A stretch of DNA of 64,000 nucleotides from Halomarina oriensis (lineage in GTDB: Archaea; Halobacteriota; Halobacteria; Halobacteriales; Haloarculaceae), in the NCBI RefSeq assembly GCF_009791395.1, contig NZ_WSZK01000018.1, positions 1 to 64,000 on the forward strand, written 5' to 3'. The notes under the pieces were generated by a model. It saw only the letters and a list, made by a program, of their open reading frames with translations. It had not been told where the DNA came from and made no database searches. Both the position numbers and the translations under genes were made by a program. Shown piece by piece: positions 1-64,000 of the stretch. Numbering within the stretch: position 1 is the stretch's first letter; every line of letters begins with the position of its first letter.

Positions 1-143
1 GTACTCCCACCGAGTATGACCGACCGACACGCTCGGGTCGGCACGACGACCACCTCGCCGCCCTGTTCGGTCGCCCAGCCGCTCCCGCCGGGTGGCTCCT
101 GAGCCACCGTTCCCCACCTTCTCACCCGACCGAAACGCACCGC

Positions 144-150
144 GTTTAAG
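144..150 (+). promoter_or_regulatory. TATA-like box of proS
   Basis: An AT-rich heptamer (GTTTAAG) sits in an otherwise GC-rich region, centred 27 nt before the proS ATG. This is the spacing expected when the transcript starts at or next to the start codon (leaderless). Confidence 0.55.
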
Positions 151-173
151 CGACCCGCAACAGACCACCACGT

Positions 174-1640
174 ATGAGCGACGAGACACAGGAACTCGGA
201 ATCACCGAGTCGAAGCAGCACAGCCCCGGCGAGTGGTACGCCGAAGTCGTCCGGAAGGCAGGCCTCGCCGACTACGCCCCGATGGGTGGGTTCATCGTGA
301 CTCGCCCCCGTGGGTACGCCCTCTGGGAGGGTCTCCAGGACCACCTCGACGGCTGGTTCAAGGAGACCGGCGTCCAGAACGCCTACTTCCCCGTCCTCAT
401 CCCCGAGAGCTACCTCGAACAGGAGAAGGACATCGTCGAGGGGTTCGACCCCGAAGTCGCGTGGGTCACCCACGGCGGCCACGAGGAACTGGAGGAACGC
501 CTCGCCGTGCGACCCACCAGCGAGTCCATCATCACGCCGTTCATGAGCCAGTGGATCCGCAGCCACCGCGACCTGCCCATGCGCCTGAACCAGTGGTGCT
601 CCGTGATTCGCTGGGAGGCCACGGACACGAAGCCGTTCTTCCGCACCAAGGAGTTCCTCTGGCAGGAGGGCCACACCGCCCACCGCGACGAGGAGGGGGC
701 GTGGACTGAGACGATGACCCGTCTCGACCAGTACGAACGCCTCTACGAGGAGGTGCTGGCCATCTCCGTCCTGCGCGGGCGCAAGCCCGACCACGACAAG
801 TTCCCCGGCGCGAACACGACGACCACCGTCGAGGCGCTGATGCCCGACGGCAAGTCGGTCCAGGGTGGGACCTCCCACTACCTCGGCACCGGCTTCGCCG
901 AGGCCTACGACGTCACCTTCGCCGACGAGGACGAGGACGAACAGACCGCCCACACGACCTCGTGGGGCCTGTCGTGGCGTGCACTGGGGGCGCTCATCAT
1001 GAGTCACTCCGACGACCAGGGTCTCGTCTTGCCCCCCGCTATCGCTCCCAAGCAGGTCGTCGTCGTCCCCATCTGGCAGGAGGAGACCCGCGAGGAGGTC
1101 CTGGAGTACTGTGAGGGCCTCCGGTCGGACCTCGAAGCCGCCGGCGTCAGCGTCAACCTCGACGACCGCGACGAGCGCAACCCCGGCTTCAAGTTCAACG
1201 AGTGGGAACTGAAGGGCGTCCCCCTCCGCATCGAGGTCGGTCCCAACGAGGTGGCCGACGAGGAGGTCACGCTCGTCCACCGCCCCGACGGCGAGAACGA
1301 AGTCGCCGACCGGGCAGACCTCGAAGTCGCCGTCGAAAGCGCGCTCGACACCGTCCACGCCAAACTGCTCGCCGCGAGCGAGGACCGCCTCGAAGCCGGT
1401 ATCCGCGAGGCCCACGGCCGCGCCGACATCCTCGGCACCATCGGTCAGCACGGCGGCTACGTCAAGACCGGCTGGTGTGGCGACGAGGACTGTGAAGCCG
1501 AGATCAAAGACCAGATCGCCGCCGAAATCGTCGCCATCCCCATGGAGGACGACGAGGACCACGAGACCCCCGTCCACGACACCTGTGGCGTCTGTGGCGA
1601 GGGCAGCGAGACGACGGCGTACTTCGCCAAGTCCTACTGA
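174..1640 (+). CDS. proS: Prolyl-tRNA synthetase (archaeal type)
   Basis: Charges tRNA-Pro with proline in the cytoplasm. The 488-aa protein has the length and form of the short archaeal/eukaryotic-type ProRS, without the bacterial insertion domain. Visible features are the class II core (the motif 2 region around RWEATDTKPFFRTKEF, about residue 150), an anticodon-binding domain (about 290-400) and a C-terminal zinc-binding part with a Cys pair in GWCGDEDC and another in DTCGVCG. The chain ends in Tyr, as is typical for this type. The ATG at 174 lies 27 nt downstream of a TATA-like box, which supports a leaderless start. It is a stand-alone gene, followed by the gltB promoter region. Confidence 0.97.
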   Translation: MSDETQELGITESKQHSPGEWYAEVVRKAGLADYAPMGGFIVTRPRGYALWEGLQDHLDGWFKETGVQNAYFPVLIPESYLEQEKDIVEGFDPEVAWVTHGGHEELEERLAVRPTSESIITPFMSQWIRSHRDLPMRLNQWCSVIRWEATDTKPFFRTKEFLWQEGHTAHRDEEGAWTETMTRLDQYERLYEEVLAISVLRGRKPDHDKFPGANTTTTVEALMPDGKSVQGGTSHYLGTGFAEAYDVTFADEDEDEQTAHTTSWGLSWRALGALIMSHSDDQGLVLPPAIAPKQVVVVPIWQEETREEVLEYCEGLRSDLEAAGVSVNLDDRDERNPGFKFNEWELKGVPLRIEVGPNEVADEEVTLVHRPDGENEVADRADLEVAVESALDTVHAKLLAASEDRLEAGIREAHGRADILGTIGQHGGYVKTGWCGDEDCEAEIKDQIAAEIVAIPMEDDEDHETPVHDTCGVCGEGSETTAYFAKSY

Positions 1641-1712
1641 ATCGCCCGCGGGGACGACGCTCACGTCCGCGTAGGTCGACCTGCGTGGGTCCGACCGCCG
1701 ATGCGCACGCCC

Positions 1713-1727
1713 GTGATAGTTTATCAC
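1713..1727. promoter_or_regulatory. Perfect 6-bp inverted repeat upstream of gltB
   Basis: GTGATA-GTT-TATCAC is a perfect palindrome with a 3-nt spacer. It lies in the AT-rich part of the proS-gltB intergenic region, about 65 nt before the gltB TATA-like box. Its place and symmetry suit an operator for a dimeric regulator of nitrogen assimilation. That role is inference; no regulator gene is adjacent. Confidence 0.35.
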
Positions 1728-1787
1728 CATTCCTCATCTTAAGAACCTATTATCTCTTGCCCACGACCCGATACCTTCAGGGGGAGC

Positions 1788-1794
1788 CTTTTGC
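1788..1794 (+). promoter_or_regulatory. TATA-like box of gltB
   Basis: CCTTTTGC is centred about 28 nt before the gltB ATG, the leaderless-type spacing seen across the window. Confidence 0.45.
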
Positions 1795-1818
1795 CCGGCG
1801 AGTGCCGGAGGTTGGCAC

Positions 1819-4800
1819 ATGACTGGGAACACGCCGGACGTCGCTAGCGGCGGCGGTCTCGCGCCGCCGGACGACGACCGGTCGAACTGTGGCGTCGGGG
1901 TCGTGATGGACCTCGACGGGGGCCGGGACCACGACGTCGTCGCCGACGCGCTCGAACTCCTCTACAACCTCGAACACCGGGGTGCGACCGCCGACGAGAC
2001 GGGCGACGGGGCTGGCATCATGCTCCAGACGCCCCGTGACTTCTTCGCGGACGTCTTCGAGCACCTGCCGGAGCGCTCGGCCGTCGGCACGCTCTTCTTG
2101 CCGCAGTCGGTCGAGCACCGGGAGCGAGCGAAGACGCTGTTCGAGGAGGCGGTCGGTGCGAACGACCTCCGGACCGTCGAGTGGCGTGAGGTGCCCACCG
2201 ACAACGAGGGCATCGGCCAGACCGCACTCGACGCCGAACCGTCGGTGTGGCAGGTCGCCGTCGCGCCGCGGGGCGGGACGCCCGCCGCCGAGGACGACAC
2301 CGCCTTCGACCGCCGACTCTACGTCGCTCGCAACGCCTTCGAGGGAGCCATCCGGGACGCCGACATGGACGAGGAGCGCAACTACGTCTGCTCGCTCGAC
2401 CGCCACGTCGTCGTCTACAAGGGGATGCTCACCGCACAGGGCCTCCGGAAGTACTACCCCGACCTGCGCGACGAGCAGGTCGTCTCGAACTTCGCCATGG
2501 TCCACGCCCGGTTCTCGACGAACACGCTCGGGAAGTGGCACCTCGCGCACCCACACCGCCGCATCATCCACAACGGCGAGTTCAACACCCTTCAGGGGAA
2601 CGTCAACTGGATGCGAGCGCGGGAGGCGAACCTCTCTCATCCCGACTTCTCGGCCGACGACGTCGACTCCCTGCGACCCGTCGTCGACCCGACGGCCTCG
2701 GACACGGCCTGTATCGACGCCTCGCTCGAACTGCTCATGCAGGGCGGTCGTACCCTGCCCCACGCCCTGCGGATGCTCGTCCCCGAGGCGTGGCGCGACG
2801 ACGCGACGAACGTCGACGGCGCGCGACGGGAGTTCTACGACTACCACGCCTCGCTGGTCGAACCGTGGGACGGCCCCGCGTTCGTCGCGGCCACCGACGG
2901 CGAGCGAGTCGGCGCGGTCCTCGACCGGAACGGTCTGCGGCCGTGTCGCTACGACGTCCTGGAGGACGACCGACTCGTCCTCGCCAGCGAGGTGGGGGCG
3001 CTCCAGTACGACGACAGCGAGGTGAAAGAACGCGGCCGTCTCTCGCCGGGCCAGTTGTTCCTCGCCGACCCCGAAGAGGGGCGCGTCGTGCCCGACGAGG
3101 AGGCGTTCGAGTCGCTCGTCGACGATAGGTACGGCCAGTGGGTTCGTGACGGACAGGTCCACCTCGACGACCCCGAGACGGTGACGAGTCTGGACGTCGT
3201 CGAGAACCTCCGGGGCCACCAGACGCTCCACGGCTACAGCCAGGACGAACTCGACGAACTCGTCGAACCGATGGCCCGCGACGGGAAGGACCCCGTCGGG
3301 TCGATGGGCGACGACACGCCGCTCGTCGGCCTCGAAACCGAGGACCGACCGCTGGCCAGTCACTTCCGACAGGGGTTCGCGCAGGTCACCAACCCGCCGC
3401 TGGACTACCTGCGCGAGGACCTCGTCACCTCGCTGGAGTGCCGACTGGGCCACCAGCGCAACCTGCTCGCCGAGACGCCCGAGCACGCCCAGCAACTCGT
3501 GCTGGACTCGCCCGTGGTGTCGGAGAGCGAACTGGCGGACCTGAAAGCGCTCGACGGCGACGTGGACGCCGTCACGCTCGACACGACGTTCGACCCGGAG
3601 ACGAGCCTCCACGACGCCATCGAGGACCTGCGTGAGCGTGCACAGCGCGCCACGACGGAGGCCGACGTCGTCGTCCTCTCGGACCGGAGAGTGGGTGCCG
3701 ACCGCCTCGCCGTCCCGAGTCTGCTGGCGACGAGTGCGGTCCACCACCACCTCGTCCGGACGGGCGACCGGGAACTGGTCGGTCTCGTCGTCGAGTCGGG
3801 CGACGTCCGGACAGTCCACCAGTTCGCCACGCTCGTCGGCTACGGCGCGGGCGCGGTCTGTCCGTACCTCGCCGTCCAGAGCGTCGAGGACGTCGTCGCC
3901 GGCCCGGACGGGGCCGACGAGGAGGAGGCCGTCGCCGCGTACTTCCACGCGCTCGAACGGGGCCTACTGAAGACGATGGCCCGCCTCGGCATCTCGACGG
4001 TCGAGAGCTACCGCGGGGCCCAGGCGTTCGAGGCCGTCGGCCTCGACGCCGGCTTCGTCGCCGAGTACTTCGAGGGCACGCCCGCCCGGACCGGCGGGTT
4101 CGACCTCGCGGCGGTCGAGGAACAGGTACGGACACGCCACAGCGTCGCCACGGACGACGCCGAACTCGAACGCCTCGGGGAGTTCGCCCACCGCAAGACC
4201 GGGATGCGCCACGACTGGAACCCGGAGACCGTCGGGACGCTCCAGCAGGCGGTCCGTAACGACGACGAGGAGCAGTACCGCGAGTTCTCGGCCATCGCGG
4301 ACGCGGACGCCGAACGCGGGACGCTCCGTGGTCGCCTGACGTTCGACGGTGAGCGGGAGTCGATTCCCGTCGAAGAGGTCGAACCAGTGGGAGACATCGC
4401 CGAACGGTTCTCGACGGCCGCGATGAGCCTCGGCAGTCTCTCTCCGGAGATGCACGAGACCAACGCCATCGCCATGAACTGGCTGGGCGCGAAGTCCAAC
4501 ACCGGCGAGGGGGGCGAGCCACCGGAACGGTTCGACACGCCACGCAACTGCAACGTCAAGCAGGTGGCGTCGGGCCGGTTCGGCGTCACCGCGGCGTACC
4601 TCGCGAACGCCGAGGAGATACAGATCAAGATGGCACAGGGGTCGAAACCCGGCGAAGGCGGGCACCTGCCGGGCAAGAAGGTCAACGAGTACATCGCCCA
4701 CGTCCGCTGTTCGACGCCGGGCGTCGGCCTCATCTCGCCGCCGCCGCTCCACGACATCTACTCCATCGAGGACCTGAAACAGCTCATCTTCGACCTGAAG

Positions 4801-6321
4801 GCCATCAACCCGGAGGCGGACGTCAACGTCAAACTCGTGGCTGGCTCCGGTATCGGCACCATCGCGGCCGGCGTCGCCAAGGCCGGTGCGGACGCCATCC
4901 ACGTCTCCGGACACTCCGGCGGGACCGGTGCGTCCCCGAAGACGAGCATCAAACACGCCGGGTTGCCGTGGGAACTCGGCCTCGCGGAGGCGAACCAGAT
5001 GCTCCGCCACACCGGTCTGCGTGACCGGGTTCGCCTGACGACCGACGGGGGCCTCAAGACCGGTCGAGACGTGACCGTCGCGGCCGCACTCGGCGCGGAG
5101 GAGTACGTCTTCGGTACCTCCTCGCTCGTCACCGCAGGCTGCGTGATGGCCCGGAAGTGCCACGCCAACACCTGTCCGGTCGGCGTCGCCACCCAGCGCG
5201 AGGAGCTGCGCGAGCGGTTCCCCGGCCGCCCCGAGCACGTCGTCAACTATATGCTGTTCATCGCACGGGAGGTCCGCGAGCAGTTGGCCGAGCTGGGGCT
5301 TCGGAGCGTCGACGACCTCGTCGGCCGCGTCGACCTGCTCGAACAGCGTGAGGACCAGGACGTCGAGAACCGCGCCGCACTGGACTGCGGTGCGCTGCTC
5401 GCCGAGTCCGACGGGCCGCGTCGCAAGACCCGCGAGCAGTTCGAGGACGAGCGGTTCGGCGACCGCCTGCTCTCTCGGGTCGGCCCCGCGCTGGAGCGGG
5501 GAGAACCGATTCAGGTCTCGACGGACGTGCGGAACACCGACCGTGCCGTCGGCGCGACGCTCTCGTACCACGTCGCCAGGCGCTACGGGACCGAGGGCCT
5601 CCCCGAGGGGACCATCGACCTCGACCTCTCGGGCGTCGCCGGACAGAGCTTCGGTGCGTTCCTCGCCAGTGGCGTCTCGCTGCATCTCACGGGGACCGCC
5701 AACGACTACGTCGGAAAGGGGCTCTCCGGTGGCCGGGTCGTCGTCGAGACGCCCGGTGACGCGGGCTACGACCCCACCGAGAGCGTCGCCATCGGCAACG
5801 TCGCGCTCTACGGCGCGACCGACGGCGCGTGCTACGTCAACGGCGTCGCCGGCGAGCGCTTCGCCGTCCGGAACTCCGGCGCGACGGCGGTCGTAGAGGG
5901 CGTCGGCGACCACGGCTGTGAGTACATGACCGGGGGGTGCGTCGCCGTCCTCGGCGAGACGGGCCGGAACTTCGCCGCCGGGATGTCCGGCGGGTTGGCG
6001 TACGTCTACGACCCCGACGGGACGTTCGATGAGGACGTCAACCACGGGATGGTCTCGACGAGTCGGTCGCTCGACGAGCGAGACGAACGCCTCCTGCGCC
6101 GTCTGGTCGAGAACCACCACACGTACACCAACTCCGAACGCGCCGCCCAGTTGCTCGACGACTGGCAGGCGGCGCTGGCGGAGTTCGTGACGGTCGTTCC
6201 CGACCCTTACGCGGAGGTCGTCGCCGAGAACGAGGAGTACGACGTGCGCCGCGACCTGCCCACGACGGCCGCCGCGAGCGGCGAAGAGGACCAGTCGCCG
6301 CTCTACGGCGCGTCCGACTGA
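1819..6321 (+). CDS. gltB: Glutamate synthase large subunit (ferredoxin type)
   Basis: Makes two glutamates from glutamine and 2-oxoglutarate (GOGAT), the second step of ammonium assimilation. The 1500-aa chain has the full order of a GltB/Fd-GOGAT. A short propeptide ends at Cys24 (in SNCGVGVV), the expected N-terminal nucleophile of the class II glutaminase domain (24 to about 420). A central linker domain follows, then the FMN-binding synthase domain (about 840-1190). The 3Fe-4S cysteines C1108, C1114 and C1119 (C-x5-C-x4-C, in CHANTCPVGVATQ) lie here. The C-terminal GXGXG beta-helix domain follows (about 1230-1490). No small subunit (gltD) is adjacent, so electrons probably come from ferredoxin; this is inferred from context. 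Possible control by the 1713-1727 palindrome. Confidence 0.97.
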   Translation: MTGNTPDVASGGGLAPPDDDRSNCGVGVVMDLDGGRDHDVVADALELLYNLEHRGATADETGDGAGIMLQTPRDFFADVFEHLPERSAVGTLFLPQSVEHRERAKTLFEEAVGANDLRTVEWREVPTDNEGIGQTALDAEPSVWQVAVAPRGGTPAAEDDTAFDRRLYVARNAFEGAIRDADMDEERNYVCSLDRHVVVYKGMLTAQGLRKYYPDLRDEQVVSNFAMVHARFSTNTLGKWHLAHPHRRIIHNGEFNTLQGNVNWMRAREANLSHPDFSADDVDSLRPVVDPTASDTACIDASLELLMQGGRTLPHALRMLVPEAWRDDATNVDGARREFYDYHASLVEPWDGPAFVAATDGERVGAVLDRNGLRPCRYDVLEDDRLVLASEVGALQYDDSEVKERGRLSPGQLFLADPEEGRVVPDEEAFESLVDDRYGQWVRDGQVHLDDPETVTSLDVVENLRGHQTLHGYSQDELDELVEPMARDGKDPVGSMGDDTPLVGLETEDRPLASHFRQGFAQVTNPPLDYLREDLVTSLECRLGHQRNLLAETPEHAQQLVLDSPVVSESELADLKALDGDVDAVTLDTTFDPETSLHDAIEDLRERAQRATTEADVVVLSDRRVGADRLAVPSLLATSAVHHHLVRTGDRELVGLVVESGDVRTVHQFATLVGYGAGAVCPYLAVQSVEDVVAGPDGADEEEAVAAYFHALERGLLKTMARLGISTVESYRGAQAFEAVGLDAGFVAEYFEGTPARTGGFDLAAVEEQVRTRHSVATDDAELERLGEFAHRKTGMRHDWNPETVGTLQQAVRNDDEEQYREFSAIADADAERGTLRGRLTFDGERESIPVEEVEPVGDIAERFSTAAMSLGSLSPEMHETNAIAMNWLGAKSNTGEGGEPPERFDTPRNCNVKQVASGRFGVTAAYLANAEEIQIKMAQGSKPGEGGHLPGKKVNEYIAHVRCSTPGVGLISPPPLHDIYSIEDLKQLIFDLKAINPEADVNVKLVAGSGIGTIAAGVAKAGADAIHVSGHSGGTGASPKTSIKHAGLPWELGLAEANQMLRHTGLRDRVRLTTDGGLKTGRDVTVAAALGAEEYVFGTSSLVTAGCVMARKCHANTCPVGVATQREELRERFPGRPEHVVNYMLFIAREVREQLAELGLRSVDDLVGRVDLLEQREDQDVENRAALDCGALLAESDGPRRKTREQFEDERFGDRLLSRVGPALERGEPIQVSTDVRNTDRAVGATLSYHVARRYGTEGLPEGTIDLDLSGVAGQSFGAFLASGVSLHLTGTANDYVGKGLSGGRVVVETPGDAGYDPTESVAIGNVALYGATDGACYVNGVAGERFAVRNSGATAVVEGVGDHGCEYMTGGCVAVLGETGRNFAAGMSGGLAYVYDPDGTFDEDVNHGMVSTSRSLDERDERLLRRLVENHHTYTNSERAAQLLDDWQAALAEFVTVVPDPYAEVVAENEEYDVRRDLPTTAAASGEEDQSPLYGASD

Positions 6322-6415
6322 GGCCGGCGGTCGGACCGAGCGCGGCCGAGTCGCGTGCGACGGTCCGGACTGCCGGCGTCACAACCGGTTTGCTCCCGGC
6401 GTGTGACTCACCGGC

Positions 6416-7165
6416 ATGGTCTCGATCACGCTCGTCCGCCACGCCACGCTCCTCGTCGAACTCGGGGATACACGCCTGCTCGTCGACCCGATGCTGAGCG
6501 ACGCCGGGGTGAACCCACCCATCGACGGGTCGCCCAACGACCGCCGGAACCCGCTCTGTGACCTGCCCGGAGGGACGGAGTGGGACGCCGACGCACTGAT
6601 CGTCACCCACCTGCACCACGACCACCTCGACGACCCGGCCCGCGACCGGTTCGGCGACGCGGGACTGCCGGTGTTCTGCCAACCAGAAGACGAGGCATCG
6701 CTGTCGGGGACGTTCGACGACGTTCGGATCGTGGACGACGACGGGACGACGGAGTTCGAGGGGCTGACGCTCACTCGAACGCCCGCCCGCCACGGTCACG
6801 GCGAGTGGGCCGAGCGGATGGCCCCCGTCTGTGGGTTCGTCCTCGAAGCGAGCGACGAACGACTCTACCTCGCGGGCGACACCGTCTGGTACGACGAAGT
6901 CGCGGCGACGCTCGACGCGCACGACCCGACTGCCGTGGTCTGCAACGCGGGAGCGGCGCAGTTCGAGGGGAGTCGCCCCATCACGATGGCCGCCGAGGAC
7001 GTGGCCGAACTCTGTGACCACACCGACGCACCCGTCGTCGCGGTCCACATGGAGGCCATCAACCACTGTCTGCTCACTCGTGACGGTCTCACACAGGCGC
7101 TCGCCGAGACCGACACCGCCGGGCAGGTGACGATACCCGACGACGGCGAGACGGTCGACCTGTAG
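6416..7165 (+). CDS. MBL-fold metallo-hydrolase
   Basis: A 249-aa metallo-beta-lactamase-fold hydrolase of the L-ascorbate-6-phosphate lactonase/UPF0173-like group. The metal-binding H-x-H-x-D-H motif is complete (H65, H67, D69, H70 in THLHHDHLDD). Later ligand regions are visible in TPARHGHGEW (about residue 122), LAGDTVWYD (about 151) and VAVHMEAINH (about 202). It binds two metal ions, probably zinc. The substrate cannot be told from sequence. The ATG follows a TATA-like GGTTTGC by about 27 nt. No operon partner is evident. Confidence 0.85.
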   Translation: MVSITLVRHATLLVELGDTRLLVDPMLSDAGVNPPIDGSPNDRRNPLCDLPGGTEWDADALIVTHLHHDHLDDPARDRFGDAGLPVFCQPEDEASLSGTFDDVRIVDDDGTTEFEGLTLTRTPARHGHGEWAERMAPVCGFVLEASDERLYLAGDTVWYDEVAATLDAHDPTAVVCNAGAAQFEGSRPITMAAEDVAELCDHTDAPVVAVHMEAINHCLLTRDGLTQALAETDTAGQVTIPDDGETVDL

Positions 7166-7242
7166 CGAGCGGGGGCCGACGGGACGGGAGGTGTCGCTTC
7201 GCAAGCACGGCTCGTATTCGTGGGGGCCGACATCTTCCGACG

Positions 7243-7971
7243 ATGGAGCTACGAGACTCGTTCGAGGCAGTGGCGTCGCGGGCGAGCGAGGGGGCCGACG
7301 CGGCGACGACGTCGGTCTCGGAGGGCATCGACGTCGCACGGGAGGCGGCGTCGACCGGCGCGACGGCGGCGCGGGACGCCGCCACCTCGAACGCGACGAC
7401 CGCACGGGAAGCGGCGGCCGCCGCGCGGCGTCGTGTGGCCCCGGACGGGCCGGCTGCGTTCGACAGGGTGTCCCCGACCCCGGACCGACTGGTGGCGCTC
7501 GTCCGGTCGGCGTCGGGGCACACCGAACGACTGCCGACGGAGGCGGTCGAACCCGTCGTCCGCGAGTACGGCCTGCGAACGCTCGCGCTCGTCGAGACCG
7601 TCGACCTCGGGACGACCTACCGCTACGGGAAGGCCGGCTTCGAGTACGGGGGCAGTTACGGCCGGTACGTCCCGTTCGGGAACGCGCTCCCGTACGTCGG
7701 TCTGCTCGCCGGCCTCGGCGCGGGCGTCCTCGACGGTGCGGACGTCGTCAAGGTGGAGACGCTGCTCGACCTGACGGACCGCGTCCCGGTGGCGCTCGCG
7801 GAGCACTTCGACCTCGACGTCCCGACCGACCTCGGGGCGACCGACGGCGAGGCCGCCGAACTCGCCGGTGGACCGGTCGGTGTGACGACGGACTCGCTGT
7901 CGAGCGCGACCGAGGAGGCGACCGCGGAAGACTACGCCGCGATGGAGTACGACGAGTTCGCCGGACGGTAG
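7243..7971 (+). CDS. Hypothetical protein with Ala-rich helical N-terminus
   Basis: A 242-aa protein I do not recognise. Residues 1-70 are rich in Ala, Thr, Ser and Glu/Arg with heptad-like spacing (EAASTGATAARDAA), suggesting one long amphipathic or coiled-coil helix. A compact middle (about 100-175) holds a Gly/Tyr-rich stretch (TTYRYGKAGFEYGGSYGRYVPFGNALPY) and one hydrophobic segment (VGLLAGLGAGVL). The tail is acidic. There is no signal peptide. It could associate with a membrane or polymer surface, but that is a guess. It lies alone between the MBL hydrolase and the epimerase pair. Confidence 0.7.
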   Translation: MELRDSFEAVASRASEGADAATTSVSEGIDVAREAASTGATAARDAATSNATTAREAAAAARRRVAPDGPAAFDRVSPTPDRLVALVRSASGHTERLPTEAVEPVVREYGLRTLALVETVDLGTTYRYGKAGFEYGGSYGRYVPFGNALPYVGLLAGLGAGVLDGADVVKVETLLDLTDRVPVALAEHFDLDVPTDLGATDGEAAELAGGPVGVTTDSLSSATEEATAEDYAAMEYDEFAGR

Positions 7972-8233
7972 CCGGCGCTCGCCGGCCGGTCGTCCCGCAG
8001 AACTCGCTCGACGTCAGCGAGGGTCGGACGCAGCGACCCGCGTGTCGCCGACGTAGTTCGACCTGACGAGGCGACGGTGGGTCGGTGCGTCCACCGATCG
8101 GTAGGTGTTCCGGACCCAAAGACCCCATCCACCGTTGAGACCGTTGTTCACTGTTGTTTCGGCCGTTTCGGACCGTCGTGATTCGGCGACCGGGACTCCC
8201 ACACTTTTCTCCTCCTGCCACGACGCTCCGTCC

Positions 8234-9220
8234 ATGCCTTCGGCACTCACCGTCGGCGGGACCCGGTTCATCGGCCGTCACACCGTCGCCCAACTGCTCG
8301 CTCACGACTACGACGTCACCACGGTCACGCGGGGTCAGAGCGACGACCCGTTCGCCGACGAGGAGCGTGTCTCGAACGTACAGGGGGACCGCGACGACCG
8401 CACGACGCTGGAGCGAGCGCGAGACGAGGCGGACCCGGACGTCGTCGTCGACTGCTGTGCGTACCACCCCGGACAGGTCCGGGAAGCGACCGACGTCTTC
8501 GCCGACGCCGGAGCGTACGTCTACGTCTCCAGCGGGAGCGCCTACGCCCGCGAGGACGTCCCGATGCGCGAGGGCGAGACACCGCTGCACGACTGCACCG
8601 ACGAACAGGCCACCGACGACTCGATGGAGAGCTACGGCCCGCGAAAGGCGGAGGGCGACCGGGCCGTCTTCGAGGCCGCCGCCGACGGCGTGAACGCGAT
8701 GTCGGTCCGACCGATGCTCGTCTACGGCCCCCACGACTACACCGAGCGCTACGCCTACTGGGTCGACCGGGTCGCGGCGTACGACCGCGTACTGGTGCCG
8801 GGCGACGGCGGGAGCCTCCTGCATCGCGTCTACGTCGGGGACGTCGCCCGCGCCCTCCGTATCGTCGCCGAGGAGGGCGAGGCCGGCGAGGCGTACAACG
8901 TCGCCGACCGGGACGCGACGACGCTCGAACGCTCGCTGACGTTGGCGGCGGACGCACTCGACACCGACGTCGAGGTGGTCCACGCCAGCGAACACGACCT
9001 GGCGCGAGCGGACCTCACACCGGAGGAGTTCGTGCTGTACACCCCCTCGCCCGCGCTCGTGTCGACCGAGAAGCTCCACGCCCTCGGGTGGGACTCGACG
9101 CCGCTCGACGTCGCCGTCAGCGAGACGGCGCTGTCCCACCGCGAACGAGGCCTGACCGGCGGGGAGTACGACCCCGGCCGCGAGCGGGAGGTCGAGGTCA
9201 TCGACGCGCTGACCGAGTGA
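8234..9220 (+). CDS. NAD-dependent epimerase/dehydratase family protein (copy 1)
   Basis: A 328-aa extended-type SDR protein. The N-terminal Rossmann motif GGTRFIG (residues 8-14) binds NAD(P), and the Y-x-x-x-K pair is in ESYGPRKAEG (about 137). The reading frame is open upstream, but the ATG at 8234 aligns with its neighbour's start and follows a TATA-like ACTTTTC by 27 nt. It is a tandem paralogue of the next gene, with long near-identical DNA blocks at the cofactor loop and around residues 125-150. The sugar-nucleotide or other substrate is unknown. Bacterial and plant relatives with the same GGTRFIG start include sugar epimerases and RNA-binding CSP41-like proteins. Confidence 0.88.
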   Translation: MPSALTVGGTRFIGRHTVAQLLAHDYDVTTVTRGQSDDPFADEERVSNVQGDRDDRTTLERARDEADPDVVVDCCAYHPGQVREATDVFADAGAYVYVSSGSAYAREDVPMREGETPLHDCTDEQATDDSMESYGPRKAEGDRAVFEAAADGVNAMSVRPMLVYGPHDYTERYAYWVDRVAAYDRVLVPGDGGSLLHRVYVGDVARALRIVAEEGEAGEAYNVADRDATTLERSLTLAADALDTDVEVVHASEHDLARADLTPEEFVLYTPSPALVSTEKLHALGWDSTPLDVAVSETALSHRERGLTGGEYDPGREREVEVIDALTE

Positions 9221-9302
9221 GGCCGGGGGCAGAACAGGGTCGACACCGAGAGTCGCTCACCGCTATCGCTACACGTTTTGTGCGGGCGACACACCGCCAG
9301 AT

Positions 9303-10280
9303 ATGGACAGCGTACTCGTCATCGGCGGGACCCGGTTCATCGGCCGTCACACCGTCGCGGAGTTCCTCGACCACGGCTACGACGTGACCACCTTCAACCG
9401 GGGGAACCACGAGAACCCGTTCGCCGACGACGACCGGGTGAGCCACGTCGAGGGCGACCGGACGACGGACTCGGCGCTCGAACGGGCGAAACTGGAGACG
9501 GACCCGGACGTCGTCGTCGACTGCGTGGCCTACCAGCCGAAGGACGTCCGCGCGGCGACCCAGATATTCGACGACTGCGACGCCTACGTCTACATCTCCT
9601 CGGGGGCGGCCTACGGCGTCGAGGAGGCCCCCAAACGCGAGGACGACACCGACCTGTTCGACTGCACCACCGAGCAGGCCACCGACGACTCGATGGAGAC
9701 GTACGGCCCGCGGAAGGCGGAGGGCGACCGGGCCGTCTTCGCCGCCGCCGACCGGGGCGTCCGCGCCATGTCGATTCGTCCACCCATCGTCTTCGGTCCC
9801 CACGACTACACCCGGCGGTTCGACTACTGGATCGACCGCGTGAAGACCGAAGACCGCCTGCTCGTCCCCTACTCCGAACTGCGTCACCTCGTCTACGTGA
9901 AGGACGTCGCCAGCGCGATGCGCGTCATCGCCGAGGAGGGCGAGGCCGGCGAGGCGTACAACGTCGGGACGCACACGCTCCCCCTGCTCACCGAGTGGGT
10001 CGAGGCCATCGCCGACGAGGTGGGCCGGGACGTCGAACTGGTCCGTGTCGGTGACCGTGAACTGGACGCCGTCGGCCTCTCGGCCGACGAGTTCGCGCTC
10101 TTCCGCGACTACCCACACGTCCTCTCGACGGAGAGACTCGAAGCGCTGGGCTGGGAGGCCACCCCCATCGCCGAGTCCGTCGCCGAGACGGTCGCCGCCC
10201 ACCCCGAGGGCGAGGGCCGCGAGAACGGCCCCGACCGTGAGGTCGAAGCGCGGATGCTCGGCGTGCTGGAGACGTTCTGA
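9303..10280 (+). CDS. NAD-dependent epimerase/dehydratase family protein (copy 2)
   Basis: A 325-aa paralogue of the preceding gene, separated by 82 nt. It has the same GGTRFIG nucleotide-binding loop (about residues 8-14), the same Y-x-x-x-K (ETYGPRKAEG) and the same EEGEAGEAYNVG block near residue 220. It has its own TATA-like box (CGTTTTGT, centred about 27 nt upstream), so the two copies can be transcribed independently. It differs from copy 1 mostly in the C-terminal substrate-binding third, which suggests related but distinct substrates. Confidence 0.88.
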   Translation: MDSVLVIGGTRFIGRHTVAEFLDHGYDVTTFNRGNHENPFADDDRVSHVEGDRTTDSALERAKLETDPDVVVDCVAYQPKDVRAATQIFDDCDAYVYISSGAAYGVEEAPKREDDTDLFDCTTEQATDDSMETYGPRKAEGDRAVFAAADRGVRAMSIRPPIVFGPHDYTRRFDYWIDRVKTEDRLLVPYSELRHLVYVKDVASAMRVIAEEGEAGEAYNVGTHTLPLLTEWVEAIADEVGRDVELVRVGDRELDAVGLSADEFALFRDYPHVLSTERLEALGWEATPIAESVAETVAAHPEGEGRENGPDREVEARMLGVLETF

Positions 10281-10303
10281 ACACCGGGAGCGAGAAGACG
10301 AAC

Positions 10304-10310
10304 CGTTATA
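10304..10310 (+). promoter_or_regulatory. TATA-like box of egsA
   Basis: CGTTATA is centred about 27 nt before the ATG at 10335. It is only about 18 nt before the in-frame GTG at 10326, so it favours the ATG as the real start. Confidence 0.55.
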
Positions 10311-10334
10311 CTGCCCGATGGACCAGTGAGAGAC

Positions 10335-11381
10335 ATGTTCAACAAGCGCGGGTGGATTCGGCTCCCACGGAACGTCGTGGTGGGCCACGGCGTCCTCTCG
10401 CAGACGGCCGCCGCCGTCGAGGAGCTCCACCTCGCCGGCACGCCGCTGGTCGTGACGAGTCCGACGCCGCGAAAACTCGCCGCCGAGTCCGTCGCCGAAC
10501 AGTTCGGTGGCTGTTCGATGGTCACCGTCGAGGAGGCGAGTTTCGCCGAGGTCCAGCGCGTCATCGAGGAGGCCGAGAACTGCGAGGCAGGCTTCCTCGT
10601 CGGCGTCGGCGGCGGGAAGGTCATCGACATCGCCAAGATGGCGAGCGACGAGTTGGGTATCGGGTTCGTGAGCGTCCCCACCGCCGCCAGCCACGACGGT
10701 ATCGTCTCCGGTCGCGGGTCGGTCCCGGAGGGGAACAACCGCCACTCGGTGGCCGCCGAACCGCCGCTGGTCGTCGTCGCCGACACGGGCATCATCGCCG
10801 ACGCACCGTGGCGACTCACCACCGCCGGCTGTGCGGACATCATCTCGAACTACACCGCCGTCAAGGACTGGGAACTCGCCCACCGCCTGAAGAACGTCGA
10901 GTACTCCGAGTACGCGTCCGCCCTGTCGCGGATGACCGCCGAGATGCTCGTCGACAACGCCGACTCCATCCGCCCCGGCCTCGAAGAGTCCGCCTGGCTG
11001 GTCGTCAAGGCGCTCGTCTCCTCGGGTGTCGCCATGTCCATCGCCGGCTCCTCCCGCCCCGCCAGCGGTGCCGAACACCTCATCAGTCACCAGCTCGACC
11101 GCATCGCCCCCGGCACCGCGCTCCACGGCCACCAGGTCGGCGTCGCCAGCATCGTCACCGAGTACCTCCACTCCGGGAGTATGGGGCGCTGGGAGAACGT
11201 CCAGGAGGCGCTGGGCGCGCTCGGCGCACCGACGACCGCAGAGGAACTGGGCCACTCCCCGGAGGACTTCGTCGAGGCGATGACGACGGCCCACGAGATT
11301 CGTGACCGCTACACCATCCTCGGCGACGGCGTCAGCGAGGACGCCGCCATCGAAGCGGCCACCGTGACCGGCGTCATCTGA
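10335..11381 (+). CDS. egsA: sn-Glycerol-1-phosphate dehydrogenase
   Basis: Reduces dihydroxyacetone phosphate to sn-glycerol-1-phosphate, the stereospecific first step of archaeal ether-lipid synthesis, in the cytoplasm. The 348-aa length is normal. The NAD(P)-binding GVGGGKVIDIAK loop lies near residue 90, followed by the TAASHDGIVSGRGS segment typical of G1PDH. Zinc ligands are visible as an Asp near 145 and His residues in LISHQLD and LHGHQVG (about 250-270). It belongs to the iron/zinc alcohol dehydrogenase superfamily. It ends 6 nt before the convergent acetyltransferase gene. Confidence 0.96.
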   Translation: MFNKRGWIRLPRNVVVGHGVLSQTAAAVEELHLAGTPLVVTSPTPRKLAAESVAEQFGGCSMVTVEEASFAEVQRVIEEAENCEAGFLVGVGGGKVIDIAKMASDELGIGFVSVPTAASHDGIVSGRGSVPEGNNRHSVAAEPPLVVVADTGIIADAPWRLTTAGCADIISNYTAVKDWELAHRLKNVEYSEYASALSRMTAEMLVDNADSIRPGLEESAWLVVKALVSSGVAMSIAGSSRPASGAEHLISHQLDRIAPGTALHGHQVGVASIVTEYLHSGSMGRWENVQEALGALGAPTTAEELGHSPEDFVEAMTTAHEIRDRYTILGDGVSEDAAIEAATVTGVI

Positions 11382-11387
11382 GAACGG

Positions 11388-11948
11388 TCAGTCCTCGTCG
11401 CTCTCCCACTCCTCGCGGAGCAGGCAGTACTGGACCATGTCGCGGTACTCACCACCGACGAACATGTCCCGTCGAGTACGGCCCTCCTCGGAGAAGCCGA
11501 GTGACTCCAGCAGGCCACGCGAGGCGTCGTTGAACGCGAACGCGCCCGCACCGATGGCGGGGTGGGCGTAGGTTCGGAAGCAGTAGTCCACGGCCAGCGC
11601 GACGGCCTCCCTCCCGTAGCCCTCGCCGTGGACCTCCTGAACGATACCGTAGCCGAGTTCGGGGCGTCGCCACGAGGCGTCCTCGACGGTGACGAAGCCG
11701 ATGGCTCGCGTCTCGCTCTCGGCGGGCGGCCCCGGCCCCGCGCCCTCCTCGTCGAGACAGACCGTGAACCGGTCGGCGTCGTCGTCACGCGGCCACTCCG
11801 ACTCCATCTCGCCGCGACTCGTCACCGGACTCCCGAGCGGCACCTTCAGTTCCGGGTTCGTCCGCATCCGCTGGAGCACCCGCATATCCTCCTCCTCGGT
11901 CGTCCGGAGCGTCACCCGCTCCCCGCGTGCGACTCGTGCGCCTGGCAT
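11388..11948 (-). CDS. GNAT-family N-acetyltransferase (RimJ/RimL-like)
   Basis: A 186-aa GCN5-type acetyltransferase that transfers acetyl from acetyl-CoA to an amine, perhaps a protein N-terminus. The family core is visible: GFVTVEDASW (beta 4), ELGYGIVQEVHGEGYGREAV (the acetyl-CoA pyrophosphate loop, here HGEGYG, about residue 120) and NDASRGLLESLGFSEEG (the C-terminal motif). The frame stays open far upstream, but the ATG at 11948 begins the conserved strand (RVARGERVTLRT). Upstream DNA is the palindromic element at 12005-12231, so the gene may be transcribed through or from it. The exact substrate is unknown. Confidence 0.86.
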   Translation of the reverse strand: MPGARVARGERVTLRTTEEEDMRVLQRMRTNPELKVPLGSPVTSRGEMESEWPRDDDADRFTVCLDEEGAGPGPPAESETRAIGFVTVEDASWRRPELGYGIVQEVHGEGYGREAVALAVDYCFRTYAHPAIGAGAFAFNDASRGLLESLGFSEEGRTRRDMFVGGEYRDMVQYCLLREEWESDED

Positions 11949-12004
11949 GGCAGAACCGAGCGTGGTCGGTGACAAGTGCGTTCGGGTGTGGCCGTGCGGT
12001 AGCG

Positions 12005-12231
12005 GTTCACCCATTCGACTGGACCGCGAGCGAGACGCGGAGCGTCGAACGAGCGGGGTGAGTGAGCCACCGAGCGGAGCGAGGTGGCGAGTGAACCTTT
12101 TGATCCCATTGCGAGATGCGGAGCGTCTCGCAGGCTCCCAGGTCCTTCGGACGCTGGGAGAGCTTTTATCCTCCGGGGTGAGTGAGCGCAGCGAACGAAC
12201 CCCGGCCGTGGATAAACGGTGGTGGGTGAAC
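12005..12231. repeat. Hairpin-dense palindromic intergenic element
   Basis: This 227-nt region is bounded by an 8-bp inverted repeat (GTTCACCC 12005-12012, GGGTGAAC 12224-12231) and filled with nested or adjacent dyads. They are GACGC/GCGTC (12034-12046), GCCACC/GGTGGC around an 11-nt GAGCGGAGCGA (12066-12088), and TGCGAGA/TCTCGCA (12110-12132). There is also a long stem CTCCCAG+GTCC/GGAC+CTGGGAG (12135-12160) and CCGGGGT/ACCCCGG centred on GAGCGCAGCGA (12173-12205). The last is itself enclosed by TTTATCC/GGATAAA (12165-12216). A 13-bp direct repeat CGGGGTGAGTGAG occurs at 12054 and 12174. No coding potential is convincing. It lies between two minus-strand genes and could be a mobile palindromic element or a structured RNA. 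Confidence 0.7.
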
Positions 12232-12237
12232 GGTCGT

Positions 12238-12717
12238 TTAGTAGGCTTCCACGAACGGCCCGCTGGTGACGGGTCGCCACTGGCAGTCCTGGCAGTCGAG
12301 GTCACGGCGTCGGCCGCCGTCGAACAGCGCACCCAGTCGGTACACCGGGTCGCGTGCGTCGTCGGTCGCGTCGGTGAGACAGAGGATGGTGATACCGAGC
12401 AGACCCTGAATCTCACAGCCGACGTCGGTCGTCTCCTGGAGGACGCGATAGGCACCGTCCTCGATGGCTTCCACGTCGTCGACGTGCCCCCACGGGTCGC
12501 CCCACCCGTCACCGGTCGAGACGGCGAGGGACTCCCCGCGGCCGTTACGGATGCGGACGCCCGCGTCGACGACGCTCCGGTCGGTCAGCGCCCGGACCTG
12601 TTCGTAGGTCGTCGACGAGACGGGGACCGTCGTCTGCCGGACCGGGCAGGGTCCGTAGGTGCTTCGCAGCGACGCGAGTTCGGCGCGAACGCGCTCGTAA
12701 CTCTCACCCCGATGCAT
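12238..12717 (-). CDS. Nudix-like protein with a degenerate Nudix box
   Basis: A 159-aa protein. Residues about 65-100 fit a Nudix fold: G-x5-E-x7-R is present (GHVDDVEAIEDGAYR), but the REUxEE core reads RVLQETT. One or two of the metal-binding glutamates are therefore replaced, and activity as a nucleoside-diphosphate hydrolase is doubtful. The C-terminus has DLDCQDCQW, a C-x2-C pair. The start at 12717 (MHRGESYERV) follows a TTTATAC box by 28 nt; the longer open frame upstream is not needed. It could be a sensor or a catalytically dead relative. Haloarchaeal proteins of this type are usually annotated hypothetical or Nudix. Confidence 0.72.
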   Translation of the reverse strand: MHRGESYERVRAELASLRSTYGPCPVRQTTVPVSSTTYEQVRALTDRSVVDAGVRIRNGRGESLAVSTGDGWGDPWGHVDDVEAIEDGAYRVLQETTDVGCEIQGLLGITILCLTDATDDARDPVYRLGALFDGGRRRDLDCQDCQWRPVTSGPFVEAY

Positions 12718-12943
12718 ACCGAAATCGTCGGAGACGTTCAGTATAAACCCCGCCGACCGTCCCCTGTAGCGGAGTGTCGTTACGTCGTGAATACCAGTAC
12801 GACTGTTAGTCACGCCGACGTGACCTGGAACGGACGGGAGACCGTTCATCGGCCGCATTAGGCTGGGAATACGGACTGCAAGGCGAGACTATCGCCGCGT
12901 CGAACGTGGGGTGACGGCGATGGGCGCGGCGGCCGGTCGGCGT

Positions 12944-14755
12944 TCAGACGTGCTCGTCGAGGAACTCGACGACGGCGGTGTACGCCTCGATACGGTTTTC
13001 CAGTTTCGAGAGGCCGTGGCCCTCGTCCTCGAAGACGAGCGTCTCGACGGGGACGTGTTCGGCGGCCTGGTCCGCGACCTGTTCGGCCTCCCCGAGTGGG
13101 ACGCGCGGGTCGTTCGCGCCGTGGATGACGAACAGCGGGGCCCGGATGGCGTCGATGTTGTTGATGGGCGAGATGGCTTCGAGGAACTCGCGGTCGTCGG
13201 CGAGACTGCCGTACTCCGCCTCGCGCAGTTCGCGTCGCCACTCGCCGGTGTTCTCCAGGAACGTGACGAAGTTGGCGATGCCGACGATGTCGACGCCCGC
13301 CGCCCACAGTTCGGGATACTCCGTCATCGAGGCGAGGACCATGAACCCGCCGTAGGAGCCACCGTAGGCGACGAGTCGGTCGGCGTCGACGGCCTCGTGG
13401 TCGGCGAGCCACGACGCCGCGGCGTCGATGTCCTTCACCGAGTCCATGCGCTTCTCCACGTCGTCGAGGTGGGAGTACGCCTTCCCGTAGCCCGTCGACC
13501 CACGGACGTTCGGTTCGAAGACGGCGTAGCCAGAGCGCAGGAAGAACTGTTTGAGCGGGTTGAACGACGGTCGGCGCTGGCTCTCTGGGCCACCGTGGAT
13601 GTCCACGACGACCGGCACGCCGCCCTCGGGCACCTCCTGCGGGAGCGAGAAGTACGCCGGGATTTCACGGGAGTCGAACGACTCGAATCGGACGAGTTCG
13701 GGGTCGACGAACGTCGCCTCGGGGATTCCCGCCGTCGACGCGAGCGTCCAGCGGTCGGTGTCCCCCGTCTCGACGTCCGCGAGGTGGACGTTCGTGTTCT
13801 GCGTGCTCGCCGTCGTCGTGAACGCGAACCGCTCGGCGTCGGCGTCGAACGAGACGCCGCCCGCGACACCCGCCGGCAGGTCGATTTCGGTGGCGTTCTC
13901 GATCGCGAGACCGTCGGCCGAGAGGTCGCCCGCCCGGAGTTCGGTGTAGCCGTCGACGTTCCGCGAGTAGACGACGCGGCCCGTGTCGTGGTCGATGGCG
14001 ACGCCGTCGACGCTCCAGTCGCCGTTCTCCTCGTCGTCGGGCAGGTCGATGCGTTCGGCCGTTCCGTCCAGACCGACCCGGTAGGCGTCGAGCGTATCGG
14101 AGTCGCGGTCCGTCGTCACGTAGAGGTACTCGCCCTCGGGGCCCCACGTCGCGCTCTGGTAGCGGACGAACCCGTCGTGGGGCGTCAGGTGGTCCAGTTC
14201 ACCGGAGTCGAGGTCCAGTACGTAGACGTCCTGGTCGAGCAGCGAGGTGGCCTGCGTGACGACGAGTCGGGCGTCGTCCGGCGAGAACCCGCCCGGCGAG
14301 TACCAGCCGTCGGACTCGTAGACCAGTTGGGCGTCCTCGCCTGCGCGGCCCTGCACGTAGACGTCGAAGACGCCCTCGTCGCGGCGGTTGGAGGCGAACG
14401 CGAAGCGCTCGCCGTCGTGACTCCAGCCACCCCAGAGATGTTTGGCGTCGGGCATCTCGGTCAGGGGCGTAATCTCGCCTTCGGTGTCGCCGGCGAGGTC
14501 GAGGCGGTAGAACTGGGTGCGCTCGTTGCCGCCCTCGTCCATCCCGAAGACGAGTTCCTCGCGTTCGGGCGAGAACGTACAGAAGCCGACGGCCTCCTCG
14601 TAGAACGTGCGCTGTTCGGGCCAGCCTCGGGCCGCGTCGAGTGTCCAGACCTGTGCGGTTCCGGTCGTGTTGAGCAGGAAGGCGAGGCTGCCGTCCTCGG
14701 AGAGCGACGCGCCGTAGGCGCTCCGGATGTTGAGATAGCGCTCGATGTCGTGCAC
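12944..14755 (-). CDS. S9 family serine peptidase (prolyl oligopeptidase type)
   Basis: A cytoplasmic serine peptidase of about 603 aa, probably an acylaminoacyl- or oligopeptidase that trims peptides. The N-terminal 350 residues form a beta-propeller of WD40-like/TolB repeats. The C-terminal alpha/beta-hydrolase has the nucleophile in YGGSYGGFM (Ser about 467), the Asp in HGANDPRVP and the His in DEGHGLS near the end. I chose the GTG at 14755 (M-H-D-I-E-R-Y) because relatives begin close to this motif and a weak TATA-like GCTATGG lies about 27 nt upstream. The ATG at 14782, nine codons upstream, is the alternative. Divergent from the glycosyltransferase gene. Confidence 0.92.
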   Translation of the reverse strand: MHDIERYLNIRSAYGASLSEDGSLAFLLNTTGTAQVWTLDAARGWPEQRTFYEEAVGFCTFSPEREELVFGMDEGGNERTQFYRLDLAGDTEGEITPLTEMPDAKHLWGGWSHDGERFAFASNRRDEGVFDVYVQGRAGEDAQLVYESDGWYSPGGFSPDDARLVVTQATSLLDQDVYVLDLDSGELDHLTPHDGFVRYQSATWGPEGEYLYVTTDRDSDTLDAYRVGLDGTAERIDLPDDEENGDWSVDGVAIDHDTGRVVYSRNVDGYTELRAGDLSADGLAIENATEIDLPAGVAGGVSFDADAERFAFTTTASTQNTNVHLADVETGDTDRWTLASTAGIPEATFVDPELVRFESFDSREIPAYFSLPQEVPEGGVPVVVDIHGGPESQRRPSFNPLKQFFLRSGYAVFEPNVRGSTGYGKAYSHLDDVEKRMDSVKDIDAAASWLADHEAVDADRLVAYGGSYGGFMVLASMTEYPELWAAGVDIVGIANFVTFLENTGEWRRELREAEYGSLADDREFLEAISPINNIDAIRAPLFVIHGANDPRVPLGEAEQVADQAAEHVPVETLVFEDEGHGLSKLENRIEAYTAVVEFLDEHV

Positions 14756-14860
14756 GAATCGTGGCACGGGGGAGCAACCCATAGCAGTTCTGGAAGGGGC
14801 CGCCGTCGAGGGGCGATCACCTAACGGGGGTTTCATGTCACCCGACGACTCAGCGACCGT

Positions 14861-15997
14861 ATGCATATCGCCATCGTCGTGACGGAGACACGCGACTGGC
14901 GTTCGCTGGCCCCCGCACGCGAGACGGAGGTGACCCGTCGCCTCGCCGAGCGACAGACCGCGGCCGGCCACGACGTGACGGTGTTCTGCACGCAGTTCTG
15001 GGACGGCTACGAGTCGACGCTCCGGCGTGACGACGTCACGTACCGCTCGGTCACCGTCGCCCCCGCGACGGCGTCGTTCACGGCGCGACTCCCGGCGCTG
15101 GTCGCCGCCGCGCAACCCGACGTCGTCCACGCCGCACCGGAACCACCGAGCGCGGTGCTCGCGGCGAAACAGGGCGCACGACTCGCCGGTGTGCCGCTGG
15201 TCGTCGGCTGGGAGGGCCACGAGGACCCGAGCGGTCGACTGCTCGGACGCGCGGCCCGTGCGCCGGACGGCGTGGTCGTCCCGTCCGGCCTCGTCGGAAC
15301 CAGAGCGCGGAAGGCGGGGACGCCGGAGCGTCGCGTGCGGACCATCCCCCATCCCGTCGACGTCGAGCAGGTTCGAGCGGCCGAACCGACCGGCGGCTAC
15401 GACGTGGTGGCCGCGACGCCGCTCGACGAGCACGCGAACTTGGAAGGGCTCTTCCTCGCGCTCGCCGAACTCCGGCGGCGCGACTGGTCGGCGCTCGTCG
15501 TCGGGAGCGGCGGGGAGGAGGCCCAGCGGGTACCGTCGAGAGAGGAGGAACCGAGCGAGGGGGACGACGAGTCGGACGCCGAGCGCGACCCGACACCGCG
15601 GGCGGCCGTCGACGAGCAGCTCGCGGACCTGCGAATCGACGACCGGGTGACCGTCGTCGAGGACATGGACCGCGAGGAACGACTGGCTCACTACCGTGGG
15701 GCGCACGTCTTCGTCCAGACACGCGCTCGGGAGGCGTTCGCCCAGGAGTTGCTGTGGGCGCTCGCGTGTGGCTGTGTGGGTATCGTGGAGTATCAGGCCG
15801 ACTCCAGCGCGCACGAACTGCTCGTCGACCACGAACGGGGGTTCCGGGTGACGACGCCCGAGGAGATTCGGGCGGCCATCAGGGACGCCGGGGAGATGGA
15901 GCGACGAGACGTCGACGAGTCGTTCGAGCGACACGACTGGTCGAGCGTCGTCGAATCGTACGTCGAGTTCTACCGGGAGGTCGCGGCCGACGCCTGA
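14861..15997 (+). CDS. Glycosyltransferase family 4 protein
   Basis: A 378-aa GT-B-fold glycosyltransferase. The N-terminal domain begins MHIAIVVTETRDW with the usual Rossmann start and a basic R-x-L-A-E-R helix. The C-terminal domain carries the nucleotide-sugar-binding segment, with HVFVQTRAREAFAQELLWALACGC including the E-x7-E region (about 295-318). An acidic insert (about 215-245) separates two strands. It probably adds a sugar to a lipid or protein at the cytoplasmic membrane face. Donor and acceptor are unknown and there is no glycan cluster nearby. Confidence 0.85.
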   Translation: MHIAIVVTETRDWRSLAPARETEVTRRLAERQTAAGHDVTVFCTQFWDGYESTLRRDDVTYRSVTVAPATASFTARLPALVAAAQPDVVHAAPEPPSAVLAAKQGARLAGVPLVVGWEGHEDPSGRLLGRAARAPDGVVVPSGLVGTRARKAGTPERRVRTIPHPVDVEQVRAAEPTGGYDVVAATPLDEHANLEGLFLALAELRRRDWSALVVGSGGEEAQRVPSREEEPSEGDDESDAERDPTPRAAVDEQLADLRIDDRVTVVEDMDREERLAHYRGAHVFVQTRAREAFAQELLWALACGCVGIVEYQADSSAHELLVDHERGFRVTTPEEIRAAIRDAGEMERRDVDESFERHDWSSVVESYVEFYREVAADA

Positions 15998-16037
15998 GAC
16001 GGGTCGGTGGCCGCCGACTCGGGGTCGTCGGTACGAC

Positions 16038-16703
16038 TCACTCCGGTGTCGGTTCCTCGGCGTCGAAACCGAGGGCGCGACTGTTCAGCGTCGCCTGTGC
16101 TCGGCGGAGACGCTCGGAGGCGGCCTGGTGGGAGATGCCCGCCTCGGCGGCGAGTTCCTCCAGACCGACTTCGCGGGGCACGTCGAAGTAGCCACGCCGA
16201 GTCGCCATCTCCAGCAGGTCGCGCTGTTTCTCGGTCAGGCCGAACTCCCGGTCGTCGTCGGTCGACCCCTCCTCCTCGTAGATGCGTGCGACCTCGTATC
16301 TGAGTTCGTTCGTCTCACAGAACGCCCGGAACGTGTCGAGCGAGTCGCGGTCGGGGAACGCGACCTGGAAGTGCCACCCCTCGGCGGTCGCCGTCAACCG
16401 CTTGATGACACTCGCCGTGTCCATCAGCGCCGGATAGACGCTCAGGTCGGCGTTCCGGTCGGCGATGGTCACCTGGTACAGTCGTCGGTCGTCGGTCGCC
16501 GCCTTCCGACTGAACGTGACGACGGACGGGTCGCCCGCCAACCCCTCCTCGAACGCGTCGAGGTCCTCGCCCTCGACCCAGGCGATGATACGGTGGTCGG
16601 TCCCGTCTCGATGCGACTGTTCCCAGACCAGACGCGCTCCGGGGGTGGCTCGAAGCGCCTCACGGAGAGTCGGATGGTAGAGTGTGAATTCGACGAGTAT
16701 CAT
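16038..16703 (-). CDS. HTH-10 (Bat-type) DNA-binding regulator
   Basis: A 221-aa haloarchaeal transcription regulator. The C-terminal 55 residues (FGLTEKQRDLLEMATRRGYF through AAEAGISHQAASERLRRAQ) are the HTH-10 domain that defines the Bat family. The N-terminal 150 residues form the typical sensor-like domain of this group (VEFTLYHPTLREAL start). It has no PAS or GAF domain. The ATG at 16703 is fixed by an upstream in-frame stop. A GGAGGTGA purine tract lies 22 nt before the ATG, too far for an ordinary ribosome-binding site. Target genes are unknown; the ABC exporter genes lie immediately downstream on the same strand. Confidence 0.88.
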   Translation of the reverse strand: MILVEFTLYHPTLREALRATPGARLVWEQSHRDGTDHRIIAWVEGEDLDAFEEGLAGDPSVVTFSRKAATDDRRLYQVTIADRNADLSVYPALMDTASVIKRLTATAEGWHFQVAFPDRDSLDTFRAFCETNELRYEVARIYEEEGSTDDDREFGLTEKQRDLLEMATRRGYFDVPREVGLEELAAEAGISHQAASERLRRAQATLNSRALGFDAEEPTPE

Positions 16704-16821
16704 CGGCCCTGACTACTAAACTCATTCACCTCCCCCGGCTTTTAACTGATGGCCAATCGGCCGAGTGACGGAGTGACGGACGTGACGACCGGCCGCCGAA
16801 CGACCGGCCGGAGCGCACGCC

Positions 16822-18062
16822 CTACTCGTAGCGAAGCGCGTCGATGGGGTCGGTTCGCGCGGCGTTCCAGGCGGGGTAGAGTCCGGCGACGACGCCGACG
16901 AGGACGCCCACGACGACGGCGACGACCGCCCACTCCCACGGGACGACGTAGGGGAGGCCGACGAACCGCGTCCCGAGGTAGCCCGCGCCGAAGCCGACGA
17001 GGGTGCCAAACAGCGCACCGACGACGCCGAGGACGACCGCTTCCACGAGGAAGAGGCCGAGCACGTCCCGGTCGCTCGCGCCGACGGCCTTCATGATACC
17101 GATCTCGCGAGTCCGTTCGGTGACGCTGACGAGCATGATGTTGGCGATGCCGATAGCGCCGACGACCAGCGAGATGACCGCGACGCCGGTGACGAACGCG
17201 GTGAGCGTGTCGAGGATGTCCCGGACCTGATCGAGCAGTTCCTCGTTCGTCTGGGCGACGAACTCGGCGTTCGGCGCGAGCAGCGAGGCGGCGTCCGACT
17301 CGTCGCGGAGGTAGTCGAGCGTCCGCTCGCGTACCCCGTCGACCGCTTCGGGACCGTCGGCGATGACGAACGCCGCCGGGTACGCCCGTTCGCGTTCGCC
17401 GCTGCCCGGTGCCGTGACGACACGCTCGTAGTACGGGTCCGCCGGGAGGTAGACCCGCGGCCCTTCCCCGAAGCCCTCGAAGGGGTCCTGTGCGCCGGAG
17501 GTGTCGAGGATGCCGACGACCCGCACCTCGGCCTGGCGGCCGTCTTCGAGGGTGAGCGTCAGCGTGTCGCCGACGGAGACGTTCTCCTCGAACAGCGCCG
17601 CGGCCGTCGGGTTCAGTACCGTCTCGTTCGCCCCCTGTCTGAACGCTCGCCCGTCGCGGAGGTCCTCGCTCGCGAAGTACGGCCGGCCGTAGGTCGTCGC
17701 CTGCTGGAGCGCGACGGTGTCGTCGCCCGACCGGACCGCAGAGAGCGGGGCCGACCCGCGCGGGACCACCTCCCTGACGCCCGCCAGGCGGTCGAGTTCG
17801 TCGACGTCGCTCGTCGTGAAGACGGGTTGTGCGCCCGCCCCCGGTGGGCCGGCGGTACCGGTCGGAGCCGACCAGACGTTGACGTTCGACGCCCCCTCAC
17901 CGCCGAGGTCACCGACCAACCCCGCCTGGAGACTGCGCCGAGGGTCACGAACGTGATGACCGCCGCGACGCCGATGACGACGCCGAGCACGGTCAGCCCC
18001 GAGCGGAGTTTGTGCCCACGGATGGCGCGGAGGCTCATCGAGAACGACTCACGTGGGTCCAT
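16822..18062 (-). pseudogene. MacB/FtsX-type ABC permease, frameshifted
   Basis: Membrane subunit of a MacB-like ABC exporter or lipoprotein-type transporter. The N-terminal 42 residues (MDPRESFSMSLRAIRGHKLRSGLTV..., first membrane helix) are in one frame. The rest, from SLQAGLVGDLGGEGA to LIDALRYE, is in another: a large extracellular MacB_PCD domain and three C-terminal membrane helices of the FtsX domain. The frames join cleanly if one base is added at about 17934-17935, within a GA-SLQAG junction. Both halves match the family in length and motifs, so this is a single 1-nt deletion, either real or a sequencing error. The start overlaps the stop of the ATPase gene (TGATG), showing that the two were one operon. 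Confidence 0.85.
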
Positions 18063-18784
18063 CAGATGTGGCTCACAGTATCGAGTTCCTCGACCCGTTC
18101 GAGTCGTCCGTCGAGGATGTGGACGATACGCTCGGCGTGTTCGGCGACGTCGCGTTCGTGGGTGACCAGCAGGACGGTGTTGCCCTCGGCGTTCAACTCG
18201 TCGAACAGTGCGAGGACGTCGGCGCTCGTCTTCGAGTCGAGGTTCCCGGTCGGTTCGTCCGCGAGCAGGATGGTGGGGTCGTTGGCCAGCGCCCGCGCGA
18301 TGGCGACTCGCTGACGCTGGCCCCCCGAGAGTTCGTTCGGCAGGTGGTCGAGACGGTCACCCAGACCGACCCCTCCGAGCAGGGCCGTGGCGCGAGCCTC
18401 GCGGTTCGCGCGGGCCACCCCGGCGAACACCATCGGGAGGGCGACGTTGTCGAGGGCGGTCAGTCGCGGCATGAGGTTGAACGTCTGGAAGACGAAGCCG
18501 ACCGCCTCCCCACGGAGTGCGGTCCGGTCGGCCCCGGAGAGCGTCGCCACGTCGCGGCCGTCGACGACGACTCGGCCGTCGGTGGGCGTGTCGAGGAGTC
18601 CGACGAGGTTCATCAGCGTGCTCTTCCCCGACCCGCTGGGACCCATGACGGCGGTGTAAGAGCCACGGGGGAGGTCGAGGGTGACGCCGTCGAGTGCGAA
18701 CACCGGTTCTCCCCGGTCGTATCGCTTCCGAACGGCCTGGAGGGAGACGGCCGACTCGACGGACGCCTCGGGAACGGCAGTCAT
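18062..18784 (-). CDS. ABC transporter ATP-binding protein (MacB/LolD type)
   Basis: A 240-aa ATPase that powers the FtsX-type permease encoded next. Walker A is GPSGSGKST (about residues 50-58), the ABC signature is LSGGQRQRVAIARAL (about 152) and Walker B is ILLADEPTGNLDS (about 172). The D-loop is followed by the switch His in LVTHERDV. The LADEPTGNLD form and the gene pairing place it in the MacB/LolD group of exporters and lipid or lipoprotein-handling systems. It is translated just before the permease with a 1-nt overlap. Confidence 0.95.
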   Translation of the reverse strand: MTAVPEASVESAVSLQAVRKRYDRGEPVFALDGVTLDLPRGSYTAVMGPSGSGKSTLMNLVGLLDTPTDGRVVVDGRDVATLSGADRTALRGEAVGFVFQTFNLMPRLTALDNVALPMVFAGVARANREARATALLGGVGLGDRLDHLPNELSGGQRQRVAIARALANDPTILLADEPTGNLDSKTSADVLALFDELNAEGNTVLLVTHERDVAEHAERIVHILDGRLERVEELDTVSHI

Positions 18785-18823
18785 GCGAGAGGGAGGAGCG
18801 GGGGACGAATAACGGTTCGCTCG

Positions 18824-19027
18824 CTACCGGAACTCGGAGATGTCGACGGTCAGATCGGAGGAGAGCCACCCGTCCCGGTTGTCCTCTTCGACGAGGAGCG
18901 TCCGGCCGGGTGCGGTCGAACACGCGGTCGCACGGGTCGTTCGCTCGAGGACCGGCTCGGGGGCGGACTCCCACTCGGCGGCGAAAGCGTCGGCGCGGTC
19001 GTCGCGGTCTGGCTGGGAGCGGGTCAC
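18824..19027 (-). CDS. Small conserved haloarchaeal-type protein
   Basis: A 67-aa acidic protein (MTRSQPDRDDRADAF...). Its core, TACSTAPGRTLLVEEDNRDGWLSSD, has the look of short conserved proteins seen beside many haloarchaeal genes. It has one Cys and no membrane segment. The start is a GTG at 19027, supported by an AT-rich CTTAAGTTTA stretch centred 26 nt upstream. Function unknown. It may be cotranscribed with the ABC ATPase gene 39 nt downstream. Confidence 0.65.
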   Translation of the reverse strand: MTRSQPDRDDRADAFAAEWESAPEPVLERTTRATACSTAPGRTLLVEEDNRDGWLSSDLTVDISEFR

Positions 19028-19092
19028 AGCCGTGGTTTAGGAGGGCCTAAACTTAAGCCATGCGGGTCGCCGTCCGTCGGACCGGCGACCGG

Positions 19093-21600
19093 TCACTCGT
19101 CGGACGAGTCGTCCGACCGCTCGGGACCCGTCTCGGACGCCGAGTCGGCCGGGGGCCACGGCGGGTCGAGCGCGTGGGCCGTCCGGACGGCGACGACGTT
19201 CTCGGGGACGTCGTGGACGCGGACCACGTCCGCGCCGCGGTCGGCGGCGAGCGCGGAGGCAGCGACGGTGGCCGACGGTGCGTCGCCGCTCTCCTCGCCC
19301 ACCAGCGAGAACATCGACTTGTGGGAGTGGCCGACCAGCACCGGACAGCCCAGCGCGTGGAACTCGTCGAGTCGCGAGAGGAGTTCGAAGTTCTCGCGTT
19401 TCGACTTCCCGAAGCCGAGACCGGGGTCGACGAGTATCCGCGAGCGGTCGAGACCCGCCTTCTCCGCGAGCAGGACGCGCTCGCGGAGTTGTTCGACGAC
19501 GTCCTCGACGACGTCGTCGTACTCCACGTCGACGCTCGGGTCGACCGGCGCGTCGATGGAGTGCATCACGACGGTCGGTGGCTGGTACTCCGCGAGCACC
19601 TCGCGCATGCCGGGGTCGTCGAGGCCCGTCACGTCGTTGATGACGTCGGCCCCTGCGTCGAGCGCGGCCCGTGCGACCGCCGCCTTCCGCGTGTCGACCG
19701 ACACCAGCGTGTCGAGGTCCGCGACGGCCTCCACCAGGGGGACGACGCGCGATATCTCCTCGTCGACGGGAACCGGGTCCGCACCGGGGCGAGTCGACTC
19801 GCCGCCCACGTCGAGGATGTCGACGCCGGCGTCGACCATCGCCTCGGCGCGCGCGCGCGCCTCGTCCAGCGCGTCGTACTCGCCGCCGTCGTGAAACGAG
19901 TCGGGGGTGACGTTGATGATACCCATCACGGCAGTCCGAGACTCCCACGGGTACTGGGGCGGGTCGACCCCGATGCCGAGCGTCTCCCGGAGGCGCTCGG
20001 CGACCTGCCGGAGACCGAACGGCTGGTCGTCGAGTTTGCCGAACAGGCGCTTGAACTGTGCGAGCGTCCCCATCAGCACGACGTCGACCGGTTCGTGGTC
20101 CTGCGTCGAGAGCCCCGACGTGGCACACTCCCCGCCGAGCGACAGCATCTCCTCTTTGAGGTACTGGGCCTGTCGCGGGCTGACGCGGGTCTTGACGACG
20201 CGGTGGACACTCTTCCCGCGCATCCGCCAGACGCCGGCCTCGGTGACGTCCGCAGATTCGAGGACCGCACGCGCCTCGTCGAGGTCCGTGACGCGCTTGG
20301 GAATCTCGGGGCGAACCCACACCTCGCGGGCCTCCGCGACGGCGTAGAGCGACCCGGTCAGGAGGACGGCGTCGTCGGGACCTGCGGCCTCGCGCGCTCG
20401 GGCCAGCGCGTCGGAGACGTTCCCGCCGACGTGGACCGCGCCGGCACGGTCCCCGGCGCGGAAGACCCGTGCCAGAGCCTCGGGTGACTCCGCACGGTCG
20501 ACGTCCGCTCGGCAGGTGTAGACGTGGTCGGCGCGAGGGAGCGCGTCCGCCATCCCCGCGTGGTCCTTGTCGCTCATCGCGCCGACGACGAGGTGCAGGT
20601 CGTCGTAGTCGAACTCCGCGAGCGTGGCCGCGACCGTCTCACAGCTACCGGGGTTGTGCGCACCGTCGAGGACCGTCAGCGGCGAGCGCTCCATCACCTC
20701 GAACCGGCCCGGCCAGTGTGCCCCCGCGAGCCCCCGTTCGAGAACGTGGTCGGGCAACGGCGTGTCCAGCGCGTCGGCCACCTGTCGGACGAGGACGGCC
20801 GCGACCCCCGCGTTCTCGGCCTGGTGTGCGCCGAGCTGTGAGAGGCGCGTGTCGACCGACCAGTCGGGGCCGTCGAGCCGTACCCGCCCAGTGAGTCCCT
20901 CGCGGCCCTCGTAGGTGGCGCGGACGTCGGGAGGGTCTCCCTCGCTCCCGTCCGCCCCGACGGTCACCACCTCGGCCACCTCGTCGCGGACCGCGGCGAG
21001 CGCGTCATCCGTCGCCGCGGTCACGAGCGGCGACCTCCCGGCGACCTGCGCCTTGTCGCGGGCGATTTCGGCGACCGTGTCGCCGAGCAGGGCGGTGTGT
21101 TCGAGCGTCACGCTCGTGACGGCGCTCGCCAGCGGGTCGACGACGCTCGTGGCGTCGTAGCGCCCGCCGATACCGACCTCCAAGACAGCGACGTCCACCT
21201 CGGCGCGGGCGAACGCCCACAACGCGAGGACGGTGGTCGCCTCGAAGAACGTCGGGCAGTCGCCCTCGGCGGCGGCGGCCAGCGCGTGCTCGCGGACGGC
21301 CTCGACGTACTCGACGGTCGCCGCCTTCGTCACCTTCCGACCGTCGATACGGACCCGTTCGCGCAGGTCCGAGAGGTGGGGCGAGGTGAACAGCCCGACG
21401 TCGAAGCCGGCCTCCCGAAGCGTGCGTTCGACCATCCGAGCGGTCGAGCCCTTGCCGTTCGAACCGGCGACCTGCACGCAGACGAGGTCGTCCTGTGGGT
21501 TCCCGAGCTGCTCGCAGAGCGCCCGTGTCGCGTCGAGGCCCTCACGCGACGGGTACCGGCGCAGGTCGAAGAGGAAGTTCGCGGCCTCGTGGTACTCCAT
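19093..21600 (-). CDS. folCP: Bifunctional folylpolyglutamate/dihydrofolate synthase - dihydropteroate synthase
   Basis: An 835-aa fusion acting at two steps of folate synthesis. The N-terminal FolC domain (1 to about 425) has the ATP loop SNGKGSTARM (about 50) and adds glutamate to dihydropteroate or folates. A linker (about 430-550) resembles the N-terminal extension of archaeal dihydropteroate synthases. The C-terminal FolP domain (about 555-835) has VMGIINVTPDSF, DVGGESTRPGA and the distal LVGHSHKSMF pterin/phosphate-binding segment, and condenses pABA with the pterin. A bifunctional enzyme of this kind is known in Haloferax. The ATG at 21600 begins the conserved MEYHEAANFLF start. The pAB genes of this window lie 30 kb away. 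Confidence 0.95.
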   Translation of the reverse strand: MEYHEAANFLFDLRRYPSREGLDATRALCEQLGNPQDDLVCVQVAGSNGKGSTARMVERTLREAGFDVGLFTSPHLSDLRERVRIDGRKVTKAATVEYVEAVREHALAAAAEGDCPTFFEATTVLALWAFARAEVDVAVLEVGIGGRYDATSVVDPLASAVTSVTLEHTALLGDTVAEIARDKAQVAGRSPLVTAATDDALAAVRDEVAEVVTVGADGSEGDPPDVRATYEGREGLTGRVRLDGPDWSVDTRLSQLGAHQAENAGVAAVLVRQVADALDTPLPDHVLERGLAGAHWPGRFEVMERSPLTVLDGAHNPGSCETVAATLAEFDYDDLHLVVGAMSDKDHAGMADALPRADHVYTCRADVDRAESPEALARVFRAGDRAGAVHVGGNVSDALARAREAAGPDDAVLLTGSLYAVAEAREVWVRPEIPKRVTDLDEARAVLESADVTEAGVWRMRGKSVHRVVKTRVSPRQAQYLKEEMLSLGGECATSGLSTQDHEPVDVVLMGTLAQFKRLFGKLDDQPFGLRQVAERLRETLGIGVDPPQYPWESRTAVMGIINVTPDSFHDGGEYDALDEARARAEAMVDAGVDILDVGGESTRPGADPVPVDEEISRVVPLVEAVADLDTLVSVDTRKAAVARAALDAGADVINDVTGLDDPGMREVLAEYQPPTVVMHSIDAPVDPSVDVEYDDVVEDVVEQLRERVLLAEKAGLDRSRILVDPGLGFGKSKRENFELLSRLDEFHALGCPVLVGHSHKSMFSLVGEESGDAPSATVAASALAADRGADVVRVHDVPENVVAVRTAHALDPPWPPADSASETGPERSDDSSDE

Positions 21601-21626
21601 GCCAGCGGGTGCGCACCGTCTCGGTT

Positions 21627-22196
21627 TTAGCCTGTCGAAGTGTGCGATTCCACGGCCCCGGCGAACGACTTCGGGAGCGACACCAGCCGGGGAAACGGCA
21701 GACAGCACAGCGCCAGCACGAGCGTGTCTGCCGAGAGCGCCAGCCACCAGACGCTCCCGACGAACCGTGGCCCGAGCGCGAACAGCAGGCTCGATACGAA
21801 CAGCGCGGGCCAGCACCACGGGTGACGCCGCATCACGGCACCCCACGCCGAGACGATGCGGGCGCTCGTCGTGAGCCACGTTCGGGGCCTCCGGAGGTCG
21901 TAGTGTAGCGCCCGGTCGTCGGGGGACGAGCGCATCCGCTCGGCCGCGACGAGCAGGTCGACGTGCGCGACGACGACGACACAGGAGAGCGTGGCGGCCC
22001 ACGCCGCCGGCACGACGGGACTCGGGACGGCCCCCGCGAGCGTGAGGAGGCCGACACCGACGCCCACGGACGCGACGACGCGGTGGACTCCACGTCGGGC
22101 GATAGCGACCGCTCCACTCCGGACGCGGCCGCTCCGACTCGCCCACAGCGTCGCGTAGGGGACGACGAGCGCACCGACGACGAGCGGGAGCCACAT
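21627..22196 (-). CDS. Predicted multi-pass membrane protein, unknown
   Basis: A 189-aa protein with about five or six hydrophobic segments (WLPLVVGALVVPYATLW at the N-terminus, then about residues 43-60, 68-84, 123-143 and 150-175). A basic loop lies between segments 3 and 4 (RRPRTWL). I do not recognise a family. The start at 22196 follows a TTTTAC box by 29 nt. It lies 26 nt upstream of folCP on the same strand and may be cotranscribed, but a functional link is not evident. Confidence 0.6.
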   Translation of the reverse strand: MWLPLVVGALVVPYATLWASRSGRVRSGAVAIARRGVHRVVASVGVGVGLLTLAGAVPSPVVPAAWAATLSCVVVVAHVDLLVAAERMRSSPDDRALHYDLRRPRTWLTTSARIVSAWGAVMRRHPWCWPALFVSSLLFALGPRFVGSVWWLALSADTLVLALCCLPFPRLVSLPKSFAGAVESHTSTG

Positions 22197-22427
22197 CGGT
22201 TCCGACGGAGGACGGCCGAGCGTAAAACGGTGAGCGAGCAGGCGACACGGCAGGAACCGGAACACGTCTGTCGCACAACCGCGGCGCGCCCCGGATGAGT
22301 CGTCAGGTCACACCGGTCGCTGGCTCCGTGCCGGTATTTCAACGCTCGGACGACCGACGTCCGGTGGCCGCTCGGTCGTGCTCGAAGTCGCGTGAACTCG
22401 CTGCCGTTCGTTCGCCGACGACCGACA

Positions 22428-24077
22428 CTACTCGTGTCGGAAGCACCGACTCCCGGTGAACGCCATGGCGACGCCGAGTTCGTCGCACGTCTCGATTACG
22501 TCGTCGTCGTTGACGCTCCCGCCGGGTTGGACGACGGCCTCGATGCCGGCGTCGGCCGCCGCCTCGACGCCGTCCGGGAACGGGAAGAACGCGTCCGAGG
22601 CCATCACCGCGCCGTCGGCGGACTTGCCTTCGGCGTGCTCGTCGGCCTTCATCGCCGCGAGGCGGACCGCGTCGACGCGTGAGACCTGACCCATCCCGAT
22701 GCCGACCGTCTCGGTGCCGTCGGCGAAGACGATGGCGTTGGACTTGACGTGTTTGGCGACCTGCCACGCGAACAGCATCGTCTCGACCTGTTCGTCGGTC
22801 GGGTCACGCTCGGTGACGAACTCTAAGTCCTCGCGGGTGAGACGCTGATCGTCGCGCTCCTGGACGAGTCGCCCGCCCGTGACGGGGTTGACCGTGTAGC
22901 GCTCGCGCTCCGGTTCGGCGGTGTCGAGGCTCGACCCGCCGGACTCCTCCGTCCGGCAGGTCGCGTGCCCGACGTCGAGCACGCGCAGGTTCTCCGTCTC
23001 GCGGAGCACCGCGAGGGCGTCGCCCGTGTAGCCCGGCGCGACGACCACTTCCTTGAACGAGTCGACGACCTGCTCGGCGGTCGCCTCGTCGCACTCGCGG
23101 TTCAGGGCGACGATGCCGCCGAAGGCGCTCATCGGGTCCGTCGAGAGCGCGTCGGCGTAGGCGTCGGCGAGCGTGTCGGCGGTCGCACAGCCCGCGGGGT
23201 TGGTGTGCTTGATGACGGCGGCGGCGGGGGCGTCGAACTCCTCGACGACGTCGAGCGCCGCGTCGGCGTCGTTGTAGTTGTTGTAGCCCATCCCCTTCGC
23301 GCCCTCGTTCAACTGGGCGGCGTGGACGACGCTCGCCTCGTCCGTCGGGCGAGCGTACAGCGCGGCGTCCTGATGCGGGTTCTCGCCGTAGCGCAGCGTC
23401 TCGACGCGGTCCGCGGAGGCCAACTGTCGAGCGGGGAACGTCCCGGTCTCGTCGCCCTCGACGGTGACCTCGTCACCCTCCACCGTGACGCAGTCCTCCG
23501 CGAACCAGCGGACCGCACGCGGGTACGCCCGGAACTCGCCCTCGTAGAGGACGCGCTCTTTCAGCGCGTCCGTGTCGTCGCCCTCGTAGACGGGGACGGG
23601 TTCCTGCGTGACGATGGGACCGGCGTCGACGTCGCTCTCGACGACGTCGCCCGCCTCGTCGACGGCGTTCGTGACGACGTGGACGGTACACCCCGTCACC
23701 CGTGCACCGGCCTCCAGCGCGTCACCCCACGCGTCCATGCCGGGGAACGACGGGAGCAGGGAGGGATGGACGTTCAGCGTCGTCGGCGTCGCGTCGAGGA
23801 ACGTCTCGCTCAGCACGCGCATGTAGCCGTCGAGGCAGACCAGTTCGAAGTCGTAGCCGTCGAGCGCGTCCAGCACACGTCGTTCGTGGTCGCGGCGGTC
23901 TTCGTCGTCGCGGGGAACGACGACTTCGGTCGGAATCCCGCGCTCGGCCGCGGCGTCGAGCACCGGCGCGTCCTCGCTCGTGACGACGAGGACGGCCAGT
24001 TCCGCACCGCCCGGCGCTCGGTCGGCGATGTTCAGGAGGTTACGCCCGCGATTGCCCGCCATCCCGGCGATGTGCAT
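22428..24077 (-). CDS. purNH: Fused PurN - PurH (AICAR formyltransferase domain)
   Basis: A 549-aa fusion of two folate-dependent formyl transfers in purine synthesis. Residues 1 to about 195 are phosphoribosylglycinamide formyltransferase ([10 protein letters not shown], then [13 protein letters not shown] and TGCTVHVV with the catalytic His/Asp region). Residues about 215-549 are the AICAR transformylase part of PurH ([40 protein letters not shown]). The IMP cyclohydrolase (MGS-like) domain of bacterial PurH is absent, so ring closure needs a separate enzyme, in archaea usually PurO. The start at 24077 (MHIAGMAGN) follows a CTTTTGC box by 27 nt. Divergent from purB. Confidence 0.95.
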
Positions 24078-24100
24078 GTGCGAACACCCCGACGCGAGGG

Positions 24101-24107
24101 CAAAAGC
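24101..24107 (-). promoter_or_regulatory. TATA-like box of purNH
   Basis: CTTTTGC on the minus strand is centred 27 nt before the ATG at 24077. It is one half of the divergent purNH/purB promoter region (24078-24304). Confidence 0.45.
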
Positions 24108-24275
24108 GGTGTCGGTTTTCACACACGGTCGTGGTTTTCAGCCGGGGTCGTCTCGCCGCTTCGATGCAAGAACGTGTATCGGTAGCCGGTCGTCCTCACG
24201 GGTCGGAACGGTCCCTCGTGGGCGATTCAGTACCGAATGACGCCGAATCGACTGGTTTCGTCGACCTTCGATACG

Positions 24276-24282
24276 CTTTTTC
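24276..24282 (+). promoter_or_regulatory. TATA-like box of purB
   Basis: CTTTTTC is centred 26 nt before the purB ATG. It rules against the long upstream extension of the open frame. Confidence 0.45.
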
Positions 24283-24304
24283 AGGTACCGGACGAGTCTC
24301 GGAT

Positions 24305-25669
24305 ATGCGAACTGCACTCGACGCCATCTCGCCGCTCGACGGCAGATACTCGTCGTACACGGCTCCGCTGGTTCCCTACGCCAGCGAGGCGGGTCTGATG
24401 CGTGCTCGCGTCAACGTCGAGGTGGAGTACCTCCTCGCGCTCGCGGACCTCGACGCGACGCCGCTGTCGATTCCCGACGACGAGCGAGCCGAACTCCGTG
24501 CGCTCTACGAGGAGTTCGAGTACGACGACGCCACGCTCGTCAAGAAGATCGAGACGGAGGGTCACGGCGAGTTCTCGGCGACCAACCACGACGTGAAGGC
24601 CGTCGAGTACTACGTCCGCGATTCGTTCCCGGAGTACGCCCCGTGGATTCACTTCGGCCTGACGAGCGAGGACGTCAACAACCTCGCCCACCGACTGCTC
24701 GTCCGTGACGCCGTGAGCGAGGTGCTCGTCCCCCAGTTGCGCAGTGTGCGCGACGACCTCGCCGACCTCGCCCGCGAACACCGCGACGTCCCGATGCTCG
24801 CTCGGACCCACGGCCAACCCGCGACGCCGACGACGTTCGGCAAGGAGATGGCCGTCTACGCCGCCCGACTCGGGACGGCACTGGGCGCCATCGAGACCAC
24901 CGACCTCGCGGGGAAACTCGCCGGGGCCTCCGGAACGTACGCCGCCCACCGCGCCGCCTACCCGGACGTCGACTGGCGGGCGTTCTCGGAGTCGTTCGTC
25001 ACCTCGCTGGGCTTCGAGCACGTCCCGCTGACGACGCAGGTCAACCCGTGTGACGACCTCGCAGCGCTGTTCGACGCGGTCCGGCGGGCGAACCAGGTCC
25101 TGCTGGACCTGGACCTCGACGTCTGGCTCTACGTCAGCCAGCGCTACCTCGGACAGGAGGCCGCCGACGGCGAGACCGGCAGTTCGACGATGCCCCACAA
25201 GGTCAACCCCATCGACTTCGAGAACAGCGAGGGGAACCTCTCGAAGGCCAACGCGGACCTCGAGTTCCTCGCGGAGTACGTCACCACCTCGCGCCTCCAG
25301 CGTGACCTCTCGGACTCGACGGTCAAGCGGACCATCGGGTCGGCGCTCGGGCACTGCCTGCTCGCCTACCGGAAGACCGAGAACGGTCTGGCGAAGGTCG
25401 TCCCCAACGAGCAGGTGATGCGCGAGGACCTCGATGCGAACCCGGCGGTCATCGGCGAAGCCGTCCAGACGGTCCTCCGGCGCGAGGGTCACGCCGACGC
25501 CTACGAACGCGTCAAGGAGGCCACGCGCGGCCGTGACGTCTCTATCGAGGACTTCCACGACATGATCCGTGGCCTCGACGTCGATGAGTCGGTCCGCGAG
25601 GAACTGCTGGCGCTCACGCCCGCCGGCTACACCGGGTTCGCGTCGGCACTCGTCGACGACCTGGACTGA
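24305..25669 (+). CDS. purB: Adenylosuccinate lyase
   Basis: A 454-aa enzyme that removes fumarate from SAICAR and from adenylosuccinate (two steps of purine synthesis). It begins MRTALDAISPLDGRY, the PurB hallmark. The catalytic His is in THGQPATPTTFG (about 160), and the flexible loop carries the fumarase/aspartase signature GSSTMPHKVNP (about 290-300) with the catalytic Ser. The length is normal. It is divergent from purNH across 227 nt, so both directions may share control. Confidence 0.97.
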   Translation: MRTALDAISPLDGRYSSYTAPLVPYASEAGLMRARVNVEVEYLLALADLDATPLSIPDDERAELRALYEEFEYDDATLVKKIETEGHGEFSATNHDVKAVEYYVRDSFPEYAPWIHFGLTSEDVNNLAHRLLVRDAVSEVLVPQLRSVRDDLADLAREHRDVPMLARTHGQPATPTTFGKEMAVYAARLGTALGAIETTDLAGKLAGASGTYAAHRAAYPDVDWRAFSESFVTSLGFEHVPLTTQVNPCDDLAALFDAVRRANQVLLDLDLDVWLYVSQRYLGQEAADGETGSSTMPHKVNPIDFENSEGNLSKANADLEFLAEYVTTSRLQRDLSDSTVKRTIGSALGHCLLAYRKTENGLAKVVPNEQVMREDLDANPAVIGEAVQTVLRREGHADAYERVKEATRGRDVSIEDFHDMIRGLDVDESVREELLALTPAGYTGFASALVDDLD

Positions 25670-25842
25670 CCACCAGCGGGACCGACGCGGCGTTTCTCTC
25701 GCTCGACGACCGACGTTCGAGTGGTGGGTGGCGGGCGGCGCGACCGGACGTTCGAACGGGTCAGCGACGGCGAGGCGCACTCGTCGCTCGACACGTTCCC
25801 CGAGTGAAAACTTTTGTACTCGGACGTGAAGGTCCGAACGCA

Positions 25843-26064
25843 ATGTCCTCCAACGCACGCGGCGACGACTCGGGGTGCCCGAAGTGTGGGCACACGAACG
25901 TCGACATCGGCGAGATTTCGACGACCGGCAGCGGCCTGAGCAAGATGTTCGACATCCAGACGAACAGGTTCAAGGTCGTCTCCTGTACGAACTGCGGCTA
26001 CTCGGAACTCTACCGCGACGTGGGGTCCTCGGGCAGTGACCTCGCCGACGTGTTCTTCGGGTGA
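25843..26064 (+). CDS. Small zinc-ribbon nucleic-acid-binding-type protein
   Basis: A 73-aa protein with one zinc ribbon: CPKCG near residue 12 and CTNCGYSELYR near residue 49 (a C4 site). A Gly/Ser-rich hairpin (STTGSGLSKMFD) lies between. The YSELYR tail is typical of small archaeal and bacterial zinc-ribbon proteins predicted to bind nucleic acid. The ATG at 25843 follows a CTTTTGTA box by about 27 nt. The next gene begins 2 nt after the stop, so the two are probably one transcript. Confidence 0.8.
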   Translation: MSSNARGDDSGCPKCGHTNVDIGEISTTGSGLSKMFDIQTNRFKVVSCTNCGYSELYRDVGSSGSDLADVFFG

Positions 26065-26066
26065 GC

Positions 26067-26405
26067 ATGTCCGCGTACGCCTCGGGTCGGCGGTCGACGC
26101 CGCTCGGCATCTACCTCGTCGCGGGACTGGCCGTCCTGAGCGGTCTCTCGAGTGTCGCCGGCGGCCTCGGTCACGTCGGGAGCATCGTCGGGATACCGCT
26201 CGGTCTCCTCCTGCTCGCCATCGGGATGGTGAAACTGTTCGTCGGCGTCGGCCTGCTGACGCGCAGTCAGAGCGCCTACCGGTGGGCGCTCTGGATTCAC
26301 GGGCTCGGCGGCCTGCTCGACCTGCTCGGCGGCAACCTGCTCGGCACCCTGTTCGCCGTCGTCGTCGTCGGCTACCTGCTGTCGAAGGCGGCGTACTTCG
26401 AGTGA
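26067..26405 (+). CDS. Small membrane protein
   Basis: A 112-aa protein with three or four hydrophobic helices (about 15-35, 42-65, 74-92, 94-108) and a short basic N-terminus. Family not recognised. It starts 2 nt after the zinc-ribbon gene; an in-frame GTG at 26061 that overlaps that gene's stop is the alternative start. The context suggests translational coupling. Function unknown. Confidence 0.65.
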   Translation: MSAYASGRRSTPLGIYLVAGLAVLSGLSSVAGGLGHVGSIVGIPLGLLLLAIGMVKLFVGVGLLTRSQSAYRWALWIHGLGGLLDLLGGNLLGTLFAVVVVGYLLSKAAYFE

Positions 26406-26525
26406 CCGGTCGGGGGCCGACCCCCGAATCCGCCGCCCCGACGCTACTCACTCGAACGCCGGAGCGTCCCGGTTCGTGATGTCTTCTCGACGACAGCTTA
26501 TCGCTACAGCGGCCGATAGGACGGT

Positions 26526-27284
26526 ATGCAGTTCGTCGAAACGCTCTTCGAGGCACCGCTCGCCAACGTCCTCATCGGTGCGGGAGTACTCGTCCTTCTG
26601 GCGGGTGTTCTGGGCACCCTCCCGGGACTGGAGCGAATCGACGAACGAGGGCGACGGGCGGCGTGGGTCGTCGGACCGGCGCTGATTCTCACGGGCCTCC
26701 TCCTCGTCTCGGGGGTGGTGACGAACGAGACCACACCGGCCGAGGGCACAGGAGACACGAACGGCCTCGCGGTGCCGACGACGCCGAGTGACACTCGACC
26801 GACCGCCGCCCCCGGCGCTTCCGCTCCGACCACGGGGTCGACGAGCCTCGTCCAGGAGATCGAGCCGAACGATGCCGCACAGCGAGCGACCCTGCTCCCA
26901 CCCGGCGCGACCGGAGCGGGAACCATCGCCCGACCACCCGGCGGGTACGAGACGGCCGACACCGACCAGTTCCGGTTCTGGGCGGTGGCCGGTGAGGCGG
27001 TCACCGTCGAGGTGTCGCGTGACGGGGGGTACGGAACGCTGTTCGCCGTCGTCTACGACCCGAACGGGGGGTCTCACCCGAGTCGGAGCCTCCAGAACGA
27101 CGTCGCTCCCGTCGGCGGTGGTGGCCCTCTCACCGTCGAGTTCATCCCGCAGACAACCGGCTACCACCACGTCGTGGTGACCGGCTCGTTCGACTTCGGG
27201 GATATCGACTACCAGCGGTTCGACGGGGGGTACGGTGACTACACGGTCCGCGTCGAAGGCGGTACCGAACAGTCGAGACGGTGA
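26526..27284 (+). CDS. Membrane-anchored protein with PPC-like beta domain
   Basis: A 252-aa protein. Two hydrophobic segments (about 14-32 and 46-64) are followed by a Thr/Pro/Ala-rich linker (66-105), usual for extracellular archaeal proteins. Then comes a beta domain beginning EIEPNDAAQRATLL (about 112), a start typical of the bacterial pre-peptidase C-terminal (PPC) domain, with DTDQFRFWAVAGEAVTVEV. It is probably displayed outside the membrane. No peptidase domain is present. The ATG follows a GCTTATCG box by 27 nt. Function unknown. Confidence 0.75.
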   Translation: MQFVETLFEAPLANVLIGAGVLVLLAGVLGTLPGLERIDERGRRAAWVVGPALILTGLLLVSGVVTNETTPAEGTGDTNGLAVPTTPSDTRPTAAPGASAPTTGSTSLVQEIEPNDAAQRATLLPPGATGAGTIARPPGGYETADTDQFRFWAVAGEAVTVEVSRDGGYGTLFAVVYDPNGGSHPSRSLQNDVAPVGGGGPLTVEFIPQTTGYHHVVVTGSFDFGDIDYQRFDGGYGDYTVRVEGGTEQSRR

Positions 27285-27314
27285 TTCGCTTCGAGCTACC
27301 GGTCGGAGACCCGG

Positions 27315-28460
27315 TCAGACGCTCGTCGGGTCACCGGACAGCACCGTCCGCAGGATAGCCGCGGCCCGTTCGACGTCGCTCCGGCGGACGTACTCCCGCC
27401 GAGCGTGGGCGACCGGTCCGACGTCGTCGACGAGCACCCCCGGCCCGAAGACGACGACCGGTGCCGGTGCGAAGTACGACGCCTCCGTCGCCGCCGTGAA
27501 CGGTCGTGAGTCGCCGGCACCGGCCTCCTCGAACGTCCGGACCAGCGAGTGGTCGGTGGGCGTGGCGAACGCGTCGAGGAACGGCGTCGGGCGCTCGGTG
27601 AGCCCGAACGCGACGGCCGCGTCCGGGACGGGACCGGCGGCGACGTGCGCTTCGAGGTGCTCGTTCAGCGCTCGCTCGTACCCGGTCGCCGTCTCGGGCG
27701 GGACGCTCCGCCGGTCGACGGTGACGGTCGCCCGTTCGGGAAGCTGGTTGGCCGCCTCGCCGCCCGCGAGCACGGTCGGTGTGAGCGTCGGCGCACCGAG
27801 TTGCTCGTGCGTGCCGGGGCCGTGTTCGGCGTCGAACGTCCGAAGCGCCGCGAGCACGGCCTCCATCGCGGCCGTGGCGTTGACGCCGTCTTCGGGATGG
27901 GCGGCGTGAGCGGCCGCACCCTCGACGGTGACCGTCCCCTCGAACCGCCCTTTCGCCGCGGTACAGACCGCGAGGTCGGTCGGTTCGCCGACGACGTAGC
28001 AGTCCCCGTCCAGGTCGAGCGCGTGCGCTCCGGCGCTCGTCGTCTCCTCGTCGGGCGTCAGCGCGAGCGTGAGCCGACCCGGCGGGTCGACGTGGAGGAA
28101 CGCGTCGAGGAGCGCCGCCAGCGGCCCCTTCGCGTCACACGCACCGCGGCCGAGGACGACGTCGCCCTCGGGGTCGCTCGGTGCGTCTCCCTCGGCGTTC
28201 GGCGGTTCGCCGACCCGCTCGAACGGGACGTGTGGCGGGACGGTGTCGAGGTGGGTGTTGAGTACGATGTGGTGCTCGCCCGTGCCCCGCGAGACGACGA
28301 CGTTGCCCGCGTCGTCCACGTCGGGCGGGTGGCCCGCGTCGGTCAGCGTCTCGACGACCAGGTCTCGCATCGCGTCCGGTGACTCGTGGGAGGCCGTTCG
28401 GACCGCCCGTTCGTGGAAGTCGAGCAGGTCGAACGCGCTGGACTCGGACGACCCGCTCAT
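27315..28460 (-). CDS. dapE: Succinyl-diaminopimelate desuccinylase (M20 family)
   Basis: A 381-aa zinc-dependent M20 peptidase-fold enzyme that removes succinate from N-succinyl-LL-diaminopimelate. Metal ligands are visible: NTHLDTVPPH (His about 75), GRGACDAKGPLAALL (Asp about 106), TPDEETTSAG (the catalytic Glu pair, about 135) and a distal His in the C-terminal part. It is the last gene of the dap operon and starts in the ATGA overlap with dapF at 28457-28460. M20 enzymes are hard to tell apart by sequence alone, so the assignment rests on the operon. Confidence 0.92.
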   Translation of the reverse strand: MSGSSESSAFDLLDFHERAVRTASHESPDAMRDLVVETLTDAGHPPDVDDAGNVVVSRGTGEHHIVLNTHLDTVPPHVPFERVGEPPNAEGDAPSDPEGDVVLGRGACDAKGPLAALLDAFLHVDPPGRLTLALTPDEETTSAGAHALDLDGDCYVVGEPTDLAVCTAAKGRFEGTVTVEGAAAHAAHPEDGVNATAAMEAVLAALRTFDAEHGPGTHEQLGAPTLTPTVLAGGEAANQLPERATVTVDRRSVPPETATGYERALNEHLEAHVAAGPVPDAAVAFGLTERPTPFLDAFATPTDHSLVRTFEEAGAGDSRPFTAATEASYFAPAPVVVFGPGVLVDDVGPVAHARREYVRRSDVERAAAILRTVLSGDPTSV

Positions 28461-29362
28461 CGGCGGACCGCGAGGGTCGTCTCGAACTCGCGTTCGGCCG
28501 GGCCACGCAGGAACGCCTCGTCGTCGGTGACGCGAATCGAGAGCGGTCCGCCGGGCGGTCGGACCGTCACCCACCCGTCGCCGACGAGGCCACGGCGGCG
28601 TGCGACCGCACCGACGGCGACCGCACCGGTGCCGCAGGCGTCGGTCTCCCCCTCGACGCCACGCTCGAACGTGCGCTGGTCGAACCCGTCGTCGGCCGGT
28701 GCGGCGAGGACGACGTTCGTCCCCTCGGGGAAGACGTCGGCGTGGCGGACGGGCGGAGCGACCGCATCGAGGTCGACGGCGTCGACCGACTCGACGAACG
28801 CGACGGCGTGGGGGACGCCGGTGTTCACGGCGGTCACGGTGAGTCCCTCGACGGACTCCTCAACCAGCGGGTCGGTCCGGTCGGCCGCGAGCGGCACGTC
28901 CGCCGGGTCGAACGACGGGCGACCCATCGAGACGGTGACCGTCGCTTCCTCGTCCGAGGCCGCAGCCTCGCGGTCGTCGACGGTCGACCGTCGCTCGCCG
29001 GCAGGGGTGACGACGACCAGTTCGGCGGGCGTGTCGCGCCCGATACCCAACTCGCGGGCGGCCCACAGCGCCGCACAGCGAACGCCGTTGCCGCACATCT
29101 CGGCGATAGAGCCGTCGGGCTGGTGGTGGGTCATCCCGACGCGGGGTGGGTCGGCAGCCGAGGCAGCGGCCTCGCCGTCCACCGACAGGAACAGCACCCC
29201 GTCCGCACCGGTTCGCTCGGAGTCGGGATGCGACAGCCCCGTCTCGCGGTCGCAGTGCTCGGCGGTGAAGGCGAACCGGTCTTCGACGGATGCGTCGGCC
29301 GGCACGACGAGGAAGTCGTTACCCGCACCGTGGTACTTCTCGACGCGTACGCTGTCGTTCAC
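28457..29362 (-). CDS. dapF: Diaminopimelate epimerase
   Basis: A 301-aa cofactor-free epimerase converting LL- to meso-diaminopimelate. Both catalytic-cysteine motifs are present: EMCGNGVRCAA (about residue 88) and DACGTGAVAV (about 240). The N-terminus carries the family start EKYHGAGNDFLVV. The two halves are pseudo-repeats, as expected. It overlaps lysA upstream and dapE downstream by 4 nt each. Confidence 0.97.
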   Translation of the reverse strand: MNDSVRVEKYHGAGNDFLVVPADASVEDRFAFTAEHCDRETGLSHPDSERTGADGVLFLSVDGEAAASAADPPRVGMTHHQPDGSIAEMCGNGVRCAALWAARELGIGRDTPAELVVVTPAGERRSTVDDREAAASDEEATVTVSMGRPSFDPADVPLAADRTDPLVEESVEGLTVTAVNTGVPHAVAFVESVDAVDLDAVAPPVRHADVFPEGTNVVLAAPADDGFDQRTFERGVEGETDACGTGAVAVGAVARRRGLVGDGWVTVRPPGGPLSIRVTDDEAFLRGPAEREFETTLAVRR

Positions 29363-30621
29363 TCCGCTGCACCTCCATCGCTCTCCAGTCGGGTCAGGTC
29401 CGCCAGCGTCTCGCGGCGCACTACGGTGTCGCCGTCGAGCGTGACCACGGCGGGTCGCGGCCGGGAGTTGTACGTCGAGGCCATCTCGTAGCCGTACGCG
29501 CCGGCGGTTCCGACCGAGAGCAGGTCGCCGCGCTCGGGGGCGGGCAGCACCCGTTTCTCGCCGAGCACGTCCGACGTCTCACAGACCGGTCCGGCGACGA
29601 GACACGGTTCGGGCGACCGGTCGTCGACGTCGGCCGAGAGACTCCGAATCTCGTGGTAGGCGTCGTACATCGCCGGACGGAGCAGCGTCGTCATCCCGGC
29701 GTCGACGCCGACGACGGTGGTCCCGTCGGTCGGTTTGACGCTCGTCACCTCGGTCAGCAGGACGCCGGCGTCGGCGACGACGTATCGCCCCGGTTCGACG
29801 ACGAGGCGCGCGTCGCAGTCGAACGCCTCGCGGGTCGCCTCGGCCACGGCCTCGAGGTCGAGCGGCGGGTCCTCGCGGTGGTACGGGACGCCGAAGCCGC
29901 CGCCGACGGAGACGAACTCGGGGGCCGGGCGAACCTCGTCGGCGAGCGTCGCCATCCGGGCGACCAGCGCCTCGTGGGCCGAGAGTTCCTCGCCCGAGAC
30001 GCCACTCCCGACGTGGGCGTGCAGGCCGACGAACGCGCCGACGTCGGCGGCCGCGCCACACACCTCGGTCGCACGGTCGAACGGGACGCCGAACTGCGGG
30101 GCGTCGCCCGTCGTCACCTTCGCGTGGTGGCCCGCACCGACACCCGGGTTCACACGGACGCAGAGTCGGCCGTCGTACCCCCGTTCGGCCAGCGCGTCGA
30201 GGGTGTCTCTCGCGCCGACGGTGACGGTGAGGTCGTGGCCCTCGCGCCACCAGTCGACGACGCTGTCGAGGTCGGTCGCGGGTGGGTTGACCGCCGTGTA
30301 GCGAACCCGCTCGGCCGGGAACCCGGCGTCGAGCGCACGGCGGACCTCGCCCGCCGAGGCACACTCCGCGCCGAGTCCCGCGTCCGCGACCGTTTCGAGG
30401 ACGCGCCGTGTGGTGTTGGCCTTCACCGCGTAGTCGACCGTCGCGTCGGGGAACGCCCGCTTCAGGCGGACCGCGTTCTGCCGGACGCGCTCGGGGTCGA
30501 GGACGTACAGCGGGGTCCCGAACGCCTCGGCGAGCGCCTGCAGACGGTCGGTGTCCCAGTCCGCGGGGCGGCGGACGGGCGGGGTCGCGTCGGACGCGGC
30601 GTCGGTGTCCGACCCGCTCAT
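29359..30621 (-). CDS. lysA: Diaminopimelate decarboxylase
   Basis: A 420-aa PLP enzyme (fold III) that decarboxylates meso-diaminopimelate to lysine. The PLP lysine is in VDYAVKANTTRRVL (about residue 64). The Gly-rich phosphate-binding SVGGGFGVPY follows (about 245), with EPGRYVVADAG (about 285) and the active-site Cys region PCLVAGPVCETSDVL (about 340-355). It overlaps dapD (30618-30621) and dapF by 4 nt. The start MSGSDTD has a short low-complexity leader before the family start. Confidence 0.97.
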   Translation of the reverse strand: MSGSDTDAASDATPPVRRPADWDTDRLQALAEAFGTPLYVLDPERVRQNAVRLKRAFPDATVDYAVKANTTRRVLETVADAGLGAECASAGEVRRALDAGFPAERVRYTAVNPPATDLDSVVDWWREGHDLTVTVGARDTLDALAERGYDGRLCVRVNPGVGAGHHAKVTTGDAPQFGVPFDRATEVCGAAADVGAFVGLHAHVGSGVSGEELSAHEALVARMATLADEVRPAPEFVSVGGGFGVPYHREDPPLDLEAVAEATREAFDCDARLVVEPGRYVVADAGVLLTEVTSVKPTDGTTVVGVDAGMTTLLRPAMYDAYHEIRSLSADVDDRSPEPCLVAGPVCETSDVLGEKRVLPAPERGDLLSVGTAGAYGYEMASTYNSRPRPAVVTLDGDTVVRRETLADLTRLESDGGAAE

Positions 30622-31454
30622 TCGCGGAGCGCACCCTCCCGCTGGGTCGCCTCCAGCGTCTCGTCTTCGACGTGCGTGGCGACCACCGCCGGCTTGTACG
30701 CGCCGCCGTCGCCGAAGAGGTCGTGGTCGGCGACGCTCGACTCGACGTAGCGCGTGAACGCCCGGCGTTCGGGCGGGAGGTGGCCGTAGACGACCGCCTC
30801 CTCGACGAGGTCGTACACCGGGATTCGTGGCGTGAGCAGCGTGTTCTCGCCGACGACGCTGCTCTCGCCGACGACGAACCCCGAGGTGACCCGACAGCCA
30901 GCGCCCAGGGAGACGTCGTCCTCGATTACGACGGGGGCGCTCTCGACCGGTTCGAGGACACCACCGATCAGGGTGTTCGCACCCAGTTTCACGTCGTCAC
31001 CGACCTGGGCACACGACCCGACGGTGTCACAGGAGTCGACGAGCGTCCGGTCGCCGACGTGGGCCCCGACGTTGACGAAACTCGGACTCATCACGATGGC
31101 GTCCTCGCCGAGGTACGCTCCACGCCGAATCGCGGTTCCGTCGGGCGTATTTCTCGTCCCGCGTCGTGCGAGGTCGGCGGTGTCGCGCAGCGGCAGGACG
31201 TCGTTGTAGCCGACGCCGCCGTAGCTTCGACGGCGCGACCGACGGAGCGCGAAGTTGAGCAGGATGCCGCGCTTGACCCACGCGTTGGCCGTCCACTCGT
31301 CTCCGGAGTTCTCGGCGGCTCTCACTTCCCCCGCCTCCAGCGCGTCGAGGAAGGCGTCGAGCGTGGCGAGGTCCTCGTGAGTCGTGTCGCTGGTGGTCAG
31401 CCCCTCCTCTCGGCGGTCCCAGAGCTCTTCGATGGCCGATTCGAGCGGGCTCAT
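30618..31454 (-). CDS. dapD: Tetrahydrodipicolinate N-succinyltransferase
   Basis: A 278-aa left-handed beta-helix transferase that succinylates tetrahydrodipicolinate using succinyl-CoA. It commits the pathway to the succinylase branch. Hexapeptide repeats are clear from about residue 105 to 235 (MSPSFVNVGAHVGDRTLVDS, then IEDDVSLGAGCRVTSG). The N-terminal helical domain holds NAWVKRGILLNF, as in DapD. It overlaps dapB and lysA by 4 nt each. Confidence 0.95.
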   Translation of the reverse strand: MSPLESAIEELWDRREEGLTTSDTTHEDLATLDAFLDALEAGEVRAAENSGDEWTANAWVKRGILLNFALRRSRRRSYGGVGYNDVLPLRDTADLARRGTRNTPDGTAIRRGAYLGEDAIVMSPSFVNVGAHVGDRTLVDSCDTVGSCAQVGDDVKLGANTLIGGVLEPVESAPVVIEDDVSLGAGCRVTSGFVVGESSVVGENTLLTPRIPVYDLVEEAVVYGHLPPERRAFTRYVESSVADHDLFGDGGAYKPAVVATHVEDETLEATQREGALRE

Positions 31455-32215
31455 TCGAGCACCTCCGCGAAGTCGTACCGGCCGGCGTCACGACCCGCCA
31501 CCCACTCTGCGGCGTCGAGTGCCCCGGCGGCGAACACGCGTCGGGAGCCAGCGCGGTGTGTGAGGGACAGCGACTCGTCGCCGCCGGCGAACAGCACCTC
31601 GTGTTCGCCCCGAACGTCACCCGCACGGCGGGCGTGGACGCCGACGTCGCCGTCGTCGCGCGGCGCGAGTCCCTCCCGGCCGTGGACGCGTTCGCCCGTC
31701 GCGTGGGCGTCGGTCCGTGCGCCCTCGATGGCGTCGAGGAGCGCGTTGGCCGTACCACTGGGCGCGTCGCGCTTGTCCCGGTGGTGGGTCTCGGTCAGTT
31801 CCACGTCGTACTCGGGCAGCAGTTCGGTCGCGCGTTCGACGAGGTCGGTGAGGACGGCGACCCCTCGTGAGAAGTTCGGCGCGTGAAGCACTGGCACCTC
31901 GTCGCTCGCACGCTGGAGCGCGGCGAGTTGGTCGGCGGAGAACCCCGTCGTCCCGACGACGGCCGGGACCCCCGCTTCGGCGCAGGCGGCGACGTACTCG
32001 ACGCTCGACGCCGGGTCGGTGAAGTCGACGAGGGCGTCCGGGCGTTCCTCGCTCAGCACGGCCGCGAGGTCGCTCGCGGACCGGGTGTCGAACCCGTCGA
32101 TGCGGTCGGCGGCACGCGAGACCGGGACGGTCCCGTGCCCGCGCTCGTCTGCGGCCGCGAGGACCTCCTGGGCCATCCGGCCGGTCGCCCCCGTGACGGC
32201 GAGTCGCAGTGTCAT
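31451..32215 (-). CDS. dapB: 4-Hydroxy-tetrahydrodipicolinate reductase
   Basis: A 254-aa NAD(P)H-dependent reductase. The N-terminal nucleotide loop is VTGATGRMAQEV (residues 7-18). The catalytic and substrate-binding segment is ELTETHHRDKRDAPSGTAN (His pair and Lys, about 140-155), the DapB signature. VGTTGFSADQ lies near 92. It overlaps dapA (32212-32215) and dapD by 4 nt each. Confidence 0.96.
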   Translation of the reverse strand: MTLRLAVTGATGRMAQEVLAAADERGHGTVPVSRAADRIDGFDTRSASDLAAVLSEERPDALVDFTDPASSVEYVAACAEAGVPAVVGTTGFSADQLAALQRASDEVPVLHAPNFSRGVAVLTDLVERATELLPEYDVELTETHHRDKRDAPSGTANALLDAIEGARTDAHATGERVHGREGLAPRDDGDVGVHARRAGDVRGEHEVLFAGGDESLSLTHRAGSRRVFAAGALDAAEWVAGRDAGRYDFAEVLE

Positions 32216-33123
32216 AGGTCGACTTCGGCCGCCGGTGTGGTATCGCTGTCGAGCGCGGCGAGTGCTTCCCGAAGCTGGTCACGGGACTGCTCGGAGAGCC
32301 GCGAGAGCGGCGAGCGCATCGTCTCGGGGGAGTCCTCGCGCATCGCCAGCGCGGCCTTCAGCGGGATGGGGTTGGTCTCGGTGAACAGCGCCCGCGAGAG
32401 CGGCGCGAGGTCCTGGTGAATCGCCCGAGCCGTCGCGTAGTCGTCGTCGAGCGCAGCCTCGACCATCGCCACGACGCGCTCGGGTTCGACGTTGGCGGTG
32501 ACGCTGATACAGCCCATCGCCCCCACCGAACACAGCGGGAGGTTCAGTCCATCCTCGCCGGAGAGGACGGTGAACGCCTCGTCGCGGGTGCGTTCGATGA
32601 CCTCGCTGGCGCGGCCGACGTCGCCGCTGGCAGCCTTGTAGCCGACGACGTTCGGGTGTGCGGCCAGCGAGACGGCCGTCTCGACGGCGACGTTCCGCCC
32701 CGTCCGCGACGGGACGTTGTAGACGACCTGTGGGACGTCGAGAGCGTCCGCGATGGTCCGGAAGTGGTGTTCCATCCCCGCCGGTTCGGGGCGGTTGTAG
32801 TACGGCGAGATGAGCAGGAGGCCGTCCGCGCCGGCGTCGACCGAGCGCTGGGCGAGGTCGAGCGCCTCGTGGGTCGCGTTCGACCCCGCGCCGGCGACGA
32901 CGGGGGTGGAGACGGCGTCGGCCACCGTCTCGACGACGGCGACGTGTTCGTCGTGGGTCAGTGTCGCGCTCTCGCCGGTCGTGCCGACGGGGACGACGCC
33001 GGCGACGCCGGCGGCTTCGAGGCGTCGGGCGTGGTCAGCGAGGGTCGCGTGGTCGATGGACTCGTCGTCGTGGAACGGCGTCGGGAGTGCCGGGTAGACG
33101 CCGGTGTACGGGTCGTGGGTCAT
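32212..33123 (-). CDS. dapA: 4-Hydroxy-tetrahydrodipicolinate synthase
   Basis: A 303-aa TIM-barrel aldolase condensing pyruvate with aspartate semialdehyde, the first dedicated step of the pathway. GTTGESATL is at about residue 46, and the catalytic Tyr is in VVYNVPSRTGRN (about 138). The Schiff-base Lys is in VVGYKAASGDV (about 164). First gene of a six-gene operon in which every junction is a 4-nt overlap. There is no TATA box at the leaderless position, so the operon may have a 5' leader. Confidence 0.97.
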   Translation of the reverse strand: MTHDPYTGVYPALPTPFHDDESIDHATLADHARRLEAAGVAGVVPVGTTGESATLTHDEHVAVVETVADAVSTPVVAGAGSNATHEALDLAQRSVDAGADGLLLISPYYNRPEPAGMEHHFRTIADALDVPQVVYNVPSRTGRNVAVETAVSLAAHPNVVGYKAASGDVGRASEVIERTRDEAFTVLSGEDGLNLPLCSVGAMGCISVTANVEPERVVAMVEAALDDDYATARAIHQDLAPLSRALFTETNPIPLKAALAMREDSPETMRSPLSRLSEQSRDQLREALAALDSDTTPAAEVDL

Positions 33124-33456
33124 TGGTGTGGTCTGGGTCGTGGTGGACGCAGCGTGTCGCTGCGAGTCGCGTGTGGTCGCGTCGCTGTGCGGTCTGACTC
33201 GGAGAACAGCCCGCGACGGGTCGCTACCCCGCCGTGAACCGACAGCTACGCGCGTTTAGCGCGGAGAACTCGAACACACCCGCCGGGGGATGTGAGTCGC
33301 ATACACGAGGGGCCGTCCCCGGCGAACTTAGCGGTTGCGCCGCGCGCGACACCTGCCGGAACTCGCGGCGGTAGCACGACCGGCGGGGCGGTCCGACGGC
33401 CCGGCCGTCGGGCGCTGGATACCAAACTCTTTGAGAGCGGACGCGCGAGTCGGCGT
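33124..33456. other. Divergent promoter region between dapA and the NYN gene
   Basis: This 333-nt region has no convincing gene. On the dapA side it has a 7-bp stem, CGCAGCG-TGT-CGCTGCG, at 33148-33164. Farther out, a TATA-like GCTAAAC (minus strand, plus positions 33254-33260) is flanked by CGCGC/GCGCG. That would place the dapA transcript start near 33230 and give a leader of about 105 nt containing the stem. On the other side, CTCTTTGAG (about 33426-33434) is the likely TATA box of the NYN gene, 27 nt before its ATG. Confidence 0.45.
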
Positions 33457-33954
33457 ATGCCACCGCTGCATCCCGACCAGCGTGTCGCCGTGCTGGCCGA
33501 CGCGCGCAACCTCTATCACACTACTCACAGTCTCTACTCACGAAACGTCGACTACACCGAACTGCTCGACACGGCCGTCCAGGACCGCCGCCTCGTCCGG
33601 GCCATCGCCTACGTCGTCCGCGCCCACGCCCCCGAGGAGGAGTCGTTTTTCGACGCGCTCGACGACATCGGCTTCGAGACACGCATCAAGGACCTCAAGA
33701 CGTTCTCCGACGGGACGAAGAAAGCCGACTGGGACGTCGGCATCAGCCTCGACGCCGTCACGCTCGCCGAGAAGGTCGACACCATCGTCATCTGTTCGGG
33801 CGACGGCGACTTCACGCGTCTCTGTTCGCACATCCGCCACGAGGGGACCCGCGTCGAGGTGATGAGTTTCGGCCCCTCGACGGCCGAGACGCTCGTCGAC
33901 GCCGCCGACTCGTTCGTCGACCTGAGCGAACAGAAAGAGCGGTTCCTGCTGTAG
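33457..33954 (+). CDS. NYN-domain (LabA/DUF88-like) putative ribonuclease
   Basis: A 165-aa single-domain NYN/PIN-like protein. The conserved acidic residues of the fold are visible: VLADARNLYHT (Asp about 14, with Asn), DVGISLDAV (about 92) and ICSGDGDFTRLCSHI (Asp pair about 112-114). These would bind the metal ion for RNA cleavage. It matches LabA-like proteins in length and motif order. The ATG at 33457 is supported by a TATA-like box 27 nt upstream. The RNA target is unknown; stand-alone, divergent from the dap operon. Confidence 0.87.
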   Translation: MPPLHPDQRVAVLADARNLYHTTHSLYSRNVDYTELLDTAVQDRRLVRAIAYVVRAHAPEEESFFDALDDIGFETRIKDLKTFSDGTKKADWDVGISLDAVTLAEKVDTIVICSGDGDFTRLCSHIRHEGTRVEVMSFGPSTAETLVDAADSFVDLSEQKERFLL

Positions 33955-33984
33955 ACGAGCACTGCGTCGACGGTGTGCCGCGAC

Positions 33985-34167
33985 TCAGACGCCTGCGCCT
34001 CTCTCCGAGAGACCGACGAGCAGCGACCCGGCGGCCATCGCCAGGGCGGCGATGGCACCGAGCGCGTCGACTGCGTGGATGTCCGTGAGTGCCGAGTAGA
34101 GCACGAGCGCGGTGCTGATGGCGAGGAGCCCCACACCGATACCGAGCTTTCGGGTGTCTGTCGTCAT
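33985..34167 (-). CDS. Small two-helix membrane protein
   Basis: A 60-aa protein with two hydrophobic segments (about 8-26 and 33-52) joined by a short loop containing DIHAVD. A TTTACG box lies 28 nt before the ATG at 34167, which supports a real gene. Family and function not recognised. Convergent with the NYN gene; the 3' ends are 30 nt apart. Confidence 0.6.
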   Translation of the reverse strand: MTTDTRKLGIGVGLLAISTALVLYSALTDIHAVDALGAIAALAMAAGSLLVGLSERGAGV

Positions 34168-34292
34168 CGACGGCCGCTACGAAATGGGCCACGTAAATCC
34201 TATCGAAACGATAGCCGTGTGGTATGATTCGGCGTGTCGTGGTCGGGTCGTCGACTCGGGGGCCTTTTCTACGCGGACCGACGAGAGCGGGC

Positions 34293-34754
34293 ATGAACGA
34301 CGACGAGCGGGAACGACTGCGGACCGTCGCCGACTACCAGTTCGGCGCGGGCGCGGGGACAGCGCTGTTCCCCGACGGCGAGGCGCAGACCGTACTCCGG
34401 ACGTCGACCGGTCGCCCACAGCAGGTGCTCTCCGGCGACGACGAGCGACTCGTCTCCTACACCGTCGAGGGGCGGTTCACGCTCGGCGCGCGCGGCGGCG
34501 AGCGACTGTTCGAGCGACTCGGTGGGCCCCACGTCGAAGTCGGCGAGGAGTCCGTCGAGTTCGTCCGCGACGGGAAGAACGCGTTCGCGAAGTTCGTCCG
34601 GAGCGTGGACAACGAGGTCCGACCGGGCGACGAGGTGGCGGTCACCGTCGACGGCGACGTGCTCGCCGTCGGCCGCGCGGAACTGCCCGCAGACGGGATG
34701 CGAGACTTCGACTCGGGGGTCGCCGTGAAGGTCCGAGCGGGCATCGAGGGCTAA
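34293..34754 (+). CDS. PUA-domain protein
   Basis: A 153-aa protein. The C-terminal 75 residues ([32 protein letters not shown], then [15 protein letters not shown]) are a PUA RNA-binding domain. The N-terminal half ([14 protein letters not shown]) resembles archaeal proteins with a PUA domain fused to a pre-PUA segment. It probably binds tRNA or rRNA or a modification factor. The ATG at 34293 follows a CTTTTCTA box by 26 nt. Its neighbours, NAC and a tRNA methyltransferase, support a role in translation. Confidence 0.85.
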
Positions 34755-34842
34755 CTCGTCGGCGGGTCCCTCGGCCGGTCGACACGAACCGTGCGAGCGA
34801 GAGTGCGCGGGGTTTTTGATGCCTGCGAGCGACGGTGCGCGT

Positions 34843-35256
34843 ATGTTTGGAGGAGGCGGCGGACTCGACCCGCGCAAGATGAAACAGATGATGAAGCAGA
34901 TGGGTATCGAGGTCACCGAAATCGACGCCAACGAGATCGTCGTCCGGACGGACGACGAGGAACTCGTGTTCACGGACGTCGAGGTCCAGCGCATGGACGC
35001 ACAGGGCCAGGCGACCTACCAGATCGTCGGCGAACCGGAGACCCGCGCGCTCGGGTCGAGCGGCGGCTCGAAGGCCGAAGGCGAGGTCGACACGGGCAGC
35101 GGTGCGGACGAAGTCGACGTCGGCGCGGCCGACGAGATTCCCGACTCGGACGTCCAGATCGTCGCCCAGCGGACGGGGGCGAGCGAGGAGGCTGCACGGG
35201 AGGCGCTCGAAGCCGAAAGCGGTGATCTCGCCGCCGCCGTCGCCCGACTGGAGTGA
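34843..35256 (+). CDS. nac: Nascent polypeptide-associated complex protein (archaeal NAC)
   Basis: A 137-aa ribosome-associated chaperone that meets emerging polypeptides and acts as a homodimer in archaea. The NAC domain ([24 protein letters not shown] through TYQIVG, residues about 10-65) is followed by an acidic Gly/Ser linker and a C-terminal UBA domain ([23 protein letters not shown], about 97-137). The start [13 protein letters not shown] at 34843 follows a GGTTTTTGA box by 27 nt. Its stop overlaps the start of trmI (GTGA). Confidence 0.95.
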
Positions 35257-35978
35257 TACTCCTCGTCCACGAGGACCGGGAGTACCTGCGGGCACGGGGA
35301 GACACGCTGGAGACCGACCTCGGCGTTCTGGAGATTCCCGAGGACGCCGAACCGGGCGAGACCTACGAGACACATCTCGGCGAACCGTTCGCGGTCCGTG
35401 AACTCAGGGGGCCAGACCTGTTCAACCACCTCGACCGGACGGGCGCGCCGATGATGCCCCGCGACATCGGCCTCATCATCGGTCACACCGGCATCGCCGC
35501 GGGTGACCGCGTGCTCGACGCGGGGACCGGGACGGGGATTCTGAGTGCGTACCTCGGTCGTGTCGGCGCGAACGTGGCGACGTACGAGCGCGACCCCGAG
35601 TTCGCAGACGTCGCACGCTCGAACATGGAGACCGCAGGAGTCACCGAACACGTCGACGTGCGCGTCGGTGACCTCTCGGAGGAGGTCGATACGCTCGTCG
35701 CCGAGGAGGAGCGGTTCGACGTGCTGACGCTCGACACCGAGGACGCTCCCGACGTCGCTGCACGGGCCGACGAACTGCTCGTCGACGGCGGCTACCTCGT
35801 CGCGTACGTCCCGTTCGTCGAGGGCACGCGGGCCGTCGTCGAGGCGGTCCGCGAGTCGCTCGGGGACGCCGAGACGTTCGAGACCGTCCAGCGCCGGATG
35901 GACTTCGACGAGCGCGGGTCGCGGCCGTCGACCGCCGGTGTCGGCCACACCGGCTATCTCGTCTTCGCTCGGGCCTGA
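35253..35978 (+). CDS. trmI: tRNA (adenine-N1)-methyltransferase, TrmI family
   Basis: A 241-aa class I SAM methyltransferase making m1A at positions 57/58 of the T-loop, as archaeal TrmI enzymes do. The N-terminal domain ([31 protein letters not shown]) is typical of TrmI. The SAM loop is [17 protein letters not shown] (about residue 88), the acidic ribose-binding residue is in YERDPEF, and the catalytic Asp region is LDTEDAPDV. It starts with GTG inside the NAC stop (a 4-nt GTGA overlap), so it depends on translational coupling. Confidence 0.93.
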
Positions 35979-36070
35979 ACGGGCGACCGACGCGGAGGGG
36001 ACCGCCACGAACCGGCAAGCGCGAGGGCCGCGCGTAGCCTTAAGCTGATAACGGCCGTACCTGTTTTCGT

Positions 36071-36292
36071 ATGAGCGACGCAGACCCCGACGAGCGGATG
36101 GACGAGACGACGACCTGGCCCGACCTCGGTATCGCACTCTACGACCGACTGACGGGGCGAAACGCCGTCATCGAGTACGAGTTCGAGGACATGAACGTCC
36201 ACGTCCCGAGCCACGCCGGCGAGAACGCGGACCACGCTCACTGGCGACTCGACGGGACCATCACCATCTCGACCCGGGAGAAAGAGGATTGA
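36071..36292 (+). CDS. Small conserved hypothetical protein (first of a coupled pair)
   Basis: A 73-aa acidic protein (MSDADPDERMDETTTWPDLGIALYDRLTGRNAVIEYEFEDMNVHVPS...). The middle looks like a small beta sheet, and the end (HWRLDGTITISTREKED) a beta hairpin. Family not recognised with certainty. A TTAAGCTGATAA stretch precedes the ATG by about 27 nt. Its stop overlaps the TTG start of the next gene by 3 nt, so the two are translationally coupled and probably act together. Confidence 0.7.
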   Translation: MSDADPDERMDETTTWPDLGIALYDRLTGRNAVIEYEFEDMNVHVPSHAGENADHAHWRLDGTITISTREKED

Positions 36293-36627
36293 GCGACGCC
36301 AGCGCCCCGATCGACGTCAACGCCGACCTGACGCTCACCATCGACAGCGAACCCATCGCTATCGAGTCGTACACCGACACGGTGCTGGTCGACTTCCCGT
36401 CGGTCCGTGCGCTCGCCCGCGTCGTCCGCACGGAACGCGGTCGGCTCCAGTCGCTCGACCGCGTGCTCGCCGAGACGGACCTGACGGTCGCCGTCCTGGT
36501 CGACGGTATCGCGGTCGGAACGCTGGGTGCGCGTGCGCGACCGCAGTCCGAGCGACTCCCGGTCGAAGTCGACGCCGTCGGCACGCTTCGAGCGGCCGTC
36601 GCCGCACCGCTTCGCTTCTTCAGTTGA
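36289..36627 (+). CDS. Small conserved hypothetical protein (second of a coupled pair)
   Basis: A 112-aa protein beginning at a TTG that overlaps the previous stop (TTGA). It has two beta-rich stretches (ADLTLTIDSEPIAIESYTD and LTVAVLVDGIAVGTLGA) around a helix (VRALARVVRTERGRLQSLDRVL), and no membrane segment. Function unknown. The TTG start is inferred from the overlap and the lack of a better start. The 3' end overlaps the convergent gene by 8 nt. Confidence 0.65.
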   Translation: MSDASAPIDVNADLTLTIDSEPIAIESYTDTVLVDFPSVRALARVVRTERGRLQSLDRVLAETDLTVAVLVDGIAVGTLGARARPQSERLPVEVDAVGTLRAAVAAPLRFFS

Positions 36628-37213
36628 CCGACCGGACGAACCGGAGGAGTTCGTCGCGGCACGCCCGTCGGTCCGGCACGTCGGCAGCGTCGACGAACCC
36701 GTCGAGAGCGACCGGGTACGCGCCGCCGGCGATGCGGAACTCGCCGTCGACCGACCAGACGCCCAGCCACCCTTCGATACCGAGCGTCTCGTCGTCGACC
36801 GGCAACCGGCCACGGTACGACCGGAGTCGGACGCGCTCGCCGGTCTCCGAGCGGACCCGTTCGCTCCGCCCCTGTCGGACGTCGACGAACCCGCGTCGGT
36901 CCAGGTCGTCGGCGAACGCCGTCCGCGCCTCGCTGGCGACCATCGGTCGGACCATCGCGGTGCCGATGCCCGGTGCGAGCGGCGGCGAGAAGACGACGCG
37001 GGTGGCGAAGACGAACCGCCACGTCCGGTCGACACCGGTCGCTCCGGCGACCCGTTCGCGCAACTCGTCGTCCTCGTAGACGTGGGTCACGCCCTCGACG
37101 CGGGCCGCCGGGAGCGTCGCCAGCGTCTCCTCGCGCGCGTCGAGCAGGGACCACCCACCCTCCGAGAGCAGTCGCTCGGGGACTTCGGGCGGCCGCAGAC
37201 GGTCGGGGGCCAT
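36620..37213 (-). CDS. Hypothetical protein
   Basis: A 197-aa soluble protein. It starts MAPDRLRPPEVPERLLSEGGWSLLDAREE, has a central segment TWRFVFATRVVFSPPLAPGIG, and ends with IEGWLGVWSVDGEFRIAGGAYP. The beta-rich pattern resembles small haloarchaeal proteins of unknown function. The ATG at 37213 lies 27 nt from a minus-strand ATTAGGC box. The upstream frame stays open through repeats, but that extension is low-complexity and not believable. Confidence 0.7.
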   Translation of the reverse strand: MAPDRLRPPEVPERLLSEGGWSLLDAREETLATLPAARVEGVTHVYEDDELRERVAGATGVDRTWRFVFATRVVFSPPLAPGIGTAMVRPMVASEARTAFADDLDRRGFVDVRQGRSERVRSETGERVRLRSYRGRLPVDDETLGIEGWLGVWSVDGEFRIAGGAYPVALDGFVDAADVPDRRACRDELLRFVRSVN

Positions 37214-37277
37214 TGTCGGTCGGACGTTGGCCAGCCTAATCAGTGCGTGTGTCGTGGCGAACAGGCGACACTCCCGC

Positions 37278-37318
37278 CCGCGAGACGCCGTGTCGCGCTC
37301 CAGCGACACGCCTCGCGG
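37278..37318. repeat. Long imperfect hairpin
   Basis: Outer stem CCGCGAG/CTCGCGG (7 bp) and inner stem CGTGTCGC/GCGACACG (8 bp), with a 6-nt loop and a small asymmetric bulge. It lies upstream of the 36620-37213 gene and downstream of tfs, outside any gene. It could be a termination or processing signal for tfs transcripts or part of a repeat remnant. Confidence 0.6.
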
Positions 37319-37385
37319 TCGTTCGCTACTGCATTGGACCGCCTTGGATTCAGGATACGATTTGAACCCTCGGAGAAGCGGGGCC

Positions 37386-37450
37386 GTGTGGGGCGGAGCG
37401 GCGCTGTGTGGAGCGGCGCTGTGTGGAGCGGCGCTGTGTGGAGCGGTGCT
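37386..37450. repeat. Short tandem repeat (15-bp unit, four copies)
   Basis: Four tandem copies of GTGTGGAGCGGCGCT. The first carries a 5-bp insertion and the last one substitution. The array begins 16 nt after a stretch (37369-37379) that resembles the T-loop of a tRNA but lacks the T stem. The block lies in a non-coding 299-nt gap between two minus-strand genes. Confidence 0.75.
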
Positions 37451-37512
37451 GTAGACTCGTGTGCCGTGCCGCGAGCGACCGTAGAGAGCGAGCGCAGCAA
37501 AAGGTGGGTGTT

Positions 37513-37833
37513 TTAGTGGTCGTCCTCGCGCCACTTGTGCTCGCACTCGGTGCAGATGAAAAAGCGCGTCTCGGACTCGTCGGCCGAGCGAATCTGCTGC
37601 ATGTAGTAGTACGCGCGGTCGTTCTCGCAGTTCGGGCACTTGACCTTCGTCGACGGGAGGCCGTTGTCCTCGGCCTCGCTGACGTCGACGATCTCGCTGT
37701 TCTCCTGGCCCTGCGTGGTGACCATGCTGGCCTCGTTGTCGCTGTCGCGGGCCTTCGTGTGACCACAGGAGCCACAGGTCCAGACCCCGTCTTCGACTTT
37801 CATCATCGAGCCGCACTCGTCGCAGAATTCCAT
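37513..37833 (-). CDS. tfs: Transcription factor S (TFS)
   Basis: A 106-aa archaeal homologue of TFIIS/RPB9 that reactivates backtracked RNA polymerase by transcript cleavage. The N-terminal zinc ribbon is CDECGSMM...CGSCGH (residues 4-25). The C-terminal ribbon is CPNCENDRAYYYMQQIRSADESETRFFICTECEHKW, whose RSADE loop holds the catalytic acidic pair. The ATG at 37833 lies 27 nt from a CTTATCAC box. Stand-alone gene, with 45 nt between it and DUF5789. Confidence 0.96.
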   Translation of the reverse strand: MEFCDECGSMMKVEDGVWTCGSCGHTKARDSDNEASMVTTQGQENSEIVDVSEAEDNGLPSTKVKCPNCENDRAYYYMQQIRSADESETRFFICTECEHKWREDDH

Positions 37834-37877
37834 ACCGGGCCAAACCGGTTCGGAGTGATAAGCGACGTGGTTGGCTC

Positions 37878-38135
37878 TCAGCCGTCGCCTTCCGACTGGT
37901 ACGGTTCGCCGACGGCGTTGCGCGGGAGCGTACCGTACACCTCGGCTTCGAGGTCGTCGACGCTCTCGAACTCGTCGGTCTGGACGTCCCGGACCACGGA
38001 CCCGAGGTTCGTCTCGCCGTCGGCCAGCAGGAGCGTCACGTCGTCGAAGGCGCTGGCGGCCGTCTCGCGGGTCGTCGGGTAGTCGACTTCGGCGAGGACG
38101 GCCTGGATTCGGCTCAGTTTCACGTCACGGGACAT
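37878..38135 (-). CDS. DUF5789-type small protein
   Basis: An 85-aa haloarchaeal protein matching my knowledge of DUF5789: MSRDVKLSRIQAVL, then DYPTTRETAASAFDDVTLLLADGE, then a VYGTLPRNAVGEPYQSEG ending. The family has no known function. The open frame runs far upstream but is a shadow of the MFS gene. The start at 38135 is where the family begins. Confidence 0.85.
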   Translation of the reverse strand: MSRDVKLSRIQAVLAEVDYPTTRETAASAFDDVTLLLADGETNLGSVVRDVQTDEFESVDDLEAEVYGTLPRNAVGEPYQSEGDG

Positions 38136-38216
38136 GCCACCTGTTGGCGCGCCGAGGGCTTGAGGATACCGCCGGGAGGCGAACTGGTATGACGGGCCCG
38201 CTCGTACCTCTGCCGA

Positions 38217-39515
38217 ATGGTTCTGGGCACGGACAACCGTGTGCTGACGCTCGGTATCGCCCGCATGGCGGACGCGCTCGGCAACTCCTTTCTCATCATC
38301 GTCCTGCCGCTGTACATCGAGAGTGGCCAGATAGACCTCACCGGCATCCCGTTCACGACCGAACTGCTCATCGGTCTCGTGCTGTCGCTGTTCGGCTTCC
38401 TCAACAGCTTCGGCCAACCGGTGACCGGTCGCCTCTCGGACCGGACGGGGAGACGGCGCGTCTTCGTCCTGTTCGGGCTGGGGCTGTTCGGCGTCGCCAG
38501 CGCCGCCTACCCGTTCGTCGAACAGTACGAACTCGTCTTGCTCATCCGTGCGCTCCAGGGTCTCGGCGCGGCGTTCACCATCCCCGCGACCATCGCACTG
38601 GTCAACGAGTTCGCCGCCAGCGACACCGAGCGTGGGGGGAACTTCGGCGTGTTCAACACGTTCCGACTCGTCGGCTTCGGGTTCGGCCCCATCGTCGCCG
38701 GTATCGTCGTCACCTCCGGACCGTACGGGACCCCGTTCGGGGAACTCTCGGGGTTCAACGCGGCGTTCGGCATCGCGGTGCTCGGCGCTATCGTCAGCTT
38801 CGCGCTGGTGACGCTGCTCATCGAGGACCCGCCCCGCGCCGAGACGGACGCGAGCGACGACATGTCGTTCAGGGTGTTCGACGAGTCGGGAGCGACGTTG
38901 CTCGACCCCGTCTTCACCCTCGGTGTCGGAACGCTGTTCATGGCGACGACCATCGCACTGTTCGCCACGCTCCAGCAGGACATCACGGCGGCGCTGGACG
39001 AGACGCCGTTCCTGTTCAGCGTCCAGTTCGCCGCCGTCGTCATCGCCAACGTCCTCTTCCAGGTGCCCATCGGGCGGGCGAGCGACGAGTACGGACGACG
39101 CCCGTTCATCGTCGCCGGGTTCGCCCTGCTCGTGCCCTCCGTCTTCCTCCAGGGGTACGTCCCCGGCATCGCCGAGGCGCTCGCGGGTGGCGAGACGCTC
39201 CTCGGCCCGATGCTGATGCTCGTCTTCCGGTTGCTCCAGGGCATCGCCGTCGCACTCGTCTTCGCCCCGTCGCTGGCGCTGGCCGGTGACCTCGCGGGGG
39301 AGGGACGCTCCGGGACGACGCTCTCGGTGTTGACGACGGCGTTCGGTCTCGGCGTCGCCATCGGGCCGCTCGCTGCGGGCTACTTCATCAGGTTCGGCTT
39401 CGCCGCGCCGTTCACCTTCGGTGCGGCCATCGCCGCCGTCGCGTTCGTCCTCGTCTACTCGCAGGTCGAGGACTCGCTGCCCGGCGCGACGGGCGACCCG
39501 ACACCACAGGACTGA
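38217..39515 (+). CDS. MFS transporter
   Basis: A 432-aa major facilitator superfamily carrier with about 12 hydrophobic helices in two halves and a central cytoplasmic loop (about 205-235, DASDDMSFRVFDESG). The loop between helices 2 and 3 carries the MFS signature GRLSDRTGRRRVFVLFG (about 70-86), repeated weakly in the second half (PIGRASDEYGRRPFIVAG). It is a drug/H+ antiporter-like member. The substrate cannot be told. There is no regulator next to it. Confidence 0.9.
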   Translation: MVLGTDNRVLTLGIARMADALGNSFLIIVLPLYIESGQIDLTGIPFTTELLIGLVLSLFGFLNSFGQPVTGRLSDRTGRRRVFVLFGLGLFGVASAAYPFVEQYELVLLIRALQGLGAAFTIPATIALVNEFAASDTERGGNFGVFNTFRLVGFGFGPIVAGIVVTSGPYGTPFGELSGFNAAFGIAVLGAIVSFALVTLLIEDPPRAETDASDDMSFRVFDESGATLLDPVFTLGVGTLFMATTIALFATLQQDITAALDETPFLFSVQFAAVVIANVLFQVPIGRASDEYGRRPFIVAGFALLVPSVFLQGYVPGIAEALAGGETLLGPMLMLVFRLLQGIAVALVFAPSLALAGDLAGEGRSGTTLSVLTTAFGLGVAIGPLAAGYFIRFGFAAPFTFGAAIAAVAFVLVYSQVEDSLPGATGDPTPQD

Positions 39516-39603
39516 GCGGAACTGTCGTTCGACCGACCGCGTCCGGGTGAGAGTCGTGGACACGTCCCACGGTTTTTAACCTCTCCGCGGTTCGACCACT
39601 CGT

Positions 39604-40608
39604 ATGCCAGGAGTCAACAGCAGGGAACGGACGCTCGGACACCTCGCCGTCGTGATACTCGGCGGCGCTTTCGGCCTCGCCGTCGGGTGGGTGCTGTTCC
39701 TCTGGCTTCCGGGGGACAACACCGTCCTGGGCGTGCTGTTCATGCTCGTCGTGGGGTTCTTCGGGCTTCGTATCGGCGGGAACGTCGCGTCGCGTGTCCA
39801 GCCACGCTACAACGTCGCCGAGGTAGCCGTCGAGGGGCCGATTACCCGCGACGGTGGCGGTGGTCCGGTTCCGGGCGGAGTCCGGGGGACGCCGGCCGAC
39901 GACATCGTCGACCAGATGGAGGCCGCGAACGACGACGACAACGTCGACGCGTTGCTCGTGAAGCTGAACACGCCCGGTGGTGAGGTGGTTCCGAGCGACG
40001 ACATCCGCAACGCCGCGATGGCGTTCGAGGGACCGACCGTCGCGTACGCGACCGACACCTGCGCCAGCGGCGGCTACTGGATCGCCAGCGGCTGTGACGA
40101 GCTGTGGGCCCGCGATACGAGCATCGTCGGCTCCATCGGCGTCGTCGGCTCACGGGTCAACGCGACGGACCTCGCCGACCAGTTGGGCCTCTCCTACGAG
40201 CGCTTCGCCGCCGGGAAGTACAAGGACGCGGGGACCGCCCTGCGCGAACTCGAACCGGAGGAACGCGAGTACCTCCAGGGCATCGTCGACGACTACTACC
40301 AGCACTTCGTCGAGCGGGTCGCACAGGGCCGGGATATGCCCCCCGGCGACATCCGGGAGACCGAGGCTCGCGTGTTCATCGGCGAGCGAGCGTACGACCT
40401 GGGGCTGGTCGACTCGCTCGGGACGCGCGACGACGTCCTCGACCACGTCGAGGACCTGCTCGGCGAGAGCGTCAGTCCGGCGACGTTCGAGCCGTCCCGT
40501 TCGCCGGTGCAGCGACTCTCTTCGGGGGCGAGCAGGACGGCCTACGCCTTCGGCGCAGGCGTCGCCAGTCGGTTCGACGGCGACGACGACCTCACGATTC
40601 GACTGTAG
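39604..40608 (+). CDS. sppA: Signal peptide peptidase SppA (S49 family)
   Basis: A 334-aa membrane-anchored Ser/Lys protease that degrades cleaved signal peptides. Two N-terminal membrane helices (about 14-33 and 40-57) are followed by the S49 domain. KLNTPGGEV marks the substrate groove, the nucleophile is S155 in TCASGGYWIASG, and the general base is K205 or K207 in AAGKYKDAG. The archaeal short form has a single S49 domain, as here. A GGTTTTTAAC box lies 27 nt before the ATG. Confidence 0.93.
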   Translation: MPGVNSRERTLGHLAVVILGGAFGLAVGWVLFLWLPGDNTVLGVLFMLVVGFFGLRIGGNVASRVQPRYNVAEVAVEGPITRDGGGGPVPGGVRGTPADDIVDQMEAANDDDNVDALLVKLNTPGGEVVPSDDIRNAAMAFEGPTVAYATDTCASGGYWIASGCDELWARDTSIVGSIGVVGSRVNATDLADQLGLSYERFAAGKYKDAGTALRELEPEEREYLQGIVDDYYQHFVERVAQGRDMPPGDIRETEARVFIGERAYDLGLVDSLGTRDDVLDHVEDLLGESVSPATFEPSRSPVQRLSSGASRTAYAFGAGVASRFDGDDDLTIRL

Positions 40609-40680
40609 ACGGATGCGTCCCCGAACGACGCACGGGGTGTCGCCTGCAGGTTATTTATCGCACGATAGCGTTGTCCGACC

Positions 40681-41811
40681 GTGACGACGCTCGTCCTCTG
40701 TCTGGACCGCGACGGCCGCGTCGGGGCCGACCGCGACCCGCCGCTCGTCGGCGACGAGCAGGTCTCGGCACTCGTGACCGCGGTGGGCATCGACGACCCC
40801 GAGGACGCACGCGTCAACGGCTTCCTCGAAGCGCTGCGCGTCGCCCGCGAACTCCGTGCAGAGGGCGACGAGGCCGTCGTCGCGCTCGTCTCCAGTGCGG
40901 GTGACGCCGTCGACGGTGACCGGGCCATCGCCCGGCAGGTCGAACGACTCGTCGCGGAGTACGACCCCGAGTCGGCGGTACTCGTCGTCAACAGCGCCGA
41001 GGACGAACAGGTCGTCCCCATCGTCGAGAGCCGTGTCCGCGTCGACGCCGTCGACCGCGTCGTCGTCCGGCAGGCGCGGGACATCGAGTCGACGTACTAT
41101 CTCCTCAAGCAGTTCCTCGGCGACGAGGAGTTGCGAGCGGCCGTCCTCATCCCGCTCGGTGCGGCGCTCGTCGCGTTCCCGGTCCTCCTCACGGTGGCCG
41201 ACAGCGTCGGCGTCGCGCTCTCGGTGGTCGCGGGCGTCATCGGGACGTTCTTCCTCTACAAGGGGCTGAACGTCGACGACCTGCTGACGAGTCTCCCACG
41301 AGCGGCCAGCGACGCCTTCTACTCCGGGCAGGTGTCGTTGGTCACCTACGTCGTCGCGGCCGGGTTGGCGCTCGTCGGGGCGTTCGTCGGCGGCCTCGCG
41401 GCCACCGAACTGAGCGGGGAGCCGTTGCTGGCGGCGATGCGCTTCGCCTACGAGAGCGTCCCGTGGCTGGCGCTGGCGGCGCTCACGGCCACGACCGGGC
41501 GACTGCTCGACGAACTGCTCCGCGAGGGGCAGATTCGGAGCGCCCTGATGAACCTCCCGTTCGGCATCGTCGCCATCGGCTTCGTCGTCCGGGGGTTCAC
41601 CGCGTTCTTCCTGGAGAACGGCGAGGTCATCGATTCGCTGGTCGTCCCGGCGGTGGGCTTCGGCGCGCTCACGGTCCAGCGCATCGAGGTGAGCGCGGAG
41701 GCACGCCTCGTCGTCTTCGTCGTCGGTGGCGTCTGTATCAGCCTCGTCGGCGTCGTCGTCTCCTCGTTCATGACCGGCCTCTCCATCGAGGAGGTCGAGA
41801 CACGCGGCTGA
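40681..41811 (+). CDS. DUF373 family membrane protein
   Basis: A 376-aa protein. A soluble N-terminal domain (about 1-145; LVLCLDRDGRVG... and VDRVVVRQARDIESTYYLLKQFL) is followed by six or seven membrane helices (about 155-365). This layout is that of archaeal DUF373 proteins. The start is a GTG with a TTATTTATC box 26 nt upstream, a clear leaderless GTG. Function unknown. Convergent with arsC, with 6 nt between the stops. Confidence 0.88.
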   Translation: MTTLVLCLDRDGRVGADRDPPLVGDEQVSALVTAVGIDDPEDARVNGFLEALRVARELRAEGDEAVVALVSSAGDAVDGDRAIARQVERLVAEYDPESAVLVVNSAEDEQVVPIVESRVRVDAVDRVVVRQARDIESTYYLLKQFLGDEELRAAVLIPLGAALVAFPVLLTVADSVGVALSVVAGVIGTFFLYKGLNVDDLLTSLPRAASDAFYSGQVSLVTYVVAAGLALVGAFVGGLAATELSGEPLLAAMRFAYESVPWLALAALTATTGRLLDELLREGQIRSALMNLPFGIVAIGFVVRGFTAFFLENGEVIDSLVVPAVGFGALTVQRIEVSAEARLVVFVVGGVCISLVGVVVSSFMTGLSIEEVETRG

Positions 41812-41817
41812 CGGCGG

Positions 41818-42267
41818 TCAGTGCTCGTCGTCGAGTTCGTCGAACAGCGCGACGACCCGACCTTCGACGTCGTCCCGAATCTCGCGGACTCGGTCGATGT
41901 CCTGCCCGTGTGGGTCCTCGAGGTCCCAGTCGCGGACGTCGACACCTCCGGAGGTGTCCAGCGAGAGGGTCGAACAGCCCATCGTGGCGACGACGGTGCA
42001 GGCTTCGAGTTCTTCGGTCGAGACCTCGCGCGGCGTCCGGTTCGAGAGGTCGACGTCCTTCTCGGCCATCACCTCGACGACGACGTCGTGGACGCTGTCG
42101 GCTGGGTGGGTCCCGCCGGTCAGAATCTCGACGCGGTCGGTGAGGCCGCGCTCCTCGCGTTCGCGTTCGGCGAAGGCGGTGGCCATCTGGGAGCGGCCGG
42201 CGTTCTGGACGCAGACGAAGGCGAGTCGGGTCGGTGCTGGGTCGGTGGGTTCGGTGTCGGTGGTCAC
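41818..42267 (-). CDS. arsC: Arsenate reductase (low-molecular-weight phosphatase type)
   Basis: A 149-aa enzyme reducing arsenate to arsenite. It has the LMW-phosphatase P-loop FVCVQNAGRSQMA with nucleophile C19, a later Cys pair region EELEACTVVATMGCSTL (about 88-98), and the acidic loop DWDLEDPHGQD that supplies the general acid. It is the third gene of arsR-acr3-arsC, so arsenate made into arsenite can be exported by Acr3. A phosphotyrosine-phosphatase role is less likely in this context. Confidence 0.9.
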   Translation of the reverse strand: MTTDTEPTDPAPTRLAFVCVQNAGRSQMATAFAEREREERGLTDRVEILTGGTHPADSVHDVVVEVMAEKDVDLSNRTPREVSTEELEACTVVATMGCSTLSLDTSGGVDVRDWDLEDPHGQDIDRVREIRDDVEGRVVALFDELDDEH

Positions 42268-42315
42268 GGTTCGTTGGTGGTCTGTCGTCGGGGTCAGTCG
42301 TCGGGGTCGTTGGAG

Positions 42316-43479
42316 TCAGTCGTCGGTCGTCGGGTCGGTGCTGGAGGGACGTGACGGCTCGGTCGACCGCCCGCTCCAGTCGAAGCGTCGCTGGAAGGAC
42401 AGCGCGACGTTGACGAGTGCGAGGAGGACGGGGACCTCGATGAGCGGGCCGACGACGGTGGTGAACGCGACGCCGGAGCCGACGCCGAAGACGGCGACGG
42501 CGACCGCGATAGCCAACTCGAAGTTGTTCGAGGCGGCGGTGAAGCCGATGGCGGTGGTCGTCGAGTAGTCCGCGCCGACGCCACGCCCCATCCCGAAGCT
42601 CACGAGGAACATCACGACGAAGTAGACGGTGAGCGGGACGGCGACGAGCAACACGTCGCCGGGTGCGGCGACGATGCTCTCGCCCTGCGTGGCGAACATC
42701 ACGACGACGGTGAACAGCAACGCGACCAGCGTGAGCGGGTCGATTCGAGGGACGAACGACTCGTCGTACCACTGCTCGCTCTTCGCTCGCGTGCCGACGT
42801 AGCGGGAGAGAAAGCCGGCGACGAACGGGACGCCGAGGAAGACGACGATGGCCTCGGCCACCTGCGTCGGCGTGACGTCGAACGTCGTGATGCCGGCGAC
42901 GAGCGACTCCATCCCCAGCAGCGGGGGCACGACGAGCGCGAAGAACCAGACGTACACCCCGTAGGTGAGGATCTGAAAGAGGCTGTTGAACGCGACGAGG
43001 CCGGTGACGTACTCCGTCGACCCCTCGGCGAGTTCGTTCCAGACGAGCACCATCGCGATACACCGCGCCATCCCGATGAACACGAGACCGAGGAAGAACT
43101 CCGGCCGGGCCGGCAGGCCGGGGACGACGCCGCCGAAGAAGGCGACCGCCAGCCCGAACATCAGCGTCGGGCCGATGAGCCAGTTCTGGACGAGACTCAG
43201 GCTCAACACGCGCCAGTTGCCGAACACCGTCCGGAGCTGTGAGTAGTCGGCTTTCGCCAGCGGCGGGTACATCATCACCACGAGGCCGATTTCGACGAGG
43301 TGGAGGTCCCGGATGGGCCCGGTCACGGACGGTGCGGCGTAGCCGAGCCCGACGCCGAGCGCCATCGCGCCGAAGATCCAGACGGTGAGGTACTTGTCGA
43401 GGAACCCCATCGACCGCGGGTCGCCACACGACTCACAGTCACAGTTCGGGCCGTGGTCGTGTTCGGTGGCGGTACTCAT
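42316..43479 (-). CDS. acr3: Acr3-type arsenite efflux transporter
   Basis: A 387-aa arsenite exporter of the BART superfamily with about ten membrane helices. The functional Cys of Acr3 lies in GMARCIAMVLVWNELA (about 128), and the second inverted half holds the GFTAASNNFELAIAVAV segment (about 300). The N-terminus has a His/Cys-rich stretch (EHDHGPNCDCESCGDPR, residues 6-22) that is not part of the transporter core and might bind metal. The start at 43479 lies in the ATGA overlap with arsR. Confidence 0.94.
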   Translation of the reverse strand: MSTATEHDHGPNCDCESCGDPRSMGFLDKYLTVWIFGAMALGVGLGYAAPSVTGPIRDLHLVEIGLVVMMYPPLAKADYSQLRTVFGNWRVLSLSLVQNWLIGPTLMFGLAVAFFGGVVPGLPARPEFFLGLVFIGMARCIAMVLVWNELAEGSTEYVTGLVAFNSLFQILTYGVYVWFFALVVPPLLGMESLVAGITTFDVTPTQVAEAIVVFLGVPFVAGFLSRYVGTRAKSEQWYDESFVPRIDPLTLVALLFTVVVMFATQGESIVAAPGDVLLVAVPLTVYFVVMFLVSFGMGRGVGADYSTTTAIGFTAASNNFELAIAVAVAVFGVGSGVAFTTVVGPLIEVPVLLALVNVALSFQRRFDWSGRSTEPSRPSSTDPTTDD

Positions 43480-43868
43480 CGTGCCCGTGTCCCGTCGAGC
43501 GCGACCAGCAACGCCGTCCCGCGCGGTGTGATGCGATACATGCGCCACTTCCCGTCCTTGCGCTTGGTGACGATGCCTGCCTCCGTGAGCGTCGAGAGCG
43601 CGTGACTGACCGCGCTCTCGCTCACGTCGACCAGCGGCAGGAGTTCACAGACGCACAGTTCGCCGTCCGCGGCGTGGAACGCACTGACGAGCCGATATCG
43701 CGTGTCGTTCGCCAGTGCCGACAGCGCCGCGACGTTCGCCCCGACCCGGTCGTCGTCTCCCAGGTCGAACGCGGCCAGTTCTGCGAGGCGCTGCTCGACG
43801 TCTTCGTCGCAGCACTCCCCGAGGTCGTCTTCGAGATACCGACGAAGCCTCGTATTCGATTGAGACAT
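43476..43868 (-). CDS. arsR: ArsR-family metalloregulator
   Basis: A 130-aa winged-helix repressor that controls the arsenic operon it heads. The metal-sensing ELCVCELL motif is in helix 3 (Cys about 73 and 75), followed by the recognition helix SESAVSHALSTLTEAG and the wing KRKDGKWRMYRI. Extra cysteines occur in GECCDED near the N-terminus. An ACTATACC box lies 27 nt before the ATG. Arsenite binding to the cysteines would release it from DNA, as in the family. Confidence 0.93.
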   Translation of the reverse strand: MSQSNTRLRRYLEDDLGECCDEDVEQRLAELAAFDLGDDDRVGANVAALSALANDTRYRLVSAFHAADGELCVCELLPLVDVSESAVSHALSTLTEAGIVTKRKDGKWRMYRITPRGTALLVALDGTRAR

Positions 43869-43891
43869 CGTTCAACTGATTCTCGTCGCTT

Positions 43892-43899
43892 GGTATAGT
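43892..43899 (-). promoter_or_regulatory. TATA-like box of the ars operon
   Basis: ACTATACC on the minus strand is centred 27 nt before arsR. Farther upstream are dyads ACTCTCG/CGAGAGT (43943-43963), CGATAG/CTATCG (43971-43999) and the palindrome GCTCCGGAGC (43983-43992). These lie between the ars and dph6 promoters. Confidence 0.5.
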
Positions 43900-44047
43900 C
43901 TCTTCGCCACAGCACTCAGCGTGTACTCCCGAGGAACTGTAGACTCTCGACGTGAGCGAGAGTTGAACAGCGATAGAATCGAGCTCCGGAGCGCTATCGT
44001 GGAGCGTGGACCGCAGGCGATAACCGCTCGCACTCGATAGCGAGGGT

Positions 44048-44761
44048 ATGCAACCGTGGGTCAGCCTCTTCTCGGGCGGGAAGGACTCCTCGTGGGCGCT
44101 CTACCGAGCGCTGGAGGAGGGTCACCCCGTCGACCGCCTCGTCACCGTCCACCCGCAGGGCGACTCGTACATGTACCACACGCCGGCGACGAGCCTCGCC
44201 GCGCTGGCCGCCGAGTCGATCGGTATCGAGTTGCTCGACGTCCACCCCGGGGACTTCGGGGCCGACGACGTCGCCGACTCGGGCGCGCAGGGCGACGCCG
44301 AACTCGAACCGCTCGAACGCGCGCTCGAGTCGCTCGCCGCGGGGTGGGGCGGCATCGGCGGCGTCACCGCGGGTGCGGTCGAGAGCGACTACCAGACCTC
44401 CCGCATCCAGGGGATGTGCGACCGTCTCGGCGCCGACCTGTTCGCCCCGCTCTGGCAACGAGACCCCCACGAACTCGCCGACGCGATGCTGGAGGCGGGC
44501 TTCGAGATTCGTCTCGTCCAGGTCGCCGCCCACGGCCTCGACGAGTCGTGGCTCGGGCGCACGCTGGACCGCGAGGCCGTCGAGGAGTTGACGCGACTGA
44601 ACGAGGAGTACGGCGTCCACGTCCTCGGCGAGGGCGGCGAGTTCGAGACGCTGGTCGTGGACGGCCCGCACATGGACCGGCGTATCGAACTGGAGTCCGA
44701 ACCCGTGTGGGAGGGGACGCGTGGACACCTCCGTATCGAGGACGCGTGGTTGGCGGCGTGA
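44048..44761 (+). CDS. dph6: Diphthine--ammonia ligase-type ATP pyrophosphatase
   Basis: A 237-aa PP-loop enzyme that amidates diphthine on elongation factor 2 (final step of diphthamide synthesis). It has the PP-loop LFSGGKDSSWALYRAL (residues 7-22), GGVTAGAVESDYQTSRIQGMC (about 106) and the diagnostic EGGEFETLVVDGP (about 197-209). The single-domain length matches archaeal members. A CGATAACC box lies about 27 nt before the ATG. Divergent from the ars operon. Confidence 0.93.
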   Translation: MQPWVSLFSGGKDSSWALYRALEEGHPVDRLVTVHPQGDSYMYHTPATSLAALAAESIGIELLDVHPGDFGADDVADSGAQGDAELEPLERALESLAAGWGGIGGVTAGAVESDYQTSRIQGMCDRLGADLFAPLWQRDPHELADAMLEAGFEIRLVQVAAHGLDESWLGRTLDREAVEELTRLNEEYGVHVLGEGGEFETLVVDGPHMDRRIELESEPVWEGTRGHLRIEDAWLAA

Positions 44762-44780
44762 GTCGCCGTTCGTGGTTCGT

Positions 44781-44923
44781 TCACGAGCGTTCGCCTCCCC
44801 ACCAGTAGGCCAGTGTGAGGGCGAGGACGGTCGGGGCGAGGCCGATTCCGTAGAGGAAGACGAACACTGCCGGCGTGTGTAGTCGCTGGGATGCAAGCCG
44901 CCGACGTTCCGGAGTTCGCGCAT
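44781..44923 (-). pseudogene. Small membrane protein gene, apparently frameshifted
   Basis: Starting at the minus-strand ATG at 44923, the frame reads MRELRNVGGLHPSDYT. In a second frame the following DNA reads PAVFVFLYGIGLAPTVLALTL and then AYWWGGERS before a stop at 44781: a good membrane helix with an aromatic, charged end. The 143-nt span is one base short (or two too many) for a single 46-47-aa protein. The junction is an ACACAC stretch near 44875-44880. This is my reconstruction. It could also be chance, since short hydrophobic frames arise easily. Confidence 0.4.
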
Positions 44924-45071
44924 CTGGTTCCTGCCGAATCCTTTCTCCGAGGCCACCCAGCCCTCTTTTCTACGGCGAAGACTGGACCGCTACTGCCGTC
45001 GCCGAGTCGTGTGCCGAGGGTACCGCTGTACAAGCACGTCATTCTTTCCCATGGCGACTCACGACCGGAAC

Positions 45072-45377
45072 ATGACAGATGGGGATGGCGTGGACGAACT
45101 CAACAGACGGATGAACCGCGACCGGCGAACCGTCGGCACGGGAGGGACGAAGACGGGAACCGAACACCGAATCGACTCCGTCGAGAAGGTCGGTGACAGC
45201 GTGGAAATCGTCGTCGAGACCCCGAAGTGGTCGGTCTGCCAGAAGCTATCGGTCGAGGAGATGCGCGAGTACAGAGACAGTTTCGGGGTCAGACGGTACC
45301 AGCAGTTCGAGGGACAGCCGGTCGTCGTGATTCACGAGCAGGAGAGCGACCGACGGTACATCGAAGGACCGACGTAG
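45072..45377 (+). CDS. Hypothetical protein
   Basis: A 101-aa charged protein (MTDGDGVDELNRRMNRDRRTV...). The middle, VEKVGDSVEIVVETPKWSVCQKLSVEEM, looks like a beta hairpin plus helix. The end, YQQFEGQPVVVIHEQESDRRYIEG, resembles a small beta barrel. A TCTTTCC stretch lies about 27 nt before this ATG. An in-frame ATG at 45051 is an alternative. Family unknown. A strong hairpin follows the stop by 21 nt. Confidence 0.55.
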   Translation: MTDGDGVDELNRRMNRDRRTVGTGGTKTGTEHRIDSVEKVGDSVEIVVETPKWSVCQKLSVEEMREYRDSFGVRRYQQFEGQPVVVIHEQESDRRYIEGPT

Positions 45378-45692
45378 CGGTTCGACCACGACGCCACCGA
45401 CCCCGAGCAGTGCTCGGGGTCCCGGTTGCGATGCCGACGACGGTTTCCACTTCCACGTTCCGACTCCGGGACGCGACAGACCCCCACACGCCGTCCGACG
45501 GCGTCCGGTACTTCCCGGCTACTAGCAACCACGACCGACCGAGAGGAGACACAGAGTACCGGAGTGAGCGGGGGAATGATGTCCCGGAGCGGTCGGCTCG
45601 CCCTGGGCGATGATACCGTCGGTCGTCGACCGAACCCGACCGCAGGCACGCGCCGGCCGCCCTCCTAACCACTTCGGCGCGCGACGGACCGT
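45378..45692. other. Intergenic region without a convincing gene
   Basis: This 315-nt region contains the 45399-45421 hairpin, several shorter GC dyads and, at its right end, a CCTAACC box (about 45664-45670) placed 27 nt before the DUF2243 gene. Open frames on both strands are Arg/Ser/Pro-rich and look like shadows. Confidence 0.5.
45399..45421 (+). terminator. Strong hairpin, possible 3' end signal
   Basis: GACCCCGAGC-AGT-GCTCGGGGTC is a perfect 10-bp stem with a 3-nt loop, 21 nt after the stop of the 101-aa gene. No T-run follows, and archaeal termination usually relies on T-runs, so it may stabilise or process the 3' end rather than terminate. Confidence 0.4.
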
Positions 45693-46199
45693 ATGACATC
45701 GACACCGACCGGCGTGAGTCGTGGCCGCTCGACGAGGGCGCTCGTCGGCGCGGGCGTCTTCGGGTTCGGGGTCAGCGCCCTCGTCGACGTGTTGCTCCTC
45801 CACCACGTCCTCCAGTGGCACCACCTCGTCTCCGCACGGGTCTCGCCGAACACCGTCGACGGACTGCGGACGAACCTGCTCGCCGACGGCCTCTTCTCGC
45901 TCGTGATGCTCGCCGTCGCCGGCGTCGGGGTCGGGCTAATGTGGCGGGCGGAACGCCGGACGGCCGCCCCGCTGGCCGTCCGGCCGCTCGCGGGCGTCGT
46001 CCTCGTCGGAGTCGGTCTCTTCGACCTCTTCGACGTCGTCGTGGACCACACGCTGCTCGGACTGCACCACGCGCTCTCGCAGGGCGGCACGTACGACCCG
46101 TACTGGGCGCTCGTCAGCCTCGGTATCGTCGCGCTCGGCGTGCTGGTGTACCGGAGCGGGAGGAACTCGACACGCGGTGGCACCGATGGTCCGGCCTGA
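45693..46199 (+). CDS. DUF2243 family membrane protein
   Basis: A 168-aa protein with four hydrophobic helices. The family signature DVLLLHHVLQWHHL lies just after helix 1 (about 32-45), and DVVVDHTLLGLHHAL (about 113-127) repeats the D-x3-H-x5-H pattern in the second half. The histidines facing one side could bind a metal. DUF2243 proteins have no established function. The 3' end overlaps the next small gene. Confidence 0.87.
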   Translation: MTSTPTGVSRGRSTRALVGAGVFGFGVSALVDVLLLHHVLQWHHLVSARVSPNTVDGLRTNLLADGLFSLVMLAVAGVGVGLMWRAERRTAAPLAVRPLAGVVLVGVGLFDLFDVVVDHTLLGLHHALSQGGTYDPYWALVSLGIVALGVLVYRSGRNSTRGGTDGPA

Positions 46200-46404
46200 G
46201 GTGACGTCCGCGGTGGACGCGCTCGGCGTCGTGAACGTCCTCCTCCACGGCGGGACGGTGGACGGCGAACCACACGTGCTCGTCCTGACCGTCGCAGTCG
46301 TCGGACTCCTGGCGGTGGTCGCCGGCCTCGTGGTCGGTCTCGACCGGTTGCTCGCGCCCGTCGCCGGTCAGCAGAGCCGCGAGTACGACCCGACCAGCGA
46401 GTGA
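46186..46404 (+). CDS. Small membrane protein
   Basis: A 72-aa protein with one strong helix (VLVLTVAVVGLLAVVAGLVVGL, about 31-52) and an N-terminal segment with LGVVNVLLHGG. The start overlaps the DUF2243 gene by 14 nt, which suggests coupling to it. The 3' end overlaps the convergent nucleotidyltransferase gene by 37 nt, so this frame could in part be a shadow. The membrane helix and overlap pattern favour a real gene. Confidence 0.5.
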   Translation: MVRPEVTSAVDALGVVNVLLHGGTVDGEPHVLVLTVAVVGLLAVVAGLVVGLDRLLAPVAGQQSREYDPTSE

Positions 46405-47324
46405 GTCAGCGTCTTGCCCGTCACTTCGGCGTGTTCGTCGACGATGGAGTCGACGAGGTTGGAGTCCTCGACGACGGCGTCGTGGAAGACGACGCTGTTG
46501 GTCAGCGAGACGCCCGAGAGGTCCGCGCCGGGCATGACGTGGACGTTCTCCCCGACCTCGCAGTCCTCGACGGTTGCGTCGGCGGCGACGATGCTCTCGC
46601 CGTCCAGCGCCCACTGGACGGCTTCGAGGTAGGCGTCGGGCGTGCCGATGTCGTACCACGGCTCCTCGAAGGAGTACGCGAAGACGTCCTCTTCGCTCTG
46701 GAGCCACTGGACGTACCAGCCCGGTTCGTCGGGGTTGTTGTCCCCCGAGAGGTACTCCTCGAACCGGACGGAGTCGGCGGGGAAGGCGTAGCAGGCGATG
46801 GAGACGAGCGTGCTCTTCGGTTCCTCGGGTTTCTCCTGGAAGTCGACGACGCGGTCACCCTCGAGTGCGACGAGACCGTAGGACTTCGCCTTCTCACGAG
46901 AGCCGACGTCGTACGCGGCGATGCTGGGTGCGCTCTTCTCCTCGGAGAAGTCGAGGAAGTCGCTCATCGAGAAGCCCATCAGGTTGTCGCCGGCGACGAC
47001 CAGCAGGTCGTCGTCGACACCCTCGCGGTCGACGAGCTGTGCGAGCGCACCGACGACGCCGAACTTCTCGTTCTCGCCGAGCGTGTCCTCGATGGAGAGC
47101 GAGGCCTTCTCGTAGCCCTTGTCGGCGAGGTGCTCCTCGAACGCGGGAGCGAACCGTTCGTTGGTCGAGAGGTAGACGTGCTCGATTCGGTCGTCGGTCT
47201 CGAGGTCCGAGAGGATACGGTCGATGACGGTGGAGTCGCCGACCGGGAGGAGCATCTTGGGACGATGGCGAGTGATTGGCCAGAGGCGGGTGGCGTAGCC
47301 ACCAGCGAGAACGACCGCGTGCAT
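46368..47324 (-). CDS. Sugar-phosphate nucleotidyltransferase (NDP-sugar synthase)
   Basis: A 318-aa enzyme activating a sugar-1-phosphate with an NTP (glucose-1-phosphate thymidylyl- or uridylyltransferase-like). The N-terminal signature is VLAGGYATRLWPITRHRPKMLLPVG (residues 4-28), including the G-x-x-T/A-R-L loop and catalytic Lys. VVAGDNLMGF holds the metal-binding Asp (about 106), and EEPWYDIGTPDAYLEA is the acceptor motif (about 214). A short left-handed beta-helix tail starts near 245. The ATG lies 27 nt from an ACTATCAC box. It likely feeds glycosylation; exact nucleotide and sugar unknown. Confidence 0.9.
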   Translation of the reverse strand: MHAVVLAGGYATRLWPITRHRPKMLLPVGDSTVIDRILSDLETDDRIEHVYLSTNERFAPAFEEHLADKGYEKASLSIEDTLGENEKFGVVGALAQLVDREGVDDDLLVVAGDNLMGFSMSDFLDFSEEKSAPSIAAYDVGSREKAKSYGLVALEGDRVVDFQEKPEEPKSTLVSIACYAFPADSVRFEEYLSGDNNPDEPGWYVQWLQSEEDVFAYSFEEPWYDIGTPDAYLEAVQWALDGESIVAADATVEDCEVGENVHVMPGADLSGVSLTNSVVFHDAVVEDSNLVDSIVDEHAEVTGKTLTHSLVGSYSRLC

Positions 47325-47439
47325 GGTTTCGCCTCTGTTGCCGCCGTGATAGTCGTTGCGCCTTCCTACCCGCTCGGGAGACGGTTTGCCGTGGAGGCTC
47401 CCGAACACGTATGTCATCGGGCGTGGTATCACGACCCGT

Positions 47440-47730
47440 ATGCGTGCCGAGGAGGAGACGACTCGTCAGCGTATCGCCGACCGCCTCCGCGACGACCCCG
47501 CACAGGCCGGCAGCCTCGCCCGCGAGTTCGGTGTCCGGACGGCGGCCGTGTTCTCACACGTCGAACACATCTCGAAGTCCCTCGACCCGAGCGACGAGCA
47601 GTTGCTGGCCGCGCCCCCGGAGTGTCGTGACTGTGGGTTCACCGACTTCGACGACCTGGTCAACCGACCGTCGCGCTGTCCGTCGTGTAAGAGCGAGAAC
47701 GTCGAGGAACCGACCTTCACCATCGAGTAG
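47440..47730 (+). CDS. HTH protein with C-terminal zinc ribbon
   Basis: A 96-aa predicted transcription regulator of the COG3357 type. The N-terminal winged helix (RIADRLRDDPAQAGSLAREFGVRTAAVFSHVEHISKSL, about 10-48) is followed by a zinc ribbon CRDCGF...CPSCKSENV (Cys about 63, 66, 83, 86). This is a complete small archaeal DNA-binding protein. Divergent from the nucleotidyltransferase gene across 115 nt; its target is unknown. Confidence 0.85.
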   Translation: MRAEEETTRQRIADRLRDDPAQAGSLAREFGVRTAAVFSHVEHISKSLDPSDEQLLAAPPECRDCGFTDFDDLVNRPSRCPSCKSENVEEPTFTIE

Positions 47731-47781
47731 CCGACGACCGGTGGGAGACCGAGTGCGAGACCCGACGGCGAGTGCGACGGC

Positions 47782-48453
47782 TCAGGCCGCGGCCAGTTCG
47801 ACGGCCACCTCGTTGTGGCGCAGGAACGGTGGCGTCAGCGGCGAGTCGTACCGGAACAGGACCGGGTCGCTGGTCACGACGAGCGCGGAGTCGTCGAGCG
47901 TCGTGAGCAGGGCGGCCCGCTGGTCACGCGTCCGGCCGTCGGTCGCCACCCACGAGAACGGCCGGACCGCGAGGGTACGCCGTGGGGTCCGTCGAACCGT
48001 CACCAGCGGGTTGGTCGGGGCAGGAGCTGTCTCGACGCTGTAGTCACTCCGGAGGAAGCGGCCGACGGTGACCCGGTCGTTGGTCGTCGCCGTCCGGACC
48101 GGAGGGGTCGCCTCGACCGGGTCACCCCCCGTCCTGACCGGGGCCGCGAGCGACTCACGGACGAGCGTCACCTCCGCCCCCGTCCCGACGGCCGTCGGCA
48201 CGGTGACGGCCGCTCGTGGTTCGTTCGCCCCCGCCAGATACCGGTGCAGTCGGTCGGTCGCCTCCGTCTCCGTCGATGCAGTGGTCTCGACGATCACCCC
48301 TTCGGGGTACTCCCGAATCTCCACGCCGTCGACCGACGCCAGCGTCGTGAACGGTATGGCGTCGAGCGAGCGCTTCGAGTAGGCCCCCCACCCCACCCAG
48401 ACGGCCACGAGGCCGAGCGTAGCCGCCACTGCCAGTTCGGTCTTCCGAGCCAT
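47782..48453 (-). CDS. SOUL heme-binding-domain protein, membrane-anchored
   Basis: A 223-aa protein. An N-terminal hydrophobic helix (about 5-24) anchors or exports it. The rest is a SOUL/HBP-like domain: VDGVEIREYPEGVIVETTAS (the family start), TDRLHRYLAGANEP, an AVTVPT stretch in place of the usual AMTAPV, and the repeat-like second half ending DSPLTPPFLRHNEVAVEL. SOUL proteins bind heme or tetrapyrroles, although the ligand is often uncertain. The ATG at 48453 follows a TTTATC box by 27 nt. Confidence 0.82.
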   Translation of the reverse strand: MARKTELAVAATLGLVAVWVGWGAYSKRSLDAIPFTTLASVDGVEIREYPEGVIVETTASTETEATDRLHRYLAGANEPRAAVTVPTAVGTGAEVTLVRESLAAPVRTGGDPVEATPPVRTATTNDRVTVGRFLRSDYSVETAPAPTNPLVTVRRTPRRTLAVRPFSWVATDGRTRDQRAALLTTLDDSALVVTSDPVLFRYDSPLTPPFLRHNEVAVELAAA

Positions 48454-48543
48454 GGTACTCGTACGCACAGCGAGGAGATAAACGGGCCGCAGGAGCCGTC
48501 AGGCCGTTGAATCGTCCCGTTCGATGGTGAGTCCGCCGAGTGC

Positions 48544-49053
48544 TCAGAAGTCGATACGACCGCCCGAGGACAGGTCGTGGTCGCCCGACGGCCCGAGGCC
48601 GTCGAACTCGTACTCCGGTTCGTCGAGGTAGACCGCGTCCTCGTGGACCGTCACGGCGACGGCTTCGAGGTACGCCCCTTCACAGGGTCCGTACGTGCAC
48701 AGCCCCGAGTCCTTCTCGAACGTCGCGGCGTGGCGCTGACAGAGTATCTCGCCGGCACCAGAACGCTCCGCGTCCTGGTTGGCTCCCGAGACGCCGTTCG
48801 CCTCGGGGACGTCGCGGACGGCCGCACCCGACCCCTTGTCGAGGCGCACGTCCGTCCAGTGCTGGCAGTAGTTCTTCCACGCGTGGATGGCGTCGCCCGC
48901 GTCCGCGTCGTCGTCGCTGGCCGGGCCGTCGCCCTCGCCGCCGAGTCGTACGAGGATGACCTCCTCGCGGTCGACGCCGTCACGAATCGTGAAGAGGAGC
49001 GTGCTGTCCGTGGGAACCTCGGAGACGCTGGCGATGCGTCGGTCCTCGTCCAT
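48544..49053 (-). CDS. Rieske 2Fe-2S domain protein
   Basis: A 169-aa soluble Rieske ferredoxin-like protein. The ligand pairs are NYCQHWTDV (C-x-H, about residues 62-64) and ILCQRHAATFEKDSGLCTYGPCEG (C-x2-H, about 104-107). The pairs are separated by a longer acidic insert than usual (about 67-100). No membrane segment or catalytic oxygenase domain is present, so it probably acts as an electron carrier or regulatory subunit. The start MDEDRRIASVSEVP fits the family. Confidence 0.9.
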   Translation of the reverse strand: MDEDRRIASVSEVPTDSTLLFTIRDGVDREEVILVRLGGEGDGPASDDDADAGDAIHAWKNYCQHWTDVRLDKGSGAAVRDVPEANGVSGANQDAERSGAGEILCQRHAATFEKDSGLCTYGPCEGAYLEAVAVTVHEDAVYLDEPEYEFDGLGPSGDHDLSSGGRIDF

Positions 49054-49108
49054 GCGTTCGGTTGCCGGCGACTGCGTTCAAGGGTTCTGATTCCGGAACG
49101 CGGATCGC

Positions 49109-49308
49109 TCAGTAGAGCGTGGCCCGGACCTCGCCACCACGGACCACCGACGCACGAAGGATGACGAACGTCGGGACGAGCGCGAAAGCCCCGCGGCGAG
49201 GAGCGCGACGGACCACGACTCGCCGGCGACGAGGACGGCCAGCAGCGACAGTCGAATCGAGACGAGCAGCGCACAGCAGTCGCGGGCGATTCGCTGGAGC
49301 GCATCCAT
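49109..49308 (-). pseudogene. Small two-helix membrane protein gene, frameshifted
   Basis: From the ATG at 49308 one frame gives MDALQRIARDCCALLVSIRL through SWSVALLAAGL. A second frame then gives FALVPTFVILRASVVRGGEVRATLY before a stop at 49109. Adding one base in the GAAAG run at 49184-49188 joins them into a 66-aa two-helix membrane protein. Both halves look protein-like, and the second frame's end is compact, so a 1-nt deletion is the simplest reading. Function unknown. Confidence 0.55.
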
Positions 49309-49394
49309 ACGGACGTTCGTCAACGCGAGCAAGTAGGTTCCGACGCCTGCCGCGAGCGGTCCACCTTTCCGCCGGCCGCGAGTACGGACCGGGC

Positions 49395-50465
49395 ATGTCC
49401 ACACTGCTCGTCTACGGGTCGTACGGCTACACCGGTGAACTGGTCGTCGACCGTGCCGTCGAGGAACTCGACGACGACACCGACCTCGTGCTCGCCGGCC
49501 GGTCGCCGTCGAAACTCGAAGCGCAAGCCGACGACCACGACCTGCCGTCACGAGCGTTCACGCTCGACCACCAGCGTGTCGTCGAACGCCACCTCGACGA
49601 CGTCGACGCCGTGCTCAACTGCGCGGGGCCGTTCTCGCGGACGGCCGACGCGCTGGTCGACACCTGCGTGAACACGGGAACCGACTACCTCGACATCACT
49701 GGTGAAATCGAAGTGTTCGAGGCGCTGGCCGCCCGCGACCCCGAGGCCGAGGAGGCCGACGTCGCCGTCCTCCCGGGCGTCGGCTTCGACGTGGTGCCCA
49801 CCGACTGTCTCGCCGCCCACCTCGCCGAGGCGCTGCCCGACGCGACCGACCTCTCGCTGGGGTTCCAGGCGTTCGGGTCGTTCTCTCGGGGGACGATGCG
49901 GACCGCCGTCGAGTCCATCGGCGAGGGCGGCGCGGTTCGCCGCGACGGCCGCGTCACGGCCGTCTCGTCGGTCCACGACACGCGGGACATCGACTTCGGA
50001 GCGGGCGAGACGCTGGCCGTCACCGTTCCGTGGGGCGACGTCTCGACGGCCTACCGCTCGACGGGCGTCCCGAACGTGCAGGTCTACACCGCCGTCCCCG
50101 AGCGGGCGATACGGGCACTGGAGGCGACCGACAGTCTCGCACCGCTGCTCGACCGCGAGTGGGTCCAGCGGACGCTCTCGGCGGTCGTCGACCGCACCGT
50201 CGTCGGCCCGGACGAGGACGACCGCGAGGAGGGGCGAGCGCTCGTCTGGGGTGAGATCACCGACGGGGAGGAGACGTTCGAGGCCCGCCTGGAGACGCCA
50301 GAGACGTACACGCTGACGGCGATGACGGCCGTCGAAGCGGCCCGACGGACCCTCGATGGCGAGACGCCGACGGGCTACCAGACCCCCTCCTCGGCGTTCG
50401 GTGCGGAGTTCGTCACCGAGTTCGAGGGCGTCGAGCGGGAGGACGCCACGCCGGTCGAGGAGTAG
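49395..50465 (+). CDS. Saccharopine-dehydrogenase-like NAD(P) oxidoreductase
   Basis: A 356-aa protein of the saccharopine dehydrogenase/trans-acting enoyl reductase group. The N-terminal Rossmann loop is VYGSYGYTGEL (residues 6-16), followed by LAGRSPSKLEAQA. LNCAGPFSRTADALVDTCVNTGTDYLDITGE (about 75-105) is typical of the family, as is LPGVGFDVVPTDCLAAHLAE (about 130). Mycobacterial members reduce polyketide enoyl groups. In haloarchaea a role in lipid metabolism is possible but unproven. Confidence 0.88.
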   Translation: MSTLLVYGSYGYTGELVVDRAVEELDDDTDLVLAGRSPSKLEAQADDHDLPSRAFTLDHQRVVERHLDDVDAVLNCAGPFSRTADALVDTCVNTGTDYLDITGEIEVFEALAARDPEAEEADVAVLPGVGFDVVPTDCLAAHLAEALPDATDLSLGFQAFGSFSRGTMRTAVESIGEGGAVRRDGRVTAVSSVHDTRDIDFGAGETLAVTVPWGDVSTAYRSTGVPNVQVYTAVPERAIRALEATDSLAPLLDREWVQRTLSAVVDRTVVGPDEDDREEGRALVWGEITDGEETFEARLETPETYTLTAMTAVEAARRTLDGETPTGYQTPSSAFGAEFVTEFEGVEREDATPVEE

Positions 50466-50480
50466 GGTCGTGGACCGCTC

Positions 50481-51363
50481 TCAGGCGTAACAGCGTCGTT
50501 CGACCAGGTCGTCGTAGAGACGCTGGAGCAGACGCGTCACCGGCCCCTTCTCGAAGCCCATCCCGTCGACGGTCTCGACCGGTCGAAGCTCCCACGTCGC
50601 GTTGGTGAGGAACGCCTCGTCCGCGCCGCGCACGTCGTCGAGGGTGTACTGCCCCGTCTCCACGGGGAACGACTCGTCCGCCGCGAGGTCCAGCACCGTT
50701 CGGCGGGTCGTCCCCGGCAGCAACGACCCCTCGGCGGGCGTCTTCAGCGCCCCGTCGGCCACGAAGAACAGGTTCGAGGACGACCCTTCGGCGACGTACC
50801 CCTCGTCGTCGCGCACGAGCGCCTCGTCCGGCCGGTACTGCTCGGAGGACGCCCGGCGGAGTTCGAGGCGGGCGAGGACACTGTTCAGGTAGTTGTGGGT
50901 CTTCGCCTCGGGGGGCAGGGCGTTCGCGGGGGGGTTTGCGCGTCTTCACCGACTGGACGACCGCCGGCCCGTCCCAGACGCGCTGGCCGCCGTTCGCGGG
51001 GCGGCCGCCTCGGGGCAGTTCCGTCACGACCACGACCACCGTCGGGTCCACCTCCTCTCGGGGGGTGAGCTTCCCCGGTTGGACGCCCCGCGAGACCGAG
51101 ACCCGGACGTAGGCGTCGGCGAGATCGTTGGCGTCGAGCGTCTCCGCGACCCTGAGCGCCAGGTCGTCGGGCACCGCGTCGGGCATCCCGAGCGTCTCAC
51201 AGGTCGCTTCGAGGCGCTCGCGGTGAGCGTCCCAGACGAACACCTCGCCGCCGTACGCTCGACAGGTCTCGAAGGCGGCGTCGCCGTAGCGCCACCCGCG
51301 GTCCTCCACCGAGACGGTCGCCTGCTCGCGGTCGACGAGTTCACCGTCGACGTGGTACTGCAT
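50481..51363 (-). pseudogene. pabC: Aminotransferase class IV (pabC/ilvE-like), frameshifted
   Basis: Fold-IV PLP enzyme, by context the aminodeoxychorismate lyase that yields p-aminobenzoate. The N-terminal part (MQYHVDGELVDREQATVSVEDRGWRYGDAAFET, down to AVVQSVKTR) is in one frame. The rest (NPPANALPPEAKTHNYLNSV with the PLP Lys, then AEGSSSNLFF and TNATWELRPV) is in another. Removing one base in a run of seven C (plus-strand G, 50928-50934) restores a protein of about 293 aa. A homopolymer indel of this kind is a common sequencing error. Third gene after pabB and pabA. Confidence 0.85.
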
Positions 51364-51438
51364 GCGCGACGGTTCTCGCGGACGTGACTTGGCCGTACCG
51401 CGTTCGGGTCGGCCGGCGGCGTGGACCGGCCGGTCTCG

Positions 51439-52077
51439 TCACAGCACGTCTCCGACGGGCGGCGCGTCGGGGGCGTCGGCATCGGGCCACTCCCCCCGAA
51501 CCGCCCGCGCACAGAAGTTCCACACCATCCGCCGGCCGCCGTCGGTGAGGATGCTCTCGGGGTGGAACTGGACGCCGACGTGGGGCCGTTCACGGTGTCG
51601 GACGGCCATCAACGTCCCGTCCTCGGTGTGGGCCGTCGCCTCCAGCGACGCCGAGAGGCCACCGGTCGCACACAGCGAGTGATAGCGCCCGACCTCGACC
51701 GTGTCGGGCAGGCCCGCGAACACGCCCCGACGGTCGTGTGTGACCGTCGAGGGTTTGCCGTGGACCACCTCCGGAGCGTGGCCGACCGCGACGCCGTTGG
51801 CGACACAGAGCGCCTGGTGGCCGAGACAGACCCCGAGCGCGGGGAACGACAGGTCGAAGACGTCGACGGAGACGCCCGCCGCCTCGGGCGTGCCGGGGCC
51901 GGGCGAGACGACGACGCCGTCCGGGTTCAACTCCCGGACGGCGGTCGGCGAGAGCGCGTCGTTCCGCCGGACGACGACCCCCTCGTAGGGGTCGCGGTCC
52001 AGCGCGAGCAGCGCCTCGCCGACGAACTGGACGAGGTTGTACGCGAACGAGTCGTAGTTGTCGACGACCAGTATCAC
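51439..52077 (-). CDS. pabA: Glutamine amidotransferase subunit (PabA/TrpG)
   Basis: A 212-aa class I glutaminase that supplies ammonia to its chorismate-binding partner. It has [14 protein letters not shown] at the start, the oxyanion [13 protein letters not shown] (about 56), the nucleophile Cys in [10 protein letters not shown] (about 84) and the His/Glu pair in VQFHPESI (about 176). It overlaps the pabB stop by 4 nt, so the two subunits are made together. PabA and TrpG are interchangeable by sequence; the assignment follows the operon. Confidence 0.9.
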
Positions 52078-53600
52078 GACGACCCACCCTCCACGCGCAG
52101 GTCCCGGTTCTCGACGGCGGCGTCGAGCGCCTTGACGAGCGCTCGACCCTTGTCGAGCGTCTCGTCGTACTCGGCTTCGGGGTCGGAGTCGTGGACGATG
52201 CCCGCACCGACGCGGAGGCGGTACTCCTCGCCGACCCGTGCGAGCGTCCGGATGACGATGTTGAGCGTCGCCCGGTCGTCGAACCCGAAGACGGCCATAC
52301 TCCCGGTGTAGGGGCCACGACGGGTCGGTTCTACCTCGTCGATGAGTTCCATCGTCCGGGGTTTCGGTGCGCCGGTGATGGTCCCCCCGGGGAAGACGGC
52401 GGCGACGGCGTCGGCGAGCGTCCGGTCTTCGCGCAGGCGACCCTCGACGAGCGAGACGAGGTGCATCACCTCGCTGTAGCGGTCGACGCGGCGGTACTCG
52501 CTGACCTCGACGCTCCCGAACGCGCTCACCTTCCCGAGGTCGTTGCGTTCGAGGTCGACGAGCATCGCGTGTTCGGCCCGTTCCTTCTCGTTCGCCAGGA
52601 GTTCGGCTTCGAGCGCGTCGTCCTCCTCGAGCGTCGAACCGCGCGGCCTGGTGCCGGCGATGGGTTCGGTGAGGAGTCGCGTCGCCGTCCCGTCGACGTC
52701 GGGGTCGGCGTGGAGCAGGAGTTCCGGACTCGCGCTCACGAGGTCACAGGAGGGGAACTCCACGAGACCGGAGTACGGTGCCGGGTTCACCTCGCGGAGC
52801 GCGGCGTAGGCGTCGACCGGGTGGACCGCGGCGGGTGCACGGAGACGCTGTGAGACGTTCGTCTGGAACGTGTCGCCGTCGCGGATGGCGCGTTTGACGT
52901 GTCGAACGCGCTCTGCGAACTCGGCGCGGGAACAGTCGCTCTCGAACTCGGCGCTGGTCGTGTCGACGGGCGGTGGGCCGACCGAGGGGTCGCCGTCGGT
53001 GGCGGCCGCGGCGAGGGCGAGCGCCCGCTCTCGACCCGTCTCGTAGGCGGCGGTGAGGGCGTCGTCGCTGCTGTCGGCCCCGTCGACGACCGGACAGGCA
53101 GTGATTCGGAGTTCCGTCTCGCCGTCGTGGGGGTCGCGCCACGCGGCGACCCGGTCGAACGTGCCGACTTCGAGATGCGGGTACGCCGTATCGCGGGCCG
53201 CCTGGGTCGGCAGGTCCTCCAACTCGCGGGCCACGTCGTACGACAGCCACCCGAACACGCCACACGGGTAGGGGACGTCGCAGTCACCGCGAGAGAGCGC
53301 CGTCCCGCCGAGGAGTCGTTCGAGGACGGGGAGCGCTCGTTCGTCGGGCGGGACGGTCGTCAGCGCCACGGGGTCGGTGGCGAAGTACCCCCAGCCCTCG
53401 GCCCCGCCGGACGTCTCGTAGAACACGCCCGGCGTGTCGTCACGCGCCCGACGGTAGGCGTCGAAGGGGGCGGCGGTGACGCGGACCTCGACGGGGACGC
53501 GGACCGCCGGTCGGTCACCCCCCTGTGGACCGCCGTGGGTGGCGAGCGCATCGCTAGCGGTGGCGAGAAACGACGCACAGTCGGTGACGACCGTCGGCAT
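52074..53600 (-). CDS. pabB: Chorismate-binding synthase component I (PabB-type)
   Basis: A 508-aa chorismate-utilising enzyme. The catalytic half (about 235-500) holds [19 protein letters not shown], the PIAGTRPRG loop (about 310), [12 protein letters not shown] and [12 protein letters not shown]. The N-terminal half is the usual beta-rich domain. Its gene heads pabB-pabA-pabC, so it most likely makes aminodeoxychorismate for folate. The loop has Ala (PIAGT) where E. coli PabB has the catalytic Lys (PIKGT), which is the anthranilate-synthase form. The start is the ATG at 53600; a GTG lies one codon upstream. Confidence 0.88.
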
Positions 53601-53664
53601 CACGTGGAGAAGGAGGCGGTCCGGCTATCGGCGTTTCGGTCCGGCGACGGGCCGTCGGACCCGG

Positions 53665-54477
53665 TCAGCGGTTCTTCGCGCGGCCGATCCAGCGCCCGAG
53701 GCGTTTCTCGGAGATACCCGTCGCCTCCGAGAGCGACTCGGCGTCGGCCGCCGCGAGGTCCGAGATGCTCTCGACACCGGCCTCGGCGAGCGTCTCGGCG
53801 TACGCCGGACCGATACCCTTGATGTCGTCGACGCCGTCGGCGGCCTCGATGTCCTCGGTGGCGTCGGGGGTCGGCCCGGCGGCCTCGGCCGGTTCGACGG
53901 CGCTCTCGGTGGCGTCCGGGTCGGCCGCACCGGCCGCTTCGCCGGGTTCGATACCGGCCTCCTGGTCGACGAGTTCGCCGCTGGCCTCGGCGTCCGGTTC
54001 CTCGGCGGCTTCCTCGGCCGGTTCGGTCGTCTCCTCGTCGACGCCTTCGATAGCGTCGTCCGCCTCGGCCGCCGCCTCGGTCGCCTCGGCGTCCGACTCG
54101 ACGTCGTCCTCGGCCTCCTCGACGAGGCCGTCGGTCTGCGGGTCGCCGGTCGTCTCCTCGTCGGTGTCGGTGTCGGTGTCGGTGACCGCGTCGGTGTCGA
54201 CGTCGCTCGGCTGTTCGCCCTGCGACTCGGGCCCGGCGGCCTCGGCCGGTTCGGCGGCCGCTTCGACGTTCTCCTCGGGCGGTTCCTCGGTCATCGACCC
54301 GGTCGAGGCGGTCGCGTCCGTCTCCGCGGCGACGGACTCGTCGGTCGATTCGTCGGTCGGGTCGGCGGTCGTTCCGCGGTCACGTTCGACGTGCACGCCG
54401 CGGCCGGCCCCCGACGACTCCTCGTCCGACGTCGATCCCATCCCGAGTAACGACTTGATTCTGTCGAGGATGCTCAT
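53665..54477 (-). CDS. Acidic protein with C-terminal helix-hairpin-helix domain
   Basis: A 270-aa protein. A short N-terminal helix (MSILDRIKSLLGMG) is followed by about 200 residues of Glu/Asp/Ala/Thr-rich low-complexity sequence, surely disordered. The C-terminal 55 residues form an HhH unit (ADGVDDIKGIGPAYAETLAEAGVESISDLAAAD, then LSEATGISEKRLGRWIGRAKNR) of the kind that binds DNA non-specifically or mediates protein contacts. A CTTTAAGTG box lies 27 nt before the ATG. Function unknown; possibly a DNA-binding tether. Confidence 0.82.
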   Translation of the reverse strand: MSILDRIKSLLGMGSTSDEESSGAGRGVHVERDRGTTADPTDESTDESVAAETDATASTGSMTEEPPEENVEAAAEPAEAAGPESQGEQPSDVDTDAVTDTDTDTDEETTGDPQTDGLVEEAEDDVESDAEATEAAAEADDAIEGVDEETTEPAEEAAEEPDAEASGELVDQEAGIEPGEAAGAADPDATESAVEPAEAAGPTPDATEDIEAADGVDDIKGIGPAYAETLAEAGVESISDLAAADAESLSEATGISEKRLGRWIGRAKNR

Positions 54478-54503
54478 GCTGGTTAGTAGTTCCCCCGGAC
54501 CAC

Positions 54504-55346
54504 TTAAAGCCGTACCCGAAGCGCCTGCGCCATTTCGGACACCGGCGCGTCCACGCCGGTCCACCGCTCGAACGCCTCGACGCCCTGGTACAGCAACATC
54601 CACCCGCCGTCGACCGTCGTCGCTCCCGCGTCGGCCGCGTCACGGAGCAGTCGCGTCTCCAGCGGCGCGTAGACGGCGTCCAGCACCGTGAGGCCGTCGT
54701 GGAGCGCCGTGGCAGGGACGGGCGTCTCCTCCCGGTGGTCGTCGCCCTCGCCCTCGTGGACCATCCCGACGCTCGTACCGTTGACGAGCACCGACGCGTC
54801 GGCGAGCGAACCGTCGAGCGCGTCGAGCGCGTCGAGACCGTGGGCACTGGCGGCCGCGCCGTCCGCACGAAGGTCGGCGGCGAGCGACTCGGCGCGTTCG
54901 ACGGTGCGGTTGACGACCCGTACCGTCATCCCCTCGTCGGCGAGGCCGAACGCCACGGCCCGTCCGGCCCCGCCCGCGCCGACGACGACGGCCGTCCCGT
55001 CGAGCGAGACGTCGTGGTGACGGAGCGCACGGACCGCGCCGCTGGCGTCCGTGTTGTAGCCCGTCGGCGGGGTCGTCGAGAAGTCGACGGTGTTGACCGC
55101 GCCGATACGTGCCGCCAGCGGGGCCGCCTCGACGTGGTCGAGCACGTCTCGCTTGAACGGGATGGTGACGTTCAGTCCCGCGACGCCGAGCGCCGCCGCG
55201 CCGTCGATGGCCCGGCCGAGGTCGTCGGGCGCTGGTTCGAAGGTGACGTACCGGGCGTCCAGGTCGAGTGCGTCGTAGGCGGCCTCGTGCAGCGGTGGCG
55301 ACAGCGAGTGGCCGACGGGGTTGCCGAGGAGTCCGAACACCTGCAT
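54504..55346 (-). CDS. aroE: Shikimate dehydrogenase
   Basis: A 280-aa NADPH-dependent enzyme reducing 3-dehydroshikimate in the chorismate pathway. The N-terminal substrate domain starts [21 protein letters not shown] (residues 3-23). The catalytic Lys is in [15 protein letters not shown] (about 66), and NTDASGA follows (about 100). The NADP loop is [17 protein letters not shown] (about 125), and [14 protein letters not shown] lies near the end. The ATG at 55346 follows a CATTATCC box by 27 nt. It supplies chorismate to the pab genes just downstream on the same strand. Confidence 0.96.
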
Positions 55347-55442
55347 ATCGCGTCTCTCGGTGGGCCGGAGGATAATGACGGCGACTCCCACACCGAGGGC
55401 GGAGCAAAAGAGATAGGTTCGACCCTCGCGCCAGTTCCGACA

Positions 55443-56879
55443 ATGCTCGAACGGTTACGCCACCCACTGAGTGCCGTCGTGCTCGCGTTTCTCCTGACGG
55501 CACCGTGGGTCGGAACACGGCTGTACGTGTTCTTCACGCCCTCGCTCGACTCGCCCGAAGCCCTGCTGTCGACGGGAGCCGTCGTCGCCGTCAGCGGCCT
55601 CGCCGTCCTCGGCGCGTCGTTCCTCCTCGCGTGGGGGGCCGAGACGGCCGAGAAGGACGTCCCCCGTGCGTTCGCCATCGCCGTGCTGGCCATCCTCGCC
55701 GTCGCGCCGGAGTACGCCGTCGACGCGCTCTACGCCTGGAACGCGGGGGCGAACGCCGGTACGGCCGAGGGCGCGCGGAACGCAAACCTCGCCGTCGCGA
55801 ACATGACCGGTGCGAACCGCATCCTCATCGGTATCGGCTGGTCGGCCATCGCGCTGTTCACCATCTACAAGGCTCGCACGACGAACGACCCCGCCGTCGA
55901 GAAGCGCCGTGGCTTCCTCCGCGACGTCGTCACGCTCGACCGCGGCATCGCTACCGAAATCGCGTTCCTGCTCGCGGCGACGGCGTTCGCGTTCCTCGTC
56001 CCGTTCAGCCTCGGGTCGTTCGACGGCAGCGGCGCGGTCGGCGGTATCGGCATCGTCGACACCGTCGTCCTCGTCGGCCTCTACCTCGTCTACATCGCCA
56101 TCATCATCCGCGGCGACGTCGAACACGAAGAGCAGGTCGGCGTGCCGGGCTACCTCCAGTCGTGGTCGAAAGCCCCGCGTATCGCCTCCGTGCTGTTCCT
56201 GTTCGTCTACTCCGGCACGATGATATTCATCTCCGTCGAACACTTCGCACACGGGCTGGAGGTGCTCGGCACGGAGAACAACATCCCCGAGTTCTTCATG
56301 ATTCAGTGGGTCGCGCCGCTGGCCTCCGAGGCACCCGAACTCATCGTCGTCGCCTACCTCGTCAACAAGGCGCGCTCGACGGCCGGGTTCAACGCGCTCA
56401 TCTCCTCGAAGCTCAACCAGTGGACGCTCCTCATCGGGACCATCGCGGTGGTCTACTCCATCGCGGCCGGCGAGATCGCGACGCTCCCGTTCGACGAGAA
56501 GCAGGTCGCCGAGATATGGATCACGGCCGCACAGAGCTTCTTCGCCATCGCTATCCTGACGAACTTCGAGATCTCGCTGCGCGAGGCGGTGGGGCTGTTC
56601 GTCCTGTTCATCTCGCAGGTGCTCATCGAGTTCGCCATCATCCTCTCGTTCCCCGAGACGGGAAGCGGGACGTTCACCGCCCTCGGCCTGACGCTCCCCA
56701 ACTCCGCCGAGGCGCTGAGTATCTACGTGCTGTACGCGTACACCGTCCTCTACCTCGTCATCGGTGGGTACCTGTTCGCCACACGGTGGGACGAGGTACG
56801 CATGCTGTTCGGGCGCACCGTGACGAACGCCCGCGAAGCGTTCGGCGGCGAGACCGCCCAGCCGGACCACGCCGACTGA
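55443..56879 (+). CDS. CaCA-family cation (sodium/calcium-type) exchanger
   Basis: A 478-aa membrane antiporter with about eleven helices. Two alpha-repeat-like segments are visible: [16 protein letters not shown]...[16 protein letters not shown] (about 80-125) and [37 protein letters not shown] (about 290-325). Both contain the P-E and N/S-rich ion-binding pattern. A long central loop ([16 protein letters not shown]) separates the halves. It probably exchanges Ca2+ or another cation against Na+ or H+. The ATG at 55443 follows a GATAGGTT box by 27 nt. Confidence 0.88.
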
Positions 56880-56931
56880 GTCGGGACGTCGTCTCGACAC
56901 CGTTTTTCGCTGGCACCTCCTCCCTCCGGCC

Positions 56932-58323
56932 GTGCTCGGAATCGTCGTCAGCCGTGCCGACAGCGCCTCCGAACGCGTCGGCACCCAGCTACTCGACCTC
57001 GCGGACTGGCAGGAACACCGGGACGATTCGCGGCCGGACGCCGACGGCGGCGGGACGGTCTACCGCCTCCCGGACGTCGAGATGCGCGTCTTCGACGAGC
57101 TACACATCTACCTGGAGGGCGTCGAGCACGCCTTCGACGCCCACCTCGACTGCCTCGTGTTCGTCTCCCGCCACGCCGGCGAGACCGGCCCGCTGTTGAC
57201 CGCCCACCCGACCGGGAACGTCGGGCCAGCGGCCTACGGCGGCGAGGACCACCGGTTCGCGCGGGCCGCACCCGGCGCGCTGAAGACCGTCCGCGAGTCA
57301 CTCGGCGAGTACGCCCCCGGCGGCTACGACGTCGGGATGGAGTGTACCCACCACGGCCCGACCGACCTCGACACGCCGGCGCTGTTCGTCGAGGTGGGCA
57401 GCGACGAGGCGCAGTGGGCCGACGACGAGGCCGCCCGCGCCGTCGGCCGCGCGACGCTCGACCTGCGCGACGTCGACCCCACACCGGAGCGGACGCTCGT
57501 CGGCTTCGGCGGCGGCCACTACGTCCCCCGGTTCGAGCGCGTGGTAAGGGAGACGGACTGGGCGGTCGGCCACGTCGCCGCCGACTGGGGCCTCGACGAC
57601 CTGCCGGAGGACCCCGAGACGTACCGGTCGGTCCTCCGACGAGCGGCCGAACGGTCGGGGGCGACCCGTGCGCTCGTCGACGGCGACCGCGAGTTCCTCC
57701 GCGAGGCACTGACCGACCTCGGTGTCGAGGTGGTGAGCGAGACGTGGGCGAGAGAGACCACCGGGATACCGTTGGCACTCGTCGAGCGACTCGAAACCGG
57801 GGTCGAGAGCGTCGAGGAGGGCCTCCGGTTCGGCACGCTGGCGCGTGAGGGCGGCGACGAGTCCCACGACGTCGTCTCGCTCCCCGACGACCTGCTCGCC
57901 GAGGCCAACGGTATCGACCACGAGCGAACGCTCGACGCGGTCCTCGAACGGAGCCTCGCCGTCGTCACCGACGAGGGCGGGACGCGACTCGCCGGACCGG
58001 TCGTCGTGCCACGAGAGGACGACGCCGCGCCCACCCCGCGTGACCGAGTCGTCGACGCGCTGGTCGCCGTCCTGCGCTCGAAGTACGAGGCGGTCGAGCG
58101 TCGTGCCGACGGGGTGGTCGCCCGCGAACGAGCGTTCGACCCCGCACTGGCCCGCGAACACGGCGTGAGCGAGGGACCGGCGTTCGGCCGACTGTCGGCC
58201 GGCGAGGACGTGACCGTCGACGGAGCGGTCGTGACGCCGGCCGACGTCCACCGAGAGCGAGAACGACGGTTCGCGGTCGGTTCGTCGTCTGACGGGCGTC
58301 AGACAACGGCGAAAGATAGTTAA
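56932..58323 (+). CDS. dtdA: D-aminoacyl-tRNA deacylase (archaeal DtdA)
   Basis: A 463-aa enzyme that hydrolyses D-amino acids from mischarged tRNA (GEK1/DTD2 type). Characteristic segments are VFVSRHAGETGPLLTAHPTGN (about 75-95), GMECTHHGPTDLDTPALFVEVGSDEAQW (about 135-160) and TLVGFGGGHYVPRF (about 188-200), with conserved His and Cys. Residues from about 285 form a C-terminal extension found in haloarchaeal members. The start is a GTG 27 nt after a CGTTTTTCG box. Confidence 0.94.
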   Translation: MLGIVVSRADSASERVGTQLLDLADWQEHRDDSRPDADGGGTVYRLPDVEMRVFDELHIYLEGVEHAFDAHLDCLVFVSRHAGETGPLLTAHPTGNVGPAAYGGEDHRFARAAPGALKTVRESLGEYAPGGYDVGMECTHHGPTDLDTPALFVEVGSDEAQWADDEAARAVGRATLDLRDVDPTPERTLVGFGGGHYVPRFERVVRETDWAVGHVAADWGLDDLPEDPETYRSVLRRAAERSGATRALVDGDREFLREALTDLGVEVVSETWARETTGIPLALVERLETGVESVEEGLRFGTLAREGGDESHDVVSLPDDLLAEANGIDHERTLDAVLERSLAVVTDEGGTRLAGPVVVPREDDAAPTPRDRVVDALVAVLRSKYEAVERRADGVVARERAFDPALAREHGVSEGPAFGRLSAGEDVTVDGAVVTPADVHRERERRFAVGSSSDGRQTTAKDS

Positions 58324-58350
58324 TCTAACTCCGTAACATTCCGCGCAGGC

Positions 58351-59556
58351 ATGGACTCGCTTATCGAGGACGCCATCGACGAGGCCGAACGAACTCGGGA
58401 GGAGAACTCCCCGCGTGGGAACGGGGCGGAGCCACAGGAAGAGGGCTCCACGGACACCGACGCCGCACCCGGCAACTCTTCGGGGACGATGACCGACGAA
58501 CAGCTCGCGGACATCGTCAAGGACCTGGAGACGAAGATCACGGTGTTCGGGTGTGGCGGCGGTGGCGGCAACACCGTCACGCGGATGGCCCAGGAGGGCA
58601 TCCACGGCGCGCAGACGGTCGCCGCCAACACCGACGCCCAGCACCTCGCAGAGCAGGTGCAGGCGGATTCGAAGATCCTCATCGGACGCAAGCGCACGGG
58701 CGGTCGCGGCGCAGGCTCGGTCCCACAGATCGGCGAGGAGGCAGCCCAGGAGAACATCGACGACATCCAGATGGCCATCGGCGACTCGGACATGGTGTTC
58801 ATCACCGCCGGTCTCGGCGGTGGCACCGGCACCGGGTCCGCCCCGGTCGTCGCACAGGCCGCACAGGAGGCCGGCGCGCTCACCATCGCCGTCGTCACCG
58901 TCCCGTTCACCGCGGAGGGCGAGCGACGACGGGCGAACGCCGACGCCGGGTTGGAGCGACTGCGACAGGTCGCGGACACCGTCATCGTCATCCCGAACGA
59001 CCGACTGCTGGACTACGCGCCGAACCTCCCCCTCCAGGACGCGTTCAAGATCTGTGACCGCGTGCTGATGCGCTCGGTGAAGGGGATGACCGAACTCATC
59101 ACGAAACCCGGCCTCGTCAACGTCGACTTCGCCGACGTGAAGACCATCATGGAGAACGGCGGCGTCGCCATGATCGGTCTCGGCGAGTCCGATTCTGAGA
59201 ACCGCGCGCAGGACTCCATCCGCTCGGCGCTCCGCTCGCCGCTGCTCGACGTGGAGTTCTCCGGGGCGAACTCGGCGCTCATCAACGTCGTCGGTGGTCC
59301 CGACATGTCCATCGAGGAGGCCGAGGGCGTCGTCGAGGAGATCTACGAGCGCATCGACCCCGACGCCCGTATCATCTGGGGCGCGTCGGTCAACCCGGAG
59401 TTCGAGGACACGATGGAGACGATGGTCGTCGTCACGGGCGTCGACTCGCCACAGATCTACGGCAAGGGCGACGAGGCCGACGGCGTCTCCACCCAGAAGG
59501 TCGAGAACCGCGAACCCAACCCCGACGACGACGGCGACATCGACTTCATCCAGTAA
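58351..59556 (+). CDS. ftsZ1: Cell division protein FtsZ1
   Basis: A 401-aa tubulin-family GTPase that forms the mid-cell ring. The N-terminal helix [13 protein letters not shown] and acidic leader are typical of haloarchaeal FtsZ1. The GTP-binding domain has [13 protein letters not shown] (about 68), the tubulin signature [11 protein letters not shown] (about 157) and [14 protein letters not shown]. The C-terminal activation domain contains [18 protein letters not shown] and ends in an acidic [10 protein letters not shown] tail. A GTTAATCTAAC box lies 28 nt before the ATG. Gene order ftsZ1-(small)-secE-spt5 is as in other haloarchaea. Confidence 0.97.
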
Positions 59557-59605
59557 CCGTCCGTCGACGAACACGTTTTTTCTCGCGCCGTCACACCGAC
59601 AGCGT

Positions 59606-59818
59606 ATGGACTACGTCTCGCCGACACAGGGACAGGTCGTCGCTACCCTCGTCCTGCTGTTCACCGCCAACAACGCGATGGTCCACCCGTTCCACCCCGT
59701 CTTCGGCGTGTTCGCGGGGCTGGTGTTCGCCGTCGCCGCGGGGGTGCTCCTCTTGCAGGCGTACGGCGCGTATCTGGTCTGGTCCGGAGAGCGCGAGCAG
59801 GCGTCGCTCGGGAACTGA
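59606..59818 (+). CDS. Small membrane protein between ftsZ1 and secE
   Basis: A 70-aa protein with two helices (about 9-28 and 33-60) and a polar end ([11 protein letters not shown]). A CGTTTTTTCTC box lies about 27 nt before the ATG, supporting independent expression. Family not recognised; its place beside division and secretion genes is suggestive only. Confidence 0.65.
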
Positions 59819-59880
59819 GGGGTGCGGTGGCTCATACTGTTGTAGAAAGATAGAAAAAGCCGCGCCAGTTATCCCGCTCC

Positions 59881-60054
59881 ATGGAAGTACCGAAAGACCT
59901 GACCTCGTACGTTCGCGTGCTGAAGCTCGCCAGTACGCCCTCCTGGGAGGAGTTCTCCCAGGTGGCGCTCATCGCGGGTGCAGGCATCGCCTTCGTCGGA
60001 TTCGTCGGGTTTCTCATCTTCGCAATCATGACGTTCCTCCCCGGTGGTGTCTGA
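59881..60054 (+). CDS. secE: SecE/Sec61-gamma translocase subunit
   Basis: A 57-aa single-helix subunit of the SecYE-beta protein channel. The amphipathic N-terminal part is [19 protein letters not shown] (residues 9-27), where the T-P-S/T-W-E-E-F pattern marks SecE. The membrane helix follows (about 28-52). A GATAGAAAAAG box precedes the ATG by 27 nt. The stop overlaps the spt5 start (TGATG), so the two are made together. Confidence 0.94.
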
Positions 60055-60491
60055 TGGCCATCTTCGCCGTCAAGACCACGGCCAGCCAGGAGCGGACCGT
60101 CGCCGACATGATCATCAACCGTGAGGAGGAGTCCATCCACGCCGCGCTCGCGCCCGACTCGCTGACGAGCTACGTGATGGTCGAAGCCGAGGAGGCCGCC
60201 GTCTTCGAGCGCATCCTCGACGAGATTCCCCACGCCCGCGGCGTCGTCCCCGGCAAGTCGAGCATCATGGAGGTCGAACACTTCCTCTCGCCGAAACCCG
60301 ACGTCGAGGGTATCGCCGAGGGGGACATCGTCGAACTCATCGCCGGGCCGTTCAAAGGCGAGAAGGCACAGGTCCAGCGGATCGACGAGGGGAAAGACCA
60401 GGTCACGGTCGAACTGTACGAGGCGACGGTCCCGATTCCCGTCACCGTGCGCGGTGACCAGATTCGCGTGCTGGACTCGGAAGAGCGCTGA
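60054..60491 (+). CDS. spt5: Transcription elongation factor Spt5 (NusG)
   Basis: A 145-aa factor that clamps RNA polymerase on DNA during elongation. The NGN domain ([20 protein letters not shown] through [11 protein letters not shown], about 1-85) is followed by the KOW domain ([35 protein letters not shown], about 90-130). Partner Spt4 is not encoded here. The start shares one base with the secE stop. A 6-bp hairpin spans the stop codon. Confidence 0.96.
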
Positions 60492-60604
60492 CGCGCTCTC
60501 CTGGGTTCCCACTCACTCACTCCGTTCGCTCGCGGGAACAGCGAGGAACGCTGAGCGCAGCGAAGCGTTCCTCGGGAAGTCGAGCGGTGGAACCGCGAGA
60601 CTTC
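60482..60604. repeat. Chain of four hairpins after spt5
   Basis: Consecutive dyads are AGAGCG/CGCTCT (60482-60499, over the spt5 stop) and GTTCCC/GGGAAC (60505-60539). The strongest is a 10-bp stem, GAGGAACGCT/AGCGTTCCTC, around an 11-nt centre GAGCGCAGCGA (60543-60573). The last is GAAGTC/GACTTC enclosing GCGGT/ACCGC (60576-60604). The 11-nt centre matches those inside the 12005-12231 element. The rest of the gap (60605-60848) has no gene I can support; a CTTTCGAC stretch about 27 nt before 60849 may be the promoter of the next gene. Confidence 0.7.
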
Positions 60605-60848
60605 GAAGAATGTTAACCACGTACGTAGTCGTTCGATTCTCCCCAACGGCTAACTGAGTAGTCCCGTCACTAGCGAGTACGACATGTCTCTGCGTCTCGT
60701 CTGAGTGGGGTTCGCTCCACTCCACGGCCGTCGCTGATTCGTAGCGACGCCGCTCTCGGGCGACCCCGTCTTCCGCACCGACCAGCGACCGCTCCGGTTG
60801 TGACGGGTGTGGCACGTCTCGCTTTCGACTATCTCAGACACACTACCG

Positions 60849-62201
60849 ATGACGCACGATACAACCGACGACGCATCGAATTCGACCGACCGCACCGAGA
60901 CGGAGAACCTCGCTGACCGACTCCGATGCTCCATCACCGAACTCGTGACGACTGACCCGACCGCCGACCACGCGGACCTCCACCCGGTAGGCGACGCGCT
61001 CGCAGACGCCCGAATCGTCGGCCTCGGTGAGGCTACCCACGGGACGCGGGAGTTCTTCCAACTCAAGCATCGCATCGTTCGCTCCCTCGTCGAAGAGCAG
61101 GGTCTGCGCCTGTTCGCGATGGAGGCGAACCTCCCCGAGACGACGGCGCTCAACGACTACGTCGTCTACGGCGAGGGCGACCCAGCAGCGGCGCTCGACG
61201 GGACGCACTTCTGGACGTGGACGACCGAGGCGGTCCTCGCCCTCGTGGAGTGGCTCCGGGAGTTCAACGAGGGACGACCGCTCGACAGCCGAGTCCGGTT
61301 CCACGGCATCGACGCGCAGTACACCACGGGAGCGGTCGAGTACCTCGACGAGTTCCTCGCCGTCGCCGACCCGGACCTGCGTGAGGAAGTCGGTGACGAC
61401 CTCGCCGCGACGGACGACAGCGGGAACATCACTGACCAGTACACGAGCGACCACGCGCCCGAGGCGACCGAGCGACTGCTCGACCGCCTCGAAACTGCGT
61501 TCGAAGAGCGCAGTGAGACGTTCGTGAGTGCGACGAGCGCCCGGGAGACGGCGATGGCTCGACGCTGTCTCCGGGTCGTCGAGCAGACCCGCGAGCGGCG
61601 TGTCGCCCGCGAGACGGACGGGATGGAGGCCGCGATGCTCGTCCGTGATGAGGCGATGGCGGAGAACCTCGCGTGGGCGCTCGACCACACCGGCCGCGAC
61701 CGGGCGGCGCTGTGGGCACACGACGCCCACGTCTGCCGGACGGAGAACATCGGGGCGCGAGTGGACCCTGCACCATCTCTGGGGAGCCACCTCGCGGAGC
61801 GCTACGGCGACGACTACTACGCGCTCGGGTTCGACTTCCTCGGCGGGCCGTTCCGTGCTATCGGCATCGAGTTGACGCCCGAGAGCGAGTTGAGTACGTG
61901 GTCGCTGGACGAGCCACCAGCAGACTCGGTGACGCGGCTGTTCGCCGCGACTGGTAGCCGTTTCGCGTTCCTCGACTTCGACGCGATGGGCGGAGACGAG
62001 CGACTCGCCGAGTGGTTCGCTGAGCCACGGGCCAAGCGTGAACTCGGAGCCGTCTACTACGGTTCTGACGGTCCCTCCGAGAGCGAGGACGACGGACAAG
62101 ACGCTCACAACGCAGTTCGGGTGCTCCCCGACGCGTTCGACGGTATCCTGTTCGTCCGGGAGACGACACCGTCGCGGGGGCTTTCCGACTCGGACGACTG
62201 A
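60849..62201 (+). CDS. Erythromycin esterase family hydrolase
   Basis: A 450-aa protein of the EreA/EreB superfamily. The catalytic His is in GLGEATHGTREFFQLK (about 64) and the active-site Glu in LRLFAMEANLPETTALNDYV (about 93). The later WAHDAHVCRTENIG (about 296) and GSHLAERYGDDYYALGFDF (about 318) complete the fold. True members hydrolyse macrolide lactones, but most archaeal and soil homologues have unknown substrates, so resistance should not be assumed. The start is the ATG at 60849; upstream DNA is a palindromic cluster. Confidence 0.88.
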   Translation: MTHDTTDDASNSTDRTETENLADRLRCSITELVTTDPTADHADLHPVGDALADARIVGLGEATHGTREFFQLKHRIVRSLVEEQGLRLFAMEANLPETTALNDYVVYGEGDPAAALDGTHFWTWTTEAVLALVEWLREFNEGRPLDSRVRFHGIDAQYTTGAVEYLDEFLAVADPDLREEVGDDLAATDDSGNITDQYTSDHAPEATERLLDRLETAFEERSETFVSATSARETAMARRCLRVVEQTRERRVARETDGMEAAMLVRDEAMAENLAWALDHTGRDRAALWAHDAHVCRTENIGARVDPAPSLGSHLAERYGDDYYALGFDFLGGPFRAIGIELTPESELSTWSLDEPPADSVTRLFAATGSRFAFLDFDAMGGDERLAEWFAEPRAKRELGAVYYGSDGPSESEDDGQDAHNAVRVLPDAFDGILFVRETTPSRGLSDSDD

Positions 62202-62271
62202 GCGACCGTTCACTCCAGCCGACGCCTCGGGTTTCGAACCGGTTAAACGGCGACCCCGTGTACCGCCGGAC

Positions 62272-63027
62272 GTGACGGCAGAGGGTTTCCGCGTCGATAT
62301 GCACGTGAAGATTCTCGACGAGCGCGTGGTCGAGCGCGCGAAGGCCCGTGGACTGGACGCGCTGGTCTACGCGCCACACTTCACCCGCCTGCCGAACATC
62401 GCCGCGAAGGCCGAGGCGTTCTCCGACGACGACCTCCAGGTGTTCCCGGCCCGCGAGATATTCACCGGCAACTGGCACAGTCGCAAGCACATCCTCGCAC
62501 TCGGGATGACCGACCCCGTCCCGGACTTCATCACGCTGGCGGGAGCGATGGAGGAACTCGCCAGACAGGGCGCGGCGGTGGTCGTCCCCCACCCGGAGTT
62601 CCTGACGGTGAGTATCGACCAGTACGACGTCGAGCAGTTCGATTTCGACGCCGTAGAGGTGTACAACCCCAAACACCTCCCGCGGGACAACGAACGGGCG
62701 GTCCGGATCGCCCGCGAGACCGGCACGCCGGGGGTCACCTCCTCGTACGCCCACCTGCTGGGGAGCATCGGCGAGGCGTGGACGGAGTTCGAAGAACGCG
62801 TGGAGGACGTGACCGGCCTCGCGCGGTTGCTGAAAGACCGTGCGCCGCGTCGCGTCTTCCACCGGGAGGGGCTTCGTCACGAGTTGCGTTGTGCGGCGGA
62901 GTTCGCCCACCTCGGTGTCGAGAACACGTGGGGGAAGATAGACCGGGTGTTCCTCTCGGCGACCGAACCCACCCACCCCGGCCACGTCGCCTACGACGGC
63001 CGGTTCGACGACGTTCGCGTGTACTGA
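62272..63027 (+). CDS. PHP-domain metal-dependent hydrolase
   Basis: A 251-aa protein of the PHP (polymerase and histidinol phosphatase) superfamily. FRVDMHVKILDERVVERAKARGLDALVYAPHFT gives the N-terminal motif, here with DMHVK in place of the usual DxHxH. FPAREIFTG (about 60), VVVPHPEFLTV (about 105), VEVYNPKH and GVTSSYAHLLGSIG (about 160) carry the later ligands. Phosphoesterase activity is likely, but the substrate is unknown. The start is a GTG 27 nt after a GGTTAAAC box, which rules out the longer open frame. Confidence 0.85.
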   Translation: MTAEGFRVDMHVKILDERVVERAKARGLDALVYAPHFTRLPNIAAKAEAFSDDDLQVFPAREIFTGNWHSRKHILALGMTDPVPDFITLAGAMEELARQGAAVVVPHPEFLTVSIDQYDVEQFDFDAVEVYNPKHLPRDNERAVRIARETGTPGVTSSYAHLLGSIGEAWTEFEERVEDVTGLARLLKDRAPRRVFHREGLRHELRCAAEFAHLGVENTWGKIDRVFLSATEPTHPGHVAYDGRFDDVRVY

Positions 63028-63060
63028 GACCGGAAGACGGGCCGAGAGCGTGCCGTGGTA

Positions 63061-63555
63061 TCAGAACGAAAGCCCCGACAGCGGCGGGACCCGACTCAGG
63101 TCCGCGACCAGTCCGGGCGCGTACCGGACGACGGCGGCGGCGACGAGCAGTTCCACGCCCGTGACGACCAGCGTGACGAGGTTGGCGTACTTGCTGCTCG
63201 TCGCCACACCGGTGGGGAGGTCGTACTCCTTGGGGTACGGGTAGAACAGCGCGATGCCGCGCTTGCTCCCGACGACGTCGAGGACGTAGTGGGTGAGCAC
63301 ACCGACCCAGACCCAGTGGAGGTTGTCGAAGACGACGGGGAAGGCGACGAACAGACCCAGCACCAGCAGGTTGTGGAGCGTCTTGCGGTGCCGGCCGAAC
63401 GCGGTGTCGACGTCCGGGAACAGTGCTCCGAGGACGACGGGCACCGTGACGGCGACGACGGTCCGGAGCGTCGTCACGTCGCCGGCGGGTTCGAGGACGA
63501 ACCCCAGGCCGACCCCGAGCAGGAGGCCGTTGATGACGTGTCCTTCCTTGTTCAC
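63061..63555 (-). CDS. YdjM-type membrane-bound metal-dependent hydrolase
   Basis: A 164-aa membrane protein with four or five helices. It starts MNKEGHVINGLLLGVGLG. The conserved His/Asp sites are GALFPDVDTAFGRHRKTLHN (about 43-62) and WVGVLTHYVLDVVGSKRG (about 83-100), the pattern of the LexA-binding/YdjM family, predicted to be a membrane metal hydrolase acting on lipids or phosphates. The GTG at 63555 lies about 27 nt from a minus-strand GGCTTTCCC stretch. Confidence 0.85.
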   Translation of the reverse strand: MNKEGHVINGLLLGVGLGFVLEPAGDVTTLRTVVAVTVPVVLGALFPDVDTAFGRHRKTLHNLLVLGLFVAFPVVFDNLHWVWVGVLTHYVLDVVGSKRGIALFYPYPKEYDLPTGVATSSKYANLVTLVVTGVELLVAAAVVRYAPGLVADLSRVPPLSGLSF

Positions 63556-63634
63556 GACCAGTGGTGACGAGGCGGATGGGAAAGCCCCATCGGTCGACCC
63601 TCGCCGTGAGACGGGGCGACGACTCCCCCTGCGC

Positions 63635-64000
63635 TCACCGGTCGCTCTCGATGCGGGCGAGCAGGTCGGCGAGCGCCCGTCCGGCGAACGCGCGTTTCAC
63701 CTCGTCGCGCGACCCGTCGAACTCGTGGCGTTCGACCGTCGTTCTGGACTCGCCGCTGCCCCACGGCGCGGCGTTGGCGACGCCCACGTAGACGGTGCCG
63801 ACCGGTTTCTCCTTCGTCCCGCCGTCCGGGCCGGCGATACCCGTCGTCGCCACGCCCCAGTCGGTGTCGGCGGTGTCACAGACGGCACGGGCCATCTCCC
63901 CGGCCACCGGTTCGCTCACCGCGCCCTCGGCGTCGAGCGCCTCCCGCGAGATGGCGAGCAGGTCGCGTTTCGCGGCGTAGGAGTAGGTCACCACGGAGCG
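63635..64000 (-). CDS. CinA C-terminal domain protein (nicotinamide-nucleotide amidase type), truncated by the window edge
   Basis: The visible 121 residues begin RSVVTYSYAAKRDLLAIS and continue to the natural stop at 63635, so the 5' end lies beyond 64000. VATTGIAGPDGGTKEKPVGTVYVGV (about 50-75 of the visible part) is the signature of the CinA/PncC domain, whose members hydrolyse NMN to nicotinate mononucleotide and ammonia in NAD salvage. Whether this is the stand-alone form (about 165 aa) cannot be seen here. Confidence 0.92.
   Translation of the reverse strand, partial: RSVVTYSYAAKRDLLAISREALDAEGAVSEPVAGEMARAVCDTADTDWGVATTGIAGPDGGTKEKPVGTVYVGVANAAPWGSGESRTTVERHEFDGSRDEVKRAFAGRALADLLARIESDR

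Follow-up and report, generated by a model that had tools for sequence, protein, structure and literature searches.

Transcription termination in Archaea needs a U-rich tract and does not strictly need a hairpin (PMC7515710). In Haloferax volcanii a T stretch terminates efficiently, at 95%, and 503 termination sites have hairpins upstream (PMC7237163). The element described here resembles those terminators in being intergenic, in having a T stretch after the stop codon, and in its upstream hairpins, which accompany about 500 of the mapped ends there, whereas a tandem-GA hairpin, a paired T/A-tract stem, a two-way composite and inserted modules do not appear in the available part of the report (PMC7237163). 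Bacterial bidirectional intrinsic terminators likewise lie between convergent genes and present a hairpin and then a T tract on at least one strand; they are built as A-stem-T, whereas the present unit is built as T-stem-A, with regular G.A mismatches and an archaeal host.

Several families of short repeats and hairpins also invite comparison. REP/BIME sequences with their RAYTs are, like the copies described here, short intergenic palindromes in high copy number with a strand-specific fold and inverted pairs; the present element differs in that several rich carriers have no Y1 transposase, its arms covary, and it is coupled to T tracts and stop codons. The PATEs and SMRs of Haloquadratum walsbyi are, similarly, small palindromic haloarchaeal repeats without a transposase. 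PATEs derive from IS605-type ends, SMRs measure about 110 bp and have terminal inverted repeats, SMR-A inserts into palindromes of other elements as a twin hairpin does here, and in the available portion of their description neither is reported as a gene-end element (PMC3119063). The loops of our hairpins, GNA or GNNA with G-C closing pairs, are identical to those of the extraordinarily stable DNA mini-hairpins d(GCGNAGC) (Hirao, Yoshizawa; cited in PMC4686876), which are known from synthetic DNA chemistry and aptamer tails and not as a genomic element. No description of the tandem-GA motif was found in the open-licence literature.

Here we describe an array of hairpins in a 64,000-nucleotide stretch of the Halomarina oriensis genome (contig NZ_WSZK01000018.1, positions 1 to 64,000; hereafter the window). 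The array occupies an intergenic space of about 290 nt between two minus-strand genes (Table 1), and belongs to a modular element that lies just after genes across haloarchaea and has dozens of copies in this species. The initial annotation regarded it as a set of nested palindromes enclosed by inverted repeats. The outer 9-bp repeat is indeed present (12005-12013 / 12223-12231), but its role as a boundary is improbable, since about 1% of random windows contain an equally good repeat. A congener lacks it at the orthologous site, and a closed element bounded by GTTCACCC/GGGTGAAC was accordingly rejected. Conserved terminal inverted repeats with a target duplication mark MITEs, and PATEs or SMRs have either near-terminal palindromes related to IS605-type transposon ends or terminal inverted repeats. 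The array is instead a composite of definable modules, with functional edges near 12024 on the left and at the stop codon (12238-12240) on the right.

Table 1. Modules of the window copy and the genes that flank it.
Feature	Position	Strand	Description
GNAT acetyltransferase gene	11388..11948	-	PF13302, E 1.1e-17; start 75 nt left of element
Left arm of outer inverted repeat	12005..12013		Judged outside element; absent at orthologous site
Tandem-GA hairpin 1	12024..12056	+	CCGC-GA-GC-GA-GACGC(GGA)GCGTC-GA-AC-GA-GCGG; a single step, GC against AC, is imperfect
Tandem-GA hairpin 2	12057..12097	+	GGT-GA-GT-GA-GCCACC-GA-GC(GGA)GC-GA-GGTGGC-GA-GT-GA-ACC; plus-strand fold
First T tract and GATCC	12097..12106	+	Consensus TTTT-GRTCC; 3' of hairpins
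54-nt twin-hairpin insert	12107..12160	+	CATTGCGAGATGC(GGA)GCGTCTCGCA and GGCTCCCAGGTCC(TTC)GGACGCTGGGAG
Second T tract	12161..12172	+	AGCTTTTATCCT; 5' arm of terminal stem; consensus AGnTTTT, partner AAA(A)nGT
Tandem-GA hairpin 3	12173..12205	+	CCGGGGT-GA-GT-GA-GC(GCA)GC-GA-AC-GA-ACCCCGG; within terminal stem; second centre GAGCGCAGCGA
Terminal stem, 3' arm	12209..12222	+	TGGATAAACGGTGG (consensus GCAAAAGGTGG); stem covaries
Facing gene	12238..12717	-	159-aa protein; stop codon abuts element

The facing protein shows a weak NUDIX-like match (PF00293, E 0.0048) that falls under the Pfam cut-off. Within the array, the two 11-nt centres noted earlier were located at 12072-12082 (GAGCGGAGCGA, inside hairpin 2) and 12184-12194, and the two copies of the direct repeat, at 12054 and 12174, agree exactly over 14 nt. 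Nested hairpins are present, and folding of 12001-12237 beats shuffled sequence on both strands (z -4.05 on plus, a value matched by 1 of 200 shuffles; z -3.50 on minus). The dyads exist, but several are stems with regular tandem G.A mismatches and not perfect stems. Because most stems are of this regular but imperfect kind, the claim that perfect stems are far denser here than in the rest of the window did not hold: the array has three perfect hairpins, and an equal or higher score is reached by 46 of 565 windows of that length.

The shared centre, GAGCGNAGCGA, is a hairpin tip of the form GA-[GC-GNA-GC]-GA, and the GARY tetranucleotides that flank it imply a hairpin in which stretches of one or two Watson-Crick pairs are separated by GA opposite GA. 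Tandem G.A pairs of the sheared type are favoured in YGAR contexts. The consensus reads CCGC-GA-RY-GA..GNA..GA-RY-GA-GCGG, Watson-Crick steps alternating with tandem G.A mismatches up to a closing GNA loop. Compensatory changes among relatives, whose absence would have counted against the initial annotation, are abundant. Among 193 distinct hairpins drawn from three families, the outer RY two-base step is fully Watson-Crick in 160, against 96 in the best of 2000 shuffles, and in the unconstrained inner arms 569 of 748 positions are paired, where no shuffle exceeded 423. In 59 aligned 27-mers, 97.5% of cells are paired, the covariation score is 0.316 (0.148 when shuffled, at most 0.098 when slid), and double changes number 55 against 17.8 in shuffles, a signal that collapses when the partners are slid. 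The outer CCGC/GCGG and the adjacent GA pairs were fixed by the search pattern and carry no weight as evidence; hairpin 1 fits this order-wide pattern (CCGCGARYGA..GARYGAGCGG) and so belongs to a class showing covariation. Independently of any pattern, GA/GA and TC/TC are the most frequent two-by-two mismatches in intergenic hairpins (16, against 2.65 in shuffles) of a 400-kb sample of the window genome, from which the density and gene-fraction statistics below were also taken. Since the tandem-GA architecture scores poorly in standard DNA folding, energy-based scans may miss elements that covariation reveals.

Attached to the tandem-GA hairpin is another covarying stem, TTTT-GRTCCAGC-TTTTGC...GCAAAAGGTGG. 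Read on the GA strand, the whole unit consists of the hairpin, TTTT-GRTCCAGN-TTTT, a variable hairpin and AAAAGGTGG, which usually adjoins the facing gene's stop codon directly. The polarity is pronounced: TTTT lies within 60 nt downstream of the hairpin in 88 of 107 copies and upstream in 3 of 107. In the terminal stem, the last part of the unit, position x of GTC[x]AG has its partner in position y of GT[y]G; the two form a pair in 74 of 75 copies (C-G 59, G-C 15), and the base preceding the T tract covaries too. Each strand thus has a T tract near the end of a flanking gene, one following the hairpins and the other being the complement of the A tract on the side of the facing gene, which belongs to the covarying stem in those 75 copies. 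In the window, 12209..12222 reads on the minus strand as a CCACC(G)TTTATCC tract directly after the facing gene's stop codon, its own stop-side tract being just TTT (CGTTTATCC). Within the Halomarina genus sample, none of 75 copies falls inside a gene. Convergent genes surround 34 of 69 copies (22% expected, p 5e-7) and divergent genes only 5 of 69 (27% expected); in 24 of 69 the left neighbour points away, so that the hairpin side receives no obvious gene transcript. In one haloarchaeal case the T/A stem comes after a tRNA gene, which points to transcription rather than translation.

BLAST of the array region returned related copies in its own genome and in congeners; a lack of other copies would have counted against the initial annotation. 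With the pattern CCGCGARYGA-N(3,25)-GARYGAGCGG, the window genome yields 20 copies and congeners as many as 54, the reversed control giving 0-1, and the density of GAGCGNAGCGA is 12-fold higher in intergenic DNA than within genes (400-kb sample). TGTA often precedes CCGCGAG, though not in all copies; REPs with RAYTs have a conserved tetranucleotide guide at this place, the foot of the hairpin. The hairpin is present in 203 of 293 Halobacteriales genomes, representing 61 of 87 genera, and the 164 genomes searched from the phylum's other orders gave just two single hits. At four loci, contig ends of the assembly fall within element copies beside near-identical genes, so part of the copies have probably been collapsed or lost. 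Outside haloarchaea the skeleton takes the form TTTTGGTCAAGCTTTT...AAAAGGTTG; at two loci of a 1-Mb genome from another order, read by eye, it apparently lies inside tRNA and RNase P-like RNA as an extra stem.

From these features of sequence and placement, we consider the array, on balance, probably a copy of a modular two-way transcription terminator dispersed in haloarchaeal intergenic regions, best read as an element that spreads or turns over quickly. Plus-strand transcripts arriving from the left would meet one or two tandem-GA hairpins and at once thereafter two T tracts (TTTT-GRTCCAGN-TTTT), and transcripts of the facing minus-strand gene would meet a T tract straight after the stop codon (CCACCTTTTGC; CCACCTTTT). 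In the long stem between the two sides, T tract pairs with A tract. The tandem-GA hairpin, presumably folding on the plus strand as nascent RNA, as displaced DNA or as both, may pause RNA polymerase or guard the 3' end, and the T tract would release the polymerase. What the data show directly is the structure (through covariation), the strand polarity, the position after stop codons, the spread through the order and the insertion relative to an orthologous empty site; termination, and the choice between RNA and DNA as the folding strand, are inferred. Archaeal termination, thought to need little beyond a T tract, would then gain a large testable set of structured two-way gene-end elements conserved across an order, and the extraordinarily stable GNA mini-hairpin a natural genomic use. 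A general terminator it is not, since the stop-side motif accompanies just some 2% of the genes in the 400-kb sample. Against the terminator reading itself, orthologous genes often have no element, and empty sites read by eye showed no T tract. The copies whose left neighbour points away, the DNA-type loops and the short TTT on the stop side of the window copy weigh against it as well. The low fraction of genes with the stop-side motif, together with the coming and going of the element between species, would also agree with a REP-like selfish reading.

According to that reading, which we regard as possible though rather doubtful, the array is a REP/BIME-like non-autonomous mobile repeat whose one-strand DNA hairpins are moved or copied by a transposase in trans, the T tracts being incidental or a preferred landing place. 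Copy numbers of 20-67 per genome under the strict pattern would suit such a repeat, as would strand-specific folding and the DNA-type GNA/GNNA loops (described in the available part of PMC4686876). So would presence and absence at orthologous gene ends: in a survey of ten gene ends, for which 64 downstream regions of congener orthologues were read, a strict scan found the hairpin at 22 of 64 sites, and inspection by eye added sites with variants and others that were empty. At the site orthologous to that of the window, one congener (G006, L259) has the same neighbours, with synteny retained on the GNAT side, and carries the element; a second (G007, L260) is without it.

Precise insertions of the twin hairpin also fit a mobile repeat. 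The window has GATCC-[54-nt twin hairpin]-AGCTTTTATCC and L259, at the corresponding place, GGTCC^AGCTTTTACC, the fixed target being GATCC^AGCTTTT in the window and GGTCC^AGCTTTT in L259, which has no insert; the twin hairpin of the window is a later insertion at the GTCC^AG point. It recurs about 18 times at the same target point in both orientations, and its second loop reads GAA on the minus strand, so that its two hairpins face opposite strands. Small hairpin modules here insert at a set position within a different hairpin element. Three loci have another type of twin hairpin (GCCAGA..TCTGGCTGCTAACCGAA..TTCGGTGATG) inserted between TTTTG and GTCCAG, once as a tandem pair.

Other observations tell against a mobile repeat. 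The Y1 transposase (PF01797; IS200/IS605/RAYT-type) is absent in G000, G003, G005, G007, G027 and G055; neither the window genome nor the carriers of 50-62 copies (G003, G027, G055) has one, which makes RAYT-type movement unlikely in these carriers, and mobilisation by RAYT/IS200-IS605 was rejected on this ground. The arms differ by compensatory changes and are not near-identical, and hairpins vary between species at a single orthologous site (L309, L310). No target duplication was identified, the flanks of occupied and empty sites being too diverged to reveal one. A scan of a plasmid collection gave no match and one of IMG/VR 56 scattered matches; a plasmid or viral origin was set aside.

Which strand folds, and as which nucleic acid, bears on the remaining alternatives. 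On the plus (GA) strand, G.T wobbles outnumber A.C oppositions by 48 to 18 (p 0.0003, an optimistic value, as are the other p-values, because the hairpin sequences share phylogeny), and this excess indicates that the GA strand is the one that folds. RNA folding energies are -10.0 and -9.7 for the GA strand against -6.0 and -3.0 for the complements, and -18.4 kcal/mol on plus against -14.0 on minus for hairpin 3. Four-base loops are GNYA in 19 cases and GNRA in 3, and among hairpins with three-base loops the closing c(GNA)g or its complement is found in 11 of 51 between genes against 11 of 284 within genes; GNA and GNYA loops, as opposed to the RNA-favoured GNRA, fit folded DNA better than RNA. 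Standard DNA parameters gave little stability and did not separate the strands, as they omit the stability of GNA loops and tandem GA.

One reading, which we think unlikely, is a single-stranded DNA 'GA zipper', with tandem sheared G.A pairs every four bases and a c(GNA)g or c(GNNA)g mini-hairpin loop, that serves haloarchaea genome-wide as a functional gene-end signal on the non-template strand and spreads without a Y1 transposase. The loop types and the enrichment between convergent genes would also agree with a DNA-structure or protein-binding site (a supercoiling sink, or a replication or nucleoid boundary), where a protein recognises the GA strand folded as single-stranded DNA and termination is not directly involved. 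We find this improbable, since it leaves unexplained the tight coupling to one-strand T tracts and stop codons, the standard parameters predict little stability, and a cruciform would require the TC.TC strand to fold too.

Very unlikely, finally, is a small non-coding RNA gene or a cis-regulatory 3' UTR RNA whose fold controls mRNA stability: the strong RNA fold, the covariation and a position that, for convergent pairs, would fall in the left gene's 3' UTR agree with it, but no gene reads in from the left in a third of copies, GNRA loops are avoided, and a search of Rfam 15 with the window and 14 loci returned no family at gathering score, on which basis identity with a known RNA family was rejected. 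The structured RNA and REP/BIME-like repeat proposed in the initial annotation each fit in part, to copies that are intergenic genome-wide, compensated, dispersed and polymorphic between species; both missed the tandem-GA arms, the union of T/A-tract stem and stop codon in one unit, and the inserted twin hairpin. The nucleoid-protein binding site that it also proposed gained no support.

Other arrangements of the same modules were also seen. At 37467-37512 the window contains a shrunken copy, in which a tandem-GA hairpin is joined directly to the GCAAAAGGTGG tail beside a stop codon, as though its central part were lost, and at 60513-60541 (minus strand) a solitary tandem-GA hairpin, CCCGCGAGCGAACGGAGTGAGTGAGTGGG, right after the end of a plus-strand gene. 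Three other haloarchaea (L331, L332, L333) carry two or three tandem copies of a gene 3' end with its T/A-tract stem.
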